Source: Veillonellaceae bacterium (GTDB lineage Bacteria > Bacillota > Negativicutes > Veillonellales > Negativicoccaceae). Taken from it: a stretch of 64,000 nt of DNA. Under the pieces are notes generated by a model. That model made no database searches, was not told the DNA's origin, and was given only the letters and a program-made list of their open reading frames with translations. Location: the NCBI GenBank assembly GCA_022771805.1, contig JALELM010000002.1:117524-181523 (forward strand), written 5' to 3'. Shown here piece after piece: positions 1 to 64,000 of the stretch (positions within the stretch are counted from its first letter, which is position 1; every line of letters starts with the position of its first letter). The position numbers were made by a program, and so were the translations under genes.

Positions 1-957
1 CAGGTAGTCGACCACGATCAAATCAAGACCCTGCTCCGCCTGCAAGCGCCTCGCCTTGGAACGCATCTCGGCAACCGTCATGCCCGGCGTATCATCAATG
101 AACAGATTCGCTCCGTACAGCTTTTCCGTCATCATCACGATCCGAGCCCATTCGTCCTCCGCTATGAATTGGCCCGTCCGCAATTTTTGCGAGTCCACGA
201 GCGCCGTGGAACAAAGAATACGCATTCCCAGCTGTTCCTTCGACATTTCCAGAGAAAAGAACGCCACGTTTTTCCCCGTCTCCAACGCCACATGCTGGGC
301 AATATTCAACGTGAATGCGGTCTTACCCATGGACGGGCGCGCCGCAATCAAAATCAAGTCGGATTTCTGCAATCCGCTCGTCAGCCGGTCAAAATCGCGG
401 AAGCCCGTTTCCAGACCCGTGAGCCCCGTCCGATTTTTTGCCTTTTGCGCCAAGTCCTCAATCTGTCCCTGCACAATACTTCCGATCGGCGTCATTTCCT
501 GTCGCCGATCATCCTTTGCCACCTCGAGGATCCGTCGCTCCGCCGCATCGACGATATCGACCACATCATCCTCGCCCGCATAGGCTTCACCCGCCGTTAT
601 GTCCGCAGCCGAGATCAGCCGCCGCAGGCGCGCCTTGTCACGGACAATTTGCGCGTGCCGTTCGATATCCGCCGCCGAAACGACATGGTTCGGGATCTCT
701 GTCACATAGGCAATGCCGCCGACGAAGTCGAGCTTCCCCATCTGCCGCAACTCTTCCGTCACCGTCAGGATATCCACACTTTGTGCGCGCATCTGCAAGT
801 CCGCCATGGCCTGAAACACAATGGCATTGGCTTCCCGATAAAAATCGTCCGCTCGCAGCAGGTCGATGCCTGTCGTTACCGCTTCTTTATTCGTCAGCAT
901 GGCACCGAGCACCGACATTTCGGCCTCGATACTCTGTGGCGGTATCCGCTCAATCAT
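1..957 (-). CDS. dnaB: Replicative DNA helicase DnaB (3' end missing)
   Basis: The hexameric 5'-3' helicase that unwinds DNA at the fork. I translated the minus strand from the ATG at 957; 319 codons are open to the window edge, so the C-terminus lies outside. An N-terminal DnaB domain fills about residues 1-105. The RecA-like core starts near 175, with a Walker A (AARPSMGKT, residues 205-213) and a Walker B (DLIVVDYL) at the very edge. GGAGG lies just upstream of the ATG, inside the end of the preceding lon gene, which it overlaps by 8 nt, so translation is probably coupled. The rplI-lon-dnaB order is typical of Firmicutes. Confidence 0.97.
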   Translation of the reverse strand, partial: MIERIPPQSIEAEMSVLGAMLTNKEAVTTGIDLLRADDFYREANAIVFQAMADLQMRAQSVDILTVTEELRQMGKLDFVGGIAYVTEIPNHVVSAADIERHAQIVRDKARLRRLISAADITAGEAYAGEDDVVDIVDAAERRILEVAKDDRRQEMTPIGSIVQGQIEDLAQKAKNRTGLTGLETGFRDFDRLTSGLQKSDLILIAARPSMGKTAFTLNIAQHVALETGKNVAFFSLEMSKEQLGMRILCSTALVDSQKLRTGQFIAEDEWARIVMMTEKLYGANLFIDDTPGMTVAEMRSKARRLQAEQGLDLIVVDYL

Positions 958-2857
958 GGGTGCCTCCCGTTAAAATCGACCACACTTCCGCCACGGTCGC
1001 TATCCGCTTCACTTCCATCCCCAGGTATTTCGCCGGGATGTCGTCACGGTTTTCCGCGGGAATAAGCATCTGCTTCATGCCCGCTTTTTTTGCGCCGTGG
1101 GCCTTTTCCATAATACCGCCGACCGGTTTCACCGTCCCGGTCAACGACACCTCACCCGTCACGGCAATATCCTGCCGCAACGCTCTACCGGTCAATGCGG
1201 ACAGCATGGCACAGGTAATCGCCGCGCCCGCAGACGGTCCGTCAATCTGACCGCCCCCGACGACATTGACATGCACGTCGTATTCGTACAGATCCAGGTC
1301 GGCCAGGCTGCGAATAACCGCCGCCGCATTCTGCACGGAATCCTTCGCCATGCTGCCCGCCGTACCGTTAAACACGAGCCGTCCCTTACCCTTTTCCTTC
1401 GCCGGAAACGCAATCGCCTCCACTTCCAGCGCCGAGCCGAGATAGCCGTATACGCCGAGTCCGTACACATGCCCGACACGGTATTCGTCGGTGGCGATGT
1501 CCCGCCGCTCCGGCACCAACCGCGCCGCCTGCGCGACCCGGCGCAAATCGCCCCGGGTAACCGCAACCGCAGTACCGTCGCCGCGACGCAATGCGGCACC
1601 GTATGCGTCGGCAAGCAAGTTCACCGCCTTGCGACCCTCGCCCGTATACTCGGCGATCGCATCCGCCACTCCGGTCTCCAAGGCTACGTCCAGCTTTTCT
1701 GCCGCCTGTTCCACAATGCGAACTATTTCCGGCGGCGCAAGCGGCGAAAAAAAGACTTCCGCACAACGCGACCGAATCGCCGGATTGATTTCTTCCGGAG
1801 CCCGTGTCGTCGCTCCGATCAGAATGAAATCCGCCGGCGCCCCGTCCTGAAACAGCTTACGGATATAATCCATAACCCGGGCATCCTCTTCATTATAGTA
1901 TGAAGATTCAAAATGCACGCGCTTGTCTTCCAATACTTTCAATAATTTATTCAATAACAGCGGCGACATTTCACCGATTTCATCGATGAAAAGCACCCCG
2001 CCGTGCGCCTTGGTGACCAACCCCGGCTTCGGCTCGGGAATGCCCTTGTCCGCCAATGACTGCTGTGCGCCCTGGTAAATCGGATCGTGCACCGAACCGA
2101 TGAGCGGGTTCGTAATTTCCCGCTCGTCATAGCGCAACGTGGAGCCGTCCACCTCGACAAACGGTGCATCGGCCTCGAACGGTGTATAGCTCAGCCGCTT
2201 CGCCTCGTCCAAAACCAGGCGGGCGGCGGTCGTTTTACCGACTCCCGGCGGGCCGTACAGAATCAAGTGCTGCGGATACTTCGTCGCGATCTTTGCCAGC
2301 AAGGCATCCACCGCCTGCTCCTGCCCCACGATATCTACCAAGCGTTGCGGCCGAACCTGCGCCGCCACGCCCGGCGTGAGGTGCACTCGTTCCAGCGCTT
2401 CCAACTCGGCCAACTTGCGTTTGGAGTGAGGCGTTTCGGTTTCTCCCGTTTCTTCGTTCAACAATTCCAAGCGCAAATCGCGCACGTATTCCTGGTGTTT
2501 TTCTTCCAATGTATCATTGATCTTCTGCTCCAGACGTTCTTCCACTGCCTGTCTGGCCAACAAATCGCTCAAACGATTCTCCACCCGATCGAGCAGACCG
2601 GCAACCTCCCAAGAGGCCGGGATCGGAATATCCGCATCTTCCAGCACCATGCGTGCCAGCCCGACCAGCCGGGAGCGGGAATCTTCCGCATGCAAATAGG
2701 ACAGGGCGTTCACGCGTCCTGCCTCTAAAATCATTCGCTCGGCACCGACTATGCCCGTGTACACGCCGTAGAGTACATAGACCTGGCGCCCGAGCGCGTC
2801 TTCGTCTCCCGGCTTACGACTTTTTTGCTCCCACAGACGTTGCCACAATTCTTTCAT
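950..2857 (-). CDS. Lon-family ATP-dependent protease (LonB/LonC type)
   Basis: A 635-residue AAA+ serine protease. An N-terminal helical segment (about 1-160) replaces the large LonA N-domain. Walker A is GPPGVGKT (202-209) and Walker B VLFIDEIGEM (288-297). The C-terminal protease domain has Ser542 in DGPSAGAA and Lys585 in GGIMEKAHGA, the Lon Ser-Lys dyad. Length and architecture fit LonB/LonC, paralogues known mainly from the sporulating lineage, more than LonA (about 780 aa). I cannot separate LonB from LonC by eye. Its ATG shares one nucleotide with the rplI stop codon, and its end overlaps dnaB, so it belongs to the rplI-lon-dnaB transcription unit. Confidence 0.93.
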   Translation of the reverse strand: MKELWQRLWEQKSRKPGDEDALGRQVYVLYGVYTGIVGAERMILEAGRVNALSYLHAEDSRSRLVGLARMVLEDADIPIPASWEVAGLLDRVENRLSDLLARQAVEERLEQKINDTLEEKHQEYVRDLRLELLNEETGETETPHSKRKLAELEALERVHLTPGVAAQVRPQRLVDIVGQEQAVDALLAKIATKYPQHLILYGPPGVGKTTAARLVLDEAKRLSYTPFEADAPFVEVDGSTLRYDEREITNPLIGSVHDPIYQGAQQSLADKGIPEPKPGLVTKAHGGVLFIDEIGEMSPLLLNKLLKVLEDKRVHFESSYYNEEDARVMDYIRKLFQDGAPADFILIGATTRAPEEINPAIRSRCAEVFFSPLAPPEIVRIVEQAAEKLDVALETGVADAIAEYTGEGRKAVNLLADAYGAALRRGDGTAVAVTRGDLRRVAQAARLVPERRDIATDEYRVGHVYGLGVYGYLGSALEVEAIAFPAKEKGKGRLVFNGTAGSMAKDSVQNAAAVIRSLADLDLYEYDVHVNVVGGGQIDGPSAGAAITCAMLSALTGRALRQDIAVTGEVSLTGTVKPVGGIMEKAHGAKKAGMKQMLIPAENRDDIPAKYLGMEVKRIATVAEVWSILTGGTHD

Positions 2858-3306
2858 TATTCTTCCGCCACCACATGCACACGAATTTCCGATGTCACCT
2901 GCGGATGCAGGCGTACCGTTACGGGAAACATACCGACCGTCCGCAGCGGCTCTTTCAGTTCAATTTTCTTGCGGTCGATCTGCAAATCATACTTGGCGGC
3001 AACCGCCTCCGCAATGACCTGCGGCGTGATACTGTTGAATGCCCGACCGTCCGCACCGACTTTCAGGCCGACCTCCACTTCGACATTTTTCAGCTGCGCG
3101 GCCAAGACCACTGCTTCGTCGTTGGCGACTTGCTTTTTATGCGCTTGCGCCTGCTGCTTTTGGCGGGCATTGTTCAGATTTTCCGGCGTTCCTTCCAGTG
3201 CCAAGCCCCGGCGAATCAGAAAGTTCCGACCGTAGCCGTCCGCCACTTCAATAATATCTCCCTTTTTCCCGTGTTTCTTTACGTCTTCCAGTAATACTAC
3301 TTTCAT
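2857..3306 (-). CDS. rplI: 50S ribosomal protein bL9
   Basis: A 149-residue protein, the usual length of bL9. The N-terminal rRNA-binding domain begins [20 protein letters not shown] and contains the conserved [14 protein letters not shown] long helix follows, then the C-terminal domain. bL9 binds 23S rRNA domain V near the L1 stalk and helps maintain reading frame. It overlaps gdpP by 4 nt (ATGA) upstream and the lon gene by 1 nt downstream. Placement between gdpP and dnaB is the classic Firmicutes arrangement. Confidence 0.98.
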
Positions 3307-5291
3307 TTTGTATTCTCCTTTTGATACGTATGAATCGCCTCTACCAACCGATCACGAATCTCTCGTGGCGTCATGTCGGGGAAGCGTCCGCCGGCCATCG
3401 TCTGATGCCCGCCGCCGCCCAACGTTTCCATGACCACCTGCACATTTACGGAGCCGTCCGAACGGGCGGAAACCCGATAATCTCCGTCGCTGTAATAAAT
3501 CGTAAACGTGGCATGAATGCCCTCGACAATCAGCAGAATATCCGCAATCTGTCCCGCCAGGATTTGTGCGTTGTCCGCATCGTCGGGAATCGTCGCGCAG
3601 GCGATCCCGCCTTCAATCCGTTCCGCTCGCGCCAAGACATCCGAACGCAGCTGCAAGGTCTCGAAATCCAGCATAAACAGATCCCGCACCAAATCCGTGT
3701 TCGCCCCGGAACGGCGCAGGTAGCTCGCCGCATCGAAGGTACGCACGCCCGTCTGTACGGCAAAGTTTTTGGTATCGACGACAATCCCCGCATACAGCGC
3801 GGAGGCTTGTGTCTCATTCAGGTCGACCGTCTCCGAATAGTACTGCAACAGCTCCGTCACCAATTCACTGGCGGACGAGCTCGACGGTTCCAGATAGGTA
3901 AGCAGCGGATTGGGAATGAAGTCATTGCTGCGCCGATGGTGATCGATAACCACCCGCGAGCCGACTTTCTCGATCAATTCCGGGGCGGCCGTCAGTTCCG
4001 GCCGGTGCGTATCCACAATGAAGAGCACCGTGCGCGAAGTGATGTCGCGAGCGGCCGTCTCTCCGTCCGTAATCAAATCCGCCATGCCTTCCGTCTCTTC
4101 GACGAGGGCGATCATTTTTTCGACATTTTCCTGCTGCGGGCTGACTACCACTCGCGCCGGCACACCGACGGACGTCGCCATATACGCTACACCGATCGCG
4201 GCTCCCAGGGCATCGTAATCTTCGTGGCTGTGTCCCATCACCAGCACCCGATCGGCCTTGCCGATAAGCTCATAAATCGCTTGGGCAACCACGCGCGCCC
4301 GCACGCGAGTATTTTTCGCCAGTGCCGTCGATTTCCCTCCGAACGTCTGCGTTTCTTCGCCAAGCCGAACGACAGCCTGGTCGCCGCCGCGCCCCAAGGC
4401 CAAATCCAAACTCAGACGAGCCTGTTCCGCCTGCGCGGCGAAACCTTCGTCACCTGTCGCACAACCGATGGAAAGCGTGACGGGAATTTTATTCAGCGTA
4501 TGAATCAATCGCACCTTGTCGAGAATGTCGAACTTCGCCTCCATCAATTGCTGCAGCGACTTGCGACTGATGCAGGCAATGTAATTGTTGCGATCGTAGT
4601 TTTTGATGAACCCGTCCAGACGGCCGAATTCATCAAGTACCTGCGTATTCACTTCCGACCACAGCGCCGACCGCTGCACTTCCGTCAGATCCGAAGCGAT
4701 TTCCGTAAAATTATCCAGTTGCAAATAGCAAAACACCGGCAGCGCCTGCTCGCTTTCCTGCACGCTCCGCTCCGCTTCCGTAATGTCGTCAAAATACAGC
4801 AACATGTATTGTTGTGTCGTCTCGCCGGCATGCTCCATATCGAGGAACTTATAAATGACGCGGTAATATCTTTCTTCAATCCGAGTGGAAAAATAGCCGG
4901 ACTTTCCCCACAGCTTCGCTAATTGCGTATGCGGCAAGAGACGTTGCAACCGCTCCCCGTCTTCGAGATCCTGAACCCAATCGCGAAATACGGAGTTTCC
5001 CCAAACCAACTGGCTCTTTTCGTCGATGATCGCAATCCCGATCGGTAAATTCTTCGTCGCGTACAGAGAAGCTTCCGTTACCGAAGCCGAAACGGAATCC
5101 AAATACTCCGTCAGCTCGGCCGCCTGCTCCCGCTCCCGTTTCTTCGTCACCAAGTAGACACCGAACACCGGGATGGCGCATAAGCCGGCCGCAATCGGGT
5201 TGAAATAAGCAATAACCAGATGCAATACCGCGACAATGGCAATATACACACGATCACTGCGTTTTTCGAACCATGTGTTACGCAATTCCAT
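3303..5291 (-). CDS. gdpP: c-di-AMP phosphodiesterase GdpP
   Basis: A membrane-bound hydrolase that converts c-di-AMP to pApA. The 662 residues show two membrane segments near the N-terminus (about 15-50), a PAS-like sensor (about 75-150), a degenerate GGDEF domain without the GGDEF signature, and a C-terminal DHH/DHHA1 module. The DHH parts are [21 protein letters not shown] and VIDHHRR, and the DHHA1 glycine motif is [12 protein letters not shown] prefer the ATG at 5291 over the GTG at 5294 because GGAG lies 4 nt before the ATG; either start overlaps the yybS stop. A c-di-AMP riboswitch controls kimA elsewhere in the window, so both turnover and output of this messenger are represented. Confidence 0.96.
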
Positions 5292-6250
5292 CACGCTCCG
5301 TAGTATCCTTTCCGTTTACGATAATTCAGACCCATATCCAACAACCCCATGAAAAACACGAGTGCCATGAACAGCGGGATAAACACCGCAGCAATTGCCA
5401 CCGGCCAACGAAGAATCCGTAAACCGGAGTACCGCCGTCCCAACCAGAACACCACCGCGATGCCTTGCAGCCAAATAACGTACATCGCCGCCACCTGCAC
5501 GTTGACGGCCAAATCGACCGGCAACCAAGGCAACTGCGCCGCAAAGTAGGCTGCCAGCATCGCCAATACGTACACGTATAACGCCACGCGCGGCATTTCC
5601 CATTCCGCAATCGGCGGAAACGGCTTCACCTGCACGCCCAGTCGCTTCAAAATGGCCTGTGCGATCCGAATATCCAGGTACGCCAACAGCATCCCTGCCG
5701 AGGCGACAATAAACGGCAGGAATCGCTGCATCTGTGACAGTTGCGCCAAGTAATTCGCTTTCGCCTCCGCCAACTCAATCGCATTGTAGCCGGTGCTTTC
5801 CATTGTGCGGAACGCCTGCTCCGTCGATTCCTGCATAATCTGCTGGTACATCGCGAATAAATCGACACCCATGATGTAAAACGACAGCAGGAACTGCACA
5901 ACGAAACCGATACAAAAGGCAACGGACGTCACGAGAAAGGTGCGGCTCGCCGACCATTGGCGGCGAAATCCCTCACACAACGCGATGCCGACCGTGCCGA
6001 AAGTCAGACCCAGTCCCGCGGCAATTACCGGTCCGGTAATAAACATCAGCAGCAAAATCGTTGCTACCGTCGCCATAATCGCCCAACGAGTACCGTTTTT
6101 CACTCCGAGATACGCCGCCGGCACCGGCCACACAAGCAATGCCACGGACGAGATTACCGGCACATATACCCCGATGAGCGACAGGATCATCATCAATCCC
6201 ACCGTCATCCCGGCTTCCGTCAGCGCACGCGTCTGTGTCCGCTGCGCCAT
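5291..6250 (-). CDS. yybS: YybS family (DUF2232) membrane protein
   Basis: A 319-residue polytopic membrane protein with about eight hydrophobic segments, resembling the YybS/DUF2232 family found beside gdpP and rplI in Firmicutes. The fold recalls ECF-transporter S components, but I see no substrate signature and the function is unknown. Its ATG shares one nucleotide with the rnj stop (TAATG), and its stop overlaps the gdpP start, so rnj-yybS-gdpP-rplI-lon-dnaB is read as one operon. Confidence 0.85.
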   Translation of the reverse strand: MAQRTQTRALTEAGMTVGLMMILSLIGVYVPVISSVALLVWPVPAAYLGVKNGTRWAIMATVATILLLMFITGPVIAAGLGLTFGTVGIALCEGFRRQWSASRTFLVTSVAFCIGFVVQFLLSFYIMGVDLFAMYQQIMQESTEQAFRTMESTGYNAIELAEAKANYLAQLSQMQRFLPFIVASAGMLLAYLDIRIAQAILKRLGVQVKPFPPIAEWEMPRVALYVYVLAMLAAYFAAQLPWLPVDLAVNVQVAAMYVIWLQGIAVVFWLGRRYSGLRILRWPVAIAAVFIPLFMALVFFMGLLDMGLNYRKRKGYYGA

Positions 6251-7911
6251 TAATGAACCTCCTGAATAATCGGCAAAATCATCGGCCGCCGGCGTGTTTT
6301 TTCATAGATGTAGCGCGAAAGAGTATCCCGAACCTGTGTCTTGATGACATTCCATTCTGTGGTGTTATTGTCTTCGCAATAATCGATGACTGCCTGCACG
6401 CGCTTCGTCATTTCACGCACCAGCGTCTCCGAATCCCGCATATAGATGAACCCGCGGGAAACGATATCCGGCCCTGCCAAGACCGCGCCGGAACCGCGTT
6501 CCAGGACCATCGTGACAATGACCATGCCGTCCTGCGACAGCTGCTGTCGATCCCGAATGACGATATTGCCGACGTCGCCGACACCGAGTCCGTCAACGTA
6601 TACTTTACCGGCCTGTACCTTGTCCCCCAGTTGCCCTTTGCGACTGGTGAACTCAAAAATCTGGCCGTTGTCGCCGATAAGAATGTTATCCTTGGCGACG
6701 CCCATGCTTTCCGCCAATTCCGCATGTTTGTACAGCATCCGATACTCACCGTGCATCGGAATAAAGAAACGCGGCCGCAACAGCGCGAGCATCATCTTCA
6801 ACTCTTCCTGCGAACCGTGGCCGGAGACATGCACTCCCTGCGTCGAGCCGTGCACCACATGAGCCCCGAGCTTGATCAACTTATCAATGGTTCGGCCGAC
6901 ACTCGTTTCATTCCCGGGAATCGGCGAGGCCGACAAAATAACCGTATCATTCGGATGAATCCGGATTTGCCGATGTGAGCCGTCCGCCATGCGCGACAAC
7001 CCGGCCATCGGTTCCCCCTGGCTGCCCGTCGTCAGAATCAGCAACTGATCCGGACGATACCGGCTGACTTCCTCGGCATCGATAAACGTTCCCTCCGGTG
7101 CCTTGAGATAGCCCATCTCCCGGGCAATCCCGACCACATTGACCATGGAGCGGCCGAATACCGCCACCTTGCGCTCATGTGCCACGGCAGCGTCCACTGC
7201 CATCTGCACCCGCGATACGTTGGACGCAAACGTTGCGAGAATAATCCGTCCCCGCACCCCGTTGAACGCACGCATCAAGGCATCCGCAACAATCGCTTCC
7301 GACTGCGTATGACCGGGCCGCTCCGCATTCGTGGAGTCCGCGCAATACGCCAGAACACCGCGATTTCCCAACTCAGTAATCTTGCGAAAATCCATCAACT
7401 TGCCGTCCACCGGCGTGTAGTCGATCTTGAAGTCGCCGCTGTGCACAATCGTGCCGACCGGCGTACGGAAGTAAATCCCGCAAGAATCCGGAATCGAGTG
7501 ATTGACATGGAAAAAACCTACCTTGAATACGCCAGCCCGGATCTCATCGCCGGACTTCACGACATTCAATTCATACTTGCCGATTCGATGCTCACGCAGT
7601 TTTCCCTCGATTAAGCCGCAGGTAAGGCGTGTCGCATACACGGGCGCGGTCACCTGCTTCAGCAGGTACGCCAGCGAGCCGATATGGTCCTCGTGACCGT
7701 GCGTAATAACGATCGCCCGAATTTTGTCCCTATTCTCTATAAGGTAAGTAAAATCGGGGATAACAATATCCACCCCGAGCATTTCCGAATCCGGAAATGC
7801 CAAACCCGAATCCAAAACAACAATATCCTCACCGTACCGGAATACGGTCATATTCTTACCGATTTCCCCTAAGCCTCCCAAGGGAATAATTTGCAATCTT
7901 TCATTTGCCAA
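6250..7911 (-). CDS. rnj: Ribonuclease J (metallo-beta-lactamase RNase)
   Basis: A 553-residue RNase J, a dual 5'-3' exonuclease and endonuclease in mRNA decay and rRNA maturation. The metallo-beta-lactamase signature HGHEDH (71-76) coordinates two zinc ions. The beta-CASP insertion and C-terminal domain follow, and the length matches RNase J1. The start codon is TTG (7911-7909), preceded by GGAGG with a 7-nt spacer. It heads the six-gene operon running to dnaB, behind an extended -10 promoter near 8004-8012. Confidence 0.96.
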   Translation of the reverse strand: MANERLQIIPLGGLGEIGKNMTVFRYGEDIVVLDSGLAFPDSEMLGVDIVIPDFTYLIENRDKIRAIVITHGHEDHIGSLAYLLKQVTAPVYATRLTCGLIEGKLREHRIGKYELNVVKSGDEIRAGVFKVGFFHVNHSIPDSCGIYFRTPVGTIVHSGDFKIDYTPVDGKLMDFRKITELGNRGVLAYCADSTNAERPGHTQSEAIVADALMRAFNGVRGRIILATFASNVSRVQMAVDAAVAHERKVAVFGRSMVNVVGIAREMGYLKAPEGTFIDAEEVSRYRPDQLLILTTGSQGEPMAGLSRMADGSHRQIRIHPNDTVILSASPIPGNETSVGRTIDKLIKLGAHVVHGSTQGVHVSGHGSQEELKMMLALLRPRFFIPMHGEYRMLYKHAELAESMGVAKDNILIGDNGQIFEFTSRKGQLGDKVQAGKVYVDGLGVGDVGNIVIRDRQQLSQDGMVIVTMVLERGSGAVLAGPDIVSRGFIYMRDSETLVREMTKRVQAVIDYCEDNNTTEWNVIKTQVRDTLSRYIYEKTRRRPMILPIIQEVH

Positions 7912-8003
7912 AATAATACCTCCTGTATTGTATTTTCGAACATATTTTTCCCGAACAATTCTGACTTACTGACCTGCTTAGCCGCTCACAAACCGATACC
8001 TAC

Positions 8004-8012
8004 ATTATACCA
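8004..8012 (-). promoter_or_regulatory. Extended -10 promoter for the rnj operon
   Basis: On the minus strand TGG is followed directly by TATAAT, which matches the extended -10 motif (TGnTATAAT). No good -35 box lies 17 bp upstream. The element is about 95 nt before the TTG of rnj. This is a motif match only. Confidence 0.55.
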
Positions 8013-8080
8013 CATGCCAGCTCGGTCGCTTAGGGAATACGGACTTCCGAGAAACCGGGGTTTCTGCGCTTTACAGCCGC

Positions 8081-8105
8081 AAAAAAAGACGGGAGACCCC
8101 GTCTT
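8081..8105 (-). terminator. Rho-independent terminator of the DUF805 gene
   Basis: An 8-bp perfect stem (8086-8093 with 8098-8105) and a 4-nt loop are followed on the minus strand by seven T. It begins one base after the DUF805 coding sequence ends, so it ends that transcript before the rnj promoter. Confidence 0.85.
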
Positions 8106-8521
8106 CATGCCAATGTTTCCGGCGGTTGCGGACCGTATTTATTGACTCCGCTCTGCGATCCCTGCAGGTAGCAGTACAGCAGGTACAAGCCGATAATCGG
8201 CACCAGTCCGATCAACAGCCACCAACCCGTGCGTCCCGTGTCATGCAGGCGACGTACCCCTACCGCTAATGACGGCAGGAGCAACGCTAACGAAATAAGC
8301 GCCGGAATCGTTTCTACCGCTGCGGAGCCGTCTCCCGCAAACGGTCCCAAAAGGATCTGCACCAAGGAGTTGAACAACCAGCAGGAAATCGTAAATTTCC
8401 AAAACTCCGCGCGGGAAGCCCGACCGTTAAAATCCGCATACTTCTCCTGCAGGCAGCGCTTGATTGCCCCTGTCCACGTCATTTCCGGTGCTTGTGTGCC
8501 GTTCCATTCGTTCATACACAT
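8105..8521 (-). CDS. DUF805 family small membrane protein
   Basis: About 138 residues with three to four hydrophobic segments. It contains the DUF805 hallmarks FNGRASRAEFW near the N-terminus and VRRLHDTGRTGWW in the middle, with a Gly/Asn/Tyr-rich end. The family has no assigned biochemical role. GAGG lies just upstream of an ATG-TGT-ATG cluster, so the start is 8521 (MCMNEW) or 8515 (MNEW). A longer in-frame ATG at 8563 lacks a ribosome-binding site. It is monocistronic, with its own promoter-like box and terminator. Confidence 0.85.
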   Translation of the reverse strand: MCMNEWNGTQAPEMTWTGAIKRCLQEKYADFNGRASRAEFWKFTISCWLFNSLVQILLGPFAGDGSAAVETIPALISLALLLPSLAVGVRRLHDTGRTGWWLLIGLVPIIGLYLLYCYLQGSQSGVNKYGPQPPETLA

Positions 8522-8577
8522 CGTTCCTCTCTTTCGCCCGTTTCCGGTGTCTTCCGTTGGCATATTTCATCATCTTA

Positions 8578-8607
8578 ATTATACCGCTATCGGATGCCCA
8601 TAAACAA
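8578..8607 (-). promoter_or_regulatory. Promoter of the DUF805 gene
   Basis: TATAAT on the minus strand (8583-8578) lies 18 bp downstream of TTGTTT (8607-8602). This is a good -10 with a moderate -35, about 60 nt before the start codon. Confidence 0.55.
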
Positions 8608-8653
8608 CAAGACGATATGTTCGGCACGACAAACGACGGTTCGCTCCGTTTCG

Positions 8654-8965
8654 TTACAACAGCAAGCCGACAAACCAGTGGCAACCGATCGCTCCCAAAA
8701 CGGTCCACACCAACGGAAACCTGTTCCACGCCAAACCGACGGCCAGCAATGAGGCAACGAGCACCGGCAGCGGCGCCTGTACCGCGGTACCGGACCAAAT
8801 CCCCGGAGCAATGAGAGCCGTCAAGACGGCATAGGGTGTCAAACGCAGGGCGCGCCTTCCCGTAGCCGAAACCCGCTCAAGGAAATTACCGAAAAATGGC
8901 AATACCCGCGGAATGAGCGTTGCCAGACAAAGTCCGACGAGTATGACCGGATATTTATTTTCCAT
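8654..8965 (-). CDS. azlD: AzlD-family branched-chain amino acid exporter subunit
   Basis: About 103 residues with three to four hydrophobic segments. RVLPF near the N-terminus and the compact size fit AzlD, the small partner of AzlC. I chose the ATG at 8965 because GGAGG sits 8 nt upstream inside the end of azlC; the two genes overlap by 11 nt. The pair exports branched-chain amino acids in characterised bacteria. This window also has two BCAA uptake systems (brnQ and the liv operon). Confidence 0.88.
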   Translation of the reverse strand: MENKYPVILVGLCLATLIPRVLPFFGNFLERVSATGRRALRLTPYAVLTALIAPGIWSGTAVQAPLPVLVASLLAVGLAWNRFPLVWTVLGAIGCHWFVGLLL

Positions 8966-9656
8966 CTGCACTCTCCTCCCAGACCATCGCAATAACCAAC
9001 GCCGTCGCCGCGGCCGTCAGCAGGGTCAGACCGCTGCCGATGCCGAGACGGGCTGCCGCCCAGACACAGAGCGGGTGCATGACGAACGCCGCCAAAGCGA
9101 CGGGGCGGGACTCCGGCCGATCCCGCAAAGCCGGAACAAGCAAGGCGATAAAGAGCGCATATAAGCCGAAGCCCATGCTGTCCGCCAAGCCGGGCGGCAG
9201 GATTTCCTGTACCGTCAGACCGAGCAGTGTGCCCGCAACCCAGGCTGCGTAACCGATACAGCCGATACCGAGCGCCGTTTGCGAGGACATTTCCGCTTCC
9301 CCGCTCAGCGTGATCACGGAAAAGCTTTCGTCCGTCACCCAAGCGCCGAGCAGCGCACGTTGCCAGCGTGCCGTATCGACGGGAATTTTAGCGGCCACCG
9401 CCGCCGACAAAAGCAAATGCCGCAAGTTAACGACCGCTCCGGCAAACACTGCGTCGCCCGCCGTCGCGCCCGCCGCAAGGAGAGAAATAACCATGAATTG
9501 CGAAGCCCCCGCATAAATAAAGATCGAGGACGCCGCAATAAACCAGGTCGGCAAAGCATATGCCGCCGCCAGTACGCCGTAAGCAACGGCAATGGGTATG
9601 TAGCCGATTGCAATCGGAATTCCCCGCAACAATCCCTCCCGAAACTCTCGTGACAT
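8955..9656 (-). CDS. azlC: AzlC-family branched-chain amino acid permease
   Basis: A 233-residue membrane protein. The AzlC motifs are visible: GIPIAIGYIPIAVAYG at the N-terminus, IYAGASQFM, and NLRHLLLSAAV in the first half. It forms an efflux permease with AzlD. The start ATG at 9656 has only a weak GAGG. The promoter (TTGTCT, 17 bp, TATAAT) lies 30-60 nt upstream, in the left end of an unusually long intergenic region filled with DnaA boxes. Confidence 0.92.
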   Translation of the reverse strand: MSREFREGLLRGIPIAIGYIPIAVAYGVLAAAYALPTWFIAASSIFIYAGASQFMVISLLAAGATAGDAVFAGAVVNLRHLLLSAAVAAKIPVDTARWQRALLGAWVTDESFSVITLSGEAEMSSQTALGIGCIGYAAWVAGTLLGLTVQEILPPGLADSMGFGLYALFIALLVPALRDRPESRPVALAAFVMHPLCVWAAARLGIGSGLTLLTAAATALVIAMVWEESADGK

Positions 9657-9686
9657 CGCCTCGCCCCCTTAGTAGTAATTCTTGTG

Positions 9687-9715
9687 ATTATAACAAAAGG
9701 GGTAGTAAAAGACAA
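9687..9715 (-). promoter_or_regulatory. Promoter of azlCD
   Basis: The -35 TTGTCT (9715-9710) and -10 TATAAT (9692-9687) are separated by exactly 17 bp on the minus strand, upstream of azlC. Confidence 0.7.
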
Positions 9716-9860
9716 GACAGCATATGCCGCTTGCCATCTGTGTACACCATATCCGTCTGCGGTGGACAACTTCGCGATTATTGTGCACAAAAATGTCGTT
9801 TACTCTCCGCCGCGCGTTACTTTCTCAAAAATTTTACGATTCTTATTCCTATCCGTTTAC

Positions 9861-10124
9861 TTATCCACACCCAGATAAGGAGGTTATCCACACTTATCCA
9901 CTCCTCATATTGATAACAGAGCATAACGAACAGATTGCCTAATACAGGCTGTTTTCTGTTTCATTTTCACTATCTTCATTCCTTCCTCCGGAGATTTATC
10001 CACAGGTATCCCTGTCCGCTCCAAAGATATATTCGTCCGAAACCGCCGTTTTACATGCTTTTTACCTTCTCAAAACGTTTTTACACTCCGCCCGGTGGAT
10101 ATATGTGAATAACAATGTGGATAA
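9861..10124. other. Cluster of DnaA boxes in the azlC-pepT intergenic region
   Basis: Perfect TTATCCACA boxes occur at 9861-9869, 9884-9892 and 9996-10004 on the plus strand, and one at 10116-10124 on the minus strand. Near-matches are TTATCCACT at 9894-9902 (10 bp after its neighbour, same face of the helix), TGTGAATAA at 10104-10112 and GGTGGATAT at 10094-10102. The noncoding stretch between the azlC promoter and the pepT terminator (about 9720-10200) has AT-rich runs and no credible gene. The layout resembles an origin or a DnaA-binding locus, but dnaA lies 12 kb away. Box positions are read directly; the role is inferred. Confidence 0.8.
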
Positions 10125-10200
10125 CTGTTTGTTTCATCGACTGCACGCCGTGTTATAAGATCAAACAACCGGTAGCAAGCACGTCTCTTTCTTTGTTGCG

Positions 10201-10240
10201 TCATAATAAAAGCACTGCTTTCGCAGTGCTTTTATTATGA
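10201..10240. terminator. Strong terminator after the pepT-like gene
   Basis: A perfect 18-bp stem (10201-10218 with 10223-10240) has a TTTC loop and A/T-rich flanks on both sides. It works as a terminator on the minus strand right after the pepT-like stop codon. It also isolates the DnaA-box region from that transcript. Confidence 0.92.
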
Positions 10241-10241
10241 C

Positions 10242-11372
10242 TCATTCACTCTGTATGGTTTCCAAGATTCGGTACACCCATTCCGAGACTTGGTAAAGAT
10301 GCTCCTCGAGGATGTACTCTTCCGGCGTATGAACCTTTGTCATCCCGGTTGCCAGCACGACCGCGGGAAAACTGTGCCGATTGAAATTGTTTGCATCGCT
10401 GCCGCCGCCGGTCGCAGTGACGATCGGTTCGATGCCGACGGCACGAGCAGCCTCGCTCGCCAGCAAAATACTCGGACTGTCCGGCTCAATAAAGTACGGC
10501 TGATATTTTTCAATGACTTCTACTTCCGCAATGCCGCCCGGGAAATCTTTTTCCACGGATTGGAATGCCTCGACCATCGCTTTTGTCTGCGCCGCCAATT
10601 TTTCCGGATTGCGGCTGCGGGCTTCCGCCTGCAAGGTGCAGCTGTCGGCGACGATATTCGTTGCAATACCGCCTTCGATAAAGCCGACATTCGCCGTTGT
10701 TTCTTCGTCAATGCGACCGTACGGCAAGCGACTGAGTGCCGTCCCCATCATCACAACGGCATTGATTCCGTCTTCCGGAGCCAAACCGGCATGGGAACGA
10801 CGCCCGTGCATGGTAACATGGATCGCATTTTGGCCGGGCGCCTGATTGATGATCTTGCCCGGTGCGCCGCTGGAGTCCATCACATACCCGAAATCAATCC
10901 CCTGCGTATAGTCGGTGTCAATATGTCGGGAGCCGTTCAGGCCTCCTTCTTCGGCAATGCAGAAAATGATAACCAATTTACCGTGCGGCAAATTCTGCTC
11001 ATTCATCAGGCGCAACCCTTCGAGAATGGCCACGACGCCGGACTTATCATCACTGCCGAGAATCGTATCTCCCTTGGATGTAATCACACCGTCAATCAGT
11101 TGCGGTTCAATCCCTTCGCAGGGCTCTACGCAATCCATATGTGCGGTAAAAGCTACCGTAGGCAAGCCTGCACGGGTCGCTTCAAAGGTCGCTATAATGT
11201 TCCCCGTCGTGCCGTTAATCGCCTCGCCGGCATTGTCTTCATGAATGGTACTTGCGCCGAGCTCTTTCAGACGTGCTTTCAGCAAATCGGCAACTTCACG
11301 TTCATCGCCGGTGTGACAGGTAATCCCGACCAGTTCAAAAAATTCTTGCAACACACGTTCTTTATTGATCAT
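10242..11372 (-). CDS. PepT-like M20 family metallopeptidase
   Basis: A 376-residue M20 zinc peptidase resembling the PepT-like group. Metal-binding motifs are HMDCVEP, GSDDKSG, AEEGG and a C-terminal HTPEEYI. It would be a cytosolic tripeptidase or aminopeptidase, but substrate cannot be read from sequence. The ATG at 11372 is preceded by AGGAGGAG, and a 5' extension of the frame has no ribosome site. It overlaps dinB by 11 nt and is cotranscribed with it. Confidence 0.9.
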   Translation of the reverse strand: MINKERVLQEFFELVGITCHTGDEREVADLLKARLKELGASTIHEDNAGEAINGTTGNIIATFEATRAGLPTVAFTAHMDCVEPCEGIEPQLIDGVITSKGDTILGSDDKSGVVAILEGLRLMNEQNLPHGKLVIIFCIAEEGGLNGSRHIDTDYTQGIDFGYVMDSSGAPGKIINQAPGQNAIHVTMHGRRSHAGLAPEDGINAVVMMGTALSRLPYGRIDEETTANVGFIEGGIATNIVADSCTLQAEARSRNPEKLAAQTKAMVEAFQSVEKDFPGGIAEVEVIEKYQPYFIEPDSPSILLASEAARAVGIEPIVTATGGGSDANNFNRHSFPAVVLATGMTKVHTPEEYILEEHLYQVSEWVYRILETIQSE

Positions 11373-12543
11373 GTCGCTCCTCCTCTTCTTTCTCGTCCTC
11401 CCACCAATAGCCGGGCCGTACAGCCTGCTCGCCAAATTTGGCTCGGAGGGAATCCAATGTGCGTGCCACCTGCCGTTGCCGCTCCCGCTCGCCGGGGAAA
11501 AGGGACATTTCTTCGCCGGCCGGAATCAGGTTCGAAGCGGTAACCCCCAACAAGCGCACGCCTTCCTTACGCTTGATTCTATTATATAACTCATGCACCC
11601 GGAAATACAATTCCTGCTGCAAGTCCATCGGCTCGGTAACCGTCACGGAACGAGTTATCGTCTTGTACGATCCCGTACGCAATTTGAGTGTAACCGTCCG
11701 CGCGCGCAGGCCTTCCCGCCGCAAACCGGCAGCCACCAAATCGCAGTAGCGCTGCAGGTAACGCAAAATCACCGCATCATCATGCAAGTCCTCCGGATAT
11801 GTTTCCTCTTCACCGAGCGACTTTCTTTGCCGATTCCCTTCCACGGGGCGGTCATCTTTGCCCTGCGCCAGTTCCTTCAGGATTTGTCCGTGTCTGCCGA
11901 CAAGCCGCTCGAGTTGCAGCGGATCGGCAGCGGCGACATCACCGATGGTATGCAAGCCGGCGCGTAGCAGGATCGCTTCGGTTTTCCCGCCGACCCCCCA
12001 AAGCTTACGCACGGGCAAGGGAGCGAGGATTTCCTTCTCGCGACCGTACGGAATGACTACCAAACCGTTCGGCTTGTGCAGATCGCTGGCCAGTTTAGCA
12101 AGAAATTTATTCGGAGCGATACCGACCGATGCGGTCAGCTCCGTGGCGGCATAAATATCCCGCTGTACCGCCCGGCCGAGATCCTGCAGCGTGGCAAAAT
12201 GCGCTCCCAGCCCCGATACATCGAGAAACGCTTCATCCAGGGATAAGGGTTCGATAGCGGGCGCATAGCGCAATAAAATTTCCCGTATCCGATGAGAAAT
12301 TTTGCGGTAGACAGCTATTCGCGGCGCAACAAAGATCCCGTCCGGACAACGCTCCCGCGCAATTTTTCCGGCCAACGCGGAATGTACGCCATAGCGTCTC
12401 GCTTCATACGATGCCGTCGCAACCACTCCCCGCGCCGAAACGCCGCCGACAATGACCGGCTTGCCCCGCCATTCGGGATGGTCTCGCTGTTCCACCGAGG
12501 CGTAGAACGCATCCATATCCACATGCATTATCCAACGCCGCAT
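11362..12543 (-). CDS. dinB: DNA polymerase IV (Y family)
   Basis: A 393-residue translesion polymerase. MHVDMDAFYASVEQ holds the first catalytic Asp, and PLSLDEAFLDV the catalytic Asp-Glu pair. VGIAPNKFLAKLASD and the little-finger domain follow. The C-terminus is a charged tail rich in Glu and Asp; I did not recognise a clear beta-clamp motif. AAGGAG lies 8 nt before the ATG. It sits between the acidic hypothetical gene and the pepT-like gene, which it overlaps. Confidence 0.95.
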   Translation of the reverse strand: MRRWIMHVDMDAFYASVEQRDHPEWRGKPVIVGGVSARGVVATASYEARRYGVHSALAGKIARERCPDGIFVAPRIAVYRKISHRIREILLRYAPAIEPLSLDEAFLDVSGLGAHFATLQDLGRAVQRDIYAATELTASVGIAPNKFLAKLASDLHKPNGLVVIPYGREKEILAPLPVRKLWGVGGKTEAILLRAGLHTIGDVAAADPLQLERLVGRHGQILKELAQGKDDRPVEGNRQRKSLGEEETYPEDLHDDAVILRYLQRYCDLVAAGLRREGLRARTVTLKLRTGSYKTITRSVTVTEPMDLQQELYFRVHELYNRIKRKEGVRLLGVTASNLIPAGEEMSLFPGERERQRQVARTLDSLRAKFGEQAVRPGYWWEDEKEEEERHDQ

Positions 12544-12557
12544 ATCGGCTCCTTTCC

Positions 12558-12593
12558 AAAAAGACGCCCTCGCCGGAACGAGTGCGCCTTTTT
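12558..12593 (-). terminator. Terminator after the acidic/basic hypothetical gene
   Basis: On the minus strand a 15-bp stem with one mismatch and one G-U pair (12579-12593 with 12558-12572) closes a 6-nt loop and ends in T5. It starts 3 nt after the preceding stop codon and ends about 15 nt before dinB. Confidence 0.75.
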
Positions 12594-12596
12594 CAT

Positions 12597-13130
12597 TTAC
12601 TGCTTACTTCTTCGCCTTTTTCTTTTTTTCTTTTCTTTCTTCTCTTTTTTATTCTTTGATTTCTTCTTCTTTTTGCGTAAAACAATTTCTTCTACGGGCT
12701 CCGGCTCTTCGTCCCGGACTTCTTCGTATTCGTCCTCACCGACCGGCTCGAAATCTTCCGGCAGTTCCCCGTCTTCCCATTCTTCCTCGTATTCGTCAGC
12801 CGCTTCGAAGTCGTCGTCAAGCCACGGGCCTTCCTCTTCGCAAAGACAACCGTCTTCGTACAGCTCCCCCTGTAAATCTTCGTACAGATCAATTACCTCG
12901 TCTACCAGCTCTCCCAGCTTGCGGTAGCGATCCCGGCGCAATAATACCTGCTCCGCCGCAAATTCATGCATCGCGACCTCATCCGTCCCCTCGTCCTGTT
13001 CGGCCAATTCTTCCCGCCGGCGCAATAACTCTTGATGGATTTCCTCCCCATCCAACAGCTCGCGGCACACCTCATGAAGCAGCGCTCCGATCGTCAGGCG
13101 ATATACATCTTTCGGTCCCATGCTGTTCAT
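12597..13130 (-). CDS. Hypothetical protein with acidic middle and strongly basic tail
   Basis: I do not recognise this 177-residue protein. Residues 1-90 look helical and mixed-charge. About 90-145 is very rich in Glu/Asp with Trp, Tyr and Phe between them. The last 30 residues are almost all Lys and Arg. It has no signal peptide or membrane segment. The ATG at 13130 (MNSMGPKD) follows AAGGAGG with good spacing, so the gene looks translated. The charge-segregated shape suggests an intrinsically disordered nucleic-acid or ribosome-associated protein, but that is inference only. It lies upstream of dinB on the same strand with a terminator between. Confidence 0.7.
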   Translation of the reverse strand: MNSMGPKDVYRLTIGALLHEVCRELLDGEEIHQELLRRREELAEQDEGTDEVAMHEFAAEQVLLRRDRYRKLGELVDEVIDLYEDLQGELYEDGCLCEEEGPWLDDDFEAADEYEEEWEDGELPEDFEPVGEDEYEEVRDEEPEPVEEIVLRKKKKKSKNKKEKKEKKKRKRRRSKQ

Positions 13131-13270
13131 TGTCAGTCCTCCTTCAGGCAACTCAAGTCGTTTCTATACATATGTTCGTCACGCAATTACATTTTCCTTT
13201 TTATTTCTTCTCTCTTTTTCTATGCTATACTAGCTATACTATAAAATACTGCTATTAAAAAGGAGATTGT

Positions 13271-14635
13271 ATGGACAACGACTATCCTGGTTGGCAAATT
13301 TTTTTCCTTGTAGCTTTAATTATTGCAAACGGTGTGTTCTCGGCGACCGAATTGGCCATCGTCAGCGCGAAAAAAACTCGCTTGGCGCAACGGGCGGAAA
13401 AAGGTGATGCTGGTGCCGAAGCGGCAATGGAAATTGCCCAGGATCCGAGCCAAATGTTTTCGACAATCCAGATCGGTATTACTTCGGTCGGTATTTTGAC
13501 CGGTATGCTCGGGGCCTCCTCGCTGTCCGGACCGCTGGCGAATATTTTCCGTCAGATTCCCTTCCTGGCTCCCTATGCACAGGCTTTGAGCCTTTTCCTC
13601 ATCATGGCGCTCATTTCGTACCTCACCCTTCTGATCGGTGAGCTTGTACCGAAACGGATCGCCCTGAATTCTCCCGAAGTCATCTCGGCGGCAGTGGCTC
13701 GGCCGATGCAAGCCTTTGCGCGACTGAATAAGCCGATCGTCTGGTTTCTTACCGTCTCGACCAATGCGACCTTGCGCCTGCTCGGAATCAAGATCCGCAG
13801 TGAAGAGCCCGTCACGGAAGAAGAAATTCGTTTTCTTCTGCGCCAAGGAGCACAACTCGGTGCCTTTGATGCGGCTGAGCCGGAGTTGGTGGATCGCGTT
13901 TTCCGTCTGGACGATGTACCGGTGGAGTATATCATGACCGCCCGGCCTCAACTTATTTGGTTGGATTTGGCTACTTCGGAAGAAGATTTGAATCGCGTCA
14001 TTTTACAGTGCAACCACACCCGTCTGCCCGTCGGCCAGGAGTCTCTGGATGACTTTCGCGGTCTCGTTGCCGTACGGGATCTGCTCTCGCATCGCTTGCG
14101 GCATCCCGAGCGCAGCTGGAAGGAAATCATCACTTCCGTCCTTCGTCCTCCCCTGTATATTCCGGAAACGTTGACGCTGAATAAAACGCTTGCCCTTTTC
14201 CGTGAGAAAAATGCTCACGAAGCCGTTATTCTGGATGAGTACGGCGCACCGGAAGGGCTTGTCACGCTGCATGATATCCTGGAAGAGCTCCTCGGAGCCA
14301 TGCCGGGAAGCGTACGAGAGAGAATTCAGGAACGCAATCGTATTATTCCGCGCGGAAATAACGCCTGGTTGGTCGACGGCCTCCTGCCGATCGAAGAGTT
14401 TAAAGAGTCGTTCCGCATTACGGAACCGCTCCCCAAAGAAGGGCAGGACTATTACAAGACTGTCGGCGGCTTCGTCATCTACCTCTTCGGTTATTTGCCG
14501 CAGGAAACAGAAATCATCCGGTATAACGAATGGCAGTTCGAAATCATCGACAATGACAATTTTCGTGTCGATAAAGTGTTGCTGACACGCCTGCCCGTGC
14601 CGCGAGCGGAAACGGAAAATAAACCCGAGGAATAA
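13271..14635 (+). CDS. CNNM/CorC (hemolysin-type) membrane protein with CBS domains
   Basis: A 454-residue protein with an N-terminal DUF21 (CNNM) transmembrane domain (about 1-190; MFSTIQIGITSVGILTGM and LIGELVPKRIAL are typical). A CBS pair (about 205-330) and a C-terminal CorC/HlyC domain (about 350-440; VDGLLPIEEF) follow. Family members are linked to Mg2+ or Co2+ homeostasis; the old name hemolysin is not a functional claim. AAGGAGATTGT precedes the ATG, with two TATACT boxes about 30-45 nt upstream. It is the only clearly rightward gene among the leftward genes between 10 and 25 kb, so it opposes the local replication direction. Confidence 0.9.
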   Translation: MDNDYPGWQIFFLVALIIANGVFSATELAIVSAKKTRLAQRAEKGDAGAEAAMEIAQDPSQMFSTIQIGITSVGILTGMLGASSLSGPLANIFRQIPFLAPYAQALSLFLIMALISYLTLLIGELVPKRIALNSPEVISAAVARPMQAFARLNKPIVWFLTVSTNATLRLLGIKIRSEEPVTEEEIRFLLRQGAQLGAFDAAEPELVDRVFRLDDVPVEYIMTARPQLIWLDLATSEEDLNRVILQCNHTRLPVGQESLDDFRGLVAVRDLLSHRLRHPERSWKEIITSVLRPPLYIPETLTLNKTLALFREKNAHEAVILDEYGAPEGLVTLHDILEELLGAMPGSVRERIQERNRIIPRGNNAWLVDGLLPIEEFKESFRITEPLPKEGQDYYKTVGGFVIYLFGYLPQETEIIRYNEWQFEIIDNDNFRVDKVLLTRLPVPRAETENKPEE

Positions 14636-14645
14636 ACCTCCTCTC

Positions 14646-14674
14646 TTTGCATTTTATGCCACGTATGCTATAAT
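14646..14674 (+). promoter_or_regulatory. Promoter of the structured small RNA
   Basis: TTTGCA (14646-14651), a 17-bp spacer and a perfect TATAAT (14669-14674). Nothing protein-coding follows at a normal distance, so it most likely drives the RNA starting near 14682. It lies just past the CNNM stop codon. Confidence 0.8.
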
Positions 14675-14681
14675 AAAAGCA

Positions 14682-14845
14682 GAAAAGGAAAGGATTACCA
14701 TCCGTTTTCTATAGCGTCACCATTACTCGAGACGGGTTCCATGTCTGCATGGGTTTTCGTTTGGGATTGGCTTCGAAATATTGCCGGGTGGTAATCTGCT
14801 TGTATAAGGAAAGAGCTTTCTCCGCGGAGAAAGCTCTTTTCCTTA
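14682..14845 (+). ncRNA. Unassigned structured small RNA, about 165 nt
   Basis: A promoter, a structured body and a strong terminator with no large reading frame. A 12-bp closing helix pairs 14693-14704 with 14784-14795 (one G-U). Inside it is a CCATG-TCTG-CATGG hairpin (14740-14753). The terminator is an 18-bp stem (about 14807-14845, one bulged A) ending in a T-rich run. I compared it by eye with 6S RNA, SRP RNA, T-box leaders and common riboswitches and saw no diagnostic core. The next gene is on the opposite strand, so it is not a leader. A 17-codon Trp-rich frame (14741-14794) lies inside. The family is unknown to me. Confidence 0.7.
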
Positions 14846-14871
14846 TGTATTGCATTCCGTTTTGCCGAAAG

Positions 14872-14910
14872 AAAAAAGCTGCGCTCCCATTACGGAAATG
14901 CAGCTTCTTT
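14872..14910 (-). terminator. Terminator of the LysP-like permease
   Basis: A 7-bp core stem, extended by A-T pairs (14876-14882 with 14900-14906), closes a 17-nt loop and ends with six T on the minus strand, downstream of the permease stop codon. Confidence 0.7.
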
Positions 14911-14922
14911 TAATGTATAGAA

Positions 14923-16410
14923 TTATTGTGCAGCGCTTTCATCATACCGCTCGGTTCGTGTCAAATCGACTTCCGTCAACGGTATCAGCTTGGTCTTATG
15001 CTTCCACTTGTAGCCCAGATAAACGGCTAGGAACGCCGGAATGCCGATATAGGCAACACTGGCACCGTACCAATCGATTTGTTCACCGGTAAAGGCTGAA
15101 TAGTTTTGACCGGCGATAACGATAAGGCATACCGTCAAAGCAAAGAGCGGCCCGAACGGGAAGAATGCCGCCTTGTACGGCAACTCATTCAAATCATGTC
15201 CCTGTGCTACCATGGCTCGCCGGAATCGGTATTGGCTGACTGCGATACCTACCCAGGTAATAAAACCTGCCATGCCGCTGATATTTACCAGCCAATTATA
15301 TGCTACACCGTCGCCGATAAGACTCGTAAGAAAAGCGAACAGACCGAACACCGAGGTCAATAACAATGCGTTGACCGGAACGCCCCGCTTGTTCAATTTC
15401 ATCAATGATTTCGGTGCCTGTCCTTCTTCCGCCAAGGCATACAACATCCGTGTCGACACATACAGACCGGAGTTCCCGGCGGAAAGAACCGCCGTCAAAA
15501 TAACCGCATTCAGGAGCCCCGCCGCCGCCGGGAAACCGAAACGATCAAAGACCAGCGTAAACGGACTGATGGAAACATTCTCAATCGATGAATTCAACAG
15601 GTTCGGGTCCGTATACGGGATCAGGAAACCGATAACAGTGAAGGCTCCCAGATAAAAAATCAACAACCGCCAGAAAATGGAGTGGACGGCTTTCGGAATC
15701 GATTCCTCCGGATTCGCCGCTTCACCGGCAGCAACCCCGATCATTTCCGTTCCCTGGAAAGAGAACCCCGCTACCATAAATACACTCAGAATGGAAAGCC
15801 AACCGCCGACGAACGGCGCTTCTCCCACCGTCCAGTTAGCAAAACCCGGTGAGGTTCCACCCACGCCCAAAATAATCAATGTCCCGATGAACAGGAAAAC
15901 CAATACTGTGATTACCTTGATGCCGGCAAAAATGAATTCACTTTCTCCGAACGAACGAGTCGATAAATAATTCAGGAAAAAAATTACCAGAAAAAACAAA
16001 GCCGACCAGACGATTGCCGGTGTATCGGGAAACCAATACTTCATGATCAATGCACCTGCAACCAGCTCCGCCGCCAAAGTAATCGCCCAATTAAACCAAT
16101 AATTCCAACCCAACGCAAAACCGAATGCTTTATCAACAAAACGCGAAGAATACGTACCGAAAGAACCTGCTACCGGCATGTACGTTGCCATTTCTCCGAG
16201 TCCGGTCATCAGGAAAAAAACCATAATCCCAATCAATCCGTATGCAACCAATGCACCGCCCGGACCTGCTTGAGATACCGTTTCGCCTCCGGCTACGAAC
16301 AAGCCGGTCCCGATGGCTCCACCCAGAGCGATCATATTTATGTGACGTTCTTTGAGACTGCGTTTCAAACCCGGCTCCTTTGTCATAGTTACCGTTTTGT
16401 TTTCACTCAT
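14923..16410 (-). CDS. LysP-like amino acid permease (APC family)
   Basis: A 495-residue 12-TM permease very close in sequence to enterobacterial LysP (lysine:H+ symporter). The N-terminal motif ALGGAIGTGLFVA, the FSFQGTEMIGVAAGE segment and SAGNSGLYVSTRMLYALA all match. Lysine is the likely substrate but is inferred from similarity. The ATG at 16410 (MSENKTV) follows AGAGGGTG; an upstream in-frame ATG lacks a ribosome site. It is monocistronic, with a consensus promoter at 16447-16475 and its own terminator. Confidence 0.9.
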   Translation of the reverse strand: MSENKTVTMTKEPGLKRSLKERHINMIALGGAIGTGLFVAGGETVSQAGPGGALVAYGLIGIMVFFLMTGLGEMATYMPVAGSFGTYSSRFVDKAFGFALGWNYWFNWAITLAAELVAGALIMKYWFPDTPAIVWSALFFLVIFFLNYLSTRSFGESEFIFAGIKVITVLVFLFIGTLIILGVGGTSPGFANWTVGEAPFVGGWLSILSVFMVAGFSFQGTEMIGVAAGEAANPEESIPKAVHSIFWRLLIFYLGAFTVIGFLIPYTDPNLLNSSIENVSISPFTLVFDRFGFPAAAGLLNAVILTAVLSAGNSGLYVSTRMLYALAEEGQAPKSLMKLNKRGVPVNALLLTSVFGLFAFLTSLIGDGVAYNWLVNISGMAGFITWVGIAVSQYRFRRAMVAQGHDLNELPYKAAFFPFGPLFALTVCLIVIAGQNYSAFTGEQIDWYGASVAYIGIPAFLAVYLGYKWKHKTKLIPLTEVDLTRTERYDESAAQ

Positions 16411-16446
16411 TACGATCACCCTCTTTTCCTTAAATTTAATAGCTAA

Positions 16447-16475
16447 ATTATAAGCATTGCTCCGCAACTTTGCAA
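16447..16475 (-). promoter_or_regulatory. Promoter of the LysP-like permease
   Basis: TTGCAA (16475-16470), a 17-bp spacer and TATAAT (16452-16447) on the minus strand. The rest of the 280-bp gap up to the gyrB terminator holds no feature I can support. Confidence 0.8.
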
Positions 16476-16664
16476 CCCTTTGTTTACCATTTTACAAAAA
16501 ACGGAAAACAACGACCGTGCAGTATTCTGCTGCTCGGATTCACTAAACTCCCTAAGTACGACCTCTACATGTACTCAAGGGTACGACACCACAGGTATTA
16601 TGTTGTATCCGCTAGAAGAAATCTGACTATTACCGCATTCGTATGCCTTTTCCTCATAAATAAA

Positions 16665-16689
16665 AAACACCGCCCGCCGGGCGGTGTTT
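16665..16689 (-). terminator. Terminator of the dnaA-gyrB gene block
   Basis: A perfect 11-bp GC-rich stem (16665-16675 with 16679-16689) with a 3-nt loop is followed by six T on the minus strand, immediately after the gyrB stop. Confidence 0.93.
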
Positions 16690-16690
16690 C

Positions 16691-18712
<2,022 letters not shown>

Positions 18713-18760
18713 TCAGCAGTCGGGGTACATAGAAAAAAGAAAGGACAAATTTTCTTTTCT

Positions 18761-19579
18761 TCATTCTTCTTTCCGTCGATTCAGTTTATTCAGTAAATTT
18801 TTTTGAAACGCCTCACTTAAATCAGCCAACGGTCGCCCCGTAATCAGTTGCAACAATTGTCTTCTTTCCTCTGCGGTGTCATGGCGGTTATATACACAAT
18901 CCAACAAACGATAAATTAATTGCTGTTTTGCTTTTTCATATTCTTTGCCTGCACAGCCCGTCTCGGCCACCGCTTCCGGATACGATGCTGCCGGATTTCG
19001 TTTCAAGTACCGTAAAACGGCATAGCGCTTCTCTTCCGATTCTTTTGTCACACAATTACCGCAAAGATCGGACGCTGCGGTTTGTTCTCCGCAACGCGGA
19101 CAAGGATGCCAGCCGAGAGATTGTTTTCGGTTACGTAAACGTAATTGCTCAATACGCAGCTTGAATAATGCTTCGCTGAGATCCGGCGGTAACGAAGCGT
19201 TCAAGCTTTCCCGGACTGCCGCTACTTCTTCCTTTTGTAACGGCACCGGTTGCGCTTCCGCTGCTGCAGCCTTCTTTTCTTTCTCCGCGATTTTCGCACG
19301 GCCGATACGCAATACTATATCGTTACATTCCATTTGCGGACAATGTTTTCGGATGCTCTCCAAAACAGCATCCTTGCGCATAAACAATTCCTGTAACCAA
19401 ACGGAATTTTCCGCATATACATGCAATACGGCATCTTCGAGCTTGGTCGGATACGATTTTTTCGCCAGCATCGTGCCGACAATGACTGGCCAGGCATGTT
19501 TCAAGTTAAAAATTTGAAAGCTTGCATTATCGCCCCATCGTTGCTGCCATTCCGACAATATCCCGTCAATACGATCCAT
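18761..19579 (-). CDS. DUF721 (DciA-like) protein with zinc-ribbon-like extension
   Basis: A 272-residue protein whose first 100 residues fit DUF721: the KHAWPVIVG motif and a C-terminal strand-rich part. DUF721 includes DciA, a DnaB helicase loader in bacteria lacking DnaC/DnaI. Most DUF721 proteins are 100-180 aa; this one adds a linker, then four cysteines (C160, C163, C173, C176) in CPRCGEQTAASDLCGNC, and a helical tail. It overlaps recF by 14 nt and precedes gyrB. That context supports a replication role; helicase loading is inference. Confidence 0.8.
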   Translation of the reverse strand: MDRIDGILSEWQQRWGDNASFQIFNLKHAWPVIVGTMLAKKSYPTKLEDAVLHVYAENSVWLQELFMRKDAVLESIRKHCPQMECNDIVLRIGRAKIAEKEKKAAAAEAQPVPLQKEEVAAVRESLNASLPPDLSEALFKLRIEQLRLRNRKQSLGWHPCPRCGEQTAASDLCGNCVTKESEEKRYAVLRYLKRNPAASYPEAVAETGCAGKEYEKAKQQLIYRLLDCVYNRHDTAEERRQLLQLITGRPLADLSEAFQKNLLNKLNRRKEE

Positions 19580-20636
19580 CGTATTTCAACTCCCGACACA
19601 ATGAAGCTTCTGCTGCCCAGGAAGGCATGGCTGCCGAAGTAATAATCGTCTGTAATTTATGTTCGCGAGTCCAGGCCAGCAATTGCTCCCGCCGTTCTTC
19701 ATCCAGCTCACTGAATACATCATCAAGCAAAAGAACGGGATACTCTCCCAATTGTTCACCGAGATAATCCGTTTCACAAATTTTTATTGCCAGAACCGCC
19801 AACCGCTGCTCTCCCTGCGAACCGTATTCCGCAAGCGGCAAAGCCCCGTTGTGGAACGCCAAATCATCCCGCTGGGGGCCGACCGATGTATAACCGTAAC
19901 GCAAGTCCTGCTCGCGTCGCTGCAATAATAATTCCGAATACTGTGCAGCTGTCACTTCTTCCCCGGAAACATAGGAACGACGATACACCAATCTTAAATC
20001 CAGACGACCGGCAGACCACTGCTTACCGACTTCGACAATCCGTTTATTCCAATCCTCCACGGCCGCCAGACGATAGCGGGTAATAATCGCTGCCTGTTTC
20101 GCCAGCTGTTCATCCCAAACAGCCAATTCCTGTTCTCTTCTTTCTTTCAACAAAACATTTCGTTGTGCCAAAATCCGCATATAGCGCAATAAGGCATCAT
20201 AATAGTTACCGTCCGCTCGAGATAAACTCAGATCCAAAAAACGACGTCTGACTTGCGGACCTCCTTTTATCAATTGCAAATCCTGCGGCCCGAAAAAAAT
20301 AGTCTGCAAACTGCCTACCAATTCTTTTTGGCGTACCGGCGTTGCATTCACGGAAAATTCTTTACCGGTCGATAACAACTTCACCTGCACATATTGCCGA
20401 ACTCCCAGGCGCTCAAAATCCACACGCACCGAAGATGTTTCCGCACCTTGCCGGATCAAGACCCGATCATGATGCGTGCGCGGTGATTTTCCGACAGAAG
20501 CAACATACAGTCCTTCGAGAATATTTGTTTTCCCCGCACCGTTGGCACCATAAAGACAGTTAATTCCCGGCTCAAATTCAAATTGAAAATCGCTGTAATT
20601 GCGAAAATCAACCAGGTGCAACTTCAGGATTCGCAT
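19566..20636 (-). CDS. recF: DNA replication and repair protein RecF
   Basis: A 356-residue SMC-like ATPase that helps load RecA at gaps with RecOR. Walker A is GANGAGKT (30-37), the signature-like region is SQGEQRLAVLAIKI, and Walker B is PVLLLDDVFSELD. The ATG at 20636 overlaps the yaaA end by 13 nt, which indicates translational coupling; the local ribosome site is weak. Length is normal. Confidence 0.96.
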   Translation of the reverse strand: MRILKLHLVDFRNYSDFQFEFEPGINCLYGANGAGKTNILEGLYVASVGKSPRTHHDRVLIRQGAETSSVRVDFERLGVRQYVQVKLLSTGKEFSVNATPVRQKELVGSLQTIFFGPQDLQLIKGGPQVRRRFLDLSLSRADGNYYDALLRYMRILAQRNVLLKERREQELAVWDEQLAKQAAIITRYRLAAVEDWNKRIVEVGKQWSAGRLDLRLVYRRSYVSGEEVTAAQYSELLLQRREQDLRYGYTSVGPQRDDLAFHNGALPLAEYGSQGEQRLAVLAIKICETDYLGEQLGEYPVLLLDDVFSELDEERREQLLAWTREHKLQTIITSAAMPSWAAEASLCRELKYDGSY

Positions 20637-20845
20637 ATGTTCACGGTCAGAGTACCGATATCCGGCACATCTACCCGATCCTCCGGTCTTATTTTTTTTC
20701 GCACAACAGTACAAGAGGAACCGTTTACCCAAATTTCACCACTCTGAATCAGATGCTTCGCCTCCGCTCCGGAGCTGACTATTCCCGCCAGTTTCAGAAG
20801 ACGATCTAATTCAATATACTCGGTATGAATGTCAATTTTCCTCAT
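20624..20845 (-). CDS. yaaA: S4-domain RNA-binding protein YaaA
   Basis: A 73-residue S4-domain protein with LDRLLKLAGIVSSGAEAK and GEIWVNG, both typical of the small YaaA family found between dnaN and recF in Firmicutes. It probably binds structured RNA; its role in ribosome biogenesis is suggested for relatives. GGAGT precedes the ATG at 20845, inside the end of dnaN (14-nt overlap). Confidence 0.9.
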   Translation of the reverse strand: MRKIDIHTEYIELDRLLKLAGIVSSGAEAKHLIQSGEIWVNGSSCTVVRKKIRPEDRVDVPDIGTLTVNICES

Positions 20846-21956
20846 TTGAATTACTCCGCATCGGTGTAACCAGGTAACGATACCACTTGTCTTCTTCCTG
20901 TTCAACACGCATCGGACCGTTACGCAAAATATGTAAAATCACGGTATCGCCGGTCGAACGTTTTAAAATATCCAACAAATAAAAACAATTGAATGCTATC
21001 TGCAACGGTTCCCCCTCATACTCACAGGCCACGCTTTCCTCCATACTACCTGCTTCCGCATTGGTGACATGAATGTCCACCTGTGTAGGTTGCCAGGACA
21101 AAGAAACCGTTTTATATGACATATCCCGTGCCAACAGTGAAGCACGTTCCAATGCACCGGTAAATTCCCGCCGATCAATTATTGCCCGAGCATCAAACTG
21201 CGAGGGGAAGATCCGGTTGTAATCGGGAAACTTTCCTTCAATCAGTAATGAAGTGAAGTATACATTACTGAAGCGAAATGCCACCTTGTGACGATACCAA
21301 CTGATTTCCACCGGTTCAGCTCCGTCCGTAGGCAATAGACGAACTACATCCGAAAGTACCTTCTCCGGAATGATAATTCCCGGATTACTTCCCATATCAT
21401 GGCCGATACCCACTTCCCGATAAACCAGTCGATACGTATCGGTTGCTACCATGCGTGCCCGTTCTCCATCTACTTCCAGTAAAAGACCGCTGAAAATAGG
21501 TCGCTGTGATTCACTGGCAACGGCAAATTGGGTTTGCTGGTACATTTCTTTTAACTGATCGCCGGGCAGAGTTACCTGCTGTGCTGCTTCAAAGTTTTCA
21601 ACCCGTGGAAATTCAGAAACGATACCGATAACCACTTCATTATCACTGCGCCCCGCACGGATAGAAAGCATGTTATTTTCCGTTTTCTTCATAATTTTCA
21701 CAGCGCCATCCGGAAACTTTTTGACCATTTCCGGCAAATAGGAAGCCATTATTACGACTTCACCCGATTCTTCCACTTGCGCGGGAACCGAGACGCGAAT
21801 GCCTGTTTGGTAATCGGTTGCTTGCATCTCCAATACATTGTTCTCGGCACGAAGCAGAATACCGGCATATACATTGTTTCCTACTTTTTGTGTAGCTAAA
21901 CGACTGACTTGATCAAATGCTTTTTGTAAATCACGGGAATGAATGATGAGTTTCAT
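20832..21956 (-). CDS. dnaN: DNA polymerase III beta subunit (sliding clamp)
   Basis: A 374-residue clamp, the standard length, with three repeated clamp domains. The start MKLIIHSRDLQKAF is typical, and AAGGAGG lies 8 nt upstream. The C-terminus deviates slightly from the usual MPMR motif: the sequence has LVTPMRSN followed by a short tail that overlaps yaaA. A longer in-frame extension reaches into the DnaA-box region and is not coding. Confidence 0.97.
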   Translation of the reverse strand: MKLIIHSRDLQKAFDQVSRLATQKVGNNVYAGILLRAENNVLEMQATDYQTGIRVSVPAQVEESGEVVIMASYLPEMVKKFPDGAVKIMKKTENNMLSIRAGRSDNEVVIGIVSEFPRVENFEAAQQVTLPGDQLKEMYQQTQFAVASESQRPIFSGLLLEVDGERARMVATDTYRLVYREVGIGHDMGSNPGIIIPEKVLSDVVRLLPTDGAEPVEISWYRHKVAFRFSNVYFTSLLIEGKFPDYNRIFPSQFDARAIIDRREFTGALERASLLARDMSYKTVSLSWQPTQVDIHVTNAEAGSMEESVACEYEGEPLQIAFNCFYLLDILKRSTGDTVILHILRNGPMRVEQEEDKWYRYLVTPMRSNSNEEN

Positions 21957-22137
21957 AAAGAGCCTCCTTAACGAATACGGAATTTGATTGATTTCAATTA
22001 GTTCGTAGTAGAAGTAGTAGGAAGAGTGAATAAGTGGAAAAGTATGTGGACTGCAGTATTTTTGGGCGGGAAAGGCTTGCATAATTCGGTGGAAAGTGAA
22101 TGTCTCTTTACACTGAATCCCCTGTTCCCTGAGAAAA

Positions 22138-22175
22138 TGTGGATAAATACGAGGTTTATCCACATATTATCCACA
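22138..22175. promoter_or_regulatory. Three perfect DnaA boxes between dnaN and dnaA
   Basis: TGTGGATAA at 22138-22146 (minus orientation), and TTATCCACA at 22156-22164 and 22167-22175. The three boxes fill 38 bp right after the dnaA stop codon. The surrounding 232-bp gap is AT-rich. This matches the downstream half of a Firmicutes oriC, where an unwinding element lies between dnaA and dnaN. Confidence 0.88.
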
Positions 22176-22188
22176 TTCAGTACACTAT

Positions 22189-23727
22189 TTATTCACCCTT
22201 CAAAATAGCAGTGAGCGTGTGTACATCTTGTTGTAAGATTTCATTTTTACGCATTTCGGTTTCGATTTTTTCCCGGGCGTGAATAATGGTGGTATGATCC
22301 TGTTTATTGAACGCATCGGCAATTTCCTTAAAGGAAATATCGAGTAACTCACGGCAAAGATACATGGCTACCTGACGAGGAACAACAATGTTTTTAGTTC
22401 TTGTTTTGCCCACCAGTTTTTCGCGGCGGATTTTATAGTATGCCGCTACTTCGTGAATAATTAAGTCCGGATTCAAGATGACTTTTTTCTTTTTCGGTAA
22501 ACGATCCGCCAGATGCGTCTCCAGCCATTCCATAGTCAGAATAGGCACGGGGTGAAGCGAATACGACATCGCGATTTGATTGAAAATACCCTTTATTTCT
22601 CGAAAATCCGTGGAAAAGTTTTCGACAAGAAAAGGAATTACGTCGTTGGCAAAAACAATATGTGAGTTTGCCGCCTGTTTTTTCAGAAAAGCCGCTATGA
22701 TTTCGTAATTCGGCGGTTTAATTTCTACGACTAAGCCGGAAAGAAAGCGTGAAATCAGACGCTTTTCTACTTTTTCCATATCATCCGGCAACCGGTCGCA
22801 AGTCATTATAATTTGCTTTCTAGAATTGATCAGATCATTGAAAGTATGAAAGAACTCTTCCTGTGTACCTTCTTTCTTTCCGAAAAATTGTACATCGTCG
22901 ATTAAAAGATAATCTACAGAGCGATACTTTTGCCGAAAAGCTTGTGTCGAACGGACATCCCGATGGTGCAGCGATTCGATAAAATCATTAGTAAAGGCCT
23001 CGCTGCTGAGAAAAACAAATTTCTTGTCCGGAGCATGCTCGGTTAAATAATTACAAACGGCATGCATTAAATGTGTTTTTCCAAGCCCCGACTCGCCGTA
23101 AATAAATAAAGGGTTTTGTAATTGGATCGCATCACCGGCGGAATTTTTTGCGACGGCCTGTGCAGCGGAAAAGGCGATTTGATTTGGTTGCCCGACAATA
23201 AAGCTGTCGAAAGTACAAGACGCATCAATCGGAACTTGATCAGCCTGAAGTTTTGCCAAGGGTATTTCCGGCTCTATCGGCGACAAAGCTGTCTGTGTCG
23301 GGATACTGTTTGTGTTTTCCGAGGCTGCCGGTTTTACTTCCGGCGGCTGTAACAGCTTGGAAATTTCCTGTGCCGGATCCGACCGTGTTATGCTGCCGGC
23401 GGGAGATACACCTCCTGCCCTTTCCGCAACAATTGATGGCGTCGGAGCAGACGGTTCAAGCGGTGCAGCGGGCATATTCGGTAGAGTAATGATTACTCGC
23501 ATCTCGTTACCGGTCAAATTATGCAATTCGGTGTGTAATAAAGGCAACACGTTTTGCTCCAGCCATACTTTGAAGAACGGTTTGCTGACTTGCAAAACGA
23601 TTTCTTTATTTTCTTCATGTAAAGCAACGGGCAGGACATAGCGCATCAACAGATCGATGGTATCCGGTTGCAATTGTCCGGACATGCGTTGCAGAACCTG
23701 CTCCCAAAAGTCAAAAATGGTATTCAT
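22189..23727 (-). CDS. dnaA: Chromosomal replication initiator DnaA
   Basis: A 512-residue initiator. Domain I is about 1-85, followed by a long Pro/Ala/Ser-rich domain II linker (about 85-170). The AAA+ domain has Walker A GESGLGKT (211-218) and Walker B LLIDDVQFF. Domain IV holds the DnaA-box-binding signature (NKQDHTTIIHA). It is somewhat longer than the 450-aa norm because of the linker. An upstream DnaA box at 23789 suggests autoregulation. The gene reads left and is followed by dnaN. Confidence 0.98.
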   Translation of the reverse strand: MNTIFDFWEQVLQRMSGQLQPDTIDLLMRYVLPVALHEENKEIVLQVSKPFFKVWLEQNVLPLLHTELHNLTGNEMRVIITLPNMPAAPLEPSAPTPSIVAERAGGVSPAGSITRSDPAQEISKLLQPPEVKPAASENTNSIPTQTALSPIEPEIPLAKLQADQVPIDASCTFDSFIVGQPNQIAFSAAQAVAKNSAGDAIQLQNPLFIYGESGLGKTHLMHAVCNYLTEHAPDKKFVFLSSEAFTNDFIESLHHRDVRSTQAFRQKYRSVDYLLIDDVQFFGKKEGTQEEFFHTFNDLINSRKQIIMTCDRLPDDMEKVEKRLISRFLSGLVVEIKPPNYEIIAAFLKKQAANSHIVFANDVIPFLVENFSTDFREIKGIFNQIAMSYSLHPVPILTMEWLETHLADRLPKKKKVILNPDLIIHEVAAYYKIRREKLVGKTRTKNIVVPRQVAMYLCRELLDISFKEIADAFNKQDHTTIIHAREKIETEMRKNEILQQDVHTLTAILKGE

Positions 23728-23788
23728 AACTCACTCCGAAAAAATGGGAAAAACTTACCAAACGGGATGTTTTTCCGCCAGATAAAAT

Positions 23789-23797
23789 TGTGGATAA
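23789..23797 (-). promoter_or_regulatory. DnaA box upstream of dnaA
   Basis: A perfect TGTGGATAA 62 bp before the dnaA ATG. A single box here is typical of autoregulation. The rest of the gap is AT-rich (TATATTTTAACAG nearby). Confidence 0.75.
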
Positions 23798-23856
23798 GTA
23801 TGTGTATATTTTAACAGATTTACATCTTGAATAAAACCGTTGCCGTTTTTCAAATA

Positions 23857-23884
23857 AAAAACACCCGCTTTAGCAGGTGTTTTT
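23857..23884. terminator. Terminator of brnQ
   Basis: A 9-bp stem (23857-23865 with 23876-23884) plus an inner GC/GC pair around a TTTA loop, with A- and T-rich arms. It terminates the minus-strand brnQ transcript ahead of the dnaA promoter region. Confidence 0.8.
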
Positions 23885-23908
23885 ATTATCCGAAAGGTGT
23901 TGAATAAC

Positions 23909-25231
23909 TTACTTTTTCACGACCGCGGTATATACCCAGCCGAGGATGAAGCCGATGACGGAAAAGGATACCCAGCCGAGGCCGAAACCGAAAAGCGGTA
24001 AATTTCCTTCCATCCATTGCGTAGCGGTTTCCAACTCAAAACCGGCTGTCCGCAACCCGTCATACAGGGCGGGAATCATGGTGAAGAGCATGGTGGTCAA
24101 AAATACCGCCTGTCGATTATGAAAGAGCGGTGCCAAGAAAGTCAACGCGATCAGTACCATGGTTAACGGATACAGGAACATCAGCACCGGAATCGCTGCG
24201 GAAATGATTGTGGAAAGACCGAACATTCCGATGAAAAAGGAAACGGCCGCAAAAACGGTAACCCAGGCACGATGTGAAAGTTGCGGGATCAACTCCGTAA
24301 AGTAAGATGCACAGGAGGTAATCAGACCGATACTTGTAGTCAGGCAGGCAAGCAATACGATGATTGCCAGGATAACCGCACCGGGGGCACCGAAGTAGTA
24401 CTGCGTCGACAGCGAAAGAACCGGAGCGCCGGTTTCCTGTAAACCGATGCCGCTGACTGAAGTCGCACCGATGTTGGCGATGAAAATATATACGACACCC
24501 AAGCAAACCGCCGCAATCAAACCGGAGCGGAAGGTCGCATTGGCAATATCACTTTCAAATTCTGCGCCGTATTGACGTACGGCCTTTATGATCAGGAAAC
24601 CGAAGACAATGGAAGCCAGTGCATCCATTGTATTGTAGCCGTCAAGGAATCCTTGCGCTAAAGCAACGGAGCTTGTAGCATATGCATCCGTCGGAGGCTG
24701 GGGCAAGCCGATCGGAGTAACTAACGACTTGGCTACCAGCACGGCTAACATCAGCAGCAATAAAGGTGTCAGAGTCCGACCGATGCGATCAACGAGTTTA
24801 TTCGGTGAGATCGAGAACCACCAGGAAATGACGAAAAATACAGCCAGAAAAGCGGCCAGCTCCATATTGCCGGCGCCCGCCCCGAGAAACGGTCGAATAC
24901 CGATTTCATAAGAAACGGTACCGGTACGCGGGATTGCAAAACCCGGTCCGATGGTCAGGTACAAAAGCAATGTAAAAACGAGTCCGAATACGGGATGTAC
25001 CCGCGAGGCGAGATCTTGTAAATCTTTATTGCCTGAGATGCCGACTGCAATAACACCCAGCAGAGGCAAACCGACACCGGTAATCAAAAATCCCAGAATT
25101 GCTTCCGGAAAATTACTACCTGCATTTTGTCCCAGCGATGCCGGGAAAATCAAATTCCCCGCACCGAAGAAAAGAGCAAATAGCATGAGGCCTATAGACA
25201 CATAGGCGGAACGAGAAATTTTGTTTGCCAT
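23909..25231 (-). CDS. brnQ: Branched-chain amino acid transport carrier BrnQ
   Basis: A 440-residue, 12-TM LIVCS-family symporter for Leu, Ile and Val. GLMLFALFFGAGNLIFPA near the N-terminus is a signature. The ATG at 25231 (MANKISRS) follows AAAGGATG; a 70-codon upstream extension is low-complexity and unsupported. It sits between dnaA and rpmH, which are usually adjacent in Firmicutes, so it looks like an insertion into the origin neighbourhood. It has its own promoter and terminator. Confidence 0.93.
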   Translation of the reverse strand: MANKISRSAYVSIGLMLFALFFGAGNLIFPASLGQNAGSNFPEAILGFLITGVGLPLLGVIAVGISGNKDLQDLASRVHPVFGLVFTLLLYLTIGPGFAIPRTGTVSYEIGIRPFLGAGAGNMELAAFLAVFFVISWWFSISPNKLVDRIGRTLTPLLLLMLAVLVAKSLVTPIGLPQPPTDAYATSSVALAQGFLDGYNTMDALASIVFGFLIIKAVRQYGAEFESDIANATFRSGLIAAVCLGVVYIFIANIGATSVSGIGLQETGAPVLSLSTQYYFGAPGAVILAIIVLLACLTTSIGLITSCASYFTELIPQLSHRAWVTVFAAVSFFIGMFGLSTIISAAIPVLMFLYPLTMVLIALTFLAPLFHNRQAVFLTTMLFTMIPALYDGLRTAGFELETATQWMEGNLPLFGFGLGWVSFSVIGFILGWVYTAVVKK

Positions 25232-25265
25232 TAGAATCACATCCTTTTGTATATAATTGTTCATT

Positions 25266-25293
25266 ATTATACCACAAAGAATTGTAAAGGCAA
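25266..25293 (-). promoter_or_regulatory. Promoter of brnQ
   Basis: TTGCCT (25293-25288), a 16-bp spacer and TATAAT (25271-25266) on the minus strand, 35 nt before the brnQ ATG. Confidence 0.65.
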
Positions 25294-25467
25294 GGCTCTT
25301 GTGTAAAATATTACATGATTTTTTGGGCGGAGCATTTATGCTAAGAAATAAACTGTTCGAGAGTATGTTGATTTCTTGTGATAGAATATAGCGGGAGCCG
25401 GTGGTAAAACAGCGTTTGTACAAGACCATGTCATGTTGCAACGTATGATGCGGTTGAAGTTTCCGGT

Positions 25468-25496
25468 TTGACAGTCCGGGTAATTTTCACTATAAT
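25468..25496 (+). promoter_or_regulatory. Consensus promoter of rpmH-rnpA
   Basis: A perfect TTGACA (25468-25473), a 17-bp spacer and a perfect TATAAT (25491-25496). This is the strongest housekeeping promoter in the window and matches the high expression expected of rpmH. Confidence 0.93.
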
Positions 25497-25555
25497 AATT
25501 TTATTATGGAGTAAATTTGCGGGAAAACCCGTCGGTATAGAAGGAGGTGCATAGC

Positions 25556-25690
25556 ATGAAAAGAACGTATCAGCCGAATGTACTTTGGCGTAAAAAGACG
25601 CACGGCTTCCGTGAGCGTATGAAAACGAAAGGCGGCCGCATGGTCTTAAAAAGAAGAAGATTGAAGGGCAGAAAGAAAATATCCGCCTAA
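25556..25690 (+). CDS. rpmH: 50S ribosomal protein bL34
   Basis: A 44-residue, very basic ribosomal protein. It begins [20 protein letters not shown] and ends in an Arg/Lys-rich tail. AAGGAGG lies 9 nt upstream of the ATG. It heads the conserved rpmH-rnpA-yidD-yidC-jag cluster, behind a consensus promoter. Confidence 0.98.
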
Positions 25691-25748
25691 TGACATGGAT
25701 AGAACTTGGCGGTCGCCGGGTTCTATCTGTCTCTAACGGAGAAAATGT

Positions 25749-26093
25749 ATGCAGGAATTAAAAAAAGGACACCGCATCAGGGAAGGTCGGGAGTATCGCC
25801 GGGTGTATCGTCACGGAAGATACCTGGTTCGCCCTCATGTTGTGCTGTATATATTGGCGACACCCGGACCGACGCGAGCGGGATTTGTGACCGGCAAGCG
25901 GGTCGGTAATGCGGTGCATCGCAATCGAGCCAGGCGGCTGTTACGCGAAGTGTATCGCCGGCAGCGACAGCGTTTAGCGGACGGATACTTATTGGTATTT
26001 GTCGGCCGAGCGGGACTTGGTGAGCTGGCGTATGCTGCCGTTGAAAACGAAGTCCTGCAGGTTCTGCATCGCGCCAAGGTACTGTCATGTTAG
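25749..26093 (+). CDS. rnpA: Ribonuclease P protein component
   Basis: A 114-residue, basic protein subunit of RNase P, which matures tRNA 5' ends. The RNR motif appears as [18 protein letters not shown] (about 50-67), with the preceding conserved FVTGK. The RNase P RNA gene is not in this window. It overlaps yidD by 7 nt. Confidence 0.96.
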
Positions 26094-26323
26094 CCGAAGT
26101 GCTGATGGCGGGAGTGCGCGGTTACCGTCGCTTTATTTCTCCTCTGAAACCGCCCTGCTGTCGATTTTATCCGACTTGCAGCGAGTACGCTTTGGAAGCA
26201 TTGCATCGACACGGAGCTGTGTACGGTTCGTACTTGGCGGTGCGACGTATCTTGCGTTGTCATCCTTTTCATCCGGGCGGATATGATCCGGTCCCGGAAG
26301 TACGGGAAAAACGTAGCCATTAA
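26087..26323 (+). CDS. yidD: Membrane protein insertion efficiency factor YidD
   Basis: A 78-residue YidD with [20 protein letters not shown] and [12 protein letters not shown], the family signatures. It assists YidC-dependent membrane insertion at the inner membrane. The conserved cysteines ([11 protein letters not shown]) are intact. It starts inside the end of rnpA and lies 11 nt before yidC. Confidence 0.96.
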
Positions 26324-26334
26324 GGAGGAAGTAC

Positions 26335-27012
26335 GTGAGTATATTCAGCGATACGATTGACTTTATCGCGGGCATTATGCAACAGTTTCTGTCCATTTGT
26401 TATGGTTGGACGGCGGCTTTCGGAGTACCGAGTTACGGAATTGCCATTATTATTATGACGGTGATCATCCGAATTCTGTTATTCCCGTTATTTGTCAAGC
26501 AGATTCGCTCGATGCGCGCAATGCAGGAATTGCAGCCGCGCATCCAGGAAATTCAGAAAAAATATAAGAACAATCCGCAGCAAATGCAGCTGGAAATGGC
26601 GAAAATGTACAAAGAAGCGGGAGCAAATCCTCTTTCCGGCTGTCTGCCGATGCTTATACAGATGCCGGTACTGATTTCGATTTTTTATGCATTGCGGGAG
26701 TATCAATACAATCCTGAACACATGAGCTTTTTGTGGCTGCCGAGTTTGGGTGCGCCGGATCCGATCTATGTTTTACCGGTCTTGGCGGCGCTCACCACGT
26801 TCCTCATGCAGAAACAGACGACCTCCGGTTCGTCCGCATCCGGCGTGATGGCACAGCAGCAGAAAATCATGGCGGTGTTCATGCCGTTATTTATCGGTTA
26901 TATCAGTTTGAGCTTTCCCAGCGGATTGGTTATTTACTGGGTAGTGTCCAATGTCTTCCAGATCGTTCAGCAGTTCTTTATGTTCCGGGAGGCGAAAGGA
27001 GCTAAGGCATGA
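26335..27012 (+). CDS. yidC: Membrane protein insertase YidC
   Basis: A 225-residue insertase with five predicted membrane segments and a basic cytoplasmic loop after the first. NPLSGCLPMLIQMPVLISI is characteristic. It lacks the large periplasmic domain of proteobacterial YidC, and it has no lipobox, unlike Bacillus SpoIIIJ. The start is GTG behind AAGGAGG. It overlaps jag by 4 nt (ATGA). Confidence 0.95.
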   Translation: MSIFSDTIDFIAGIMQQFLSICYGWTAAFGVPSYGIAIIIMTVIIRILLFPLFVKQIRSMRAMQELQPRIQEIQKKYKNNPQQMQLEMAKMYKEAGANPLSGCLPMLIQMPVLISIFYALREYQYNPEHMSFLWLPSLGAPDPIYVLPVLAALTTFLMQKQTTSGSSASGVMAQQQKIMAVFMPLFIGYISLSFPSGLVIYWVVSNVFQIVQQFFMFREAKGAKA

Positions 27013-27860
27013 ATCAAAAAACGGAATTTACCGGCAAAACGGTAGAAGAAGCCATTGCCAAGGTTTTAGAAGCTTGGCAGGTAGGGCGCGGGGAAGTAGA
27101 GATCGAAGTTCTTGATGAAGGATCCAAGGGAATCTTCGGTCTGATGGCGAAAGAGGCTCGTGTACTGGCAAGCAAAGTTGCGGAGTCGAGTGATCCGTTG
27201 CATAGTGATGACAGTGATGTGTTACCGGCGGCGGTACTGCCGCTGACGGACGCGGCGCCGGAAGTTCCGCCCACACAGGCGGAAGCGGCCGCTGACACGT
27301 CATCGACGCAAGCGCCGGACGATGCTCCGGCGGATGCGGGGAATGCGGAGCCGCTTGCGGAAGAAGCGGAAGAACAATCCCGCAAGGCCTTTTTCGATGA
27401 GGCCGAGCAGGAAGCGGCGGCGCAGGCCGGGCGTGAATTTCTGCAGGATATGTCGGCAGCGATGGGCTTGTCGGTGATGATTGAAAAACGATTAAGCCCG
27501 GAACGAATTCATTTGCATTTGCACGGCCACGGGTTAGGCGTGCTCATCGGTAAGCACGGACGGACTCTCGATGCGATCCAATACCTGACGAATTTGGTCG
27601 CCAATAAAAATGTGCGCGGTCGCTACTTCGTCATGCTGGATGTGGAAGACTATCGCTCCCGGCGGGAAGAAACGTTACAGGCATTGGCGCAGCGGCTGGC
27701 CAAACGAGTCCAGACAACGCGGCGACCGCTGGTCTTGGAGCCGATGAATGCCTACGAAAGAAAAATAATCCATCTTGTCTTGCAGGATGATCCGGAAGTC
27801 TACACCCGCAGTGAAGGTGAAGATGCGGATCGTCACTTGGTAATTCATTATCGTGACTGA
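27009..27860 (+). CDS. jag: Jag/KhpB RNA-binding protein
   Basis: A 283-residue protein with a Jag_N domain (about 1-55; GSKGIFGLMAKEARV), an Ala/Glu/Asp-rich linker (about 60-130), a KH domain (GVLIGKHGRTLDAIQYLTN) and a C-terminal R3H domain (ERKIIHLVLQD). KhpB with KhpA binds many RNAs and affects cell elongation in other Firmicutes. The linker is long and acidic compared with the 200-250-aa norm. A hairpin with a T-run follows at once. Confidence 0.94.
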   Translation: MNQKTEFTGKTVEEAIAKVLEAWQVGRGEVEIEVLDEGSKGIFGLMAKEARVLASKVAESSDPLHSDDSDVLPAAVLPLTDAAPEVPPTQAEAAADTSSTQAPDDAPADAGNAEPLAEEAEEQSRKAFFDEAEQEAAAQAGREFLQDMSAAMGLSVMIEKRLSPERIHLHLHGHGLGVLIGKHGRTLDAIQYLTNLVANKNVRGRYFVMLDVEDYRSRREETLQALAQRLAKRVQTTRRPLVLEPMNAYERKIIHLVLQDDPEVYTRSEGEDADRHLVIHYRD

Positions 27861-27887
27861 ACGACCGGATCTTCCGGTCGTTTTTTG
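27861..27887 (+). terminator. Terminator-like hairpin between jag and mnmE
   Basis: A perfect 9-bp stem (27861-27869 with 27873-27881) with a 3-nt loop and six T starts right after the jag stop. mnmE begins 14 nt later with no clear promoter, so it may attenuate rather than fully terminate. Confidence 0.75.
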
Positions 27888-27900
27888 ATAGGAGGTCTGT

Positions 27901-29280
27901 ATGTATATACGCGATACGATTGCGGCAATTGCTACGGCACCGGGCGAAGGCGGGATCGGAATCATTCGCATCAGCGGATCGGAAGCACTGGCGGTCGCGG
28001 CTCGCCTGTTTCATCCCGGCGGCAGCATCGATTGGGAAACGGTACCGGGATACACCGCACATTACGGCCATGTCCGTGACGAGCAGGAAACGGTGGATGA
28101 ATGTGTGCTGCTTGTCATGCGGGCGCCCCGCTCGTATACGGGGGAGGACACCGCGGAGTTACAGATCCACGGGGGAACATTGGTTCTGCGGCGAGTGTTG
28201 CAACTTTGCTTGCAAGCCGGTTGCCGCGCTGCGGAAAGCGGAGAATTTACGGAGCGGGCTTTTTTGAACGGTCGGTTGGATTTGGCACAGGCGGAGGCGG
28301 TGCAGGATATCATCACCGCCCGCAGCAACGCCGGTCTGGATATTGCCGTGCGGCAATTGAACGGCTCTCTGTCGCGCTGGGTGGCGGCGGCGGAAGAAGA
28401 AATATTGACTCTGGTGAGCTCGCTGGAAGCGGCGATTGATTATCCGGAAGAAGATCTTGCCGAACTTGGGCGGGATGAGGTGGCGGGGCGGTTGGCGAAG
28501 TTGTGTGACGCTTTGCGGGACATTCTTGCCCGGACTCGTGCCGGCAAGGTCTGGCGGGAAGGTTTACGTACGGTAATCAGCGGCTTGCCGAATGCAGGTA
28601 AGTCGAGCCTGCTGAATCTCATTTTGCGTGAAGAGCGGGCTATCGTTACGGAGATTCCGGGAACGACACGGGATATTATTGCGGAGTATGCCGACTTGCA
28701 CGGTATTTTGCTGCATCTGATCGATACGGCCGGTATTCGGGAGACGACGGATACCGTCGAACGCATCGGTGTGGACCGTGCGCGGCGGGAGGCGGCACAG
28801 GCGGAATTGATCCTGGCGGTACTGGACGGCTCCGAGCCGGTGACGGAAGCGACGGAAGCTTGGTTACGGACGCTGGTCGGAAAACCGGTTATTTTGCTGT
28901 GGAATAAAGCGGATTTGCCGCTGCGGGCGGATACGCGGCGAGTCCGGGAGATTATTGGCGATGTGCCGGAGGTATCGCTATCGGCACGCGCCGGTGACGG
29001 TCTGACGGAATTGGGACTCGCGATTTACGATTTTGTCGGTGCGGCAGGCTTGACCGGCTCTCATGCCGCGCTGCTGACCAATGTCCGTCAGCAGCAATGG
29101 GCGGAAACCGCGCTGGAACACTTGGAACACGCGGCAACAGGTGTATCTCTCGGTTTGCCGGAAGATTGTTTGACGGAAGATTTGCGCCAGGCTCGGGAGG
29201 CGTTGGCAGCCATTGTCGGTCGGCGGGCAGGAAGTGATATAGTGAGTGAAATATTCCGGCGCTTCTGTGTCGGTAAGTAA
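27901..29280 (+). CDS. mnmE: tRNA modification GTPase MnmE
   Basis: A 459-residue GTPase that, with MnmG, makes 5-carboxymethylaminomethyl-uridine at tRNA wobble U34. The N-terminal folate-binding domain begins with DTIAAIATAPGEGGIGIIRI. The G domain has G1 GLPNAGKSS (228-236), TRD in the G2 region, DTAG and NKAD. The C-terminus is CVGK, matching the conserved C(I/L/V)GK with its catalytic cysteine. AGGAGG precedes the ATG. Confidence 0.97.
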   Translation: MYIRDTIAAIATAPGEGGIGIIRISGSEALAVAARLFHPGGSIDWETVPGYTAHYGHVRDEQETVDECVLLVMRAPRSYTGEDTAELQIHGGTLVLRRVLQLCLQAGCRAAESGEFTERAFLNGRLDLAQAEAVQDIITARSNAGLDIAVRQLNGSLSRWVAAAEEEILTLVSSLEAAIDYPEEDLAELGRDEVAGRLAKLCDALRDILARTRAGKVWREGLRTVISGLPNAGKSSLLNLILREERAIVTEIPGTTRDIIAEYADLHGILLHLIDTAGIRETTDTVERIGVDRARREAAQAELILAVLDGSEPVTEATEAWLRTLVGKPVILLWNKADLPLRADTRRVREIIGDVPEVSLSARAGDGLTELGLAIYDFVGAAGLTGSHAALLTNVRQQQWAETALEHLEHAATGVSLGLPEDCLTEDLRQAREALAAIVGRRAGSDIVSEIFRRFCVGK

Positions 29281-29289
29281 GGAGTATGT

Positions 29290-31164
29290 ATGGATGTAGT
29301 GGCAAATTATGATGTCATCGTCATCGGTGCGGGCCACGCAGGTTGCGAAGCGGGTTTGGCGGCCGCGCGCTTGGGAGCCGATACGCTGCTTTGCACGATC
29401 AGTTTGGAAAATGTTGCGATGATGCCTTGTAATCCCGCAATCGGAGGACCGGGGAAAAGTCATCTGGTTCGCGAATTGGATGCCTTGGGCGGCGAAATGG
29501 GGCTTGCCGCCGATGCGAATGCGATCCAGATGCGGATGCTGAATCGCGGCAAAGGCCCGGCGGTGCATTCGCTGCGGGCGCAGGCCGATAAAAATGCATA
29601 TCATCGCTGGATGAAGCGGGTCATAGAAAATCAAGAGGGACTTGCGGTCAAACAAATGATGGTTACCGCACTGCTTACGAAAGATGGTGCGGTGACGGGC
29701 GTTCGAACGGAGCTGGACGAAGTCTATACGGCGCCGGTGGTGATATTGGCAACGGGTACGTACCTCACGAGCAAGATTCTGATTGGTGAGCACAGTTACT
29801 ACAGCGGCCCGAACGGCTACCGGGCAAGTATGGATCTGGCGGCCTCCTTGCGTGAAGCGGGTGTGCGTCTGTTGCGCTTCAAGACGGGAACACCGAGCCG
29901 GGTAGACTTTAAAACGTTGGATACGACGAAGATGATTCGGCAGGACGGAGATACGGAGGGGCACTGCTTCTCGTTTCTTTCCGCCCGGGAAAATCGGAAT
30001 CATACCTGTTGCTGGTTGACGTATACGAACGAAACGACACATGCACTGATTCGGGAGAATCTGCACCGAGCGCCGATGTACTCCGGCAAAGTGGAAGGTG
30101 TCGGGGCGCGCTATTGCCCGTCCATTGAAGATAAAGTGGTACGCTTTGCGGACAAAAATCGGCACCAGCTTTTTGTCGAGCCGGAAGGGCTAGATACGAC
30201 GGAAATGTATGTCCAGGGGATGTCGACTTCGTTGCCGATGGATGTCCAGCATGCGTTTTTGCGGACAATTCCCGGCTTGGAACGTGTGGAAATTATGCGC
30301 CCGGCATATGCTATCGAGTATGACTGCCTCGATCCGTTGCAGCTGACGGCGGGGCTTGCTCATCGCAAGATTCGAGGCCTTTTTTCCGCCGGGCAGGCAA
30401 ACGGGACATCTGGTTACGAAGAAGCCGCGGCGCAAGGTCTGATTGCCGGAATCAATGCAGCCCGCTACTTGCAGGGGAAAGAGCCGTTTACACTGACACG
30501 TGCGGAGTCGTATATAGGTACGCTGATCGACGATCTGGTTACAAAAGGAACCAATGAACCGTATCGCATGATGACCAGTCGCAGTGAATATCGTCTGCTG
30601 TTGCGGCAGGACAATGCCGATTTACGCTTGACACCGAAAGGCCGGGAAATCGGCTTGGTGAATGATGATCGCTGGGCGCGCTACCTGGCGAAAAAAGAGG
30701 CGGTCGAGGCCGGTCGGAACCGGTTACGTACGAGTGTCATTGCTCCCCGGGCGGAAATCCGGGAGCGGTTGGCGGCGCTCGGGACGGCGGCGCTCAAAAC
30801 CGGCATTACGGCGGAACAATTGCTGCGCCGCCCGGAAATCCGTTATCCGGATGTTGCGAATCTGCTCGGTTGGGAAATTCCGGCTGTTGATATCTGCGAA
30901 GAACTGGAATTTGCGGTCAAGTACGAAGGATATATTACCAAGCAGCAGGATCGCATCCGTCGCCAGCAGAAAATGGAAACGACGGTATTGCCGACAGATA
31001 TGGATTACAACCGACTGCGAGGCGTTTCCTTGGAAGCACGCCAGAAGCTGGCAGCGATCCGGCCGGAAACATTGGGGCAGGCAAGCCGTATTTCCGGTGT
31101 TTCCCCTGCCGATATTTCGGTTCTAATGATATACTTGGAACAAAGGGAGCGAAGTGATGCCTGA
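29290..31164 (+). CDS. mnmG: tRNA U34 modification enzyme MnmG (GidA)
   Basis: A 624-residue FAD enzyme, partner of MnmE. The dinucleotide-binding motif is VIGAGHAGCEAGLAAARLG. PCNPAIGGPGKSHLVRE and the C-terminal region with YNRLRGVSLEARQKL are family hallmarks. It lies 9 nt after mnmE with AAGGAG and overlaps rsmG by a few nucleotides. The length is normal. Confidence 0.97.
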   Translation: MDVVANYDVIVIGAGHAGCEAGLAAARLGADTLLCTISLENVAMMPCNPAIGGPGKSHLVRELDALGGEMGLAADANAIQMRMLNRGKGPAVHSLRAQADKNAYHRWMKRVIENQEGLAVKQMMVTALLTKDGAVTGVRTELDEVYTAPVVILATGTYLTSKILIGEHSYYSGPNGYRASMDLAASLREAGVRLLRFKTGTPSRVDFKTLDTTKMIRQDGDTEGHCFSFLSARENRNHTCCWLTYTNETTHALIRENLHRAPMYSGKVEGVGARYCPSIEDKVVRFADKNRHQLFVEPEGLDTTEMYVQGMSTSLPMDVQHAFLRTIPGLERVEIMRPAYAIEYDCLDPLQLTAGLAHRKIRGLFSAGQANGTSGYEEAAAQGLIAGINAARYLQGKEPFTLTRAESYIGTLIDDLVTKGTNEPYRMMTSRSEYRLLLRQDNADLRLTPKGREIGLVNDDRWARYLAKKEAVEAGRNRLRTSVIAPRAEIRERLAALGTAALKTGITAEQLLRRPEIRYPDVANLLGWEIPAVDICEELEFAVKYEGYITKQQDRIRRQQKMETTVLPTDMDYNRLRGVSLEARQKLAAIRPETLGQASRISGVSPADISVLMIYLEQRERSDA

Positions 31165-31882
31165 TCAACTGACGGAGGCTGCCGTTACAGCGGCATTACA
31201 GGCGGCAGGACTGCCGGTAACTCCGGCTGCGGCAAGTGCATTATCCGCCTATTATACGGCGGTAACCGATACCAATCGACATATAAACCTTACCGCAATT
31301 ACAGAGCCGGAAGATTTTTTACGGAAACATTATCTCGACTCGTTGCTCTGCTATCGGCAGGAACTGTTCGCCGCCGCCGAAAAGGCATTGGATCTCGGCA
31401 CCGGCGGCGGTTTCCCGGGAATTCCGTTGGCAGCGTTGACGCCGCATATTTGCTGGACGCTTTTGGATGCGACGGCCAAAAAGCTGCGTTTCATCGAACA
31501 GACGGCGAGGTCTGTCGGTTTGGAAAATGTCCGCGTACTGCATGCGCGTGCGGAAGAGGCGGCAAAAGAGCCGATGCAGAGGGAATGCTATGATATCGTT
31601 ACATCGCGTGCGGTGGCACGGTTGGCAATGTTGGCGGAATGGGCGCTGCCGTTCGTCCGGCTCGGCGGTACCTTCATTGCGCTGAAAGGGCCGCGCGGTG
31701 AGGAAGAATGGGCGGCGGCGGAACGCGCGGTAGCGCTGCTCGGCGGTCGTTTGCGGGAGAGGGTTACGTTGCCGCTGCCGGGAACGGATGAAAGCCGCAC
31801 TGTTTTCTATATTGAGAAAGTCGCGCCGACGCCGAAGGCGTATCCGCGTAAACCGGGAATTGCGGCCAAGAAACCGCTGTAG
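31157..31882 (+). CDS. rsmG: 16S rRNA (guanine527-N7)-methyltransferase RsmG
   Basis: About 241 residues. The SAM-binding motif I is LDLGTGGGFPGIPLA, preceded by NLTAITEPEDFLRKHYLDSL, both typical of RsmG. It methylates G527 of 16S rRNA; loss gives low-level streptomycin resistance in other species. ATG at 31157 follows GGGAG with 8-nt spacing; a GTG one codon earlier is possible. It overlaps the mnmG end by 8 nt. Confidence 0.95.
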   Translation: MPDQLTEAAVTAALQAAGLPVTPAAASALSAYYTAVTDTNRHINLTAITEPEDFLRKHYLDSLLCYRQELFAAAEKALDLGTGGGFPGIPLAALTPHICWTLLDATAKKLRFIEQTARSVGLENVRVLHARAEEAAKEPMQRECYDIVTSRAVARLAMLAEWALPFVRLGGTFIALKGPRGEEEWAAAERAVALLGGRLRERVTLPLPGTDESRTVFYIEKVAPTPKAYPRKPGIAAKKPL

Positions 31883-31893
31883 GAGGGATAAAT

Positions 31894-32787
31894 ATGGATT
31901 GGGAACGGTATCGTGTAGAACCGGGGATTAAACCGAATTTGGCGAAAGTTTCGACGCTTCCGCCGAGCAATGTGGAAAAGAACGTCGTCAAAGAAGAGTG
32001 GTTTCCCGCAGAACTGGAAGAGATGAAAACTTGGCAGGAAAAGCTGTATGCAGAAAAGGAGCGCGGCCTCGTGATCGTTCTTCAGGCGCGCGATGCGGCA
32101 GGCAAAGACGGCACCATTAAGCATGTTTTTACCGCACTGAATCCGCAGGGCGTACATGTGACCGCTTTCAAAGAGCCGAGCGCGGAGGAGTTGGATCGGG
32201 ACTATCTTTGGCGAATTCATAAAGCCTTGCCGCGGCGCGGAGAGATCGGAATTTTCAATCGCTCGCATTATGAAGAAGTCATCGTTACACGGGTGCACAA
32301 GCTCCTGGATAACCAAGCCTATTTCGAAGACATGAAGCATAAAAAGGTTTGGCAGGATCGCTTTCGTGAAATCAACAATTGGGAAGAATATCTGTCGGAG
32401 AACGGGTTTACCGTTCTGAAGTTTTTCCTGCATGTTTCGCGAGAAGAGCAGGCGGAACGTATTCTCGATCGGATCCGGCAGCCGGAAAAGCATTGGAAGT
32501 TTTCCCTGGCGGATGTGAATGAGCGTAGTCATTGGGATGACTACGGCGAGGCGTATGAAGAGGTATTTAAGTATACTTCAACGGGGGTTGCACCGTGGTA
32601 CATTATTCCGGCCGATAAGAAATGGTTTGCGCGCTACTTGGTGGCTCGTATTACCAATGCTGTTTTTCGTAAGTTGCAGCCGGCATACCCCGAACTGCCC
32701 CCGGCTACACGCCGACAGATTGAAGCCTGGCGTAAGCAGCTGGCGGAAGAAGGCAAGACGGCGTTGGAAGCACTGCTGACGAAGTAA
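31894..32787 (+). CDS. Polyphosphate kinase 2 family protein
   Basis: A 297-residue PPK2-family phosphotransferase that moves phosphate between polyphosphate and nucleotides. Walker A is QARDAAGKDGTIKHV, Walker B region GEIGIFNRSHYEEV, and the lid region is rich in Arg and Lys. Single-domain length fits the short PPK2 groups; I cannot assign class I, II or III from motifs alone. It sits between rsmG and parA, after a GGAGGG ribosome site, and ends at a strong terminator. Confidence 0.92.
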   Translation: MDWERYRVEPGIKPNLAKVSTLPPSNVEKNVVKEEWFPAELEEMKTWQEKLYAEKERGLVIVLQARDAAGKDGTIKHVFTALNPQGVHVTAFKEPSAEELDRDYLWRIHKALPRRGEIGIFNRSHYEEVIVTRVHKLLDNQAYFEDMKHKKVWQDRFREINNWEEYLSENGFTVLKFFLHVSREEQAERILDRIRQPEKHWKFSLADVNERSHWDDYGEAYEEVFKYTSTGVAPWYIIPADKKWFARYLVARITNAVFRKLQPAYPELPPATRRQIEAWRKQLAEEGKTALEALLTK

Positions 32788-32792
32788 TCAAT

Positions 32793-32843
32793 CGGCATAC
32801 CCGATTCGGCTCGTAGGGAGCGAATCGAGTATGCCGGTTTTCT
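32793..32843 (+). terminator. Terminator between the PPK2 gene and parA
   Basis: A 16-bp stem with one mismatch (32793-32808 with 32821-32836), a 12-nt loop and a T-rich tail. It ends the rpmH-side operon before parA, which has TATACT at about 32859. Confidence 0.88.
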
Positions 32844-32888
32844 TTTTCGGATATGGTATACTGAAAGAATAGAAAAGGAGGCAGGGCG

Positions 32889-33650
32889 TTGGGGAAAATC
32901 ATTGCGATAATGAATCAAAAAGGCGGCGTCGGCAAGACGACAACAGCCGTAAATTTGGCGGCTTGTCTGGCGGAGATGGGGAAGCGGGTCCTTCTTGCGG
33001 ATATGGACGCGCAGGGCAATGCCTCAAGCGGGCTGGGGATTTCCAAAGAAGAGATTCGTTACTCGACATATGATGTCCTGATCGAAGATGTCGCCGTTAC
33101 GGACGTGGTGCAACCGACCGCGCTGAAGCATTTATCCGTCCTGCCGGCAACGATCGCGTTGGCCGGAGCGGAAGTGGAGTTGGTCAACGTTGTTTCACGT
33201 GAAACAAAACTGCGGGAGGTGTTGCGCGGTGTCCGGGATACATATGACTATATTTTGATCGACTGTCCGCCCTCGCTCGGCCTTTTAACGATAAACGCAC
33301 TGGTTGCGGCGGATTCCGTGCTAATTCCTATTCAATGCGAGTATTATGCCTTGGAGGGTGTCGCACAACTGCTGCAAACCGTTCGTTCTGTCGGCAGCAA
33401 CTGGAATCCCGCTTTACGAGTGGAGGGCGTGGTGCTTACCATGTTTGACGGACGCACCAATTTGTCGTTACAGGTGGCGGAAGAAGTAAAGCGCTTCTTC
33501 GGCGATAAGGTGTATAGAACGTTCATTCCTCGCAACGTACGTTTGAGTGAGGCGCCGAGCTACGGTGAATCGATTATTCAGTATGATTCGCGCTCCAAAG
33601 GGGCACGGGTATATCGCGAATTGGCAAAGGAGGTCGTCGGGCGTGACTAA
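32889..33650 (+). CDS. parA: Chromosome partitioning ATPase ParA/Soj
   Basis: A 253-residue Walker-type ATPase. The deviant Walker A is KGGVGKTTT (11-19), with a second conserved DMDAQGNAS. It works with ParB-parS in origin segregation and, in Bacillus, modulates DnaA. The start codon is TTG behind AAAAGGAGG. A perfect parS site (33191-33206) is embedded in the coding sequence. It overlaps parB by 8 nt. Confidence 0.97.
   Translation: MGKIIAIMNQKGGVGKTTTAVNLAACLAEMGKRVLLADMDAQGNASSGLGISKEEIRYSTYDVLIEDVAVTDVVQPTALKHLSVLPATIALAGAEVELVNVVSRETKLREVLRGVRDTYDYILIDCPPSLGLLTINALVAADSVLIPIQCEYYALEGVAQLLQTVRSVGSNWNPALRVEGVVLTMFDGRTNLSLQVAEEVKRFFGDKVYRTFIPRNVRLSEAPSYGESIIQYDSRSKGARVYRELAKEVVGRD
33191..33206. 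promoter_or_regulatory. parS: parS site inside parA
   Basis: TGTTTCACGTGAAACA, an exact match to the 16-bp consensus parS palindrome, lies within parA. ParB binds and spreads from such sites near the origin. Confidence 0.97.
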
Positions 33651-34527
33651 ACGTAAGGGAAACTTAGGTCGCGGTTTGGGTGCTTTGTTGGGCGACACGC
33701 CGGTGCCGAATGAAGGCGTGGCGGAAATCGAGCGCAGCCGAATTATACCGAACCCGTACCAGCCGCGAGCCGAGTTCGAACCGGAAGCATTGGCGGAGCT
33801 GGCGGCATCCATTCGGGAATACGGCATTATACAACCGCTTGTGGTTGTCCGCGGTGAAGGCGATACATATGTTTTGGTGGCCGGAGAGCGCCGTCTGCGG
33901 GCGGCGGAACTGGCCGGTTTGACAAAAGTGCCGGCCGTAGTAAGGCAATACGATCCGATGGCCCGGGCAGCCATTGCGCTGATCGAAAACCTGCAGAGGG
34001 AAGATTTGAATCCGATCGAAGAGGCGGGGGCATACTATCGCCTGCAACACGAGTTTTCTCTTTCGCAGGCGGAAATCGCCGAAAAAGTCGGGCGGAGTCG
34101 CCCGTATGTAGCGAACAGCCTGCGTTTGTTGCGGTTGCATGATTATGTGCGGGAGGGGCTTGCGTTGCGTCGCCTGACGGTCGGTCAGGTACGTCCGTTG
34201 CTGACGCTGACCGATCCGGATGCGCAGTTGCGTTGGGCGCAGCGAATCGAAACGGAGGGTTGGAATGCCCGGCAAGTCGAGCAGGCTATGGCAGAGGAAG
34301 CGGCCAAACAGTCACCGCAGAAAAAGGCCGCTGTGCGGAAGAAACTGACCGGTCGGTCGGGTGCGTTACAGGCGGAACTGAACCGGGCAGAGGAACAGCT
34401 GACCTTGGCGCTGGGGACGAAGGTGCGTATCTCGGCGGAGGGCAAGGGGCAGCAGGTTCGCGGCGAGGTTCGGATCGATTTTTCAAGTACGGCGGAGTTG
34501 GAACGGCTGCTTGCCTATTTCGAATAG
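33643..34527 (+). CDS. parB: Chromosome partitioning protein ParB/Spo0J
   Basis: A 294-residue CTP-dependent DNA clamp. The N-terminal domain contains NPYQPRAEFE, and GERRLRAAELAGL with ENLQREDLNPIEEA forms the CTPase and arginine-patch region. The central HTH includes SQAEIAEKVGRSRPYVANSLRLLRL. The GTG at 33643 follows AAAGGAGG and overlaps parA; a 32-codon upstream extension is not family-like. The second parS overlaps its stop codon. Confidence 0.97.
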   Translation: MTKRKGNLGRGLGALLGDTPVPNEGVAEIERSRIIPNPYQPRAEFEPEALAELAASIREYGIIQPLVVVRGEGDTYVLVAGERRLRAAELAGLTKVPAVVRQYDPMARAAIALIENLQREDLNPIEEAGAYYRLQHEFSLSQAEIAEKVGRSRPYVANSLRLLRLHDYVREGLALRRLTVGQVRPLLTLTDPDAQLRWAQRIETEGWNARQVEQAMAEEAAKQSPQKKAAVRKKLTGRSGALQAELNRAEEQLTLALGTKVRISAEGKGQQVRGEVRIDFSSTAELERLLAYFE

Positions 34528-34542
34528 GTTTCACGTGAAACA
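34527..34542. promoter_or_regulatory. parS: Second parS site at the end of parB
   Basis: GGTTTCACGTGAAACA differs from consensus only at the first base; the inner 14 bp are perfect. It overlaps the last base of parB and lies 10 nt before the DUF4446 gene, next to its GGAGG. Confidence 0.92.
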
Positions 34543-34551
34543 GGAGGTTGC

Positions 34552-35058
34552 ATGGACTGGTTAAACGGAGGCGGCGGGACAGTGCTGTTGGGCGCGGAGC
34601 TTGCCCTGTTGTGCATATTAGTTGTATATATAATGATCTTGCAGGCAAAAGTCACTCGTCTGACGCGCAAGTACGATATGTTTATGCGCGGAGAAGACGG
34701 TAATACGTTGGAGCGCAAGCTGGCGGTGGAAGTCCGCGAGCTGCGGGAAATGACGGCGGCGATTTCTTCGATGGTCGCGGAGCAGGAGAATTTGTCGCGG
34801 GTGCAGCACGAAGCGCTGCAGCATCTGGGGTTTGTCCGGTACAATGCGTTCGGAGAAAACGGACGCCCGGACAGTTTTTCCGTTACCTTGCTTGACGGCA
34901 AAGCCGACGGTTTGGTATTAACCTCGCTGACCGGTATGGAAGAAACGAGATTGTATGCCAAGCGGATTACAAACGGGCAGTTTATGACGCGCCCGAGCCG
35001 GGAAGAAGAACAAAGCCTGCAGCAGGCATTGCGGCATGAAGCGGAGGCGGCAGAGTAA
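34552..35058 (+). CDS. DUF4446 family membrane-anchored protein
   Basis: A 168-residue protein with one N-terminal membrane helix (about 9-32), a coiled-coil-like segment (about 35-80) and a C-terminal domain with FVRYNAFGENGRPDSFSV, typical of DUF4446. The function is unknown; it is commonly found downstream of parB in Firmicutes. It begins right after the second parS and overlaps the next gene by 1 nt (TAATG). Confidence 0.87.
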   Translation: MDWLNGGGGTVLLGAELALLCILVVYIMILQAKVTRLTRKYDMFMRGEDGNTLERKLAVEVRELREMTAAISSMVAEQENLSRVQHEALQHLGFVRYNAFGENGRPDSFSVTLLDGKADGLVLTSLTGMEETRLYAKRITNGQFMTRPSREEEQSLQQALRHEAEAAE

Positions 35059-35906
35059 TGTATTTGCATGAAGAAAGCGGCCGCTGGCACTTACAGATCG
35101 GAAAGCGTACACTTTACGTTCTTGTCGCGCTGGAACTTCTCTTCTTTTTGGCAGCGATCGCAGCTGTGGTGTGGGGCGTTGCCGCGCGAGCGGAAACGGT
35201 TCGCTTGCGGGAAGAGCAGGCTCTGCATGCGCGCCAGCTGGAAATGGCTCGCACCAAATTGGAAGAGTTGCAGGGGCAGCTGACCGCGTTGCAGGGGCCG
35301 GTTGTGGAACGTGAGGGCAGCCCGGTATCCCGCGGCGGAGGCCGCGCGGGTGGAGTACGTACGGCATATACCCCGGGAGAATTGCTGGCGGCGGTCGAAA
35401 GCCTGAGCGAGGTGGTGTATCGTGTCCGCAGCGAACGCGTGCTGAGCGCTTCGGGCGGAACCATGTCGCTGGCGGCAATGCAGGCGCGGCTGAAGCAGGC
35501 AGAGCAGGACCACACGGTGCCCTCGCTGTGGCCGGCGGAAGGGGAAGTGACAGACGGCTTCGGTTGGCGGCCTAATCCCTTCGGCAGTGGGATCGTCTTT
35601 CATCAGGGAATAGATATAGCCGGAACTTACGGAACGCCGATCCGGGCGACGGCAACCGGGCGAGTAAAGTACGCCGGCTGGCAGGACGGCTACGGAAATT
35701 TGGTAGAGCTGCAACATGACGGCGACATTGCTACACGCTACGGCCATAATTCCGTGCTGCTGGTGCGGGAAGGCGAGCCGGTTCAGGCGGGAGCGGTCAT
35801 CGCATTGATGGGCAGCACGGGTAACAGCACCGGTGTGCACGTACATTATGAAGTACGGATTCAGGGCACGCCCGTGGATCCGCGGATTTTCTTACCGGCG
35901 CGGTAA
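35058..35906 (+). CDS. M23-family (LytM) peptidoglycan endopeptidase-like protein
   Basis: A 282-residue protein with one N-terminal membrane segment (about 15-40), a coiled coil (about 45-85) and a C-terminal LytM domain. Zn ligands are visible in HQGIDIAG and HVHYEV, so the site looks complete. NAD-free cell-wall hydrolysis or activation of amidases (EnvC/NlpD-like) are both possible; the coiled coil resembles EnvC types. It is translationally coupled to DUF4446. Confidence 0.88.
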   Translation: MYLHEESGRWHLQIGKRTLYVLVALELLFFLAAIAAVVWGVAARAETVRLREEQALHARQLEMARTKLEELQGQLTALQGPVVEREGSPVSRGGGRAGGVRTAYTPGELLAAVESLSEVVYRVRSERVLSASGGTMSLAAMQARLKQAEQDHTVPSLWPAEGEVTDGFGWRPNPFGSGIVFHQGIDIAGTYGTPIRATATGRVKYAGWQDGYGNLVELQHDGDIATRYGHNSVLLVREGEPVQAGAVIALMGSTGNSTGVHVHYEVRIQGTPVDPRIFLPAR

Positions 35907-35969
35907 GTGTCGAAATAAAGGCGTTTTAAGCGGATAAAAATTTTTTCGAATGGGAATTTGTATAAAATG

Positions 35970-36001
35970 AACAAAGGCCTTGAAAAAGGGCCTTTGTTTT
36001 T
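35970..36001 (+). terminator. Terminator of the parAB-M23 operon
   Basis: A perfect 10-bp stem (35970-35979 with 35989-35998), a 9-nt loop and a short T-rich run, about 65 nt after the M23 stop codon. Confidence 0.85.
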
Positions 36002-36224
36002 GTTTTCGGCAAATGGAAAGCGGAAATTTGCTCGGTCGCTTTTTATGGCGGGAGATCGCTGCGGAAACCCGGTACGGAAGGGGAGAAAGGTCGCCGGCAA
36101 CATAATAGGCTATACTAATAGAGATATATGCTATACGGATTATGCAATCGGAGCCGGTATCATACGTACTATGCACAGCTGTTTTGTATTTGCCAAGCGC
36201 ATGCTTGACTTGCGTAAAGAGAAA

Positions 36225-36247
36225 AAAGTCCCGTTTTACGGGACTTT
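36225..36247 (-). terminator. Minus-strand terminator-like hairpin with no assigned gene
   Basis: A perfect 9-bp stem (36225-36233 with 36239-36247) is followed by six T only on the minus strand. No leftward gene ends here, so a short leftward transcript is possible. Confidence 0.5.
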
Positions 36248-36277
36248 CAGGAAAACCGGTCGAAATGGAGGCATGTT

Positions 36278-36291
36278 TTTTGTATACAAAA
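36278..36291. promoter_or_regulatory. Palindromic operator candidate upstream of the liv promoter
   Basis: TTTTGTATACAAAA is a perfect 14-bp palindrome 25 bp upstream of the liv -35 box. It resembles GntR-type operators (TTGTATACAA). The cognate regulator is not in the window. Confidence 0.55.
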
Positions 36292-36316
36292 TACGGCATT
36301 GCCCGAAAAACAGGGC

Positions 36317-36345
36317 TTGACCGTGCATTTTTCGGCTCTTATAAT
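36317..36345 (+). promoter_or_regulatory. Promoter of the liv operon
   Basis: TTGACC (36317-36322), a 17-bp spacer and TATAAT (36340-36345), 40 nt before the first binding-protein gene. Confidence 0.85.
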
Positions 36346-36384
36346 TAGCCGCATAAGGAGGAATTGCGGAAAGGAGGGATATCA

Positions 36385-37563
36385 ATGAAACGAAAATGGC
36401 AGGCCTGCCTGCTTACGGCTCTGCTGGGCGGTGCGCTCCTCTTGCATGTTGGCTGTGGCAATGACAACGCCAAGACCGCTCATTTGATTACTATCGGCAG
36501 CAACCTGGAAATGACCGGCTCGAACGCCAGCTTCGGCAACTCGACCGGGAATGCCATGAAAATGGCCATTGAGGAAGTAAACAATGCGGACGGCCTGCTC
36601 GGTAAGCAAGTACAGTTGATCGCACTGGACAATCGCAGTGAAGTGGCCGGTACCGCGGATGCGATGTTCAAACTGATGGATGCGGGGGTGGCCGGGATCA
36701 TCGGGCCGGATACCAGCTCGAATGTCATTGCAATCGCTCCTCTGGTGGGTGAGCATCACATCCCCCTGATCAGCCCGAAGGCGACACATCCCGCCGTGAC
36801 GGTGGATCCGGCTTCCGGCAGGGTTCGCGACTATGTATTTAGGGCGACGTATGAGGACTCGTACCAGGGGCGCTTGGCGGCGGAGTTTGTTTATCAGGAT
36901 CTCGGCAAACGTCGGGCGGCGATACTTATCGACAACTCCAGCGATTATGCTATCGGTCTGGCGAATATTTTCAGCGAGCGCTTTGCCGAGTCGGGCGGTG
37001 CCGTTATTGAGCGGGAAGCCTATCTGAAAGGTGATGTGGATTTCAAGGTCACCTTGACAAAATTGCGGGCGCAGAATCCGGATATACTGTTTGTTCCCGG
37101 TTATTATCAGGAAGTCGGTATGATCATCCGTCAGGCTCGGGAAATGGACTGGGATGTAACGATTGTCGGCGGGGACGGTTGGGACTCGGACAAACTGGCG
37201 GAGATCGCCGGAGCGAAGAATTTGAACAATACATACTATACCAACCACTATGCTCCGGATGATACGGACGAGGATCTGCAAAAGTTCATTGCCAAGTATG
37301 AACGCCGCTACGGCAGTAAGCCGGACTCGTATGCCGTGCTCGGCTATGATGCGACACGCTTGTTGCTGGAAGCGATTCGGCGCGCAGGCACTACCGATGC
37401 ACAAAAGGTGCAGCAGGAATTGACCGGGATGCAGCAATTTGACGGTGTCAGCGGTCAAATTACGATTGACGAAAAACATAATACGGTCTCCAGCGGAGTA
37501 ATTATCCGTTTGGTTGATGGCGAACGCAAGTTCTTGAAGCGTATTCAGTTGCAGAATGAATAA
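36385..37563 (+). CDS. Branched-chain amino acid ABC transporter binding lipoprotein (copy 1)
   Basis: A 392-residue periplasmic-type binding protein of the LivJ/LivK family. The signal peptide ends in a lipobox-like HVGC, so it is probably lipid-anchored. The mature part starts with ITIGSNLEMTGSNASFG and carries the two-lobe LivJ architecture. AAGGAGGG lies before the ATG at 36385. A second, clearly related binding protein follows 14 nt downstream. Ligand specificity (Leu/Ile/Val or another amino acid) cannot be read. Confidence 0.9.
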   Translation: MKRKWQACLLTALLGGALLLHVGCGNDNAKTAHLITIGSNLEMTGSNASFGNSTGNAMKMAIEEVNNADGLLGKQVQLIALDNRSEVAGTADAMFKLMDAGVAGIIGPDTSSNVIAIAPLVGEHHIPLISPKATHPAVTVDPASGRVRDYVFRATYEDSYQGRLAAEFVYQDLGKRRAAILIDNSSDYAIGLANIFSERFAESGGAVIEREAYLKGDVDFKVTLTKLRAQNPDILFVPGYYQEVGMIIRQAREMDWDVTIVGGDGWDSDKLAEIAGAKNLNNTYYTNHYAPDDTDEDLQKFIAKYERRYGSKPDSYAVLGYDATRLLLEAIRRAGTTDAQKVQQELTGMQQFDGVSGQITIDEKHNTVSSGVIIRLVDGERKFLKRIQLQNE

Positions 37564-37577
37564 GGAGGGTGAATGAT

Positions 37578-38747
37578 ATGCGTTTTTCCAAGCGTTGGAT
37601 GGTAAGTTCTCTCGCGGCGTTAGCGGTAGTAGGAATGTTGGCCGGTTGTGGCGGCGGGGAAAAGAAAAGCGGTGACACCATTTTAATCGGTGCCGATCTG
37701 GAAATGACGGGGAACCAAGCTTCCTTCGGGCAGAGTTCGGCAAATGCGGTGAAACTCGCGGTAGATGAAATTAATGCCAAGGGCGGCGTGCTCGGCAAGA
37801 AAATCGAAGTAAAACTGGCGGACAATCGCTCGGAAGCGGCGGAAGCGACTACACAGATGCAAAAGCTGATCGATGAAGGCGCGGTTGCGACAATCGCCCC
37901 GGATACGAGCTCGAACGCCATTGCGGCCTCCGCCATTAATGAATCGGCGAAGGTACTCGGGATCGGACCGACGAGCTCGAACCCGCGCGTAACCTGGGAT
38001 GATAAGGCGAATAAAGTACGCGAGTTTATGTTCCGTGCGACCTTTGTGGACTCGTTCCAGGGAGAGGTAATGGCGCGCTTCGCGTCCCAACGCCTGGCGG
38101 CGGAACGGGTGGCGGTTCTGATCGACAACTCGAGCGACTATTCCAAGGGCTTGGCGCAATTCTTCACCGAAGCGTTCCAAGGTGCCGGCGGTACGGTGAC
38201 GGCAACGGAAGGTTTCTTGCAGAAAGATACGGACTTCAAAGCGACGCTGACGAAGATTATCGCGACCAATCCGGACGCAATTTTCGTTCCGGCATATTAC
38301 CAGGAAGTCGGCCTGATCATCAAGCAGGCGCGTGAAATGGGCTACATGGCACCGATTTTCGGTGCGGACGGTTGGGACAGCGTAAAGCTGGCGGAAATTG
38401 CCGGTGCGGAAAATCTGAACAACACCTATTTCAGTAACCACTATGCGATCGATGAAAGCAACCCGAAAGCGATGCACTTCGTTGAAGCTTACGAAAAGGC
38501 ATACGGAGTCATTCCGGACGCGTATGCGGCGTTGGCGTATGACGCGCTGTACATGATCGTGGATGCGATCGAGCGGGCGCAAAGCACGGATTCGGTGAAG
38601 ATCAAAGACGCAATGGCGAAGACGGAAGGCTTCGAAGGCGTCTCCGGTACGATGCGGATCGACGAACGTCACGATACCATCAAGGATGCTTACATTATGA
38701 CGTTCAAAGACGGTCAACTGACCTTTATGGAAAAAGTAGCACCGTAA
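37578..38747 (+). CDS. Branched-chain amino acid ABC transporter binding lipoprotein (copy 2)
   Basis: A 389-residue paralogue of the preceding protein. The lipobox is LAGC, and ILIGADLEMTGNQASFG opens the mature protein. Shared blocks such as LIDNSSDY, YYQEVG and GADGWDS or GGDGWDS show a tandem duplication. The ATG at 37578 follows AAGGAGGG with 8-nt spacing; a GTG three codons earlier overlaps the ribosome site and is less likely. A GC-rich hairpin separates it from livH. Confidence 0.92.
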   Translation: MRFSKRWMVSSLAALAVVGMLAGCGGGEKKSGDTILIGADLEMTGNQASFGQSSANAVKLAVDEINAKGGVLGKKIEVKLADNRSEAAEATTQMQKLIDEGAVATIAPDTSSNAIAASAINESAKVLGIGPTSSNPRVTWDDKANKVREFMFRATFVDSFQGEVMARFASQRLAAERVAVLIDNSSDYSKGLAQFFTEAFQGAGGTVTATEGFLQKDTDFKATLTKIIATNPDAIFVPAYYQEVGLIIKQAREMGYMAPIFGADGWDSVKLAEIAGAENLNNTYFSNHYAIDESNPKAMHFVEAYEKAYGVIPDAYAALAYDALYMIVDAIERAQSTDSVKIKDAMAKTEGFEGVSGTMRIDERHDTIKDAYIMTFKDGQLTFMEKVAP

Positions 38748-38756
38748 GCAAGACCT

Positions 38757-38777
38757 GCGCCGGGCTTTGCCCGGCGC
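38757..38777 (+). terminator. GC-rich hairpin between the binding protein and livH
   Basis: A perfect 9-bp stem (38757-38765 with 38769-38777) with a TTT loop, but no long T-run. It may stabilise the upstream mRNA or reduce read-through, so that more binding protein than permease is made. Confidence 0.65.
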
Positions 38778-38802
38778 TCTCATCACAAAAGGAGGTGCAG
38801 GG

Positions 38803-39696
38803 ATGGAAGCGAATTGGTGGGTGCAGGCCGCCCAGCAGATGATCAACGGCGTATCGCTGGGCAGCATTTACGCGCTGATTGCACTGGGGTATACCATGGT
38901 GTACGGCGTCATGCGCCTGATTAACTTCGCACATGGTGATATTTATATGCTGGGTGCGTATGTCGGATTTTTTGCCACGACCGTCGGCGGGATGTCTTTC
39001 TTCCCCGCCTTATTGACGGCGATGGTGGTAATGGCAATCGTCGGCGTGCTTGTCGAACGAATTGCGTACCGTCCGATGCGAAACAGCCCGAAGATTGCCT
39101 TGTTGATTACGGCGATCGGGGTCAGCCTGTTCATCGAATACACGACCATGTTTATTATGACTCCGCAACCGCGGACGTTTCCGCCGGTATTTGAAAATAC
39201 CACATACCATGTGGGACCCTTGCTCATTACCTTGCAGCAGTTGGTAATTCTCGGCTCTTCGCTGGCACTGATGGTGATTTTGACTTATATCGTGCAGCAT
39301 ACGAAGATGGGCAAAGCGATGCGAGCTGTATCTTACGATGCGGAGGCCGCGCGCCTGATGGGTATCCATGTGGACAGAGTTATTTCGTTTACCTTCGCGG
39401 TCGGCTCGGGTTTGGCCGGAGCGGCGGGCGTTCTGGTCGGCGTGTACTATAATGCCATTGATCCGCTGATGGGGATTATGCCCGGACTGAAAGCGTTTGT
39501 CGCAGCCGTTCTCGGCGGTGTCGGCATTATTCCGGGGGCGATGTTCGGCGGCTTGATTCTCGGCGTGGTGGAAGCGCTGGTCAGCGGCTTTATCTCGTCG
39601 ACATTCCGCGATGCGGCGGCGTTTACTATTTTGATTTTGATCCTGCTGATTAAGCCTACCGGGCTCTTGGGGCGGACGGAAAGGGAAAAGGTGTAG
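38803..39696 (+). CDS. livH: Branched-chain amino acid ABC transporter permease LivH
   Basis: A 297-residue permease of the LivH family. SLGSIYALIALGYTMVYG and LINFAHGDIYMLGAY near the N-terminus are diagnostic. It has about eight membrane segments. The ATG at 38803 follows GGAGG. It pairs with LivM to form the channel and is fed by the two binding proteins. Confidence 0.95.
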   Translation: MEANWWVQAAQQMINGVSLGSIYALIALGYTMVYGVMRLINFAHGDIYMLGAYVGFFATTVGGMSFFPALLTAMVVMAIVGVLVERIAYRPMRNSPKIALLITAIGVSLFIEYTTMFIMTPQPRTFPPVFENTTYHVGPLLITLQQLVILGSSLALMVILTYIVQHTKMGKAMRAVSYDAEAARLMGIHVDRVISFTFAVGSGLAGAAGVLVGVYYNAIDPLMGIMPGLKAFVAAVLGGVGIIPGAMFGGLILGVVEALVSGFISSTFRDAAAFTILILILLIKPTGLLGRTEREKV

Positions 39697-39698
39697 CC

Positions 39699-40661
39699 AT
39701 GGTACGCGATTTTCGCAAACGCGATCTCTGTTGGTGGCTGGCGGCACTGGTTCTCTACGGTGTGCTCTACTTTCTGGTAGAAGAACGCATTTTACCCAGT
39801 TTCTGGCGGCTGCAAATCATAGTCATCACGATCAATATTATTATGGCTGCCAGTCTGAACCTGATTAACGGGATTACCGGTCAGTTTTCTCTCGGTCATG
39901 CAGGGTTCATGGCGGTCGGTGCCTATGTCTCCGCGGTCGGAACGGTGTTTTATGAGCTGCCCTTTCCGCTCAGTCTTCTGCTCGGCGGTTTGACGGCCGC
40001 GTTGGTCGGCTGTATTATCGGTATTCCGACGCTGCGCTTGGACGGGGACTACTTGGCCATTGCGACGCTGGGAATGGGCGAGATCATCCGGGTCTGCATT
40101 CTGAATATCGAAGCGGTCGGCGGAGCCTCGGGCATGACGGGAATTCCGCGGGAAACGACGTTTTCTTGGGTATTTCTGACCATGCTTGCGATTCTTTACA
40201 TTTTGAAAAATATCATCGGTTCCACATACGGGCGCAGCTGTATTTCCGTGCGGGAAAATGCGATCGCGGCGGAAGCGATGGGTATTCATACGACCAAAGC
40301 GAAGGTGCTCGCTTTTGCCGTAGGCGCTCTTTTTGCCGGCTTGGCAGGCGGACTGTTTTCTCACTATTTCAGTATTGCCCATCCGTCGAGCTTTACGTTC
40401 CTGAAGTCGTATGACTATCTGACGATGGTCGTTCTGGGCGGCCTCGGCAGTATGACCGGGTCTGTGGTCGGTGCGGTTTTGCTGACGTTCCTGACGGCGG
40501 CGCTGTCCGATTATCCGGAATTTCGGATGATCATCTATGCGCTGATGCTCATCTTGCTGATGATGTTCCGTCCGCGGGGCCTTTTCGGCAATCTGGAACT
40601 TACGGCATTCCTGCCTAAATGGAAAGGAGGTGCTCGGCGTGGAGTTGCTGACGACCGATAA
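39699..40661 (+). CDS. livM: Branched-chain amino acid ABC transporter permease LivM
   Basis: A 320-residue permease of the LivM family. The diagnostic segment NLINGITGQFSLGHAGFMAV and the GLAGGLFSHYF region are present. It has about ten membrane segments. It begins 2 nt after livH and its end overlaps livG by 23 nt, which implies coupled translation. Confidence 0.95.
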   Translation: MVRDFRKRDLCWWLAALVLYGVLYFLVEERILPSFWRLQIIVITINIIMAASLNLINGITGQFSLGHAGFMAVGAYVSAVGTVFYELPFPLSLLLGGLTAALVGCIIGIPTLRLDGDYLAIATLGMGEIIRVCILNIEAVGGASGMTGIPRETTFSWVFLTMLAILYILKNIIGSTYGRSCISVRENAIAAEAMGIHTTKAKVLAFAVGALFAGLAGGLFSHYFSIAHPSSFTFLKSYDYLTMVVLGGLGSMTGSVVGAVLLTFLTAALSDYPEFRMIIYALMLILLMMFRPRGLFGNLELTAFLPKWKGGARRGVADDR

Positions 40662-41403
40662 GGTGGCGAAATCTTTCGGCGGGATTCAGGCCGTACGTGA
40701 TTTTACCATGCATATTGATGAAGGCGAAGTCATCGGGCTTATCGGCCCGAACGGAGCCGGCAAAACCACGGCTTTCAACCTGCTCACCGGCGTCTATCGT
40801 CCGACCTCCGGCACCATTACGTTCGCCGGCAAATCCGTGGTCGGGAAAAAGCCGTATGAAATTACGGCGGTCGGCATTGCCAGAACCTTTCAAAACATTC
40901 GCCTGTTCGGCGATTTGACCGTTTTGGAAAATGTCAAGATCGCCTGCAACCTGCATGCACATTACAGCCTGGCGGAAGCGGTGCTGCGGGTCGGGCGCTA
41001 CGCCCGGGAGGAAGAGGAAATCGAGCAGCGCTCACGGGAACTCCTGTCACTGTTCGGCTTGGGAGCCAAAGCGGACGAATACGCCCGCAACCTCCCGTAC
41101 GGCGAGCAGCGGCGCTTGGAAATCGCTCGTGCGCTGGCGACCCGACCGCGGCTGCTGCTCCTCGACGAGCCGGCGGCGGGAATGAACCCGCAGGAAACGG
41201 CGGAATTGACGAAATTGATTCGGCGGCTGCGGGATGAATTTGAGCTGTCGATCTTGCTTATTGAACACGATATGGGGCTCGTCATGGATTTGTGCGAACG
41301 AATCTATGTGCTGGACTACGGTAAAGTATTGGCGACGGGCAGCCCGGAGGAAATCCGGAGCAATCCCGATGTGATTCGAGCATATCTGGGTGCGGAGGTG
41401 TAG
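40639..41403 (+). CDS. livG: Branched-chain amino acid ABC transporter ATPase LivG
   Basis: A 254-residue ABC ATPase. Walker A is GPNGAGKT, the signature region NLPYGEQRRLEIARAL and Walker B LLLLDEPAAGMNPQE are all LivG-typical. The start is GTG at 40639 behind AAAGGAGG, inside the livM end. It acts with LivF. Confidence 0.95.
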   Translation: MELLTTDKVAKSFGGIQAVRDFTMHIDEGEVIGLIGPNGAGKTTAFNLLTGVYRPTSGTITFAGKSVVGKKPYEITAVGIARTFQNIRLFGDLTVLENVKIACNLHAHYSLAEAVLRVGRYAREEEEIEQRSRELLSLFGLGAKADEYARNLPYGEQRRLEIARALATRPRLLLLDEPAAGMNPQETAELTKLIRRLRDEFELSILLIEHDMGLVMDLCERIYVLDYGKVLATGSPEEIRSNPDVIRAYLGAEV

Positions 41404-41405
41404 CG

Positions 41406-42110
41406 ATGCTGGACATACAGGACATTCATGTCTACTATGGCGCTATCCACGCGCTTAAAGGAGTCAGTTTGAAGGTTGAGGCCGGCCAAATCGTGGCTCT
41501 TATCGGGGCAAACGGGGCGGGAAAGTCGACCACCTTGCGGACGATATCCGGTCTGTTGCGGCCGAAAATCGGGGACATCCTTTTTGAAGGGGAATCCCTC
41601 GCCAAAGTGGACGTGCAGCAGATCGTGCGGCGCGGGATCAGTCAGGTTCCCGAAGGCCGGCGGATTTTTGCGCCGCTTACCGTCTTGGAGAATCTTGAAC
41701 TCGGCGCGTTTTTGCGGAAAGATAAGGCCGGCATCGCCGCCGATATGGAACAGGTGTTCGCGCGTTTTCCGCGCTTGGCGGAGCGCAAGAGTCAGGCTGC
41801 GGGAACGCTTTCCGGCGGCGAGCAGCAGATGCTTGCGATGGGGCGAGCCTTGATGAGCCGACCCCGGCTGCTTTTGTTGGATGAGCCTTCGATGGGGCTT
41901 TCTCCTCTTTTCGTGAAAGAAATTTTCGACATCATTCAACACATCAATGAGCAGGGGACAACCATCCTGCTTGTCGAGCAGAATGCACACATGGCGATTT
42001 CCATTGCCGACTATGCCTATGTGCTTGAAACAGGACGTATTACACTGAAAGGTCCCGGTGCGGAACTTGCCGCCAGTGAAGAAGTCCGTGCGGCCTACTT
42101 GGGCGGCTGA
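41406..42110 (+). CDS. livF: Branched-chain amino acid ABC transporter ATPase LivF
   Basis: A 234-residue ABC ATPase of the LivF type. Walker A is GANGAGKS, the signature TLSGGEQQMLAMGRALM, and Walker B LLLLDEPSMGLSP. It begins 2 nt after livG and ends at a strong bidirectional terminator, so it is the last gene of the operon. Confidence 0.96.
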   Translation: MLDIQDIHVYYGAIHALKGVSLKVEAGQIVALIGANGAGKSTTLRTISGLLRPKIGDILFEGESLAKVDVQQIVRRGISQVPEGRRIFAPLTVLENLELGAFLRKDKAGIAADMEQVFARFPRLAERKSQAAGTLSGGEQQMLAMGRALMSRPRLLLLDEPSMGLSPLFVKEIFDIIQHINEQGTTILLVEQNAHMAISIADYAYVLETGRITLKGPGAELAASEEVRAAYLGG

Positions 42111-42111
42111 C

Positions 42112-42157
42112 AACAAAACGGCGCACAGTTTGCAGTCTGTGCGCCGTTTTGTTTTAT
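42112..42157. terminator. Bidirectional terminator between livF and kimA
   Basis: A perfect 17-bp stem (42112-42128 with 42137-42153) with an 8-nt loop and A- and T-rich ends. It serves the two convergent genes livF and kimA. Confidence 0.95.
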
Positions 42158-44043
42158 TCGTTTTGCAGCGAGTCCGTTTCGGTACTGGCCAGTTGCAAAG
42201 GTACCGTGGTCACGATGACATCGAGCTGATTCAGCAATTGCCAACGCAGCAGGACACCTTGTTGATTGTGCAGGAAGCGATACGGCAGGGAGTCCAGCTC
42301 AAACTCCGGAATGAGCACCGTTACCGGGCTTTGGGGGTGCAGGGATTGGAAGTCGCGGACAAAACGGATCAGCGGCTCGGAAATTTCCCGATAAGGAGAT
42401 TCGACGACTTGCAGCCGAATATCCGGGTTCCAATCTTCCCAGCGACGGCGGACTTTTTCACCGTACTCGATATCGGTTGCGATGTGTACCGCGATAATCC
42501 GTTCGGGCGGCACCAGCTGCCGGGCGTAGCGGATGGCGCGTGCCACGGCTCGTGTCGGAGAGGCGACGGGCAAAAGCACGTAATGCACGGTCGGCTCGGC
42601 CGCCATGTAGGCAGTGTATTCTTCGTGAGAAATCATCAGCTGTTTGGCGATGAGGTCGTAATGCGCGCGAATGCGCCGGAACAGGTAAATCATCGCCGGC
42701 AGGAACACGAGAATAAGCCAGGCGCCGTGCAGGAACTTGGTCACGATGATGACCAATACTACGCCGCCGGTGACAAGCGCACCGAACGCGTTTACGGCCC
42801 AATGCAGCAGCGAATTTTTGCCGGCTTGCCGCCGCCAATGCACGCAGAGCGAGAGCTGCGCCAAGGTAAACGAGAGAAAGACCCCGAGCGCATACAGCGA
42901 AATCAGGTGCTCCACATTGCCGTGGAAAATGACGATCAGTGCCGCCGCGGCAACGGACAGCAGAATGATGCCGTTGTCGTAGGAAAGTCTGCCGCCGCGA
43001 TTGGCAAGATAACGCGGCATGTAGCCGTCACGGGCAAGAAATGATAACAGCGGCGGCAAGCCGTTGTAGGCGGTGTTGGCCGCCAGATACAGGATGATCA
43101 TCGTCAGCAGCTGGAAGATGAAGTAACCGGTCCCTCGCCCCCAAACGGCGGCGGTGAGCGCGGAAAGCAAGGTCTGATCCGGCTGAGGTAAAATGCCGTG
43201 GTACCAAATGAGGAAACCGAGCCCGGCGAGCAAACTCGAAAGCAATGCCGCCATCATGGTGATGGTCAGTTTTGCATTGCGGGCACGCGGCTCGCGAAAA
43301 GAGTCCGAACCGTTTGCAATCGCCTCGACACCCGTCATCGACGAGCAGCCGTTTGCAAAGGCGCGCAGCAGCAGAAACAGCAATGCGGCCCCGGAGACGG
43401 AGCCTTCCGCCGGCGCCGGAGGTACGGACGGCATTTGCCCGAGCGCGATAATTTGATACAGCCCGGAAGCAATCAGCGCCAGCGCCGCGATGAGAAAGGC
43501 ATATGTCGGCCAAACGAACGCCGTAGAGGCTTCCCGGATTCCGCGCAGATTGATCAGCATCAATACGCCGAACAGCACGGCAAGGTTAATGGCGATTTGA
43601 TACGGCACAAGTGCCGGCCAGGCGGAAACCAGCGCATCCGTACCGGAAGAAACGGACACGGCGACCGTCAGCGCATAATCGGCACAGAGGGAAGCTCCGG
43701 CCAACAGTGCGGGATACTCGCCGAGGTACTGTTTGGTGATGGAATACGAGCCGCCGCCGTCGGGATGCACCTTGATGACTTGCGAATAAGAAACCGTCAC
43801 GATGAGCATCAGAGCGATTACCGCCGCGATTATCCAAGGGTAGTAGTTATACAGGATCATCCCCGGCAGCACGAGGACGAGCGCGATTTGCTCCGGCCCG
43901 TACCCGATGGAAGAAAGCACGTCGGAAGAAAAAATCGGCAAGGCTTTCCATTTCGGTAATTTTTCTTCCGTCAGTTCGCGCGAGGCGAGCCGTTCGCCGA
44001 GTAAAATACGGCGAAGTGAATAGCGTGTACTGTTTTTCAGCAT
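42154..44043 (-). CDS. kimA: KimA-type potassium importer (APC superfamily)
   Basis: A 629-residue APC-type transporter resembling Bacillus KimA (YdaO), a high-affinity K+:H+ symporter. The N-terminal FSSDVLSSIGYGPEQIALVL and VHPDGGGSYSITKQYLGE are family features. Twelve membrane segments are followed by a cytosolic C-terminal domain of about 160 residues. The ATG at 44043 lies 10 nt after GGAGG. A c-di-AMP riboswitch precedes it, as for kimA in Bacillus, supporting the assignment. High c-di-AMP should reduce its expression and activity. Confidence 0.9.
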   Translation of the reverse strand: MLKNSTRYSLRRILLGERLASRELTEEKLPKWKALPIFSSDVLSSIGYGPEQIALVLVLPGMILYNYYPWIIAAVIALMLIVTVSYSQVIKVHPDGGGSYSITKQYLGEYPALLAGASLCADYALTVAVSVSSGTDALVSAWPALVPYQIAINLAVLFGVLMLINLRGIREASTAFVWPTYAFLIAALALIASGLYQIIALGQMPSVPPAPAEGSVSGAALLFLLLRAFANGCSSMTGVEAIANGSDSFREPRARNAKLTITMMAALLSSLLAGLGFLIWYHGILPQPDQTLLSALTAAVWGRGTGYFIFQLLTMIILYLAANTAYNGLPPLLSFLARDGYMPRYLANRGGRLSYDNGIILLSVAAAALIVIFHGNVEHLISLYALGVFLSFTLAQLSLCVHWRRQAGKNSLLHWAVNAFGALVTGGVVLVIIVTKFLHGAWLILVFLPAMIYLFRRIRAHYDLIAKQLMISHEEYTAYMAAEPTVHYVLLPVASPTRAVARAIRYARQLVPPERIIAVHIATDIEYGEKVRRRWEDWNPDIRLQVVESPYREISEPLIRFVRDFQSLHPQSPVTVLIPEFELDSLPYRFLHNQQGVLLRWQLLNQLDVIVTTVPLQLASTETDSLQNE

Positions 44044-44050
44044 CAAAAAT

Positions 44051-44190
44051 AGACCCTCCCGGTCTCAGGGACCTTAACTTAGCCTACGAGGTTAGCTGTC
44101 GGGTTAGAAGGGCAAGGTGTCCTTCCTCATGGTGATTCACCCCAAAGATGGTTCCCCCGTTTTTCGTTACGAAAACTCGGCTTTTAGATT
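44051..44190 (-). promoter_or_regulatory. c-di-AMP riboswitch (ydaO-yuaA class) of kimA
   Basis: On the minus strand the leader carries the conserved blocks of this class: GGGGGAACCA (44158-44149), TTGGGGTGAATC (44145-44134) and GCTAACCTCGTAGGC (44096-44082), in the correct order. It lies between a consensus promoter and the K+ importer gene. A small hairpin (44051-44055 with 44061-44065) has the ribosome-binding site in its loop, so control might be translational. In Bacillus this riboswitch turns kimA off when c-di-AMP is high. Confidence 0.93.
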
Positions 44191-44203
44191 CTTTTCGGAG
44201 AGT

Positions 44204-44232
44204 ATTATACGCCCGTATAAAGACCTTGTAAA
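44204..44232 (-). promoter_or_regulatory. Promoter of the kimA riboswitch transcript
   Basis: TTTACA (44232-44227), a 17-bp spacer and TATAAT (44209-44204) on the minus strand. Transcription would begin just before the aptamer. Confidence 0.88.
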
Positions 44233-44390
44233 GAGAAAAACGTAGAGGGATTTTTTATAACTATTCGATAGGAATTAAAAGAGAAAAGGGTGTAAAGTAG
44301 CAGAAAAATGTTATACTAAAGTAGAATACAAATGCATATGACAAGGAGATAATGAGAATAAGACACCGTTGTATCACGGGAGGTGTGGGC

Positions 44391-45818
44391 ATGGTAAACA
44401 CGAAAAAAATATCGCCGGGAAATAATTCGCCGGCGAAGAAACTCAGTTTACTGTATATTTTGGAAGTTTTGCGCAGGTACTCGGATGCCGAGCACCCGCT
44501 GTCGCAACAAGATATTCTCACCGTCTTAGAGGAAAAATACGGGATGACCTTGGATCGCAAGGCCGTCAAGCGCAACCTGATGAACCTGGTCGATGCGGGG
44601 TATCCGTTGGCAAACAAGCCTTGGACTCGGCATCGCAGCGATCGCAACCGTACGGAGCAGGTTTACGGCTCCTGGTATTATGAGCATGAATTCTCTCCGG
44701 TCGAAATGACGGCACTGATTGACAGTCTGCTGTTTACGCATCTGCCGAAAAAACAGGTCATGGGGCTGGTGGAGAAGCTCAAAAATTTGCAGAGCGATTA
44801 CTACCAAAATCCGGCCGTGCATATGGAAAACCTGCCGAACGAAAGCTGGCCGGATCGCACAAAACAATCCCGGGAGAACGAGCGTTTGTGGGAAACTTTT
44901 CGTGTGATCAACGAAGCGATCGAGAACAATTACATGATGCGCTTTCAATATCTCTCCTACGGCACGGATAAAAAAGCGACGCCGCGCCTGATCCCGGAAA
45001 CGGGAGAACCGTATTGGTACGAGGTGAGCCCGTATGCGATGGTGGCGACGAACGGCCGGTTTTACCTCATTGCCAACAAGGAAGGCTACGATGATATTTC
45101 CCACTATCGTATCGATCGGATGGCGGCGGCAGAGGTGCTTTCCGACCGATTTCAACGGCCGAAGCGCGGCTTGATCGGAATTGAAAACAATAAATTGGAT
45201 TTGCCGCAACATCTGGCGGAGCATGTGAATATGTTCGCGGGGCCGGCGGAGATCTGTACATTCCGCATTGCCCGCAACTTGATGAATCAGGTGATGGATG
45301 CTTTCGGTAAGAAAATCCGTGTGCTGGAGAGCGATGACGAGTCCGTCGTGTTGCGGGTCAAGGTGAATCCCAAAGCGCTGTACCATTGGGCGTTGCAGTT
45401 CGGCTCCGCGTTGAAGATACTGGCGCCGCAGGAGCTGGTTGCCGCCATGCGAACGACGGCGGCGGAGTTGACGGATCTGTATTTTTGGGAAGATCAGGAA
45501 GGCTGTTACCAAAGTATAAAAAGTATAATAGAGGAAAGCGCGGCACCGACGGAGAATAGTACAGAGACGGACTATGTTATGGAAAAGGCCGTGTCGAGCG
45601 GCGAGAGATATTGGGATGAAGAACAGCTGGACGATGTGATGTCGATCCGGTTGGCAACGCAAAATCCTCCGGAGGCAATGTCCGAGTCGGCGCGAGCCTC
45701 CCGGCGGCGGAAAGATTTGCGACACTACCGGGAGCGTTTTTTACCGGCGTTGCATCGCGCGAGAAAGCAGCCGCGGCCGGCAGCAACTCCCGCCGGAGAA
45801 GATGAGGAGGAGCCGTGA
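44391..45818 (+). CDS. WYL-domain transcriptional regulator
   Basis: A 475-residue protein with an N-terminal winged-HTH-like region (about 5-70; LSLLYILEVLRRYSDAEHPL) and a central WYL domain that includes YEVSPYAMVATNGRFYLIA and a ligand-type pocket. The C-terminus is longer than usual, charged and low-complexity. The ATG at 44391 follows GGGAGG with 7-nt spacing; an earlier ATG (44352) has a poorly placed AAGGAG. Its stop overlaps cobO by 1 nt (TGATG). Ligand and targets are unknown. TATACT near 44313 may be its promoter. Confidence 0.85.
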   Translation: MVNTKKISPGNNSPAKKLSLLYILEVLRRYSDAEHPLSQQDILTVLEEKYGMTLDRKAVKRNLMNLVDAGYPLANKPWTRHRSDRNRTEQVYGSWYYEHEFSPVEMTALIDSLLFTHLPKKQVMGLVEKLKNLQSDYYQNPAVHMENLPNESWPDRTKQSRENERLWETFRVINEAIENNYMMRFQYLSYGTDKKATPRLIPETGEPYWYEVSPYAMVATNGRFYLIANKEGYDDISHYRIDRMAAAEVLSDRFQRPKRGLIGIENNKLDLPQHLAEHVNMFAGPAEICTFRIARNLMNQVMDAFGKKIRVLESDDESVVLRVKVNPKALYHWALQFGSALKILAPQELVAAMRTTAAELTDLYFWEDQEGCYQSIKSIIEESAAPTENSTETDYVMEKAVSSGERYWDEEQLDDVMSIRLATQNPPEAMSESARASRRRKDLRHYRERFLPALHRARKQPRPAATPAGEDEEEP

Positions 45819-46396
45819 TGCAGGGGTATGTCCAAGTCTATACGGGGGACGGTAAAGGCAAGACGACTGCGGCGATCGGGTTGGCGATTCGAGCCGTCGG
45901 TGCGGGCAAGCGGGTCTGGCTGCTCCAGTTTATGAAATCGAAAGCATACAGTGAGCATCGGATTTTGCCGCAAATCTCTCCGCTGTTGCGGACGGAGACA
46001 TTGGGAAAGCCGTATTTTATTGCACCGGAAGGTGCGTTGACACAGGAACAAATGGCGGCGTTGGGCGAAGTGGTTGTGTTCCCGCCGGGAAATCCGCCGG
46101 CGGAATATGTGGCGGACTGTCGGCGAGGTATTCGGTATGCGACGGAGGAAATCGCAACGGGAAAGTATGATGTGGTGATTCTCGACGAATTGAACGTGGC
46201 GCTGTATTTCGGCCTGGTTACGCGGGAAGACATGGAAGCCCTGCTGGCCGCCAGACCGTCGCACACGGAGCTTGTTATTACGGGGCGCAAGGCTCCGGAA
46301 TGGCTGCTGGAACGTGCGGATCTGGTGACGGAAATGGTCGCCTGCAAACATTATTTTGATCGCGGTGTGGCCAACCGACGCGGCATTGAGGACTAG
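45818..46396 (+). CDS. cobO: Corrinoid (cob(I)yrinic acid a,c-diamide) adenosyltransferase
   Basis: A 192-residue CobO/BtuR/CobA-type ATP:corrinoid adenosyltransferase, which attaches the 5'-deoxyadenosyl group to cob(I)alamin. The P-loop GDGKGKTTA (10-18) and the DVVILDELNVAL segment are diagnostic. It is coupled to the WYL regulator by a TGATG overlap and followed by DUF2953 12 nt on. No other cobalamin biosynthesis gene is nearby, so it may serve salvage. Confidence 0.93.
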   Translation: MQGYVQVYTGDGKGKTTAAIGLAIRAVGAGKRVWLLQFMKSKAYSEHRILPQISPLLRTETLGKPYFIAPEGALTQEQMAALGEVVVFPPGNPPAEYVADCRRGIRYATEEIATGKYDVVILDELNVALYFGLVTREDMEALLAARPSHTELVITGRKAPEWLLERADLVTEMVACKHYFDRGVANRRGIED

Positions 46397-46408
46397 GAGG
46401 CGAAAACG

Positions 46409-47191
46409 ATGGGAACTTGGCTGAGCGGTGTCGGGATCTTCCTCTTGGTATTGCTGTCGGCCGTTCTCTTCCTCTTGTGGCTGCGCGTGCGCTATGAGTT
46501 TCGCTGTTTTCGCTACGATACGGCGGGGGCATCGTTCTTTGTCGGTTGGGCGGGGGATTTGGTCGCGGCCGAGATACGTTACCACACGGGCGCGGGGTTC
46601 TACTGGCGACTGAAGTGGCCGTTCGGCGGTTTGGATTCGCAACGTTCACGCAGCGAGGAGCAGGCGGCAGAAGGCGAAGCGGTCGAACGGCAGGAGAAGC
46701 AAGCGGCAGACCGTGACGCTGCGCCGGCCGCGCCGACGGAGCAACGCACTTCGGCGCAAGCACCGCCGAAACCGGAGCCGGATGCCGTGACGGCAACGAC
46801 TGCGGAAGGAGAAGAGGCGGCGGAGCAACCGAGCCTCGCCGATTACCTGCGCCTGGCCGCATATGCGATTCGCGAGGGAATTATCGGCAGTACGATACAA
46901 TACATTTGCCGTGTTTGGGGACGCATGACACCGCGGTATGCACGCGGCGAAGGACGTCTCGGCTTGGGAGATCCGTATGCACAAGGCCTGCTGCTCGGTG
47001 CGCTGCATGCGGCATTGCCGCAAGTGGCCGCCCGCCTGCAGGTAACTTTTACGGAAGAAGTAGCCGAAGGGCACTTGGTAATCGGCGGCGGCGTACGCCC
47101 GCTGATGCTGTGTTGGGATACATTGCGGTTCATTACGGCCGCACCGGTTCGCAAGACCGGTTTATATTACTGGCGACAGGTCAGGAAATGA
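46409..47191 (+). CDS. DUF2953 (YtfI-like) membrane protein
   Basis: A 260-residue protein with one N-terminal membrane segment (about 8-27), a short strand-rich part, a long Glu/Ala/Pro-rich low-complexity linker (about 75-145) and a C-terminal DUF2953-like domain (GDPYAQGLLLGALHAALP). It precedes ytfJ by 12 nt, the same pairing as ytfI-ytfJ in Bacillus. The function is unknown. Confidence 0.82.
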   Translation: MGTWLSGVGIFLLVLLSAVLFLLWLRVRYEFRCFRYDTAGASFFVGWAGDLVAAEIRYHTGAGFYWRLKWPFGGLDSQRSRSEEQAAEGEAVERQEKQAADRDAAPAAPTEQRTSAQAPPKPEPDAVTATTAEGEEAAEQPSLADYLRLAAYAIREGIIGSTIQYICRVWGRMTPRYARGEGRLGLGDPYAQGLLLGALHAALPQVAARLQVTFTEEVAEGHLVIGGGVRPLMLCWDTLRFITAAPVRKTGLYYWRQVRK

Positions 47192-47203
47192 GGAGGAAAC
47201 AGT

Positions 47204-47575
47204 ATGGACACGCAAGTACAATTCAGCAAAGAAAAACTGGAAGCGATTTTTGACAGCTTCAAGCGAATGGTGGCAGTCGACACCGTTGTCGGCGAACCCG
47301 TTCGGATCGGCGATACCACGCTGGTGCCGTTTGTGGACGTGGCCTTCGGTTTCGGGACCGGGATGACGGATAAAGACGGCTACAACGGCGGTGGCGGCGG
47401 CGGGAAACTCACGCCGACCGCGGTGCTGGTCATCAAGGGCGACCGGGTGGAAATGTTCTCGGTAAAAGACGGCAATACCAGCGGTGCATTTGAAAAAATC
47501 CTGAACATGGCGCCGGAAATCATCGATAAATTGAAAAACGACAAATACATCTACATTCGCGAAGAAGATGAATGA
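47204..47575 (+). CDS. ytfJ: YtfJ/GerW family protein
   Basis: A 123-residue protein with VVGEPVRIGDTTLVPF and a glycine-rich GYNGGGGGGKLTPTAVLVI, the YtfJ/GerW hallmarks. In Bacillus GerW is a sporulation protein needed for germination with certain germinants. YtfJ-like proteins also occur outside sporulators. In an outer-membrane-bearing relative it may be a lineage relic or have another role. Confidence 0.92.
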   Translation: MDTQVQFSKEKLEAIFDSFKRMVAVDTVVGEPVRIGDTTLVPFVDVAFGFGTGMTDKDGYNGGGGGGKLTPTAVLVIKGDRVEMFSVKDGNTSGAFEKILNMAPEIIDKLKNDKYIYIREEDE

Positions 47576-47576
47576 T

Positions 47577-47605
47577 TTGCCCTGGCGCGGACAACCCGTT
47601 ATAAT
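47577..47605 (+). promoter_or_regulatory. Promoter of the OmpH-family gene
   Basis: TTGCCC (47577-47582), a 17-bp spacer and TATAAT (47600-47605), overlapping the ytfJ stop codon region and 34 nt before the OmpH start. Confidence 0.8.
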
Positions 47606-47638
47606 GAGAGGGAGAATAGGATTTTAAGGAGGCAGAAG

Positions 47639-48049
47639 ATGAAGAAACAAATGTATATGGCGGCGATTGCCGGAGTACTTGCGTTGGGTGTTTCGTTCGG
47701 TGCGGAGGCGGCAGGTCTCGGCTATGTGAACCGCGACATGCTGGTACAGGCACATCCGAAGTTTACGAAAACCGAATTGACCATCCGTACGGATGCGGAA
47801 AAACAGCAGCAGAAGTTTGAAAAGGAATCGGCGAAGCTGGAAACGGAAGATGCCAAACGCGAACTGTTCTTCCGGCTGCAGGAAGAGCTGATGAAGAAAC
47901 AGCAGGAAGCGATGGCACCGATTCTGCAGGATATTCAGAAAGCCATCGACAAAGTACGCGTGGAAAAACAGCTGGACGCGGTTGTCGATTATGATGTCGT
48001 CGTTTCCGGCGGTGTGGATATTACGCCGGACGTACAGAAAAAACTGTAA
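47639..48049 (+). CDS. OmpH/Skp family periplasmic chaperone-like protein
   Basis: A 136-residue protein with a Sec signal peptide (about 1-24, cleavage near AEAA) and the OmpH pattern: GYVNRDMLVQAHP, then a long charged helical hairpin, and a C-terminal VDVTP-like segment (VDITPDVQKKL). Skp-type proteins carry outer-membrane proteins across the periplasm; short variants like this occur in Negativicutes. It supports a didermic envelope. It has its own promoter and terminator. Confidence 0.88.
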   Translation: MKKQMYMAAIAGVLALGVSFGAEAAGLGYVNRDMLVQAHPKFTKTELTIRTDAEKQQQKFEKESAKLETEDAKRELFFRLQEELMKKQQEAMAPILQDIQKAIDKVRVEKQLDAVVDYDVVVSGGVDITPDVQKKL

Positions 48050-48054
48050 AGATA

Positions 48055-48086
48055 AAAGGATCTCGTTGCGACGAGATCTTTTTTAT
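48055..48086 (+). terminator. Terminator of the OmpH-family gene
   Basis: An 8-bp perfect core stem (48059-48066 with 48071-48078), extended by G-T and A-T pairs, a TGCG loop and a run of six T. Confidence 0.92.
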
Positions 48087-48198
48087 TTCCGTTACTGTTA
48101 TCGCTATCGGAATATGGTATACTTGCCGTCAGGAGATAGTATTCCTGCGGGAAACTATACTCGGATCGCGCCGTTCGTCCCGAAACGGAGGGACGTAA

Positions 48199-48591
48199 AT
48201 GGAGATACAGGTATTACAGGGAAAGATTCACCGTGCTGTGGTGACACAGGCGGAGCTCGACTATGTCGGGAGTATTACAGTGGATGAAGCGCTGCTCGAG
48301 GCGGCGGGGATACGAGAGTACCAACGTGTGGACGTGGTCAATATCGACAACGGTGCCCGCTTGGCGACGTATACCATCGCAGGCGAACGAGACAGCGGTG
48401 TGATTTGTCTAAACGGAGCGGCGGCGCATTGCGCGGCGCCCGGGCATCGGGTCATTATTATGGCCTATGCGACGATGACACCGAACGAGGCGATCGGCCA
48501 TCGGCCGCTTGCCGTGTTTGTAGATGAGGATAATAAGATCAGCCGGGTGACCGACTATGAACGACATGGTCGGCTCAGCGATATGAACTAG
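48199..48591 (+). CDS. panD: Aspartate 1-decarboxylase proenzyme
   Basis: A 130-residue pyruvoyl enzyme that makes beta-alanine for pantothenate. Lys9, and the self-cleavage site Gly24-Ser25 in [10 protein letters not shown], are intact. The C-terminal half has [20 protein letters not shown], as expected. TGGTATACT, an extended -10, lies at 48115-48123. panC follows 56 bp later. No panB or panE is in the window. Confidence 0.97.
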
Positions 48592-48647
48592 GACGGACTG
48601 CGCGGTCCCGAGGCTATCTACCGAATCTACATCAAAGGAGTATTCGT

Positions 48648-49493
48648 ATGCAGACTGTTCACACTGTCGCCGAGTTGCGAACCGCACTCACGACCGCCCG
48701 CAACGCGGGCAAAAGCGTGGGGCTTGTTCCCACGATGGGTTTTTTGCATGAGGGGCATGCCTCGCTGATTGCACAGGCCGTAGCCGATAACGATGTGGTT
48801 GTCGTCTCGGTCTTCGTGAATCCGACGCAATTCGGCCCGAACGAAGATTTGGCGAGTTATCCGCGGGATCCCGAGCGGGATACGGAATTGTGCCGGCGTC
48901 TCGGCGCGGACTTGGTTTTTATGCCGGCGCCGGCGGAAATGTACCGGGATCCCAAGGCGTTTGTCGATATTGCGGGTCTGTCGGACGGACTTTGCGGCCG
49001 TTCGCGCCCGACGCATTTTCGCGGCGTATGCACCGTGGTGACGAAACTGTTTCAACTCGCGCAGCCGACTCGCGCCTATTTCGGCGAGAAAGATGCGCAG
49101 CAGCTGGCGATTATTCGCAAGCTGGTCGCCGATTTGTTTATCCCAGTGGAGATTGTCGGCTGTCCGATCGTGCGTGAAGCGGACGGGTTGGCGAAGTCTT
49201 CGCGCAATTCGTACCTGAATCCGGCCGAACGCAATGCCGCGCCGGTTCTCTCCCATGCGTTGCGTGCGGCGCGGGAGATATTGCGCCCCGGGCTTGCGAC
49301 AAGCGTTGTACGGGAGAACATTGCCGCGGTCCTTGCGGCGGAACCGCTTGCCCGGACAGACTATATTGAAATCGTACAGGCGGACACGCTGGAACCGTTG
49401 GAGCGCTGTGAAGGGAAGATGCTCGTTGCGATCGCCGTTTACATCGGGACGACACGACTGATCGATAACTTCACGGCGGAGGTGTCACGATGA
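48648..49493 (+). CDS. panC: Pantothenate synthetase
   Basis: A 281-residue ligase that joins pantoate and beta-alanine with ATP. The HIGH-like motif is in TMGFLHEGHASL, and FVNPTQFGPNEDLASYPR and YFGEKDAQQ are conserved. AAAGGAG precedes the ATG. Its end overlaps the BASS transporter by 4 nt (ATGA), tying that transporter to pantothenate metabolism. Confidence 0.97.
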   Translation: MQTVHTVAELRTALTTARNAGKSVGLVPTMGFLHEGHASLIAQAVADNDVVVVSVFVNPTQFGPNEDLASYPRDPERDTELCRRLGADLVFMPAPAEMYRDPKAFVDIAGLSDGLCGRSRPTHFRGVCTVVTKLFQLAQPTRAYFGEKDAQQLAIIRKLVADLFIPVEIVGCPIVREADGLAKSSRNSYLNPAERNAAPVLSHALRAAREILRPGLATSVVRENIAAVLAAEPLARTDYIEIVQADTLEPLERCEGKMLVAIAVYIGTTRLIDNFTAEVSR

Positions 49494-50458
49494 GCGGCGT
49501 AGCGCGCGGGGCCGCGCTGCTTACCAAACATATCGGCGTCTTTATTTTGCTGGCGGTCGGTTGGGCTTGTTGGCAACCGGAGGTGTTCGGTTGGGCGGTG
49601 GGCTACACGCCGGTCTTCCTCGGCGCGGCGATGTTCGGCATGGGGCTGGCCGTGCGCGCGGAAGATTGCCGCGCCGTATTCACGCGCCCGCGAGTCTTGC
49701 TTTTCGGCGTGTTGTTGCAGTTTACGGTCATGCCGCTCGGAGCCTGGCTGCTCACGCAGCTGTTGCAGCTGCCGGCGGATATTGCGCTGGGAGTCATCCT
49801 GGTCGGCGCTTGCCCCGGCGGGACGGCAAGCAATGTCATTACCTATATCGCGGACGGCGATGTCACGCTTTCCGTCGGGATGACGATCGCAGCCACACTG
49901 CTTGCACCGGTGGTCACGCCGTTTTGGGTGTACACGCTCGGGGGCGCGTGGGTCGACGTATCCTTTGCCGCGCTGATGCTCTCCGTGGTGAAAATCGTTC
50001 TTTTGCCCGTGCTGGCGGGGATCCTCGTGCATCGCTTCGGCGGGACGCGCGTCCGTACGTTGCAGGAAGTATTTCCTGCGATTTCCGCGGCGGCGATCGT
50101 TTTCATCATCGCGGGGATCATTGCCGTCAATCGGGATAAACTGCTGGAAGCCGGTCTGCTCGTGCTTGCCGTCGTTGTCCTGCACAACCTGCTCGGCATG
50201 GGGCTGGGGCTTCTGGCAGCGAATCTCTTGCGGACGAACTCGCGCCAGGCGACGGCCATTGCCGTGGAAGTCGGGATGCAAAACAGCGGTCTTGCCGTAG
50301 CCCTGGCGACGGCCAATTTCGCGGCGAATCCGTTGGCGACGTTGCCCGGCGCGGTCTACAGCGTCTGGCACAATATTTCCGGCTCGCTGTTCGCAGCCTG
50401 GCGCAACCCGGGGACAAACTCAGACTCACCGCCCGCCACGGTACCGGAAACGAAGTAA
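49490..50458 (+). CDS. BASS-family transporter, candidate pantoate/ketopantoate importer
   Basis: A 322-residue protein of the bile acid:Na+ symporter superfamily with about ten membrane segments. GACPGGTASNVITYIADGDV and EVGMQNSGLAVALA are the two conserved family motifs. The family also includes PanS, a ketopantoate transporter of Salmonella. Overlap with panC and the absence of panB/panE from the cluster suggest a similar substrate here. Other BASS members carry bile acids or keto-acids, so the substrate is inference. Confidence 0.85.
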   Translation: MSGVARGAALLTKHIGVFILLAVGWACWQPEVFGWAVGYTPVFLGAAMFGMGLAVRAEDCRAVFTRPRVLLFGVLLQFTVMPLGAWLLTQLLQLPADIALGVILVGACPGGTASNVITYIADGDVTLSVGMTIAATLLAPVVTPFWVYTLGGAWVDVSFAALMLSVVKIVLLPVLAGILVHRFGGTRVRTLQEVFPAISAAAIVFIIAGIIAVNRDKLLEAGLLVLAVVVLHNLLGMGLGLLAANLLRTNSRQATAIAVEVGMQNSGLAVALATANFAANPLATLPGAVYSVWHNISGSLFAAWRNPGTNSDSPPATVPETK

Positions 50459-50495
50459 TAAAAAAACTCGCTCTGCGGAGCGAGTTTTTTTATTA
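50456..50495. terminator. Bidirectional terminator spanning both convergent stop codons
   Basis: A perfect 18-bp stem (50456-50473 with 50478-50495) with a TGCG loop. Its two outer ends are themselves the TAA stop codons of the BASS gene (plus) and the AEC gene (minus). Confidence 0.95.
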
Positions 50496-51464
50496 CCACA
50501 TCGGCAGCGGAAACAGATACCGTGCCAGAAAAATCACCGTCGTCAGCGTCAGACAACTGACGACAAAGCCCATCATAACCACTTGGGTGGCAAAACCCGG
50601 ATAGTTATCGAATTCAACGGCAAACATTACGCTGTTGACCGCGCTCGGTACGGCGGAGAAGATAAAGAAGACTTGCGCCATCAGCGGCGTGAACCCGCCG
50701 TAGATATAGATGATCAGCAGCGCAAACAGCGGCCCGCCGATCAGGCGGCAAACAATGGCAAGCCAGACGTCCGGGTTCAGCCAGGTCAATTGCGTTCGGT
50801 GCAATTGGATGCCGAGGATCAGCATGGCGATAAAGGGCAGACAGACGGCGGGCATCTCGAGCATATGCCAGACAAACCAGCGATCGACCGGGATGGCAAA
50901 ATACTTGCAGAAGACGACCAGCCCGAGCACATACGGCACCGGCATTCGCGCGATCATCAGCACGGCATCGCGCGGCGTCATCCGTCCCCGCCCCGCCAGG
51001 TACAGACCGACCGTATTGACGGACGTATTCATCAGGATCAGGAGTACCGTGATGCCCGCCATAGCCAAATTGTAATACGGCCGGACTCCGTCATGAACAA
51101 ACGGAGCGCCGGAATAAATCAATGCGATCATGGAAACGCCGACATTGCCGCAATTGTTGAACATGGTTCCCACGCGGAACGCTTCCGTCATGCCGCTGTC
51201 GTAGTCGCGGATCTTCGCGATGATGCTTGTCAGCACGGCATGCAGGGAAAAGAGCACGATGCCGGCAAGAAACAGCTGCACCAAGTCGAAAGACAGGTGT
51301 GTGGCGAAAATGCTCCGAAAGACAAAGGCAGGTAAGATCAGGTAAAATACAATTCGTGTCAGGGATTTGACATCCATGGGAAACAGACTGTCCAGCCAAT
51401 ACCCCATCGCGGCCACGCCGAAAAGAGGCAACATATCAAAGACCAAAATATGAATGAATTCCAT
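50493..51464 (-). CDS. AEC-family (auxin efflux carrier) transporter
   Basis: A 323-residue membrane protein of about ten segments. FYLILPAFVFRSI and FNNCGNVGVSM are characteristic of the AEC family, which includes malate/malonate and other organic-acid transporters. The substrate is unknown. It converges with the BASS gene at a shared terminator and has AGGAGATGAGAAG upstream of its ATG. Confidence 0.88.
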   Translation of the reverse strand: MEFIHILVFDMLPLFGVAAMGYWLDSLFPMDVKSLTRIVFYLILPAFVFRSIFATHLSFDLVQLFLAGIVLFSLHAVLTSIIAKIRDYDSGMTEAFRVGTMFNNCGNVGVSMIALIYSGAPFVHDGVRPYYNLAMAGITVLLILMNTSVNTVGLYLAGRGRMTPRDAVLMIARMPVPYVLGLVVFCKYFAIPVDRWFVWHMLEMPAVCLPFIAMLILGIQLHRTQLTWLNPDVWLAIVCRLIGGPLFALLIIYIYGGFTPLMAQVFFIFSAVPSAVNSVMFAVEFDNYPGFATQVVMMGFVVSCLTLTTVIFLARYLFPLPMW

Positions 51465-51651
51465 CTTCTCATCTCCTGCTATTCAGCATAGCATAGAAAG
51501 GTGTCGGCCGCCAATGTGAAAAAGCGACTTATAAATATGCCCGAAGCGTACCTGCGGGAACAGTCCGCTTTCGATATATTCGGTGGCGGACGGCGGTGCG
51601 GAAAGCGCGCGATATGCTATAATGAAATAATGAACAAATGAGGTGAATGAA

Positions 51652-52710
51652 TTGCAACGCAAAGAAACTTTGTTGCGCTTGACGGAAGAACGGCGGTATG
51701 CGGCGCCGCAGCAGTGGCAGGTGCCGCTGCTGCCGAGCATTCGCGCGGCGATGCGCGCCGTGCTGGACGGCGCGCCCGCACCGACACCGGCTGCGGTACG
51801 CGAAGCGATTGCGGCTTCATACCGAGCCTGCGGCGCGGATATTGCCGCGGCGGCCGTTCGCCTGGGTGTGCGCACTTGGGATTTGGCGGCGTTGGCGGCG
51901 GAGCAAACCGTCGTTGCGCTCAGTCATCCGGGCGATTTGAGCCTGATCTACCCCCATGTCGGTGACGGGCGCACGGGACGGTGGCATCGCGGTTTCTTTC
52001 AGGGTGTGGAATACCTGACCGCTTTCGATGAGATCGATTTCCGCCCGACACTGCCCGTGCACGAGCCGGGGCTTGCGTATCTGGCCTCGCCGAACCCGGC
52101 GACCGGAGTGGTGCTGACGGCGCGGGATATGCTGCGCTGGGTACGCTATGCGGAGCAAACCGGCATGCATATCTGCCACGATGCGAGCCTGTCCGCCTAT
52201 GTCTCGGACGAACCGACGACATTCCTGGCGACACCCGGTGCAACGGCCGTGGTTGCGGAGGTCGTCGATTTGGCGGCGGTCGGCTTGGCGGGCGCAACCT
52301 ACGCAGTCGTTCCGCCGGAGTTGCAGGCGGATGATCGGGACAAGAAACCGCGACCCTACGGCGAATATGTCCATCGCTACTTGGAAGATGCGGAGCCGGC
52401 GCCTGTAGTGTTGGCGGGTATGGCCGCTTGGTACTCCCCGCAGGGGCAGGCCGAGTGGCGGCGGTACTGCACCGCGGTTGCCGCTCGCACGGAGGCTCTG
52501 GGCGCCGCATTCCGGACTGCCGGCGTGGAGGTTTGGGGGAGCCCCGGCGTACCGATTTTATGGACGACGGAAGTCCCGTCCTCGCTGCGCCGTATCTTGG
52601 CAGATGAAAACATTCTTCCGCTGGACGGAGGCCTGTTCGGCCCCGCCGGCGAAGGTTACTTACATTGGCGCGTGACCGTACCGGCCGTGCCCGAAGAGGA
52701 GAATACATGA
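51652..52710 (+). CDS. LL-diaminopimelate aminotransferase (DapL)-like protein lacking the catalytic lysine
   Basis: A 352-residue relative of fold-type I PLP aminotransferases. The middle and end align by eye with DapL: YLASPNPATGVVLTARDML, ICHDASLSAYV, YAVVPPEL, VWGSPGVPILWTT and FGPAGEGYLHWR. Where DapL has SFSKTAGFTGTR, this protein has VVDLAAVGLAGAT (about residues 204-216). No Lys occurs there, and the phosphate-binding Arg is gone too. The N-terminal glycine-rich part is short. The TTG at 51652 has GAGGTG 6 nt upstream; a GTG three codons earlier is possible. TATAAT lies at 51618-51623. It overlaps ychF by 4 nt. Confidence 0.75.
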   Translation: MQRKETLLRLTEERRYAAPQQWQVPLLPSIRAAMRAVLDGAPAPTPAAVREAIAASYRACGADIAAAAVRLGVRTWDLAALAAEQTVVALSHPGDLSLIYPHVGDGRTGRWHRGFFQGVEYLTAFDEIDFRPTLPVHEPGLAYLASPNPATGVVLTARDMLRWVRYAEQTGMHICHDASLSAYVSDEPTTFLATPGATAVVAEVVDLAAVGLAGATYAVVPPELQADDRDKKPRPYGEYVHRYLEDAEPAPVVLAGMAAWYSPQGQAEWRRYCTAVAARTEALGAAFRTAGVEVWGSPGVPILWTTEVPSSLRRILADENILPLDGGLFGPAGEGYLHWRVTVPAVPEEENT

Positions 52711-53813
52711 GCACGAATTTACAAGTAGGCATCGTCGGCTTACCGAATGTCGGCAAGTCGACCCTGTTCAATGCCATCACGAAAGCGGGTGCCGAAGCGG
52801 CGAACTACGCCTTCTGCACGATCGAACCGAATATCGGCGTAGTCGATTTGCCCGATCCCCGCTTGGATACCTTGCAGGAAATGTTTCAGTCGAAACGGAA
52901 ATTGCCGGCGGCAATGCGTTTTGTCGATATTGCCGGATTGGTCGCGGGCGCTTCGAAGGGAGAAGGCCTCGGCAACCAATTCCTCGCCCATATTCGCGAG
53001 ACGGATGCGATAGCGCAAGTCGTCCGCTGCTTTGAGGATGAAAACATCACGCATGTGGCGGGCAGCATCGATCCGCTGCGCGATATCGAGATCATTATGA
53101 CCGAGCTGTGTCTGGCGGATCTGGAAGCGGTCGAAAAACGCACGCAACGTCTGGAGAAAATCGCCCGCTCCGGGAATAAGGAAGCAAAAGCGGAGTTGGC
53201 CGTTTTGGAGAAAGTGCTGCCGCTGCTGCAGGAAGCCAAGCCGGCACGACTGGCGGAGCTCGGCGAGGAGGAAGAAGCGCTGCTGCGCGAACTGAACCTG
53301 CTCACCCGCAAGCCCGTGCTGTATGTCGCAAATGTCGGCGAAGATGAGATTGCGGATCCGTTGCAGAACCCGCATGTGCGTGCCGTAGCGGATTTGGCGG
53401 CATCGGAAGGGGCGGAATGGGTGCCGATCTCCGCGGCGATCGAAGCGGAAATCGCGGAGCTGGAGCCGGAGGAAGCGTCTCTCTTTTTGGCGGAAATCGG
53501 CGAAGAAGAACCCGGTCTGGATCGGCTCATCAAAGCCGCCTATTCGCTGCTGGGACTGATCAACTACTTCACGGCGGGCGAGCAGGAAGCGCGCGCCTGG
53601 ACGATCGTGCGAGGCACGAAAGCACCGCAGGCTGCGGGAAAAATCCACAGCGATATGGAACGCGGTTTCATTCGGGCGGAGATTGTTTCCTACGACGCGC
53701 TGATCCGAGCCGGCTCCATGGCGAAAGCTCGTGAGCAGGGCCTCTTGCGTTTGGAAGGCAAGGACTATGTCATGCAGGACGGCGATGTTACCTATTTCCG
53801 TTTCAATGTTTGA
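52707..53813 (+). CDS. ychF: Ribosome-binding ATPase YchF
   Basis: A 368-residue Obg-family P-loop protein that prefers ATP over GTP and binds ribosomes. G1 is GLPNVGKST, the NKxD position is altered as usual for YchF, and a C-terminal TGS domain is present. YAFCTIEPNIGVVDLPDPRL is a hallmark. The ATG at 52707 forms an ATGA overlap with the DapL-like gene, so the two are translationally coupled. Confidence 0.96.
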   Translation: MSTNLQVGIVGLPNVGKSTLFNAITKAGAEAANYAFCTIEPNIGVVDLPDPRLDTLQEMFQSKRKLPAAMRFVDIAGLVAGASKGEGLGNQFLAHIRETDAIAQVVRCFEDENITHVAGSIDPLRDIEIIMTELCLADLEAVEKRTQRLEKIARSGNKEAKAELAVLEKVLPLLQEAKPARLAELGEEEEALLRELNLLTRKPVLYVANVGEDEIADPLQNPHVRAVADLAASEGAEWVPISAAIEAEIAELEPEEASLFLAEIGEEEPGLDRLIKAAYSLLGLINYFTAGEQEARAWTIVRGTKAPQAAGKIHSDMERGFIRAEIVSYDALIRAGSMAKAREQGLLRLEGKDYVMQDGDVTYFRFNV

Positions 53814-53838
53814 CAACCGGCAACCTGCCGGGTAAGAT
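53810..53838 (+). promoter_or_regulatory. Promoter of the tRNA-Arg gene
   Basis: TTGACA (53810-53815), a 17-bp spacer and TAAGAT (53833-53838). The -35 overlaps the ychF stop codon. The spacer contains a 6-bp dyad (53817-53822 with 53826-53831). Confidence 0.85.
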
Positions 53839-53865
53839 AGAAACGGTCGCTCGGCGACCTTTCGT

Positions 53866-53941
53866 GCGCCCATAGCTCAGGGGATAGAGCAGCGGTTTCC
53901 TAAACCGCGTGTCGGATGTTCGAATCATCTTGGGCGCACCA
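53866..53941 (+). tRNA. tRNA-Arg (anticodon CCU)
   Basis: A 76-nt cloverleaf. The acceptor stem GCGCCCA pairs fully with TGGGCGC and the encoded end is ACCA. The anticodon arm GCGGT-TTCCTAA-ACCGC places CCT at 34-36, reading AGG. The T arm has TTCGAAT. The next gene begins 18 nt downstream, so the tRNA and gltD-like mRNA are probably one precursor. Confidence 0.97.
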
Positions 53942-53959
53942 TTTTCTTTTGGAGAAACT

Positions 53960-55324
53960 ATGAAACATACCCAGTACCCGTTGGCGACGGATCGCGTGCG
54001 GGTGGCCATGGAGGATATGGCGCAGGCCATCGTGGAAGCGCGGCGCTGCCTGAATTGCCCGCGGCCGACCTGCCGCACGGGCTGTCCCGTCGGCAATGAA
54101 ATTCCGAAATTCATCGCGGAACTGGCGACGGGGAATATCGGCGAAGCCGTCCGCATTATCAACGAGCGCAGCAATTTGCCCTCGGTCTGCGGGCGCGTGT
54201 GTCCGCACGAAAACCAGTGCGAAGGGCATTGCATCCTGAATCGTCGCGGTCAGCCCGTGAAGATCGGCCGGATCGAGAGCCTGATCGGCGACGTGGCCAA
54301 TGCGATGATGCTGACACAACCCCGCCGGCTGCCGCGCAAAAAAGAAAAAGTGGCGGTCATCGGCTCCGGCCCGGCCGGACTGACCGTGGCGAACGATTTG
54401 CGCCTGCTCGGTTATCAGATCGATGTCTACGAGCGGGACGCGGAGCCGGGCGGCGTATTGCTGCACGGTATTCCCGACTTTCGGATCCACAAATCGGTGG
54501 TGCGCTTTGAAGTGGATCGGCTGCGCAATATGGGTGTGAATTTTTATTGCGGGCGAGTATTCGGACGCGATATTACCTTGGAGGAATTGCGGGAACAAGG
54601 CTATGGTGCAATCTTCCTCGGCCTCGGTACGGCGCAGCCGCGGGATTTGGAGTTGCGAAACGGCCATTTGCCGGGGATTTATCAGGCGATGGACATTTTG
54701 CATCAAGCCCAACAGTACCGTGACGGAAACATTGCCGCCGAAGAGCTCCGGATTCAGCGCGGTGCGCGCGTGGTCGTCATCGGTGCCGGGAATGTAGCGA
54801 TCGATGCGGCGCGCACGGCGTTGCGGCTCCATGCGGCCGAGGTGACGATCGCCTATCGGCGCACGGAGGAATTTATGGCCTGCCTGCCGTCGGAATATGC
54901 GGCGGCAAAGGAGGAAGGCGTCCGTTTCCGTTTCCTGGCGGCACCCGTGGGCGCAGACGGCAAGGAGCGGGTCACGCATTTCGTCTACAGCGAGCAGGAA
55001 ATCAATGAGCTCGGCGAGTTGCACGATACGGGACGGGAAGAACGCCTGCCGGCCGATACGATTATCATCGCTGTCGGGCATGTGCCGAGCACTTGGCTGG
55101 CTTCGGTACTGCCCGGTCTGGAGCGTGACGGGGCGGGGTATATCCGGACACAGGATGCGCCCTACTACGGCGAAACGAATATCGAAGGCGTTTTTGCCGC
55201 CGGGGATGTGGTGCATCGACCGGCGACGGTAGTGCTCGCCATGCGCGAAGCGAAGAAAGCGGCGGCGGGCATAGCCGCACGCTTGGCCGCGGCGGCAGAA
55301 AAAGCGGCGGCCGCCGCAAAATAA
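53960..55324 (+). CDS. NADPH-dependent glutamate synthase small-subunit-like oxidoreductase
   Basis: A 454-residue flavoprotein of the GltD/NfnB type. Cysteine clusters RRCLNCPRPTCRTGCPVGN and CGRVCPHENQCEGHC bind Fe-S centres. The FAD motif is VIGSGPAGLTVAN and the NAD(P) motif VIGAGNVAID. GltD works with GltB; here no large subunit is nearby, so it may act alone or with another dehydrogenase. The C-terminus is a long Ala/Lys-rich tail. The ATG at 53960 follows GGAG with 5-nt spacing, directly behind the tRNA. Confidence 0.9.
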   Translation: MKHTQYPLATDRVRVAMEDMAQAIVEARRCLNCPRPTCRTGCPVGNEIPKFIAELATGNIGEAVRIINERSNLPSVCGRVCPHENQCEGHCILNRRGQPVKIGRIESLIGDVANAMMLTQPRRLPRKKEKVAVIGSGPAGLTVANDLRLLGYQIDVYERDAEPGGVLLHGIPDFRIHKSVVRFEVDRLRNMGVNFYCGRVFGRDITLEELREQGYGAIFLGLGTAQPRDLELRNGHLPGIYQAMDILHQAQQYRDGNIAAEELRIQRGARVVVIGAGNVAIDAARTALRLHAAEVTIAYRRTEEFMACLPSEYAAAKEEGVRFRFLAAPVGADGKERVTHFVYSEQEINELGELHDTGREERLPADTIIIAVGHVPSTWLASVLPGLERDGAGYIRTQDAPYYGETNIEGVFAAGDVVHRPATVVLAMREAKKAAAGIAARLAAAAEKAAAAAK

Positions 55325-55338
55325 ATACGGCTCGGTCG

Positions 55339-55369
55339 GAAACTCTCGTAGTTGCGAGAGTTTCTTTTT
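55339..55369 (+). terminator. Terminator of the tRNA-Arg/GltD-like unit
   Basis: A perfect 10-bp stem (55339-55348 with 55355-55364), a 6-nt loop and five T, 15 nt after the stop codon. Confidence 0.93.
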
Positions 55370-55536
55370 ATGTTATACAACGCGACATATGCGCCAAACG
55401 CGGTGTCGGAGAGAAAATTTCGTTGCGTATCGAAAAATGTGATATAATAGCAGATATATGAGGAATAGTCATGACAGCGCATCGGCTCTGCCGGTGCGTT
55501 TTACAGTGGAGATTATATACGGATGGAGTGAAGTAC

Positions 55537-56736
55537 ATGGAATTATGGAGAAAAAATCTGTATTGGCTGGTGGCCATTCAAATTCTGGCGGGGAGTGCCA
55601 TTTTAGGCGTGATTTCCTTTATTCCCCTTTTTGTGCATGATCTCGGTGTGACGGATGCCGGCGCGGCAAGCATGTGGGCGGGGCTGGTGACGGGCGTGAC
55701 CGCGTTCACCGCCGCCTTCTCGAATCCGTACTGGGGCGCGTACGGCGACCGCAAAGGACACAAGCGCGTCCTCCTGCAGATCCTGCTGTTTTTGACGGCG
55801 GTCATGTGCGCCATGTCGCTGGTTCGCTCGCCGTTCCAGCTGTTTGTTTTACGGGCGGTGCAGGGCGCCGTCGGCGGGTTCATTGCGGCGGGGCTGACGA
55901 TGGTCGTCACGCAGACGCCGCAGAAACACGAAGCATATGCGCTCGGCACTTACCAGACGGGCATCGTCCTCGGGGCGACATTGGGGCCGCTCATCGGCGG
56001 CGGGATCGCGGATATTATCGGCTATCGTGAAACATTTCTCTTTTTCGGTTGCCTGACGTTGCTCGGCTTCTTCCTTGCCAAACGATACCTGTACGAAGAT
56101 TTCAAACCGGTACCGAATAAGCCGAAGGAATCCGTCTGGCAAAATTTCAAGCTGTTTTTCCGTCTGCCGCTGGTGCGCTTGATGATGATCTGTCAGTTCT
56201 TCGTCAACTTCGCCTTGACGGGACTCGGACCGATTTTGCCGCTGTACATCAAAGAAATGGCGGGGCCCGTACCGGCATTGGCGACGCTGTCCGGCGGCAT
56301 CCTGGCGATCGGCGGTCTGGCCGGCGCCGTCAGCGCGATGAATATGGGGCGCATCGCACAGAGTTGGAGCCATCGGCAGATCATGCTGGCGGGGACGTTC
56401 TTCGGCGGACTCTTCTTCATTGCGCAGCATTTCGCGCCGGACGTCTACCTGCTCGGTCTGTTTCGGTTTTTGAACGGGCTTTGTATCGGGACACTGATGC
56501 CGAGCGCCAATACGATCGTTTCGCGGGAAGTGCCGGAAGAAAAACGCGGTATCGCATTCGGCGTCACCTCCGGCACGGCGCTCATGGGAAACGTTGCGGG
56601 GCCGATTGCCTCCGGCCTGATCGCGCTCACCTTTGACATGGGCGCGGTGTTCTGGTCGACGGCGGCCGTTTTCTTTTTCATTTGCTACCTCATCTATCGC
56701 AGCCTGCCGGCGACGGCGGGTTACGGTTCGCGCTGA
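55537..56736 (+). CDS. MFS family drug-type transporter
   Basis: A 399-residue, 12-TM major facilitator. The loop-2 motif is GAYGDRKGHKRVLL, and motif C is visible in GIVLGATLGPLIGG, typical of drug:H+ antiporters in the MdtG/DHA1 group. The substrate is unknown. The ATG at 55537 follows GGAG with an 8-nt spacer. TATAAT at 55443-55448 is a likely -10. Confidence 0.9.
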   Translation: MELWRKNLYWLVAIQILAGSAILGVISFIPLFVHDLGVTDAGAASMWAGLVTGVTAFTAAFSNPYWGAYGDRKGHKRVLLQILLFLTAVMCAMSLVRSPFQLFVLRAVQGAVGGFIAAGLTMVVTQTPQKHEAYALGTYQTGIVLGATLGPLIGGGIADIIGYRETFLFFGCLTLLGFFLAKRYLYEDFKPVPNKPKESVWQNFKLFFRLPLVRLMMICQFFVNFALTGLGPILPLYIKEMAGPVPALATLSGGILAIGGLAGAVSAMNMGRIAQSWSHRQIMLAGTFFGGLFFIAQHFAPDVYLLGLFRFLNGLCIGTLMPSANTIVSREVPEEKRGIAFGVTSGTALMGNVAGPIASGLIALTFDMGAVFWSTAAVFFFICYLIYRSLPATAGYGSR

Positions 56737-56746
56737 AGAACGGCGG

Positions 56747-56771
56747 AGAGCGGGAAATCCCGCTCTTTTTT
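56747..56771 (+). terminator. Terminator of the MFS transporter gene
   Basis: A perfect 8-bp stem (56747-56754 with 56759-56766), an AAAT loop and a T-run, beginning 10 nt after the stop codon. Confidence 0.92.
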
Positions 56772-56824
56772 GTTGCGGAAAATTCGGCGCAAGAGATTCG
56801 ATTGTAACAACGAACGAAATGGCA

Positions 56825-56853
56825 TTGAAAACCATTTTCTTTTATGCTATACT
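56825..56853 (+). promoter_or_regulatory. Promoter of the metal ABC operon
   Basis: TTGAAA (56825-56830), a 17-bp spacer and TATACT (56848-56853). I see no clear MntR, Zur or Fur palindrome around it. Confidence 0.8.
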
Positions 56854-56904
56854 GTAGCCATCATCCGCCGACGGCGGAAATAGAGAAACAGGGAGAGGAT
56901 TATT

Positions 56905-57849
56905 TTGCAAAAATGGATTCAACGCAGTGTCATGGCTATGTTGGCCGTGGCGATGTTGGTAGTGGCGGGATGCGGCAGCGATAAAGCACCCGCAGGGGAA
57001 GCAGCGAAAAAGCTGCAGGTTGTCGCCACGACGACGATGTTGACCGATCTGGCGCAGATCATCGGCGGCGATGCGGTCGAAGTGAAAGGTCTGATGGGAC
57101 CGGGCGTAGACCCGCATTTGTACCAGGCGAGCGCCGGTGATGTCGCGACCATGTCGAAAGCGGATGTCGTAGTCTACAACGGCGTCCATTTGGAAGGGAA
57201 AATGGGCGAAGTCTTTGCCCAGCTGGAAAAAGATAAGAAGACGACGATTTGTGTAGCCGATGCGCTCGATCCGGCGACGCTGCTGGACTTTGAAGAAGAC
57301 GGCGTACCGGCAAAGGATCCGCATATTTGGTTTGATGTGAAGAACTGGGAAAAGGCCGCGCATATCGTTGCGGAACGCCTGAGCGAGAAAGATCCCGCAC
57401 ACAAGGACTTGTACATGAAAAATTATGAAGCCTATTTGAAGGACTTGCAGGCGGCGGACGAGTACGTGGCGAAACGCGCACAGGAAATACCGGAGAATGC
57501 CCGCGTACTGGTGACGGCGCATGATGCGTTCCAGTATTTCAGCCGTGCGTACGGCTTTGAAGTGCGCGGTCTGCAAGGGGTCAGCACCGCATCCGAAGCG
57601 GGCGCGACGGATGTGCGCGAATTGGCGGATTTCATCGTTTCGCACCAAATCAAAGCGATTTTCGTCGAGTCTTCCGTCCCGCACAAAACGATTGAAGCCG
57701 TGCAGGAAGCCTGCCTGGCACGCGGTTGGGAAGTGAAGATCGGCGGCGAGCTGTACTCCGACTCGCTGGGAGCCCCGGACAGTGAAGGCGGCACATATGT
57801 CGGTATGGTAAAAGAAAATATCGACACCATTGTGGAGGCATTGAAATAA
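56905..57849 (+). CDS. Metal (Mn/Zn/Fe) ABC transporter binding lipoprotein
   Basis: A 314-residue cluster A-I (TroA/MntA/ZnuA) binding protein. The lipobox is VAGC. Metal-binding residues are in GVDPHLYQ, DPHIWFD and the C-terminal VESSVPHKT and GELYSDSLG. No His-rich loop is present, which argues weakly for Mn or Fe over Zn. The start is TTG, behind GGGAGAGG. A terminator-like hairpin separates it from the ATPase. Confidence 0.93.
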   Translation: MQKWIQRSVMAMLAVAMLVVAGCGSDKAPAGEAAKKLQVVATTTMLTDLAQIIGGDAVEVKGLMGPGVDPHLYQASAGDVATMSKADVVVYNGVHLEGKMGEVFAQLEKDKKTTICVADALDPATLLDFEEDGVPAKDPHIWFDVKNWEKAAHIVAERLSEKDPAHKDLYMKNYEAYLKDLQAADEYVAKRAQEIPENARVLVTAHDAFQYFSRAYGFEVRGLQGVSTASEAGATDVRELADFIVSHQIKAIFVESSVPHKTIEAVQEACLARGWEVKIGGELYSDSLGAPDSEGGTYVGMVKENIDTIVEALK

Positions 57850-57853
57850 ACAC

Positions 57854-57880
57854 ACGGGTTCCGTCAGGAACCCGTTTTTA
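57854..57880 (+). terminator. Intra-operon hairpin after the metal-binding protein gene
   Basis: A perfect 9-bp stem (57854-57862 with 57867-57875) with a GTCA loop and T5, starting 4 nt after the stop codon. Partial termination here would give more binding protein than transporter. Confidence 0.85.
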
Positions 57881-57908
57881 ATTCCGGAGGAGGCTAAGGA
57901 GATTACGG

Positions 57909-58655
57909 ATGGAATGGGCAGTAGAAGTGGAAGATTTAACGGTCGCCTACGATGAGCGACCGGTACTCTGGGATGTCGATATGCAGGTGCCGCGCGGTTC
58001 GCTGGCGGCGATCGTCGGACCGAACGGTGCAGGGAAATCGACCTTGGTCAAAGCGATGCTCGGACTGGTGGAGCGCATTTCCGGCTCGGTGAAGTTTTAC
58101 CTGGACGGCCGTCTCGTTACGACCCGGGAGGAGGCCAAGCGGATCGCCTACGTGCCGCAGAGCGGCTCGGTGGACTGGGATTTCCCCACGACCGTGCTGG
58201 ACGTCGTCCTCATGGGGCGCTACGGGCATCTCGGCTGGTTGCGCCGGCCGGGCAGGGTGGATAAAAAACTGGCCATGGAAATGCTGGCGCGTACCGGGAT
58301 GCAGGAGTATGCGGAACGGCAGATCAGTCGTCTTTCCGGCGGGCAGCAGCAGCGTGTGTTTTTGGCGCGCGCTTTGATCCAACAGGCGGATATTTATTTT
58401 ATGGACGAACCGTTTAAGGGCGTCGATGTAAAGACGGAAAAAGCGATCATCGGCTTGCTGAATGAAATGAAAAGCCGCGGCAAGACCGTCATTGTCGTCC
58501 ATCACGACTTGGACACCGTCGCGGAATTTTTTGACTGGGTGACGCTGATCAATTTGCAATGCGTGGCCTCCGGGCCGCTCAAGGAGACGTTTACGCAGGA
58601 AAATATTTCCCGCACCTATCGGGCGGCCGAAGCGCCGGGAGGTACGGAACAATGA
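57909..58655 (+). CDS. Metal ABC transporter ATPase
   Basis: A 248-residue ABC ATPase of the MntB/ZnuC/SitB type. Walker A is GPNGAGKST, the signature LSGGQQQRVFLARAL and Walker B YFMDEPFKGVD, with the family-typical VPQSGSVDWDFP segment. It overlaps the next gene by 4 nt (ATGA). Confidence 0.95.
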   Translation: MEWAVEVEDLTVAYDERPVLWDVDMQVPRGSLAAIVGPNGAGKSTLVKAMLGLVERISGSVKFYLDGRLVTTREEAKRIAYVPQSGSVDWDFPTTVLDVVLMGRYGHLGWLRRPGRVDKKLAMEMLARTGMQEYAERQISRLSGGQQQRVFLARALIQQADIYFMDEPFKGVDVKTEKAIIGLLNEMKSRGKTVIVVHHDLDTVAEFFDWVTLINLQCVASGPLKETFTQENISRTYRAAEAPGGTEQ

Positions 58656-59560
58656 CCGCAATCCTGAGCGACTACACGTTTCAGGTCGTTGCGGCGGGGA
58701 CGGTACTGCTCGGGATCACGAGCGGCGTGACGGGAAGCTTCGCGATCCTGCGGCGGGAAAGCCTGATCGGCGACGGCCTTTCCCATGCGGCGTTTCCCGG
58801 CGTGGTGCTGGCGTTCATGCTCATCGGCATGAAAGAACTCGGCGTCCTCCTCAGCGGTGCGGCCGTTGCGGCGGTCGTCGCCATGGCGCTCGTGATGATC
58901 TCCACCCGCTATACGAAGCTGCGTTTCGATGCGGCACTCGCCACTGTTCTCGCAGCGTTCTTCGGCCTCGGGATGATGCTCCTGACCTATGTCCAGCGCG
59001 GGAATAATCCGGCGCAGGCGGGCTTGGCCAAATTCATTTTCGGTCAGGCGGCGACCATGCTCGCGCGCGATGTCTACCTCATGGCGGCGATCGCCGTGTT
59101 GATCCTGCTCGTCGAGTGGTGCTTCTGGAAAGAGTTGAAAATCGTCGCCTTCGATCCGGATTTTGCCCGCTCCCTGCAGCTGCCCGTCGGCAAAATCGAG
59201 GTCGTCTACGGCGCTGTCCTGGTGGCGACCGTCATTATCGGCCTGCAATCCGTCGGGGCGATCCTCATGAGCTCGCTCTTGATCGCGCCCGCCGTTGCGG
59301 CACGCCAGTGGACGGACAAACTCGGTGTGATGGTGCTGGCGGCGGGAGCCATGGGCGGCGCCGCCTGCTTCTGCGGCACCTGGTGGTCGGCTGTCGTGGG
59401 GAAAATGCCAACGGGACCGGCGATCGTCGTCATCGCTTCGGTGTTCGTCGGCGTGAGCCTGCTCGCCGCACCGAATCGCGGTATTATCCGGCGTTGGCTG
59501 CGCTTGCGCAAGCAACGGCGCACGCGGCGAAAGGAGGCGCAAGATGTCGGCTTACAGTGA
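58652..59560 (+). CDS. Metal ABC transporter permease 1
   Basis: A 302-residue permease of the ABC-3 family with about eight membrane segments. It has ESLIGDGLSHAAFPGVVLAF and SVGAILMSSLLIAPA, both diagnostic. A basic C-terminal tail follows. It overlaps permease 2 by 17 nt. The MntABCD/TroABCD layout with two different permeases fits manganese or iron systems better than ZnuABC, which has one. Confidence 0.94.
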   Translation: MTAILSDYTFQVVAAGTVLLGITSGVTGSFAILRRESLIGDGLSHAAFPGVVLAFMLIGMKELGVLLSGAAVAAVVAMALVMISTRYTKLRFDAALATVLAAFFGLGMMLLTYVQRGNNPAQAGLAKFIFGQAATMLARDVYLMAAIAVLILLVEWCFWKELKIVAFDPDFARSLQLPVGKIEVVYGAVLVATVIIGLQSVGAILMSSLLIAPAVAARQWTDKLGVMVLAAGAMGGAACFCGTWWSAVVGKMPTGPAIVVIASVFVGVSLLAAPNRGIIRRWLRLRKQRRTRRKEAQDVGLQ

Positions 59561-60659
59561 AGTACTTTGCATTGCGGTTCTCGCCGCCGCCGCCTGCGCC
59601 GTGCCCGGGACGTTTCTCGTCCTGCGGGGAATGTCCATGATGGCGGATGCGATTACCCATACCGTGTTTCTCGGCATCGTGCTCGCCTTTTTTGCCACGG
59701 CGGATTTGAACTCGCCCTGGCTGCTGCTCGGCGCGGCGGCGACGGGCGTATTTACTGTCTGGTGCACGGAAACGTTGTACCGCACCCGACTGGTCGCGGA
59801 AGATGCGTCGATCGGTGTGGTGTTCCCGCTGTTCTTTTCGGCGGGGATCATTCTGGTGAACCTCTACAGCGGCAACGCGCATCTCGACGTGGACACGGCA
59901 CTCCTCGGCGAAATTGCCTTTGCGCCTTTTGACCGATTCTACCTCGGCGGGACGGATATGGGCCCGGCGGCGCTCTGGACATTGCTCTTTGTCGGGCTGC
60001 TGAACAGCTTTGTCGTCGGCGTGCTTTATAAGGAAATGAAATTGGCTTCCTTCGATGCATTGTTGGCGGCCTGTTTCGGGTTCTCGCCGGTGCTGCTGCA
60101 CTACCTGCTGATGACACTGGTCTCCGTGACGGTCGTCGCTTCGTTCCAAGCGGTCGGGGCGATTCTTGTCATCGGGCTCATGATCGGCCCGCCCGCCACG
60201 GCGTACCTGCTGACCGATCACCTGTCGCGGATGCTGTTCGGCAGTGCGGCGATCGGCGCGGTCTGTGCGCTGGTCGGTACCCGGCTGGCGATGTATTGGG
60301 ATGTCTCCATTGCCGGAGCCATTGCCGCGACCATCGGTGTCGTCTTTCTGATTACCGTCGTGCTTGCCCCGAAGACCGGTATTCTGGCAGGCCTGCGGAA
60401 CCGCCGCCGGCTGCGCGTTCGCTATGCACAGGCGGTGTTGCTCCGCCATTTGCATACGCATGAGGGCACCGCACAGGAACGGACGGAATGCGGCATCGGT
60501 ACATTGCACGAGCACCTGCGTTGGGAGGCGAAATATACCATGCGGATCTGTCGCACTTTGCAGGAACAGGGCGACATTCGTATCGAGGAAGCTGTCGTCC
60601 GCCTGACCGAGCAGGGACGGCAAAAAATTGCGGACGCATCCCGTTTTCTTTACATGTAA
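59544..60659 (+). CDS. Metal ABC transporter permease 2 with C-terminal winged-helix-like domain
   Basis: A 371-residue permease of the ABC-3 family. The first 290 residues form the membrane part (RGMSMMADAITHTVFLGIVL, AVGAILVIGLMIGPPA). The last 80 residues are soluble and resemble a winged-helix fold, with HEHLRWEAKYTMRICRTLQE and LTEQGRQKIADAS. Similar tails occur in some Mn/Fe permeases of the MntC/TroC type and recall DtxR-like regulators. Its role is unknown. Confidence 0.92.
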   Translation: MSAYSEVLCIAVLAAAACAVPGTFLVLRGMSMMADAITHTVFLGIVLAFFATADLNSPWLLLGAAATGVFTVWCTETLYRTRLVAEDASIGVVFPLFFSAGIILVNLYSGNAHLDVDTALLGEIAFAPFDRFYLGGTDMGPAALWTLLFVGLLNSFVVGVLYKEMKLASFDALLAACFGFSPVLLHYLLMTLVSVTVVASFQAVGAILVIGLMIGPPATAYLLTDHLSRMLFGSAAIGAVCALVGTRLAMYWDVSIAGAIAATIGVVFLITVVLAPKTGILAGLRNRRRLRVRYAQAVLLRHLHTHEGTAQERTECGIGTLHEHLRWEAKYTMRICRTLQEQGDIRIEEAVVRLTEQGRQKIADASRFLYM

Positions 60660-60755
60660 CCGGAAAGGTTTGTCTCTTTGCCGCAGCTGTCGAGTGTTTT
60701 CGGCATAATTGCCCGGCAAAGAGGTCATAGTGCCGCCACGGCACGGAAAGGACAT

Positions 60756-61562
60756 ATGAGACAGACAAGCATTCAGCTGCGCGGTGTTCCGGAAACATTG
60801 CTGATCCCGCTGTACATGCGGGCGCGCGATGCGCGAGAAGCCGAGCCATACCTCGGCGATACGATCGCGGCGGACACCGTGGCAAAAATAGATTATGACT
60901 TTACGAAATGGGCCCGCATCACGCTTTCCTATTGGGGCTGTGTGTCGCGCGCCAAACGCATGGATGACGAGGTGCGACGTTTCCTGGCAGCCGAGCCGGA
61001 TGCCGTAGTGATTTCGATCGGCAGCGGCCTAGATACCCGCTTTCAGCGCGTGGACAACGGCAGCGTTCGCTGGTATGACCTCGACTTTCCGGAAGTAATC
61101 AAGCTGCGGCGACAGCTGCTCCCGCCGGAAACGGCACGCCAAACCTGTATTGCCGCCTCGGCCTTGGATCCGAAGTGGCCGCAGGAGGTGGATGCCGCCG
61201 GACGCGAGGTGCTCCTCGTTTCCGAAGGCGTGGTCATGTACTTCACGCCGGCGGAGATGCAAACTTTTTTGGGGATCGTCGGCGAACATTTCCGGCCGTG
61301 CACGCTCCATTTGGATCTGATCTCCGCGCTGGCGTATCGTTTGCGAAAGCAGCACGATGCCGTGGCGGCGCTGGGGGCGCAATTCCGCTGGGGCTCGCGG
61401 GACGGCAGCGAAGTTCTTCAGTGGGCAGAAGGGTTGCGCCAAATCGGCCTGGCCGATCCCACGGATGAGATGCGGGACTGTATCCGACCCGCTTGGAAAC
61501 GGCTCGCAGTCCCGCTCATTCGCTTGGGAAACAATCGGATCGGGATGTATCGCTGGGAGTAG
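60756..61562 (+). CDS. LCM/TcmP-type SAM-dependent methyltransferase
   Basis: A 268-residue class I methyltransferase of the leucine carboxyl methyltransferase/TcmP group. VISIGSGLDTRFQRVDNG is motif I and WYDLDFPEVIKLR a further hallmark; LLVSEGVVMYFTPAE is motif IV. The substrate is unknown; relatives modify small molecules or protein carboxylates. The ATG at 60756 follows GGAAAGGAC. It lies 96 bp after the metal operon and ends at its own terminator. Confidence 0.88.
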   Translation: MRQTSIQLRGVPETLLIPLYMRARDAREAEPYLGDTIAADTVAKIDYDFTKWARITLSYWGCVSRAKRMDDEVRRFLAAEPDAVVISIGSGLDTRFQRVDNGSVRWYDLDFPEVIKLRRQLLPPETARQTCIAASALDPKWPQEVDAAGREVLLVSEGVVMYFTPAEMQTFLGIVGEHFRPCTLHLDLISALAYRLRKQHDAVAALGAQFRWGSRDGSEVLQWAEGLRQIGLADPTDEMRDCIRPAWKRLAVPLIRLGNNRIGMYRWE

Positions 61563-61576
61563 CGGCACAAGGGGGC

Positions 61577-61610
61577 AACAGACGCTGCCCGCAGGGCGGC
61601 GTCTGTTTTA
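61577..61610 (+). terminator. Terminator of the methyltransferase gene
   Basis: A 14-bp stem with one G-T pair (61577-61590 with 61594-61607), a GCA loop and a short T-run. Confidence 0.88.
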
Positions 61611-61679
61611 AGTGATTTTGTTTATGCGCTATTTTTATAATAAAGTCAAAATATATGAACAAGATGAATTAAAAAACAA

Positions 61680-61708
61680 TTGACATCGCCTAAAAGAGCG
61701 TATAATAT
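61680..61708 (+). promoter_or_regulatory. Promoter of the trimeric autotransporter gene
   Basis: TTGACA (61680-61685) with overlapping -10 options TATAAT (61701-61706, 15-bp spacer) and TAATAT (61703-61708, 17-bp spacer). Confidence 0.75.
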
Positions 61709-61767
61709 AAAATGATGAACATAGACTGTTTTAGTGCGTAAGAGTAAATGGATACGGGAGGAATGCT

Positions 61768-62769
61768 ATGAATAAGAAACAATGGTTGACGATGTGTGTC
61801 GGCGCGGTGCTGTTGGGAAATGCAACCGCAATGGCGTCGCCGATGATGGCGGAAGAGGTAGATGCCAAGGTAGAGGCGCTTATCCCGCGGGTAACTGCGG
61901 TGGAGGGCAAGCTGGAAAGCAAGGCGGACAAAGCCGAGCTGCAGGATATGAAGAAGAGCCTCGTCGAAGAGATGCAAACCAATCGGGGGGGGGTAGAAGA
62001 AAATAAGAAGGAAATTGACGGCTTGAAAGATACCAAAGCGGATAAAAGTGCGGTAGAAGAACTGGAAGATCGCGTGGATACACATGGACTCGCCATAAAA
62101 GCGTTGAAAGGTAACAAGGCGGATAAAGCGGAAACGGAAGCCGCGTTGGGAGAGTTGAAAGAAGGTCTGAACAACGAAGTAAAGGATCGCAAGGCAAACG
62201 AAAAGGCCTTGACGAAGGATATCCAAACCAATCGGAATGCAATCGACGAAAACCGAACCGCCATTGGCGCGAACAGCACCGCTATCGGTGAAAACCGAAC
62301 TGCTATCGGAAAAGTGAGAGATGATTTGGCGGGATATCAGGCGGCGCAAAAGAAAGTCGATGCGGTGCAAGATGCACGCCTTGTTTCGGAAGTGAACCGT
62401 CTGGATACGCGTATCGACCGTGTCGGCGCGCTGACGGGGGCGCTCGCGGGGCTGAAGCCGATCCAGTACGATCCGGCGGCACCGACGCAGGTCATGGCGG
62501 CGGTATCCACCTACGAAGGCAAGCAGGGATTTGCCCTCGGGGTCGCGCACTACGCGAAGGAAAACCTGATGTTCCACGCGGGGGCCGCGTACGACGGTGA
62601 CGACAAGTACATGGGGAACTTGGGCGTGACGGTGAAAGTCGGCGCCGGCTCGAGCGTTGCGGATCGTTATTCTATGCAGCGCGAGAATGCCGAGTTGCGG
62701 GAACAACTGAACGCACAGGAGCGTCGCATTGCGGAACTGGAACGCATGATGATGTCCGTGGCGCGTTAA
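61768..62769 (+). CDS. Trimeric autotransporter adhesin with YadA-type anchor
   Basis: A 333-residue surface protein. A signal peptide (about 1-23, MAS) precedes a long heptad-rich stalk (about 30-215) with repeats such as ENRTAIG and KADKAE. The YadA-like membrane anchor (about 218-290) includes DRVGALTGALAGLKPIQYDP and four predicted beta strands (GFALGVAHYA, MFHAGAAYDG, GNLGVTVKVG). Unlike most such proteins, it continues past the barrel with a 40-residue coiled coil. A run of nine G lies in codons 73-75. AGGAGG-like GGAGG precedes the ATG. Confidence 0.9.
   Translation: MNKKQWLTMCVGAVLLGNATAMASPMMAEEVDAKVEALIPRVTAVEGKLESKADKAELQDMKKSLVEEMQTNRGGVEENKKEIDGLKDTKADKSAVEELEDRVDTHGLAIKALKGNKADKAETEAALGELKEGLNNEVKDRKANEKALTKDIQTNRNAIDENRTAIGANSTAIGENRTAIGKVRDDLAGYQAAQKKVDAVQDARLVSEVNRLDTRIDRVGALTGALAGLKPIQYDPAAPTQVMAAVSTYEGKQGFALGVAHYAKENLMFHAGAAYDGDDKYMGNLGVTVKVGAGSSVADRYSMQRENAELREQLNAQERRIAELERMMMSVAR
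61985..61993 (+). repeat. Poly-G tract (G9) inside the adhesin gene
   Basis: Nine consecutive G in the coding strand encode Arg-Gly-Gly plus part of Val. Gain or loss of one G would shift the frame early in the stalk. Such tracts are classical slipped-strand phase-variation sites in surface genes. Confidence 0.9.
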
Positions 62770-62808
62770 AATAAAAAGGTACGAAGCATGGCTTCGTACC
62801 TTTTTATT
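62770..62808. terminator. Bidirectional terminator between the adhesin and tetR
   Basis: A perfect 18-bp stem (62770-62787 with 62791-62808) with an ATG loop and A/T-rich ends. It overlaps the tetR stop codon and serves both convergent genes. Confidence 0.95.
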
Positions 62809-63412
62809 ATTCTTCCGTTCGTGTGTATTGCAGCAGGGGGTTCATGACGGCGGCGAAATAGTCGGCGACGACTTCGGGAGTTTGCTCCATGCCGCCGCCG
62901 ATCCACCATTGGATCGTCGCAACGAGCGCCGCGGCGAAATGATGGCGCAGGTAGTCCGGCGGCACGTCCGGCGCCCGCCGCCCTTCGCTCAGCCAGGTCT
63001 CGACCAAGCGGGGCGAAAGGTGCTCTTGCAGGTAGTGCAGGAAAAACAGCTGACTGTCCGAGCGCAGGAGCGAGAGAAAGGCTTCCCGCCGGTTCGTGAT
63101 GTGGTAGAGCAAGTGGGCAATGAGGCCGCGATAATCGTCCGTGACGGGCTCATAGTCCGGCGGCTCGGGCGTGTACTCCGCTGCTTCGGTACAGATTTGC
63201 CCCTCGCTGCGGATGATGTGCCCGAACAGATCGCGGCACAATTCTTCCAAGAGTGCATCCTTCGTTTCGAAATGAGAGTAAAAGGTGCTGCGGCCGACAT
63301 CGGCTGCGGCGATGATTTCGCTCACGGTGATCCGCGCATACGACTTACGGGTCAGCAAATCGGTGAACGCACGGAAAATGGCCGTGCGTGTTTTTTGTTG
63401 GCGGCGATCCAT
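62807..63412 (-). CDS. TetR-family transcriptional regulator
   Basis: A 201-residue repressor with an N-terminal HTH (about 1-50; ITVSEIIAAADVGRSTFYSH) and a ligand-binding domain like those in TetR_C-type regulators. The ATG at 63412 follows GGAGGAG; an upstream extension is not supported. It is divergent from the P-type ATPase gene, so it is the probable local regulator. Confidence 0.9.
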   Translation of the reverse strand: MDRRQQKTRTAIFRAFTDLLTRKSYARITVSEIIAAADVGRSTFYSHFETKDALLEELCRDLFGHIIRSEGQICTEAAEYTPEPPDYEPVTDDYRGLIAHLLYHITNRREAFLSLLRSDSQLFFLHYLQEHLSPRLVETWLSEGRRAPDVPPDYLRHHFAAALVATIQWWIGGGMEQTPEVVADYFAAVMNPLLQYTRTEE

Positions 63413-63513
63413 AGCTCCTCCGGACAAATGGAATAAACTGTTCCGTAGTGTACACTCTGCTCGTTTTGCTTCTGTTCCGGCGGAGTGTATTTCGTTACAA
63501 TAAAGGTAAGTAC

Positions 63514-63528
63514 GGAACAAATTGTTTC
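63514..63528. promoter_or_regulatory. Operator candidate in the tetR-ATPase intergenic region
   Basis: GGAACAAATTGTTTC is a 15-bp inverted repeat with 7-nt arms and one mismatch. It lies just before the ATPase -35 region; TATAAT is at 63554-63559. A related GGAA(N7)TTCC occurs near 63430, close to the tetR start. Binding by this TetR is inferred. Confidence 0.5.
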
Positions 63529-63576
63529 ATTACGTTCATTGTAGCGAAGGAAATATAATTTTTCAAGGAGGCTGTG

Positions 63577-64000
63577 ATGTGGGAACGTTGGTTTGAAAAA
63601 GCGTACAGCTTGCCGCCGATACTGGTGTCGGGGCTGTTTGCGCTCGCAAGCGGCTATCTGCACCTCACGGGGCGGGAATGGTCGCCGGATCCGGGCTGGG
63701 CGACGCTGTTGATTTCCGGCTTGCCGATTGCGATAGAGGGCATGTATTATCTCGTCAAAGAAAAAACCGTTACCTCCCGGCTGCTCATCGGGATAGCGAT
63801 GGCGGCCTGTATCGGGCTCGGTGAAGTGCTGGCCGCGGCGGAAGTGGCGTGGATCATGGCGTTCGGCGAATTCCTTGAGGAGCGGACCGTCTCCCGAGCG
63901 CAGCGCGGGCTGACGCAAGTGCTTTCCCAAAAGCCGGTGCAGGGCAGACGCCTGACCGCGACCGCGCGGGAGGAGATCGTCGCAGCGGAAGCGATTGCGG
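63577..64000 (+). CDS. Heavy-metal-type P-type ATPase (3' end missing)
   Basis: The first 141 codons of a P1B-type cation pump, cut by the window edge. It starts MWERWFEKAYSLPP and has no N-terminal heavy-metal-binding (CxxC) domain. Three to four hydrophobic segments follow, then EFLEERTVSRAQRGL, typical of the actuator-domain entry of heavy-metal ATPases. Metal specificity needs the CPx and ATP-binding parts outside the window. AAGGAGG precedes the ATG. It is divergent from tetR. Confidence 0.85.
   Translation, partial: MWERWFEKAYSLPPILVSGLFALASGYLHLTGREWSPDPGWATLLISGLPIAIEGMYYLVKEKTVTSRLLIGIAMAACIGLGEVLAAAEVAWIMAFGEFLEERTVSRAQRGLTQVLSQKPVQGRRLTATAREEIVAAEAIA

What the first reader, a model, noticed from the sequence alone, without database searches (positions are those of the whole stretch)
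51652..52710. DapL-like pseudoenzyme coupled to YchF
This protein aligns with LL-diaminopimelate aminotransferase over its second half but has no lysine where PLP binds, and it lacks the nearby arginine. The SPNNPTG motif is altered to SPNPATG. The fold core seems kept and the gene is intact, overlapping ychF by ATGA. A conserved, catalytically dead aminotransferase co-translated with a ribosome-binding ATPase would be new.
Basis: partly seen in the sequence, partly recalled or inferred. Interest (0 to 1): 0.7.

Follow-up and report, generated by a model that had tools for sequence, protein, structure and literature searches.

The report
Dead DapL enzyme kept beside ychF
In all four genomes examined from the bacterial family around Negativicoccus, the gene next to ychF is an intact relative of the cell-wall amino-acid enzyme DapL that lacks the lysine and almost all other residues with which DapL holds its vitamin B6 cofactor, so it is predicted to have no enzyme activity and likely survives as a protein-binding protein.

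Summary
The ORF at 51652-52710 is a real gene that overlaps ychF by ATGA; it is homologous to LL-diaminopimelate aminotransferase (DapL) and has no Schiff-base lysine. It is no singleton: all 4 genomes held from its GTDB family carry it at the same locus, and 12 sequences (32-95% identical) all lack the lysine. Of 14 cofactor/substrate columns, 11 are lost in 12/12 and only one Asp is kept in 12/12; 53 of 54 DapLs from the rest of the order keep the lysine. No other genome of 376 in the class scores anywhere near. It is the positional heir of true dapL: dapL lies directly upstream of ychF in 12/12 and 12/14 loci of two sister families, so the ychF link is ancestral. No lysine-bearing DapL, DapH or (one type tested) DapD was found in the four genomes; all four have meso-DAP dehydrogenase, which makes DapL dispensable. 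The gene is under purifying selection in the one testable pair (pN/pS 0.165), carries 25 new near-invariant residues, and its conservation has moved away from the active-site face (exploratory). Best reading: a repurposed, probably cofactor-free pseudoenzyme, likely a binding or scaffold protein, partner unknown. I found it undescribed in nine searches.

The parts
51652..52710 (+). DapL-derived pseudoenzyme gene, 352 aa, TTG start
   Evidence: homology
52081..52107 (+). LASPNPATG: place of DapL SPNNPTG; the second Asn of DapL (N189 in V. spinosum numbering) is Pro here
   Evidence: N in 54/54 DapLs, in 0/12 family members
52174..52188 (+). CHDAS: holds the one cofactor residue kept (Asp; ligand of the PLP ring nitrogen in this fold - recalled)
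   Evidence: D in 12/12 and 54/54
52261..52299 (+). VVDLAAVGLAGAT: place of FRSxSKTAGFTGxR; K column and R column empty
   Evidence: K absent in 12/12, present in 53/54 DapLs (Glu in G006); R absent in 12/12, present in 54/54
52707..53813 (+). ychF, overlapping by ATGA
   Evidence: TIGR00092, 499.5 bits, cut-off 279.2
50493..51464 (-). divergent gene, AEC-type permease by my reading (not scanned against a library), next to the pseudoenzyme in all 4 family genomes

Best explanation
The gene is a descendant of dapL that has lost the Schiff-base lysine and nearly every other cofactor and substrate residue, and it is predicted to be a PLP-free pseudoenzyme that has likely been kept as a protein-binding (scaffold or regulatory) protein. 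Shown: it sits at the dapL-ychF locus of the order in 4 of 4 family genomes, no lysine-bearing DapL was found there, and meso-DAP dehydrogenase (Ddh) is present in all 4. Inferred: once Ddh supplied meso-DAP, selection on DapL catalysis lapsed, the active-site loops were deleted, and the remaining large domain came under new selection. The likely working surface is the back of the large domain (LPxHEP, DEIDF, WVRYAxQTG), away from the former cleft, because conservation has moved there. The partner is not known; the remaining DAP enzymes (DapF, Ddh) are the first candidates, YchF the second.
Against: No partner, ligand or expression data. The scaffold step rests on a hand-picked surface comparison without coordinates. 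The gene evolves fast: 35-40% identity between family genera while YchF is 83-85%, and pN/pS is higher than for ychF (0.027), the permease (0.112), Ddh (0.090) and two other aminotransferases (0.108, 0.102), though lower than for dapF (0.221), so relaxed constraint is part of the picture. The selection figure comes from one species pair. 3 of 12 members still have the C-terminal Arg. Five f2 genomes and all 28 f4 genomes have Ddh and still keep a lysine-bearing DapL, so Ddh alone does not force the loss.
Confidence: 0.5

Rival explanations
1. The cleft has been rebuilt into a new, PLP-independent ligand-binding or catalytic site; the conserved D177, H137-E138, R165, W163 and the new Trp residues would serve it.
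For: Polar and aromatic near-invariant residues, some new to the family (E138, R165, W22, W269, W295); Asp at the PLP ring position kept in 12/12.
Against: Several of these residues lie, by fold rule, on the side away from the cleft; the cleft face lost the most conservation. No coordinates were available to test pocket geometry.
Confidence: 0.2
2. It is the inactive subunit of a hetero-oligomer with another fold-type I PLP enzyme, as LCB1/SPTLC1 is in serine palmitoyltransferase.
For: Precedent: hLCB1 lacks the PLP lysine and works with hLCB2 (passages of PMC3794620). G000 has five other class I/II aminotransferase-type proteins besides a GlyA-like one.
Against: No second DapL-family match in any of the 4 genomes. 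Residues that DapL lends across the dimer (Y74, E77, N294) are lost too.
Confidence: 0.1
3. It is a slowly decaying relic, kept because its reading frame leads the ribosome onto ychF.
For: High divergence; ATGA overlap; shared locus with ychF; other genomes of the order have a dapL that is broken (G022) or not found (G023, G032).
Against: Open frames of 341-356 codons in all 12 sequences, pN/pS 0.165, 43 invariant columns, the start Met included, in 12 sequences, and 25 new near-invariant residues. Frame-only selection would not hold amino acids. The overlap is not conserved (19-base gap in G002, with a purine-rich stretch before ychF).
Confidence: 0.12
4. The protein works with YchF, for example as a translation-linked regulator.
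For: Direct adjacency to ychF in 4/4 family genomes.
Against: The same adjacency holds for ordinary dapL in f2 (12/12) and f3 (12/14), and YchF itself shows no unusual divergence (83-85% identity).
Confidence: 0.06
5. It is still a PLP enzyme using another lysine.
For: One lysine, K4, is invariant in 12/12 and new to the family; it aligns beside the N-terminal arm Tyr of DapL.
Against: K4 lies in a low-confidence N-terminal stretch (mean pLDDT 44 for residues 1-10); every other lysine column is filled in 4 of 12 or fewer; the K111 and R(+8) columns of the phosphate site are empty.
Confidence: 0.02

Closest known systems
LL-diaminopimelate aminotransferase, DapL (EC 2.6.1.83, TIGR03542)
   Different: No Schiff-base lysine, no K111, N189, R(+8), Y74 or E77 equivalents; N-terminal arm and active-site loops shortened (352 against about 410 aa); 87 bits against a cut-off of 365
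LCB1/SPTLC1, PLP-less subunit of serine palmitoyltransferase
   Same: Relative of a PLP enzyme that lacks the catalytic lysine and is retained
   Different: No lysine-bearing sister subunit of the same family was found in the genomes; different family
MocR/GabR/PdxR-type regulators (aminotransferase-like domain used in regulation; recalled)
   Same: Aminotransferase fold with a non-metabolic role (for the window protein this is inferred)
   Different: Those have a DNA-binding N-terminal domain and bind PLP (recalled); this protein has no extra domain
K270Q and K270N mutants of Arabidopsis DapL (3eia, 3ei8)
   Same: DapL fold persists without the lysine
   Different: Engineered single change; complexed with L-Glu or LL-DAP, as external aldimine by the (cut) entry titles

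Membership tests
DapL (LL-DAP aminotransferase) | Schiff-base lysine in SxSK.AGFTGxR | tested here: not met
   absent in 12/12 family members, present in 53/54 DapLs of the order
DapL (LL-DAP aminotransferase) | Other active-site residues I43, G44, Y74, E77, K111, Y134, N189, N294, R390 (V. spinosum numbering, passage of PMC7113581) | tested here: not met
   8 of 9 absent in 12/12; R390 equivalent in 3/12, His in the window protein
DapL (LL-DAP aminotransferase) | NCBIfam equivalog score TIGR03542 of 364.7 bits or more | tested here: not met
   87.2 bits; sister-family DapL L007 576.2 bits
DapL (LL-DAP aminotransferase) | DapL-type fold | tested here: met
DapL (LL-DAP aminotransferase) | Homodimer | not testable with these tools
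   no complex prediction available
DapL (LL-DAP aminotransferase) | THDP to LL-DAP transamination | not testable with these tools
   needs an assay or complementation
Aminotransferase class I/II domain (PF00155) | Score over the Pfam gathering cut-off (19.7 bits) | tested here: inconclusive
   window protein: no hit up to E 1; 7 of 12 family members match at E up to 10, best 1.9e-8, bits not shown
SPTLC1-type inactive subunit | Lysine-bearing partner subunit in the same genome | tested here: inconclusive
   no second DapL-family match in 4/4 genomes at E <= 1e-5; more distant fold-type I partners are present and not excluded
MocR/GabR-type regulator | N-terminal DNA-binding domain (recalled) | tested here: not met
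   352 aa, shorter than DapL; no Pfam domain

The most novel reading that the evidence does not exclude
After meso-DAP dehydrogenase took over, an entire bacterial family turned its DapL into a cofactor-free regulatory protein that still sits in the DAP and cell-wall branch, and binds DapF, Ddh or YchF through the back of its large domain to tie cell-wall precursor supply to growth.
Probability: 0.15. Interest if true: 0.8.

Novelty: new variant of a known kind. Interest (0 to 1): 0.5.

Why it matters
PLP enzymes are, to my knowledge, rarely seen to lose their cofactor site and yet persist in bacteria. Here the working relative, the by-pass enzyme (Ddh), the dismantled descendant and a separate, less advanced inactivation (G006) lie in one order at one conserved locus, so the steps from enzyme to pseudoenzyme can be ordered and tested. 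It also warns that calling this gene 'DapL' would be wrong, which matters because DapL has been proposed as a narrow-spectrum antibacterial target (title of PMC4176475).

Tried and rejected
Rejected: sequencing error or decaying singleton (4/4 genomes; nine database clusters P0001-P0009, among them P0008 with 135 and P0009 with 23 member sequences). P0010-P0013, also returned, are ordinary lysine-bearing aminotransferases (sequences) and were left out of the 12. Rejected: duplicated copy beside a true DapL (no second match; the five other class I/II aminotransferases of G000 that I scanned score below the DapL cut-offs; of the other family genomes I scanned one protein each from G001 and G002). 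Rejected: ychF coupling as something special to the pseudoenzyme. Rejected: a mobile origin (plasmid matches are annotated DapLs at 24-26% identity, 4 records). Rejected: an RNA element near the start (fold no better than shuffles, z +1.5; Rfam finds only the tRNA downstream). The promoter scan found no site upstream of the gene.

Caveats. The tree places the family with sister family f2 (98/96) on a stem of 5.1 changes per column and warns of long-branch joining; with only two family rows that join was not starred, so I rely on position and shared motifs as well. The ychF query in my scripts began at codon 2, so the gaps printed are 3 too large; I give corrected values. In one search at most five candidates per genome were scored and the list of matches was cut; outside the order I inspected 12 DapLs, all of which have the lysine. 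The scan of genome contigs with two short peptide patterns gave one locus, N. massiliensis. DapC, DapE and DapD types outside PF14805 were not searched for.

Literature: nine searches (open-licence PMC only) listed no paper on a DapL pseudoenzyme, Negativicoccus DapL, or dapL with ychF. Papers seen: passages of PMC3102117, PMC7113581, PMC4176475 and PMC3794620; listings only for the rest.

Full report
The gene. ORF 51652-52710 (+) encodes 352 aa from a TTG start that fits the start of the relatives. It ends in an ATGA overlap with ychF (52707-53813). ychF is ordinary (TIGR00092, 499.5 bits, cut-off 279.2). The protein has no Pfam hit up to E 1, but TIGR03542 (DapL) matches with E 1e-24 at 87 bits, far below the cut-off of 365. 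The best-matching solved proteins are DapLs and the DapL-like ALD1.

A family, not a singleton. Three protein searches gave nine family clusters, P0001 (the window itself) to P0009. All 4 genomes held from the window's GTDB family carry one copy. In the class, 380 genomes were searched: these 4 score at E <= 3e-153 and the best of the other 376 at 1e-50. That gap separates this family from ordinary DapL, although I inspected only 12 of the DapLs outside the order.

What was lost. I aligned 12 family sequences (window, 3 loci, P0002-P0009; 32-95% identical, 57 of 66 pairs under 50%) with 54 DapLs from the rest of the order. The Schiff-base lysine is absent in 12/12 and present in 53/54 (Glu in G006). 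Also absent in 12/12: I43, G44, Y74, E77, K111, Y134, N189 and N294 (V. spinosum numbering, passage of PMC7113581), the Tyr three residues after the ring Asp and the Arg 8 residues after the lysine. The Ser before the lysine remains in 1/12. The C-terminal Arg (R390) remains in 3/12. The Asp of the PLP ring is kept in 12/12. In the 54 DapLs all are kept except G44, Y74, N294 and the lysine, each missing once; those four changes all lie in G006. Of 122 columns invariant in 53 DapLs (G006 left out), 68 are gone in all 12 family members, 35 are mixed and 19 are kept in all 12. No replacement lysine is convincing: K4 is invariant (12/12) but sits in a low-confidence N-terminus, and the next best columns have K in 4 of 12.

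Where it came from. Ordinary dapL lies directly upstream of ychF on the same strand in 12/12 f2 loci (corrected gaps -4 to 94) and in 12/14 f3 loci (13 to 25; three further f3 genomes have a broken dapL or no match); in the other two f3 loci (G018, G024) and in several f4 loci ddh lies between them. In f4, 1 of 28 loci is direct, 5 show ychF 1.1-1.8 kb away, and 22 show none in the flank, of which G046 shows it about 1.7 kb away in a longer stretch. In 12 DapL loci sampled outside the order no ychF was found within the stretch of 4.4-6 kb held. The family loci share the order permease - pseudoenzyme - ychF - gltD-like gene - MFS-like gene in 4/4 (names by my reading). The tree makes the 12 sequences one clade (100/100), joined to f2 (98/96), on a stem of 5.1 changes per column with a long-branch warning; the reduced tree does not star that join. 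The family is thus most simply dapL itself, changed in place.

What replaced it. In the four genomes no second DapL match was seen, no DapH_N (0 of 10 genomes) and no PF14805-type DapD (0 of 14); DapC, DapE and other DapD types were not searched for. DapB (10/10) and DapF (10/10) are present. Ddh, which makes meso-DAP in one step (passage of PMC4176475), is present in 4/4 of the family and in 40 of 61 genomes of the order. Five f2 genomes and all 28 f4 genomes have both Ddh and a lysine-bearing DapL, so Ddh permits the loss but does not force it. G000 is 95% complete; the other three are given as 99%.

Is it under selection? Between G002 and G003: 20 of 769 nonsynonymous and 40 of 254 synonymous sites differ, ratio 0.165, p 2e-12. 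ychF gives 0.027 and the permease 0.112; dapF 0.221, ddh 0.090 and two other aminotransferases 0.108 and 0.102. This is one pair. Between family genera identity is 35-40% where YchF is 83-85%; in 9 of the 12 f2 genomes it is 66-83% where YchF is 73-89%, leaving out the near-identical G012/G014 pair. So the gene is fast but selected. 43 columns, the start Met included, are invariant in the 12 sequences, and 25 residues are near-invariant (11 or 12 of 12) and differ from the f2 majority, which decay alone does not give.

Mechanism. Shown: loss of the site, retention in all four family genomes, selection in the testable pair, Ddh present. Inferred: no PLP, no transamination, retention as a binding protein through the back of the large domain. 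Unknown: the partner. DapF is a candidate because it too is kept without a known LL-DAP source and has CGNA or CGNV in 4/4 where 4 of 4 sampled DapFs of the other families have CGNG. YchF is a weaker candidate because its adjacency is inherited.

Verdict. It is a family-wide DapL pseudoenzyme of unknown partner that I did not find described.

Noticed in passing
L018 1435-2667 (G006, sister family f2): A full-length DapL (411 aa, TIGR03542 499.8 bits) with Glu at the Schiff-base lysine and 13 further changes at columns invariant in 53 DapLs; the genome has no Ddh and no PF14805-type DapD. A second, less advanced inactivation; how this organism makes DAP is open.
   Followed up: partly
L079 4456-5370 (G000), L142, L143, L144: DapF is kept in all four family genomes with both Cys motifs but CGNG changed to CGNA or CGNV, although no LL-DAP-making enzyme was found with the families searched.
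   Followed up: partly
G022:C4:83034-83998: dapL match in two pieces, 336 and 257 aa open frames, meeting within 3 bases; no Ddh in that genome.
   Followed up: no
G023, G032: No DapL match at all; G023 (89% complete) has Ddh, G032 (87% complete) has neither.
   Followed up: no
G005:C1:492114-492919: DAP epimerase domain matches lie in two separate short frames (123 and 188 aa), as if dapF were split; this genome has both DapL and Ddh.
   Followed up: no
f4 loci and L101, L103: ddh lies between dapL and ychF in several genomes (dapL-ddh-ychF), a second DAP gene at the same spot.
   Followed up: partly
window 53866-53938: tRNA gene directly after ychF.
   Followed up: no
chain 9a7o_B: A solved-structure entry titled as a GpsB-DapX integrative model by crosslinking MS, a hint that an aminotransferase-fold protein can bind a GpsB protein; no paper was found.
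   Followed up: partly
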